Below the pieces are notes generated by a model, which was not told the origin of the DNA, did no database searches, and saw only the letters and a list, made by a program, of their open reading frames with translations. The position numbers were made by a program, and so were the translations under genes. Source: JAUXIQ01 sp030620925 [NCBI: Nitrospinota bacterium] (GTDB lineage Bacteria > JAUXIQ01). Taken from it: DNA of 9,738 bases. This document shows positions 1 through 9,738 of this stretch, piece after piece. The stretch is from NCBI GenBank assembly GCA_030620925.1, contig JAUXIQ010000046.1, positions 1 through 9,738 on the forward strand. Reading direction: 5' to 3'. Numbering within the stretch: position 1 is the first letter of the stretch; the number at the start of each line of letters is the position of its first letter.

Positions 1-752
1 AGGACTGCTTAGCCTTTATTGAGACCGGGGAGGTCAATTTCCTCCTCGTGTATATGATAGACCGGATCGGTAGGTTTATAGACCGCGATGATCGCCACCG
101 TGTTATTCGCACTTTGGAGAAGGTGTCCAAGACCAGCGTCGAATCACCCCATGATGGCCTGTACCCCCACGACGATTACGACCGAATGAGCAACCTGGAA
201 GATGCCCTTGATGATAGCCGCCGTGATAATGTCACGCGGGAATCCGGGTAAGCGATGGGCATATGAAAGCCCGTCTAAAGGGTAAGTTCAGCGGTGGCTC
301 AAAGCCATACGGCATTGGGCATATTGAAGAAAAAGGATACTTCCCAGTGAAGGAGGAAGTGCCCGCGCTCAAGGAGATTTTTAACCGGATTATCGATGGC
401 ATGGGAATATTCCCCCTCCGGGATTACTTGAACGCTAACTTGGACAAGTTCCCTAAACGCGAGCGGTATTACAAAGGGAAGTTAACAAAATGGAACGATA
501 CTGGCCTCCGCTACATTGTCAATAACGACCTCTATTTCACCGGCATCATAACACCCACCAGGGAAGGCCTCCGACCGATGGATACCAAAATTAAATTGTT
601 CGATGAGGAGACGGTTAAACGCGCCCGTAGGGAAATGGCCGCCCGCCATAAACAGCCCAAAAACCCCGACCAGCAGTTGGAACCCCGCTTTGGCCCTCCT
701 TTATTACACGGTATCGTCCGATGCGACCTCTGCGGCACCAATATGGGCAAGC
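1..752 (+). pseudogene. Large serine recombinase (resolvase/invertase family), frameshifted and truncated at both visible ends
   Basis: This is the remains of a site-specific serine recombinase, the class that integrates and excises mobile elements through a serine-DNA intermediate. Frame 3 is open from base 3 and gives the second half of the catalytic resolvase domain (FLLVYMIDRIGR, then DDSRRDNVTRES). The catalytic Ser would lie upstream of the window. Frame 3 stops at 249-251. The homology continues for about 12 codons in frame 1 from 247 (GKRWAYESPSK), then in frame 2 from about 278 (GKFSGGSKPYGIG). So at least two frameshifts break the gene. Frame 2 holds the recombinase domain (EEVPALKEIFNRIIDG) and the first CxxCG of the zinc ribbon (LLHGIVRCDLCGTNM). 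Recognisable homology ends at about 750, before the second Cys pair. The frame then runs out of register through a URO-D fragment to a stop at 908-910. The family call is secure; the gene is non-functional unless the frameshifts are sequencing errors. Confidence 0.88.
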
Positions 753-914
753 AACCCGGACGACGTGAGGGAAGAGGTCAAGCGGCGGATAGAAGTGCTC
801 GGCCCCGGCGGAGGCTACGTGTGCACGTCCGTGCACAATATCCAGAAAGAAGTTCCCCCGGAAAACATCTGCGCCATGCTGGAAGCGGCCCGCGAATTCG
901 GCGTATATAATTGA
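753..914 (+). pseudogene. C-terminal fragment of a URO-D-like protein
   Basis: Frame 3 from about 753 to the TGA at 912-914 encodes some 53 residues beginning NPDDVREEVKRRIEVLGPGG and continuing YVCTSVHNIQKEVPPENI, ending EAAREFGVYN. This is the characteristic last part of the uroporphyrinogen decarboxylase fold family (PF01208), which includes HemE and corrinoid-dependent methyltransferases such as MtaA and MtbA. The GPGGGY...HNIQ...VPPENI pattern is conserved across that family, so the fragment cannot separate decarboxylase from methyltransferase. No start codon or upstream three-quarters of the gene is present; the sequence immediately 5' is the cut recombinase zinc ribbon. The natural C-terminus is intact. 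Its stop codon overlaps the left arm of a palindromic repeat. It is a relic joined by deletion or recombination, not a functional gene. Confidence 0.85.
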
Positions 915-962
915 GGGAACCTTTTAGCAAAACGGTTCCCTCTAACTCCTTCCCAAAAATTT
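913..962 (+). repeat. Palindromic intergenic repeat, copy R1
   Basis: The arms GAGGGAACC (913-921) and GGTTCCCTC (934-942) are perfect 9-bp complements. They extend by TTTT/AAAA after a single bulged C, leaving the loop AGC. A 3' tail, TAACTCCTTCCCAAAAATTT, follows. The same stem-plus-tail design occurs at 8788-8842 (same orientation) and 8861-8908 (opposite). It sits exactly at the stop of the URO-D fragment, so it probably served as a terminator or as a repeat placed at gene ends. There is no run of T directly after the stem, so it is not a textbook intrinsic terminator. Confidence 0.75.
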
Positions 963-1103
963 CGTGTTTGTCGATCCGAGTCGCCTTGAAATAGGGTTAT
1001 CAAACCAGTATTTACTTTTTGTCACTCTCAGGTGCATCCTTGGGGAACCCTGCGAAACGCGGGACTATAGAAGAGTTTCCCCAGAGAATATTTTAGCAGT
1101 GGC

Positions 1104-1125
1104 GAACCCTGCTCAGAACAGGTTC
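1104..1125 (-). terminator. Imperfect hairpin downstream of the MBL-fold gene
   Basis: GAACCCTG (1104-1111) pairs with CAGGTTC (1119-1125) with one bulged C, giving a 7-bp stem 16 bp beyond the stop of the minus-strand MBL gene. A second, weaker pairing of GGGGAA with TTCCCC occurs at about 1040-1082. No strong T tract follows on the minus strand, so termination is only a possibility. The rest of 963-1140 shows no coding signal: the open frame there matches no family I know. Confidence 0.25.
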
Positions 1126-1140
1126 TTGTGTTTGCCCAAT

Positions 1141-2085
1141 TCAGAAGACGAACTTGGTGCCCACGCAGTTATGCACGAAAGCTTCGGGCATCTCCTGCCT
1201 GAAGCGGAACATGGCGGTTGAGCCTGTGCAATGGGTGGGGACCACGATTTTGGGGTTTATCTTTTTTATCTCGCTGATGGTCCTGTCGATGATGGGCTCG
1301 AACAGCGGGCCTGTGAGATGAAAACCACCGATCATAGAATGCACTTATTTCTCGCCGGTCAGCTCCATGGCGTAAAGGGCGCTGTTGATTATCCCCGCAT
1401 GGGCGCAGCCTGAGAGCACCACCAGCCCTTTATCTTTTACTTTTATGGCAATCGCCTGGTCGTCTTTCACGAGGGGGTCCGGCTTTACTTCTCCTCCTAT
1501 TTCAGCATAGTTCGGCGGAAAACCTTTCTCAAAATCGGTCACCCTGGGTATTTCGCCGGTTACCAGCAGGGAATCACCTGCCAATAGATAGGGCTCTCTG
1601 TTCTTGATAACCGCTGCCCCCGCCTCCTCCAGCTCCGCCTCCTTGAACTCGGGGAAAATTACCTCTTCCCTGTTGGGTATCCTTATGCGTCTTTTGAGAA
1701 AAGCGTCGGGATGAACGATGAAGGGGATACTCTTTTCCGGCAGGCTTTCTACCAGCTTTATCATGGCCGCGTTATGGTCGGGGTGCCCGTGAGAAAGGAC
1801 GATAGCTTCTACCCCGTTGAGGTCCAGCTCCAGCGATTTGAGGTTATGGAAAATGCTATCCTTGGTCATCCCAGCGTCCATGAGGATTTTGTGCGTTTCC
1901 CCTTCCAGTGTTGTCTCTATCAGGGTCGCGAAACCGTGCTCGGCGAGCAGAGCCTCGGCTAGTTTTCCCCCTCTGCTGAGGGTGGGGCGCTGGACCTCCT
2001 CCGTACCGCTCATGAAGGAGTCTGCGTAATTGTCCACCAGGATGGTTATGACCAATTGTTCAACTTCTTTCAGGCTCACCTTCAT
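1141..2085 (-). pseudogene. MBL-fold metallohydrolase interrupted by one in-frame TAA
   Basis: A 314-codon reading frame for a metallo-beta-lactamase-fold hydrolase. It resembles the group often annotated as 7,8-dihydropterin-6-yl-methyl-4-(beta-D-ribofuranosyl)aminobenzene 5'-phosphate synthase. The metal motif HGHPDH is at residues 99-104, further ligand candidates are Cys-Ala-His229 in SGCAHAGIIN, and a late His lies in PTHCTG (about residue 285). After residue 246 (ELTGEK) a TAA at 1345-1347 is followed in the same frame by VHSMIGGFHL and 67 codons that complete the family's normal C-terminus (VGTKFVF, stop at 1141). One substitution of a Lys, Gln or Glu codon would explain it. The start ATG overlaps the upstream hot-dog gene's TGA (ATGA) and has GGGGAG 6 nt upstream. 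A GTG immediately after the TAA could restart translation and yield two pieces, but the active site would then be split between chains. Substrate unknown. Confidence 0.85.
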
Positions 2086-2531
2086 GATTTCTCCCCTTTA
2101 TCATCGCGGCTGCGCAACCGGACGGTGCACAGCCCTTTGACCGGCCGCTGGCCGTCTTCGTCCTGGAGGTAGACCTCGCATTCCACGAGGTTCTCCCCGC
2201 TCTCGGATTTTTTTTCGGTGATTACCCCGTAACAGGTGAATTCTATTCCCGTCCGGACGAAACCTCTGAAATTTACGTTAAGGTTCACCAGGGAGTCGGC
2301 GGGGAAGTATGCGGTAACGATCTGGGATAGAAGACCGAAGCTGATGTTACCGGGGATGACGGCGCGTTCCAGGCCTTCGGTTTTTGCGTAGTCGTCATCC
2401 ACGAACCGTTTGTGAAACAGCCCCACCGAATCTAGGTAGGCCCGCACGTCGTCGGTTGTGAATATGCGGGTCAATGGCGGGAGCATGTCTCCCGGGTTTA
2501 CGTCTTCGAAATGGATTTCTTCAGCGGCCAT
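2082..2531 (-). CDS. MaoC-like hot-dog protein (second of a pair)
   Basis: A single-hot-dog protein of the MaoC/(R)-hydratase superfamily, about 149 residues. The opening (IHFEDVNPGD) and central segment (AVIPGNISFGLLSQIVTAYF) fit the family, whose members hydrate enoyl-CoA or enoyl-ACP thioesters. The region that normally reads GDxNPxH instead reads VGLFHKRFVDDDYA, so by-eye alignment puts Leu and Phe at the catalytic Asp and His. Hydratase activity is therefore doubtful. I prefer the ATG at 2529-2531 (MAAEEI) because GGGTGA at 2536-2541 lies just upstream. ATG codons at 2546 and 2543 would add five residues but lack a ribosome site. It follows the other hot-dog gene by 17 bp and overlaps the MBL start by 4 bp, so the three are translationally linked. 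The two hot-dog proteins may form a heterodimer like mycobacterial HadA/HadB; this is inferred from adjacency and domain types. Confidence 0.82.
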   Translation of the reverse strand: MAAEEIHFEDVNPGDMLPPLTRIFTTDDVRAYLDSVGLFHKRFVDDDYAKTEGLERAVIPGNISFGLLSQIVTAYFPADSLVNLNVNFRGFVRTGIEFTCYGVITEKKSESGENLVECEVYLQDEDGQRPVKGLCTVRLRSRDDKGEKS

Positions 2532-2548
2532 ACATTCACCCATCATTA

Positions 2549-3013
2549 TTATTCTTTTGATTCCAGCTCGTCAACGTCTCCCTGGAGCATGGTGGAGCGT
2601 ATTATGGCCACCACCTCGCCGTCACTGTCGCTGTATGTCGCTTCACGAACGACGAAAACCAGCTTACCGCTGCGCCCGGTTTTCTCAAACACATCGGCTA
2701 TCTTGCTCTTTACGGTGATAACGTCGCCCGGTCTCAGGGGTCTTTTCTGTTCCAGCTCCTGCCCGGCGAACAGCTCTATGCGGCCATGTTCTATCCTTAT
2801 TTCGGGATAACCCTCCGGAAGCAAAATCTGATTGAAGAAACCGGGGGGAGCGATGATGTCGTCGTAACCGAGCTGGGCGGCGGCATTGTCGTCATAGAAG
2901 GCCGGGTTTACCTCTTTGTGCACCTTGCTGAAATTGATGATCTCTTCCTTGGTTACCTCATAGGTGCCTAATTCGTATTCTTTGCCGATGATGCTTTTAT
3001 CGAATTCCACCAC
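2549..3013 (-). CDS. MaoC_N / FAS1-type dehydratase-like hot-dog protein (first of a pair)
   Basis: A 154-residue protein matching the N-terminal MaoC-like dehydratase domain (PF13452): IGKEYELGTYEVTKEEI near the start, then NPAFYDDNAAAQLGYDD at about residues 36-52 and IAPPGFF. The C-terminal half has the expected LRPGDVITVKSKIADVFEKT strand pattern. In this family the domain often acts as a substrate-binding, non-catalytic partner, as in HadA of the HadAB dehydratase. Consistent with that, the conserved NP is present but the following His is replaced (NPAFYD). Translation starts at GTG 3013; GGAGGTG at 3021-3027, 7 nt upstream, is a near-perfect ribosome site. It lies 31 bp after the nitronate monooxygenase-like gene and 17 bp before the partner hot-dog gene. 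Probable role is binding or processing of an acyl-CoA made by the operon's CoA-transferase; the substrate is not deducible. Confidence 0.85.
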   Translation of the reverse strand: MVEFDKSIIGKEYELGTYEVTKEEIINFSKVHKEVNPAFYDDNAAAQLGYDDIIAPPGFFNQILLPEGYPEIRIEHGRIELFAGQELEQKRPLRPGDVITVKSKIADVFEKTGRSGKLVFVVREATYSDSDGEVVAIIRSTMLQGDVDELESKE

Positions 3014-3044
3014 TGTTAATCACCTCCCGCGATGCCGCCGCGCA

Positions 3045-3998
3045 TCATACGGCGGTCTGCCTTATCTGTTGGTACAAGTTTTCGGTGATCGATCTGCTCC
3101 CCTCCATTATTTCCTCGATTACCTCTTTGACGCTTTGGATTCGGTCAATTACACCTGCCACCTGCCCCACGCTTACTATGCCTTTGCAGACGTCTCCGCT
3201 GATGGGGTCAGTGGCGTGTTCTTCGGTGAATTTCTTTATTTCATCGGGGGAGGCTCCGCTTTTTTCCAGCTCCAGGAGCTGCGAAACGGCCTCGCTTTTC
3301 AGGGCCCGCATGGGGCTTATGCCTCTTTCGATGATGGTGGTGTCTGTATCAGAAGCATCCGTTACGGCTTTTTTGTAATCCTCGCTGACGGCGCATTCTA
3401 CGGTAGCCAGAAAACGCGTGCCCATCTGCACTCCTTCGGCGCCCAGCGCCATTGCGGCCAGGTAGCCCCTGGCATCACCTATCCCTCCCGCGGCCACCAC
3501 CGGAATGTCCACGGCGTCGGCCACCTGGGGGATGAGGGTCATGGTGGTCACTTCATCGTAGCTGAGGTGCCCGCCCGATTCTACGCCTTCGGCTATGACC
3601 GCGTCCACTCCCGCCTGTTCCACCTTCACGGCCAGCTTTACGCTGGGGACCACGTGCAGCACGTTTATACCCGCCTCTTTCAGCCGGTCGATGAACCGGC
3701 CCGGGTCGCCGGCGGAGGTGGTTATGCACTTCAGCCCTTCTTCGATGACTATTTCAATGGCCTCCGGCGCGTTGGGCCTCCTCAGCGATATATTTACGCC
3801 GAAGGGCTTGTCCGTGAGCTTCTTGGCTTTTCTTATCTGCTCGCACAGCTCGTCTCCCGGCAGGGAGGAGGCTGCTATGAGGCCGAACCCACCGGCGTCA
3901 GAGACGGCGGCGGCTATCTCCGCCATGGTGATGAACCGCATGGGGCCCTGGATGATGGGATGTTCGGTGCCCAGCAGCCGGGTAACTCTGTTTTCCAT
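3045..3998 (-). CDS. Nitronate monooxygenase/FabK-like FMN protein, paralog 1
   Basis: A 317-residue TIM-barrel flavoprotein of the NMO family (PF03060), which covers nitronate monooxygenases, FabK enoyl-ACP reductases and many uncharacterised FMN enzymes. Visible features are PIIQGPM at residues 14-20, PFGVNI at 65-70, TSAGDP at 94-99, the FMN-phosphate loop GGIGDARG at 171-178, and EGVQMGTRFLAT at 188-199. His144, the position of the active-site His in the family, is present, but its motif reads GGHLS where paralog 2 has GGHNG. That may mean a different substrate. The two paralogs align end to end with roughly half their residues identical by eye. The gene lies 59 bp after the HD gene and 31 bp before the hot-dog pair. 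In anaerobes an FMN-dependent reductase or isomerase role on an acyl-CoA is at least as likely as nitronate oxidation; this is inference. Confidence 0.88.
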   Translation of the reverse strand: MENRVTRLLGTEHPIIQGPMRFITMAEIAAAVSDAGGFGLIAASSLPGDELCEQIRKAKKLTDKPFGVNISLRRPNAPEAIEIVIEEGLKCITTSAGDPGRFIDRLKEAGINVLHVVPSVKLAVKVEQAGVDAVIAEGVESGGHLSYDEVTTMTLIPQVADAVDIPVVAAGGIGDARGYLAAMALGAEGVQMGTRFLATVECAVSEDYKKAVTDASDTDTTIIERGISPMRALKSEAVSQLLELEKSGASPDEIKKFTEEHATDPISGDVCKGIVSVGQVAGVIDRIQSVKEVIEEIMEGSRSITENLYQQIRQTAV

Positions 3999-4057
3999 TC
4001 CGGAGGCCTTTACAAGCTTTCTTTAGAGGTGAAAGGCTAAATGATCTTCCGACGACT

Positions 4058-4633
4058 CTATTTTTTTATCGGTTTGGGGGTGGCGCCGGTGAACACATCT
4101 CGCACGGTCAAACCCGCATGTTTTCTGAGCATGGAATCGGCATGGCAATGGTCCATGGAGCGGATGATCTCGAGCTCCAGTGTCCTCACCGGAATTTCCC
4201 CCGGTGTGTTGTGATATTGGACTATGTTGGTGATTTCGGCGGGTAGCCCGGCTTTCATGCAGATGTTCGCTCCCAGCTGCGGATGGAGGAGGTATTTGCC
4301 GATCTCAGTCTTTCCTCCCTTTGCTGAGTATTCCAGCGGCTTACCCATGTCGTGCAAGACAGCCCCGGCGATAACGTAATCAAGGTTGAGCTCGACTTTT
4401 TCCTGTTCGATCAGCGCCCTGCCCAGTGCCATAGCGATTTTAGCCGTACCCCGGCAGTGATCGACGTTGGTGATAAATTCCGCCACACCAGGAATCCAGG
4501 GCATGTCTTCTATTTTCTCCCAGTCGCTCTCTTTCAGGGATAATAGCCAGGCTCGGGCCGCTCCCTCTTTCACGGTCTCGTCCGTTATGGAATCGAGTTC
4601 AGGGAAAAGTTTTAATATATAGTCTTTGTCCAT
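4058..4633 (-). CDS. HD-domain metal-dependent phosphohydrolase
   Basis: A 191-residue single-domain HD-superfamily protein. The metal-ligand set can be followed along the chain: His59 (VDHCRGTAKIA), His94-Asp95 (VLHDMGKPLE), His117 (LLHPQLGA), His141 (QYHNTPGE) and Asp161 (SMDHCHAD). This HD-AVLHDMGK arrangement is typical of stand-alone HD hydrolases acting on nucleotides or phosphomonoesters; no sensor or second domain is present. I chose ATG 4633 over the GTG at 4642 because GGAG (4642-4645) sits 8 nt before the ATG and overlaps the GTG. The preceding gap of 81 bp is one of the longer ones in the cluster and contains a weak promoter candidate, so the gene may also be transcribed on its own. 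A phosphohydrolase is an odd member of an acyl-CoA operon and its role there is unknown. Confidence 0.85.
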   Translation of the reverse strand: MDKDYILKLFPELDSITDETVKEGAARAWLLSLKESDWEKIEDMPWIPGVAEFITNVDHCRGTAKIAMALGRALIEQEKVELNLDYVIAGAVLHDMGKPLEYSAKGGKTEIGKYLLHPQLGANICMKAGLPAEITNIVQYHNTPGEIPVRTLELEIIRSMDHCHADSMLRKHAGLTVRDVFTGATPKPIKK

Positions 4634-4662
4634 TGGTCTCACTCCATCTAATCAACTGTCTA

Positions 4663-4692
4663 CATATAACATTTTTCTTTCAGAGGCGGCAA
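4663..4692 (-). promoter_or_regulatory. Weak sigma-70-like promoter candidate before the HD gene
   Basis: On the minus strand TTGCCG (4692-4687) and TATATG (4668-4663) are separated by 18 bp, each matching four of six consensus bases. It lies in the 81-bp gap between the CoA-transferase stop and the HD start. It could provide internal transcription of the last five genes. Such matches arise by chance, so this is tentative. Confidence 0.28.
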
Positions 4693-4714
4693 GTTTTATA
4701 AGATTATTATCGGG

Positions 4715-5938
4715 TTACTCCGCCGGCCTTGTTGAAGAACGTTCAGGCACCGGGTGAGATGAGGCAGTGAGAACCACCACTTTTTCTTTGAGGGCTTCGA
4801 TCTCGCGTTTATCGTATCCCAGCCAATCCAGGATGTCTTCGGTGTGTTCGCCCAGGAGAGGGGCCGGAGATTCCACAGAAACAGGCGTTTTCTCCATTTT
4901 GAGGGGGAACCCCAGGGTTTGCAAATCGCCGGCGACGGGGTGTGTCTGCTTGATGAGAAGCTGATTAGCCAGGATGTGCTCGTCGTTAAAGAGGTCGTCG
5001 ATGGTGTTCACCGGCCCACAGGGAACACCGGCCTCCTCCAGGAGGTCGGTCCACTCCGGGCTCGTTTTCTGTTGAAGTATTTTCTGAAAAACGGGTATGA
5101 GTTGTTGAGCGTTATGGAACCTGTTGGCGTGCGAGTTGAACCTCGGATCATCGCCCAGTTCTTCGACCCCCAGGGTCCGGCACAATTTTTTAAACAGACC
5201 TTCGTTCAGGACGGCTACGTTGATGTATCCGTCACTGGTCTGGTACGTCCTGTAAGCGGGGTGATTACCGGTGGTACCATCGAAGGCGGGTTGTGACCTG
5301 TCTTCGCCCATCACCATGCGGTGGGCCTGCATGGCCATTGCCGAGCCGAGAAGCGAGGTATCCACCCGCTGCCCCTCGCCTGTCTCCTGTCTGTTATACA
5401 GTGCGGCCAGAATGCCGACAGCGGCCATCAGGCCGGAGGGCATATCTACCACTGAAGATTTATCCCTCTGGGGCGGGTTCTCGCCGCGGTCCATGACCGA
5501 AGCATAGCCCTGGAGCACGAGCTCGTAGGCCGCTTTATCGGTGTGGGGGCCTGCGGTGCCGAAACCGGTGGTGGAAGAATAGATGAGGCGCGGGTTGATG
5601 GCAGAGAGGGTGTCGTAGCCCAACCCCAGCTTTTCCATGGTGCCCGGCCGGGAGTTTTCCATGAATACGTCAGACCGTGCGGCGAGTTTAAGGACGATAT
5701 CCCTGCCTTCCGCCTTTTTGAGGTCCACCGCCATGCTCTTCTTGTTGCGGTTCATTCCCAGGAACAAGTGGCTCTCGGTCTTCTGGAACGGAGGTCCCAG
5801 GGAACGCCCGCTGTCGCCGTGAAGCGGTTCGATTTTTATCACCTGAGCGCCCATGTCCGCAAGCAGCATGGACGCGAAAGGGCCCGCCAGGACCGTGGTG
5901 AGGTCAATCACAGTTATGCCGTGCAGAGGGCCACTCAT
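4715..5938 (-). CDS. Family III CoA-transferase (CaiB/BaiF type)
   Basis: A 407-residue member of the CoA-transferase family III (PF02515), which moves CoA between a donor thioester and an acid such as formate/oxalate, carnitine or bile acids. The N-terminus (ITVIDLTTVLAGPFASMLLA) and the segment MGAQVIKIEPLHGDSGR (29-45) are typical. NRNKKSMAVDLK at 63-74, and SRPGTMEKLGLGYD at 96-109, also fit. The conserved catalytic Asp, which forms the aspartyl-CoA anhydride, is Asp165 in SSVVDMPSG. The C-terminal swapped domain has PCGPVNTIDDLF. Length is normal for the family, with a short unconserved Ser/Pro/Arg tail. GAGG lies about 10 nt before the ATG. It sits between the two nitronate monooxygenase-like paralogs, 64 bp after the first. 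It is the likely entry enzyme of the pathway, activating an organic acid at no ATP cost; which acid cannot be told. Confidence 0.93.
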   Translation of the reverse strand: MSGPLHGITVIDLTTVLAGPFASMLLADMGAQVIKIEPLHGDSGRSLGPPFQKTESHLFLGMNRNKKSMAVDLKKAEGRDIVLKLAARSDVFMENSRPGTMEKLGLGYDTLSAINPRLIYSSTTGFGTAGPHTDKAAYELVLQGYASVMDRGENPPQRDKSSVVDMPSGLMAAVGILAALYNRQETGEGQRVDTSLLGSAMAMQAHRMVMGEDRSQPAFDGTTGNHPAYRTYQTSDGYINVAVLNEGLFKKLCRTLGVEELGDDPRFNSHANRFHNAQQLIPVFQKILQQKTSPEWTDLLEEAGVPCGPVNTIDDLFNDEHILANQLLIKQTHPVAGDLQTLGFPLKMEKTPVSVESPAPLLGEHTEDILDWLGYDKREIEALKEKVVVLTASSHPVPERSSTRPAE

Positions 5939-5967
5939 AAAGCATAATCCTCACAAGTCAGTTTAAG

Positions 5968-5990
5968 TCCGCCGTGCGGATTTTATAATC
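5968..5990. other. Small hairpins in the 64-bp gap before the CoA-transferase gene
   Basis: TCCGC/GCGGA (5968-5972 with 5976-5980) forms a 5-bp stem, and the overlapping GGATT/AATCC forms another with loop TTAT. They lie in the spacer between paralog 2 and the CoA-transferase gene. They could affect RNA processing within the operon, but are short enough to be chance. Confidence 0.2.
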
Positions 5991-6002
5991 CAACGGCAAT
6001 GT

Positions 6003-6953
6003 TTAGATATCCAGTTTTTCCGAGATTCCCGAAAGGACGCCTGATGCGTCGTTGACCAGCTCGTCAATGACTTCTTTGACTGATTTAACTTCCCGCACCA
6101 GGCCCGCTATCTGCCCCGCCATCAACGAACCTTCATCCAGATTCCCTTCGATGAGGGCGGCTTTGGTGCGGCCTGAGCCTATGAACTCAAGCAGTTCCTC
6201 ATGGGGTGCACCGGCATGCTCTCTTTCCAGGATCTGTTCAGCGAGCTTATTTTTAAGCATGCGCACGGGCGCGTGGCTCCTGCCGGTTATTACCGTAGAG
6301 GTATCAGAGGATGCCAGGATCGACTCTTTAACGTTTTGATGGGCGACGCATTCTTTGGTGGCTATGAACCTGGTCCCCATCTGGACTCCCTCTGCGCCCA
6401 GGGCCAGGGCGGCTATCAAGCCTCTGGAGTCTCCGAGTCCCCCCGCCGCCACCACCGGGACGTCGATGGCGTCGACAACCTGGGGGATGAGGGCCATAGT
6501 GGTTATCTCGTCCACTCCGTTGTGTCCTCCGGCTTCGTATCCTTCCGCTACTACGGCGTTTACCCCGGCGTCCGCAGCTTTCTGTGCCATGCGAACGGAG
6601 GGGACCACGTGCATGACTTTGAGTCCGGCCTCCTGGAGCCAGCCGGTAAACTTGGCCGGGTTGCCGGCAGAGGTTATGGCTACGTCCACCTTCTTGTCCG
6701 CCACCATCTCCAACACTCCTTGAGACAGGGGGTCGATGAGGGGGATGTTCACACCGAACGATTTGTCGGTAAGCTCCCGCATGGTCTCAATATCTTCCGC
6801 CAACTGTTCTTTGGATTGGCTCCCTCTCAGAACGCCCATTCCACCCGCGTTACAGACCGCGGCAGCCAGCTCCGTGGTGGATATCCATACCATACCCCCT
6901 TGCAGTATGGGGTACTTTATTCCAAGAAGTTCGCAGATTCTGTTCTTGGCCAT
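6003..6953 (-). CDS. Nitronate monooxygenase/FabK-like FMN protein, paralog 2
   Basis: A 316-residue FMN TIM-barrel protein of the same family as the gene at 3045-3998, colinear with it over the whole length. Key features are PILQGGMVWIS at residues 15-25, SFGVNIPL (65-72), and TSAGNPAKF (94-102). His144 sits in AGGHNGVDE, the canonical GGHxG form of the family's active-site motif. GGLGDSRG (171-178) and EGVQMGTRFIAT (188-199) bind the FMN phosphate. The start ATG at 6953 has AAGGAGA 5 nt upstream, the strongest ribosome site in this part of the operon. It follows the PHP gene by 88 bp and precedes the CoA-transferase by 64 bp. The family includes 2-nitropropane dioxygenase-type enzymes and FabK; the actual substrate is unknown, and the operon suggests an unsaturated acyl-CoA or a nitro/nitronate acid. 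Confidence 0.9.
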   Translation of the reverse strand: MAKNRICELLGIKYPILQGGMVWISTTELAAAVCNAGGMGVLRGSQSKEQLAEDIETMRELTDKSFGVNIPLIDPLSQGVLEMVADKKVDVAITSAGNPAKFTGWLQEAGLKVMHVVPSVRMAQKAADAGVNAVVAEGYEAGGHNGVDEITTMALIPQVVDAIDVPVVAAGGLGDSRGLIAALALGAEGVQMGTRFIATKECVAHQNVKESILASSDTSTVITGRSHAPVRMLKNKLAEQILEREHAGAPHEELLEFIGSGRTKAALIEGNLDEGSLMAGQIAGLVREVKSVKEVIDELVNDASGVLSGISEKLDI

Positions 6954-7020
6954 TACCGTCTCCTTTTCGATCTTTTTTAAGTTGCTGTCATTTGTAAACG
7001 AAAAGAGTTTTCATTGTGTG

Positions 7021-7035
7021 CCGCTCGCAGAGCGG
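7021..7035. other. Perfect 6-bp hairpin in the PHP/paralog 2 spacer
   Basis: CCGCTC and GAGCGG flank a GCA loop, just past the PHP stop codon on the minus strand. No T run follows in either direction (minus strand continues CACACAATG), so it is not a classical terminator. It could be a partial terminator or an RNA-stabilising element that lowers expression of the downstream genes relative to the PHP gene. Confidence 0.35.
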
Positions 7036-7041
7036 TTAAAT

Positions 7042-7689
7042 TTAAGATTTCGTTTCCGCCAGCCATAACGCCCGGAAGTTGCCGCTCTTCAGAGAGTCTA
7101 TAAGGTCGGAGTTGTCCTTGATTTCGACTTCGAAATGCGTGAGGCAGGCGGCGAACTCCCTCAAATAATGAGCGTCGCTGCCGCCGATTCCTCGAAATCT
7201 GCCGTTGTGCAGTGCCATGAAAGCCAGCGCCCTTTCGTTTTCCTTCCTGGAGTTGGTGCCGTTGAGGCTTTCTATGATATTGATGCTGTTCAGGTGGTCG
7301 AGAGCCATGCCGAAACTGTTTGCCGAGTAGCGGAAGGGATGGGTGGGAACGATAACGCCCCCCATAGACTCTATCTTCTCTATCCTGTCATTACCGCGCA
7401 GGTCATACTTCGTCTTCATATACTCTTTATAGTGCTCCTCGGTATCAAGGATTATGAGAGCGTGTCCGTAATAGAGGCTGTCTTCCATGATGGTGAGCAC
7501 GGTGAGGCCGCTTTCTTCCAGCAGTTTTTGATCGGGTATGGGCTCTTTGTAGCGGTCGTGCTCGGAGATACATATGCCGTCTATCTGATAACCTTCCTCT
7601 TTCAATTCCACTGCTTGTTTCATATAGTCGTTGAGGGTTGCAGAGGAATCCCAGGAGCCCTCTGCGTGCACGTGCATGTCAATGTACAT
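7042..7689 (-). CDS. PHP-domain metal-dependent phosphoesterase
   Basis: A 215-residue PHP (polymerase and histidinol phosphatase) domain protein, close to the size of stand-alone members. The four PHP motifs are in order: DMHVHAEGSWDSSAT with His6 and His8, ISEHD with Glu43-His44-Asp45, HPFRY with His117, and GGSDAH with Asp172 and His174. Candidate intermediate ligands are Glu69 and His76 (SLYYGHALI). This set binds two or three metal ions and cleaves phosphoesters; relatives include the YciV/RNase AM nucleotidases and many of unknown substrate. No DNA polymerase part is attached. GAGGA lies about 13 nt before the ATG, a rather long spacing. It is the first gene of the minus-strand cluster, directly behind the best promoter in the window. 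Together with the HD protein it gives the operon two separate phosphohydrolases. Confidence 0.88.
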   Translation of the reverse strand: MYIDMHVHAEGSWDSSATLNDYMKQAVELKEEGYQIDGICISEHDRYKEPIPDQKLLEESGLTVLTIMEDSLYYGHALIILDTEEHYKEYMKTKYDLRGNDRIEKIESMGGVIVPTHPFRYSANSFGMALDHLNSINIIESLNGTNSRKENERALAFMALHNGRFRGIGGSDAHYLREFAACLTHFEVEIKDNSDLIDSLKSGNFRALWLAETKS

Positions 7690-7715
7690 GGGTTTGTTCC
7701 GTCCTCTTGCATCTT

Positions 7716-7747
7716 TTGCGATTCCAGCGTAAGTTTAGGTGTAAAAT
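7716..7747 (+). promoter_or_regulatory. Tentative promoter for the ADP-ribosylglycohydrolase gene
   Basis: TAAAAT at 7742-7747 matches the -10 consensus at five of six positions. The only reasonable -35 upstream, TTGCGA at 7716-7721, is 20 bp away, longer than the ideal 17. If used, it would overlap the leader of the divergent operon, so the two transcription units would interfere with each other. Weakly supported. Confidence 0.27.
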
Positions 7748-7759
7748 CTCCTTATGCTA

Positions 7760-7788
7760 ATACTAATTTAAATTCCACGCCGTTTCAA
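7760..7788 (-). promoter_or_regulatory. Sigma-70-like promoter of the eight-gene minus-strand operon
   Basis: Minus-strand TTGAAA (7788-7783) and TAGTAT (7765-7760) are spaced by exactly 17 bp in an AT-rich patch. They match the -35 box at five of six and the -10 box at four of six positions. Transcription would start near 7753, giving a leader of about 64 nt before the PHP ATG. It lies in the only divergent spacer of the window, where a promoter is required. Confidence 0.6.
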
Positions 7789-7807
7789 TAGAAATAGGGA
7801 TTGGGCC

Positions 7808-8785
7808 ATGAACGGGGCGAATATCGAGCAGCGTTTTGTGGGAACCATAGTGGGTGCGGCGGTGGGGGACGCATTGGGCGCACCCTTCGAGGGCTGGTCG
7901 GCGGCGGCCATGAAAGACGTGCCCGATCTGTTTGATGGATACAGGAGGATCGGCGCGTACCCCTCAGGGCAAGACACTGATGATACGCAGCTCACCCTGG
8001 CCCTGGCGGAATCGCTGATAAATCGGCGGGGAGTTGACGGAGCGGATATAGCGGAGAAATACGCTGACCTGTGGCGCACGGAGACCATCGTGGGGCAGGG
8101 GGCGAGCTGCCACGAAGCGATGATGAAGCTTATAAGCGGGCGGTCTGATTGGACTCAGTGCGGCACCGAGGAGGGCAGGGCGGGGAACGGTACGGCCATG
8201 CGGGTGAGCCCCATCGGTCTCTGGGACTGCGATAGCCGGGAGGATATCCCCCGCCATGCCGAGGTATCCAGCATAATTACCCATAAAGACCCCAGGGCCA
8301 CCGCGGGGGCCATAGCAGTGGCGGCGGCAGTGGCTTACTGCATCAATTACGACGGATTTTTAGTGAGGGATTTTCTTCACAGGATAAGTGCGCTGGTAGA
8401 ACCCTATAGTGAGGAGTTCGCGGGGCATTTAGTGGAGCTGGGGGAGTGGATGAAATTAAATAATGAGGAAGATGCGCTCTACAGGATCGCCGCAGCCGGT
8501 TGGCGGAGACCAGAAGACCGCCTGGATTATATAACCCCCTTCGTTATCCCCACCGTGCTTATGGCTCTATACGCATTCATGAGAAGCCCGGACGATTATT
8601 GCCGCAGCGTGGAGAGGGCGATTCGGGCCGGAGGCGACGTCGATACCACGGGGGCCATCACCGGGGCCATCAGCGGCGCTTTCAATGGCATAGAAGCCAT
8701 CCCCGCTCACCTGGTCTCAGGACTGAAGGACAGCGAATACATAAAAGGTGTTGCCACCCGTCTGTTCGAAGCGAAACAAGGATAA
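7808..8785 (+). CDS. ADP-ribosylglycohydrolase family protein (DraG/ARH type)
   Basis: A 325-residue member of the ADP-ribosylglycohydrolase family (PF03747), cytoplasmic enzymes that remove ADP-ribose from proteins, DNA or small molecules with two divalent metals. The N-terminus has the family start GTIVGAAVGDALGAPFEG (residues 12-29). Metal ligands Thr57-Asp58-Asp59 lie in QDTDDTQLTLALAESL. GNGTAMRVSPIGL is at 127-139, THKDPRATAGA at 158-168, and the second metal motif GGDVDTTGAITGA at 275-287, where Asp277 and Asp279 are the ligands and Val replaces the more common Thr. Length is normal. The ribosome site is weak (GGGATTGGGCC before the ATG). It is transcribed away from the operon and ends 2 bp before a strong palindrome. 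DraG proper controls nitrogenase, but no DraT or nif gene is visible, so that specific role is not supported. Confidence 0.92.
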   Translation: MNGANIEQRFVGTIVGAAVGDALGAPFEGWSAAAMKDVPDLFDGYRRIGAYPSGQDTDDTQLTLALAESLINRRGVDGADIAEKYADLWRTETIVGQGASCHEAMMKLISGRSDWTQCGTEEGRAGNGTAMRVSPIGLWDCDSREDIPRHAEVSSIITHKDPRATAGAIAVAAAVAYCINYDGFLVRDFLHRISALVEPYSEEFAGHLVELGEWMKLNNEEDALYRIAAAGWRRPEDRLDYITPFVIPTVLMALYAFMRSPDDYCRSVERAIRAGGDVDTTGAITGAISGAFNGIEAIPAHLVSGLKDSEYIKGVATRLFEAKQG

Positions 8786-8787
8786 TC

Positions 8788-8842
8788 GGGGGGAACCTTT
8801 CTGTAGAAAAGTTCCCCCCAAACCCCCTTCCAAAGACTTTTG
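8788..8842 (+). repeat. Palindromic intergenic repeat, copy R2
   Basis: GGGGGGAAC (8788-8796) and GTTCCCCCC (8811-8819) form a 9-bp stem, extended after one mismatch by TTT/AAA, with loop CTGTAG. The tail AAACCCCCTTCCAAAGACTT follows. It begins 2 bp after the stop of the ADP-ribosylglycohydrolase gene and probably ends its transcript. Confidence 0.8.
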
Positions 8843-8860
8843 TGAAAGGGGTTACATAGA

Positions 8861-8908
8861 AGTTTTGGGAGGGAGTTTGAGGGAACCCTTTTTCAAAAGG
8901 GTTCCCTC
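8861..8908 (-). repeat. Palindromic intergenic repeat, copy R3 (inverted)
   Basis: GAGGGAACCCTTTT (8879-8892) and AAAAGGGTTCCCTC (8895-8908) are perfect 14-bp complements around a TC dinucleotide, the most perfect palindrome in the window. The tail lies on its left (8861-8878), so the unit points toward R2 and reads out of the acyl-CoA dehydrogenase gene, whose stop is 5 bp away. Stem and tail match R1 read in reverse. On the minus strand it is the likely terminator of that gene. Confidence 0.82.
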
Positions 8909-8913
8909 AGCCA

Positions 8914-9738
8914 CTACAGCCCTATCTGTCGGGCGATGATGTTCTTCTGAATCTGGCTGGTGCCTCCACCGATGGGCGCCAGGACAGCGTTCCTCAGGTG
9001 GCGCTGCATGTCGAACTCGTTCATATAGCCATAGCCGCCCATGACCTGCATGCCCGTGAGGGCGGCCTTCTTGGTCATTTCACTGGCGAACAGTTTGGCC
9101 ATGGCGGCCTCCTTGGCGCAGGGCTGGTCTTCTTTCCTCAGCCAGGCCGCCCTGTAGACGAGCCAGCGGGCCGCTTCCAGCTCCGTGGCGACTTCCGCCA
9201 GCATGTGCTGCACGGCCTGAAACTTTCCTATAGGCTGCCCGAACTGGACGCGCTCCTTGGAATATTGGATTGCCTCTTCAAGGGTCAGCCTGCCCTCACC
9301 GACGTAACCGGCGCCGATGACGATCCGCTCCACGTTGAGGGTGGTGAACACCTGTTTCCATCCGTCGTGCAGTCGCTCCGGGCCTCCCAATATGGCGTCC
9401 TGGGGTACCACCACGTCTTCATAGACCAGCTCGCAGGAGGCGACGGCGCGTCCCCCGAACTTGTCCAGCGGCATGGCGGAGAAGCCTTTGTTTTTGGTAT
9501 CCACGAAGAAAATTGTCAGCCCTTTGTGTTTGGGGACGTTGGGGTCGGTGCGGGTTACGGTCATAACGTAGTCGGCCACGTGGGAGCCGGTGATGAACAT
9601 TTTATTGCCGTTGATGATGAAGTTGTCCCCGTCCTGCACGGCGCGGGTCTGCGTGTTTGCCGCGTCTGATCCGGCGTTGGGCTCGGTGAGCCCGAAGGCG
9701 AAGCGCAGCTCGCCTCTGGCGATGGCGGGCAGATAATG
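8914..9738 (-). CDS. Acyl-CoA dehydrogenase, C-terminal part (runs off the right edge)
   Basis: The frame is open to the window edge, giving 274 residues of an FAD-dependent acyl-CoA dehydrogenase; the GTG at 9639 is internal, because the conserved block FAFGLTEPNAGSDAANT lies upstream of it. Further family features are GNKMFITGSHVADY, the middle beta domain (DKFGGRAVASCELVYEDVVVP), and the C-terminal helical domain (KERVQFGQPIGKFQAVQHMLAE, GGYGYMNEFDMQRHLRNA). The usual catalytic Glu in the YEGT motif is Gly here (PIGGGTSQIQ, codon 8965-8967). A Glu lies in LNVERIVIGAG (codon 9328-9330), where long-chain and isovaleryl-CoA dehydrogenases carry their catalytic base. The enzyme is therefore probably active and of that subtype, oxidising acyl-CoA to 2-enoyl-CoA with electrons passed to ETF. 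It is convergent with the ADP-ribosylglycohydrolase gene and not part of the central operon. Confidence 0.93.
   Translation of the reverse strand, partial: HYLPAIARGELRFAFGLTEPNAGSDAANTQTRAVQDGDNFIINGNKMFITGSHVADYVMTVTRTDPNVPKHKGLTIFFVDTKNKGFSAMPLDKFGGRAVASCELVYEDVVVPQDAILGGPERLHDGWKQVFTTLNVERIVIGAGYVGEGRLTLEEAIQYSKERVQFGQPIGKFQAVQHMLAEVATELEAARWLVYRAAWLRKEDQPCAKEAAMAKLFASEMTKKAALTGMQVMGGYGYMNEFDMQRHLRNAVLAPIGGGTSQIQKNIIARQIGL

What the first reader, a model, noticed from the sequence alone, without database searches (positions are those of the whole stretch)
1141..7689. Eight-gene operon mixing CoA-thioester enzymes with three metal-dependent hydrolases
PHP, NMO, CaiB, HD, NMO, MaoC_N, MaoC and MBL genes lie on one strand with gaps from 88 bp down to -4 bp behind one good promoter. 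I do not recognise this combination as a described pathway. A CoA-transferase, FMN enzymes and hot-dog proteins suggest breakdown of an unusual acid; PHP, HD and MBL hydrolases hint at a phosphorylated or nucleotide-like substrate or a regulatory nucleotide.
Basis: inference. Interest (0 to 1): 0.62.

Follow-up and report, generated by a model that had tools for sequence, protein, structure and literature searches.

The report
Unusual acid-breakdown operon, one broken gene
Eight neighbouring genes in an uncultured bacterium look like a one-off set for breaking down an acid attached to coenzyme A; all the parts are known types, but one gene is cut short and another pair lacks the usual active-site residues.

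Summary
The eight genes are on one strand with the gaps stated. Three corrections. (1) The last gene (MBL) has an in-frame TAA at 1345-1347; the seven closest homologues have a sense codon there and conserved His motifs follow it. (2) The hot-dog pair MaoN-Mao2 is a common adjacent pair, but here both members lack the Asp/His hydratase dyad. (3) The 'one good promoter' is little better than chance. I found no copy of the eight-gene order in 80 CaiB loci or around sampled matches of NMO1 (290 genomes), MaoN, Mao2, HD and MBL (386 each); PHP and NMO2 were not searched that way. Only sub-modules recur: MaoN-Mao2 widely; MaoN-Mao2 with a CoA-transferase on two plasmids; MaoN-Mao2 with PHP in one genome. 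HD relatives lie near citrate synthase/aconitase/isocitrate dehydrogenase genes in 15 of 28 loci examined (none of four plasmid loci), which favours organic acids over nucleotides. Best reading: a lineage-specific catabolic operon in which CaiB makes an acyl-CoA, FabK-like flavoenzymes change its oxidation state and metal hydrolases cut it, as in the thn and ipd clusters. Substrate unknown. New variant of a known kind; moderate to low interest.

The parts
7042..7689 (-). PHP-family metal hydrolase, CehA/McbA-like (215 aa); motifs HVH, EHD, THPF, GGSDAH present
   Evidence: PF13263 35.4 bits; PF02811 20.1 bits, below cut-off; NF038032 66.8 bits, cut-off 80
6003..6953 (-). NMO1: FabK-like FMN enzyme; His of the AGGH motif kept
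   Evidence: TIGR03151 353.7 bits, cut-off 453.1; 7l00 FabK E 1.3e-91
4715..5938 (-). CaiB: family III CoA-transferase; Asp in VVDMPSGL aligned with the Asp of the solved succinate-hydroxymethylglutarate CoA-transferase
4058..4642 (-). HD-domain protein with H, HD, H, H, D motifs; many relatives lie near citrate/isocitrate-type genes
3045..3998 (-). NMO2: second FabK-like FMN enzyme (46% to NMO1); His of the SGGH motif kept
2549..3013 (-). MaoN: HadA-type hot-dog subunit (FAS1_DH_region), Glu/Phe at the Asp/His positions
2082..2546 (-). Mao2: HadB-type hot-dog subunit, Leu/Phe at the catalytic Asp/His positions
1141..2085 (-). MBL-fold hydrolase gene, interrupted: 246 codons, in-frame TAA, 67 further conserved codons, terminal stop
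1345..1347 (-). in-frame TAA stop inside the MBL gene (codon 247)
7760..7788 (-). promoter-like site before PHP (TTGAAA-17-TAGTAT, 9 of 12); such sites are near chance level in this window

Best explanation
A lineage-specific catabolic operon (or two adjoining transcription units) for a carboxylic acid, probably cyclic, branched or dicarboxylic, handled as a CoA thioester. CaiB would charge the acid by moving CoA from another acyl-CoA. The two FabK-like flavoenzymes would add or remove a double bond next to the thioester or in a ring. PHP, HD and, when intact, MBL would be metal hydrolases that open a ring, lactone or ester or clear side products. The hot-dog heterodimer MaoN-Mao2 would bind or reshape the acyl-CoA without ordinary hydratase chemistry. 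Shown: gene order, families, retained and lost catalytic residues, the stop codon. Inferred: co-transcription, substrate and reaction order.
For: CaiB is closest among solved proteins to succinate-hydroxymethylglutarate CoA-transferase with the Asp aligned. NMO1 aligns end to end with FabK and keeps the His, while the genome has what reads as a fatty-acid operon with its own FabK (plsX-FabK-FabG-FabF-rnc on C33, names read by eye), so the window copies are extra. IpdC, a flavoprotein 30% identical to FabK, acts on a ring CoA thioester in steroid catabolism, in a regulon with a CoA-transferase-like hydrolase (PMC5380842, passages). The thn operon of naphthalene degraders has adjacent MaoC genes, a metallo-dependent hydrolase put forward but untested for ring opening, and a CoA-transferase (PMC12016498, part 1 of section 12). 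Two plasmid MaoN-Mao2 pairs lie beside CoA-transferases, acyl-CoA dehydrogenases and a thiolase or lipid-transfer protein. HD relatives lie near citrate synthase/aconitase/isocitrate dehydrogenase genes in 15 of 28 stretches, 14 of them within 3 kb, and both HD matches in this genome lie beside CaiB.
Against: No locus examined elsewhere has CaiB, NMO, HD and MaoC together. The run has no thiolase or hydroxyacyl-CoA dehydrogenase. The hot-dog pair lacks its dyad and MBL is truncated, so part of the set may not work. Gaps of 59-88 bp leave room for separate units. None of 28 HD relatives in other genomes lies beside CaiB, and four HD relatives on plasmids lie beside neither CaiB nor citrate-type genes.
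Confidence: 0.45

Rival explanations
1. The eight genes are neighbours by chance in one MAG: a real small unit (NMO2-MaoN-Mao2-MBL or just MaoN-Mao2) next to unrelated same-strand genes, in a region that is partly decaying.
For: No conserved order in the loci examined; MBL carries a stop; a recombinase remnant runs into a URO-D tail at the left end; the promoter scan is near chance.
Against: Eight co-directional genes with no terminator-like site on that strand inside the run; several share CoA-thioester chemistry; HD-CaiB adjacency occurs twice in the genome.
Confidence: 0.33
2. A reductive lipid-type module: HadAB-like dehydratase plus FabK-like enoyl reductases that lengthen or reduce an acyl chain, for example for a special lipid or polyketide starter.
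For: MaoN and Mao2 resemble HadA and HadB, and the NMOs resemble FabK.
Against: Both hot-dog proteins lack the dyad; no ketosynthase, ketoreductase or ACP in the run; CaiB and three hydrolases do not belong to such a module.
Confidence: 0.1
3. A nucleotide- or regulatory-phosphate pathway: PHP, HD and MBL act on phosphorylated substrates.
For: HD, PHP and MBL folds include phosphoesterases (recalled, no call).
Against: HD relatives lie near organic-acid genes (15 of 28) or beside a carbamoyltransferase (4 of 28); PHP is CehA/McbA-like; the other five genes are acyl-CoA or flavin enzymes.
Confidence: 0.05

Closest known systems
thn operon of anaerobic naphthalene degraders N47 and NaphS2 (PMC12016498; passages and part 1 of section 12 seen)
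   Same: Two adjacent MaoC genes (thnH, thnI), a metallo-dependent hydrolase (thnN) and a CoA-transferase (thnP) in one CoA-thioester operon
   Different: Heteromeric ThnHI is reported as an active enoyl-CoA hydratase, while the window pair lacks the dyad; ThnP is a family I transferase (PMC11659651, passages), the window's is family III; thn has thiolases, dehydrogenases and reductases, the window has FabK-like enzymes, HD, PHP and MBL
ipd (KstR2) steroid-ring genes with IpdC (PMC5380842; start of abstract and passages seen)
   Same: A FabK-like flavoprotein acting on a ring CoA thioester, in a regulon with a CoA-transferase-like enzyme
   Different: IpdAB is a glutaconate CoA-transferase-like hydrolase, not CaiB; two FabK-like genes here; the other genes differ
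HadAB/HadBC (3R)-hydroxyacyl-ACP dehydratase
   Same: Adjacent HadA-type and HadB-type hot-dog subunits
   Different: HadB has the catalytic residues; window Mao2 has Leu and Phe in their place
MaoN-Mao2 beta-oxidation-type gene runs on plasmids (Cupriavidus oxalaticus L359, Rhodococcus qingshengii L360)
   Same: A CoA-transferase (CaiB/BaiF by name in L359, 'CoA transferase' twice in L360) near a MaoN-Mao2 pair
   Different: Those have acyl-CoA dehydrogenases, SDRs and a thiolase or lipid-transfer protein, and no HD, PHP, MBL or NMO among the genes listed (the plasmid gene tables are incomplete)
   Same: Same HD family, next to CoA- or carboxylate-handling genes
   Different: There near CoA-ligase alpha, citrate synthase, aconitase and isocitrate dehydrogenase genes; here beside CaiB; the two HDs of this genome form their own branch, with long branches that may attract each other

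Membership tests
Family III (CaiB/Frc) CoA-transferase | CoA_transf_3 fold over the full length | tested here: met
   PF02515 410.6 bits, residues 5-366
Family III (CaiB/Frc) CoA-transferase | Asp aligned with the Asp of a solved transferase | tested here: met
   VVDMPSGL aligned with the Asp motif of 9br6; that this Asp is catalytic is recalled
Family III (CaiB/Frc) CoA-transferase | CoA transfer between acids | not testable with these tools
   needs an enzyme assay
FabK enoyl-ACP reductase (TIGR03151 equivalog) | score above the curated cut-off of 453.1 | tested here: not met
   NMO1 353.7, NMO2 340.2 bits
FabK-like branch of the NMO family | end-to-end alignment with FabK and the active-site His | tested here: met
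   for NMO1; for NMO2 the TIGR03151 match over residues 3-306 and the SGGH motif
MaoC/HadAB hydratase-dehydratase | adjacent HadA-type and HadB-type hot-dog subunits | tested here: met
   pair adjacency recurs
MaoC/HadAB hydratase-dehydratase | Asp/His catalytic dyad in one subunit | tested here: not met
   Mao2 Leu/Phe, MaoN Glu/Phe; 18 of 23 Mao2-like genes keep both residues
CehA/McbA PHP metallohydrolase (NF038032) | score above the curated cut-off of 80 | tested here: not met
   66.8 bits
HD-domain metal protein | Pfam HD match and H...HD...D motif | tested here: met
   PF01966 52 bits; motif positions
MBL-fold hydrolase | HxHxDH plus the later His motifs in one ORF | tested here: not met
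   HGHPDH and GCAHAG before, GGFHL and PTHCTG after the in-frame TAA
Conserved operon | same gene order in other genomes | tested here: not met
   not seen in the loci; a sample, with no close relative held
Conserved operon | single transcript | not testable with these tools
   needs RNA

The most novel reading that the evidence does not exclude
The cluster encodes an undescribed CoA-dependent route in a deep bacterial lineage. In it a dyad-less hot-dog heterodimer has taken on a new non-hydratase role with FabK-like flavoenzymes, and an HD protein of the family found near citrate/isocitrate genes works on acyl-CoA esters of di- or tricarboxylic acids, a function I do not know for any HD protein.
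Probability: 0.13. Interest if true: 0.62.

Novelty: new variant of a known kind. Interest (0 to 1): 0.34.

Why it matters
If it is one pathway, it would add an acid-degradation route from a lineage with no other genome held at phylum level here. The dyad-less hot-dog pair and the HD family near CoA-carboxylate genes are both testable claims about enzymes whose usual names ('dehydratase', 'HD phosphohydrolase') are probably wrong or unproven. If it is not one pathway, it is a reminder that a same-strand run in a fragmented MAG is weak evidence of an operon.

Tried and rejected
Same-order search by CaiB across genome contigs: the best 80 of 176 confirmed loci were kept, many of them cut by contig ends. 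One (L047) holds three kinds of window gene (CaiB, acyl-CoA dehydrogenases, a 28% NMO); it is not the cluster. The highest-identity CaiB piece (L079, 53% over 209 residues) is a GntR-CaiB pair beside unrelated redox genes (read by eye).

Phylum-level search: only this genome is held in its phylum. RpoB puts it nearest a Nitrospinota-labelled MAG at 66% identity among the 23 other rows; that MAG's phylum (5 genomes) had no HD match at 1e-12, an empty answer without a positive control.

PHP and NMO2 were never searched across other genomes, and CaiB only by the pattern scan, so absence of the order rests on the other five genes and on CaiB.

Single-sequence structure predictions of HD and Mao2 had mean pLDDT 39.1 and 40.6 and were discarded; no fold search was run.

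The idea that the genome recodes stops was dropped. All 10 matches with an inner stop have it at or within 14 codons of the end of the matched stretch, so the MBL stop is not explained by a general code change.

The idea that every dyad-less Mao2 has an inert partner was dropped: in G114 the MaoN-type partner has Asp and His at the aligned places.

HD relatives on plasmids: 98 records match. Four were opened, from Halocatena, Natribaculum, Bosea and Haloferax; none has CaiB or citrate-type genes among its listed neighbours (amino-acid transporter genes in Bosea, hydantoinase/oxoprolinase, EthD and cupin genes in Haloferax). This goes against a single role for the family.

Paper searches for the gene combination: one search found none; one search listed one paper (PMC9978346, sludge communities), not opened. 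For this HD family with citrate-type genes: searches found none; one search listed 8 of 31 papers holding two of three terms, proteomics or physiology by title, none opened.
Full report
WHAT IS THERE. The window is the whole of contig C234 of a 2.50-Mb, 445-contig MAG, 89.5% complete. Eight ORFs lie on the minus strand in the order PHP, NMO1, CaiB, HD, NMO2, MaoN (FAS1_DH_region), Mao2 (MaoC), MBL. Purine-rich stretches that could serve as ribosome sites precede several starts, clearest before MaoN (gggaggtg) and MBL (ggggaga) (read by eye). None of the scan's 3 minus-strand terminator-like sites lies inside the run. The promoter scan as a whole (11 sites against 6.2, sd 2.9) is weak support for 'one good promoter'.

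THE BROKEN MBL GENE. The MBL frame stops at codon 247 (TAA, 1345-1347) and continues in the same frame to a second stop at 1141-1143. The 15 homologous places found in 12 other genomes (matches at 1e-40 in 13 of 386, this genome included) have no inner stop. In the seven closest, a sense codon stands at the stop, and identity after it (45-59%) is about that before it (42-53%). The motifs GGFHL and PTHCTG come after the stop. So the stop is recent, an assembly or sequencing error, or read through; these calls cannot separate the three. It is not a genome-wide recoding.

THE HOT-DOG PAIR. MaoN and Mao2 resemble HadA and HadB. Against HadB, Mao2 has Leu for the Asp and Phe for the His. Against the second domain of 4v12, MaoN has Glu and Phe. 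Of 23 Mao2-like genes matched in 386 genomes (24 rows; one gene is in two pieces), 18 keep both residues and 5 do not: the window, G261, G122, G391 and G114. G261, G122 and G391 belong to one family (f95). Partners of those three genes have Glu and Tyr; the G114 partner has Asp and His, so there the active residues may sit in the other subunit. In the heteromeric MaoC enzymes described in PMC11321319 (passages) one partner is inert and the other has the dyad; in the window both look inert. Pair adjacency recurs in 9 of 17 non-own MaoN loci and 2 of 3 own paralogues. Of nine plasmid records with a Mao2 match I opened the first two: both pairs sit in same-strand runs with a CoA-transferase and acyl-CoA dehydrogenase. 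The Cupriavidus Mao2 keeps Asp and His; the Rhodococcus one keeps His and has Asn for Asp.

THE HD PROTEIN. 53 of 386 genomes, this one included, have a match at 1e-13. I looked at 28 of the 52 others: 15 have CoA-ligase alpha, citrate synthase-like, aconitase-like or isocitrate/isopropylmalate dehydrogenase matches in the stretch (14 within 3 kb, one about 7 kb away), 4 lie by a carbamoyltransferase, 9 have neither, and none has CaiB (Pfam checks of example neighbours). The 28 are not all independent: two are near-identical proteins from one genus, and some share a family. Four HD relatives on plasmids have neither kind of neighbour listed. In this genome both HD matches lie beside CaiB (order HD-CaiB-CaiB on C24, CaiB-HD in the window). 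On balance this favours an organic-acid/CoA role over a nucleotide role, but the family does not have one fixed setting.

CAIB AND THE FABK-LIKE PAIR. The genome has 20 CaiB matches and 11 NMO matches, so each family alone is not remarkable. The FabK in what reads as the fatty-acid operon on C33 is 51-52% identical to NMO1. IpdC shows that a FabK-like enzyme can act on a ring CoA thioester (PMC5380842). FabX shows another NMO-family enzyme working as a dehydrogenase/isomerase (PMC8626469, listing and passages).

PHP. It matches a CehA/McbA-type model below the cut-off. In G114 the order MaoN, Mao2, HAD, PHP is found, with PHP 31% identical over nearly the full length. Of the 20 MaoN loci it is the only one with a PHP match. 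PHP itself was not searched across genomes.

SYNTENY TEST. CaiB: 80 loci, none with the set. NMO1: 35 of 290 genomes matched at 1e-80, this one included; of 36 non-own places 20 were fetched, and none had CaiB, HD, MaoN, Mao2, PHP or MBL matches; one (L220) had an acyl-CoA dehydrogenase. MaoN: 20 places (17 non-own); CaiB, HD and MBL in none, an NMO in one (L270, about 4 kb away), PHP in one (L269), acyl-CoA dehydrogenase in five. MBL: 12 places, none with CaiB, NMO, HD, MaoC or PHP; acyl-CoA dehydrogenase in one. HD: as above. The samples are spread over the domain, mostly one or two genomes per family, because no closer relative is held; a sister species could still share the order.

READING. 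The parts fit breakdown of an acid as a CoA thioester. The nearest described layouts are the thn operon (adjacent MaoC genes, a metallo-dependent hydrolase put forward for ring opening, a CoA-transferase; part 1 of section 12 of PMC12016498) and the ipd genes. The combination in the window was not found elsewhere, and two of its parts look altered, so I give 0.45 to a catabolic operon and 0.33 to chance neighbours with a small real core.

Noticed in passing
window 3-914 (+): A recombinase fragment (phrog_95, PF07508) runs into the C-terminal part of a URO-D gene in another frame (744-911): a remnant of an insertion or rearrangement.
   Followed up: partly
window 913-942, 8788-8819, 8878-8909: Three similar hairpins (GAGGGAACC...GGTTCCCTC type), one after the URO-D tail and two after the ADP-ribosylglycohydrolase gene; they may be terminators or a repeat family.
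   Followed up: partly
window 7808-8785 (+): ADP-ribosylglycohydrolase (DraG-like, below the DraG cut-off) divergent from PHP; they share a 118-bp spacer.
   Followed up: no
L336, L346, L347, L349, L350, L352 and others: HD-domain family repeatedly near CoA-ligase/citrate synthase/aconitase/isocitrate dehydrogenase genes in several families; paper searches found nothing, and no listed title dealt with it.
   Followed up: partly
L162, L351, L353, L354: The same HD family beside carbamoyltransferase genes; three of these four genomes are of one family.
   Followed up: no
L104 (G000 C24) 1-5642: HD followed by two tandem CaiB genes, then an FAD-dependent flavoprotein and an enoyl-CoA hydratase (the last two read by eye): a second HD-CaiB cluster in this genome.
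   Followed up: partly
L170 (G000 C33) 13883-16361: Two genes that look like 2-hydroxyacyl-CoA dehydratase/benzoyl-CoA reductase subunits (read by eye), hinting at an anaerobic aromatic or amino-acid life style.
   Followed up: no
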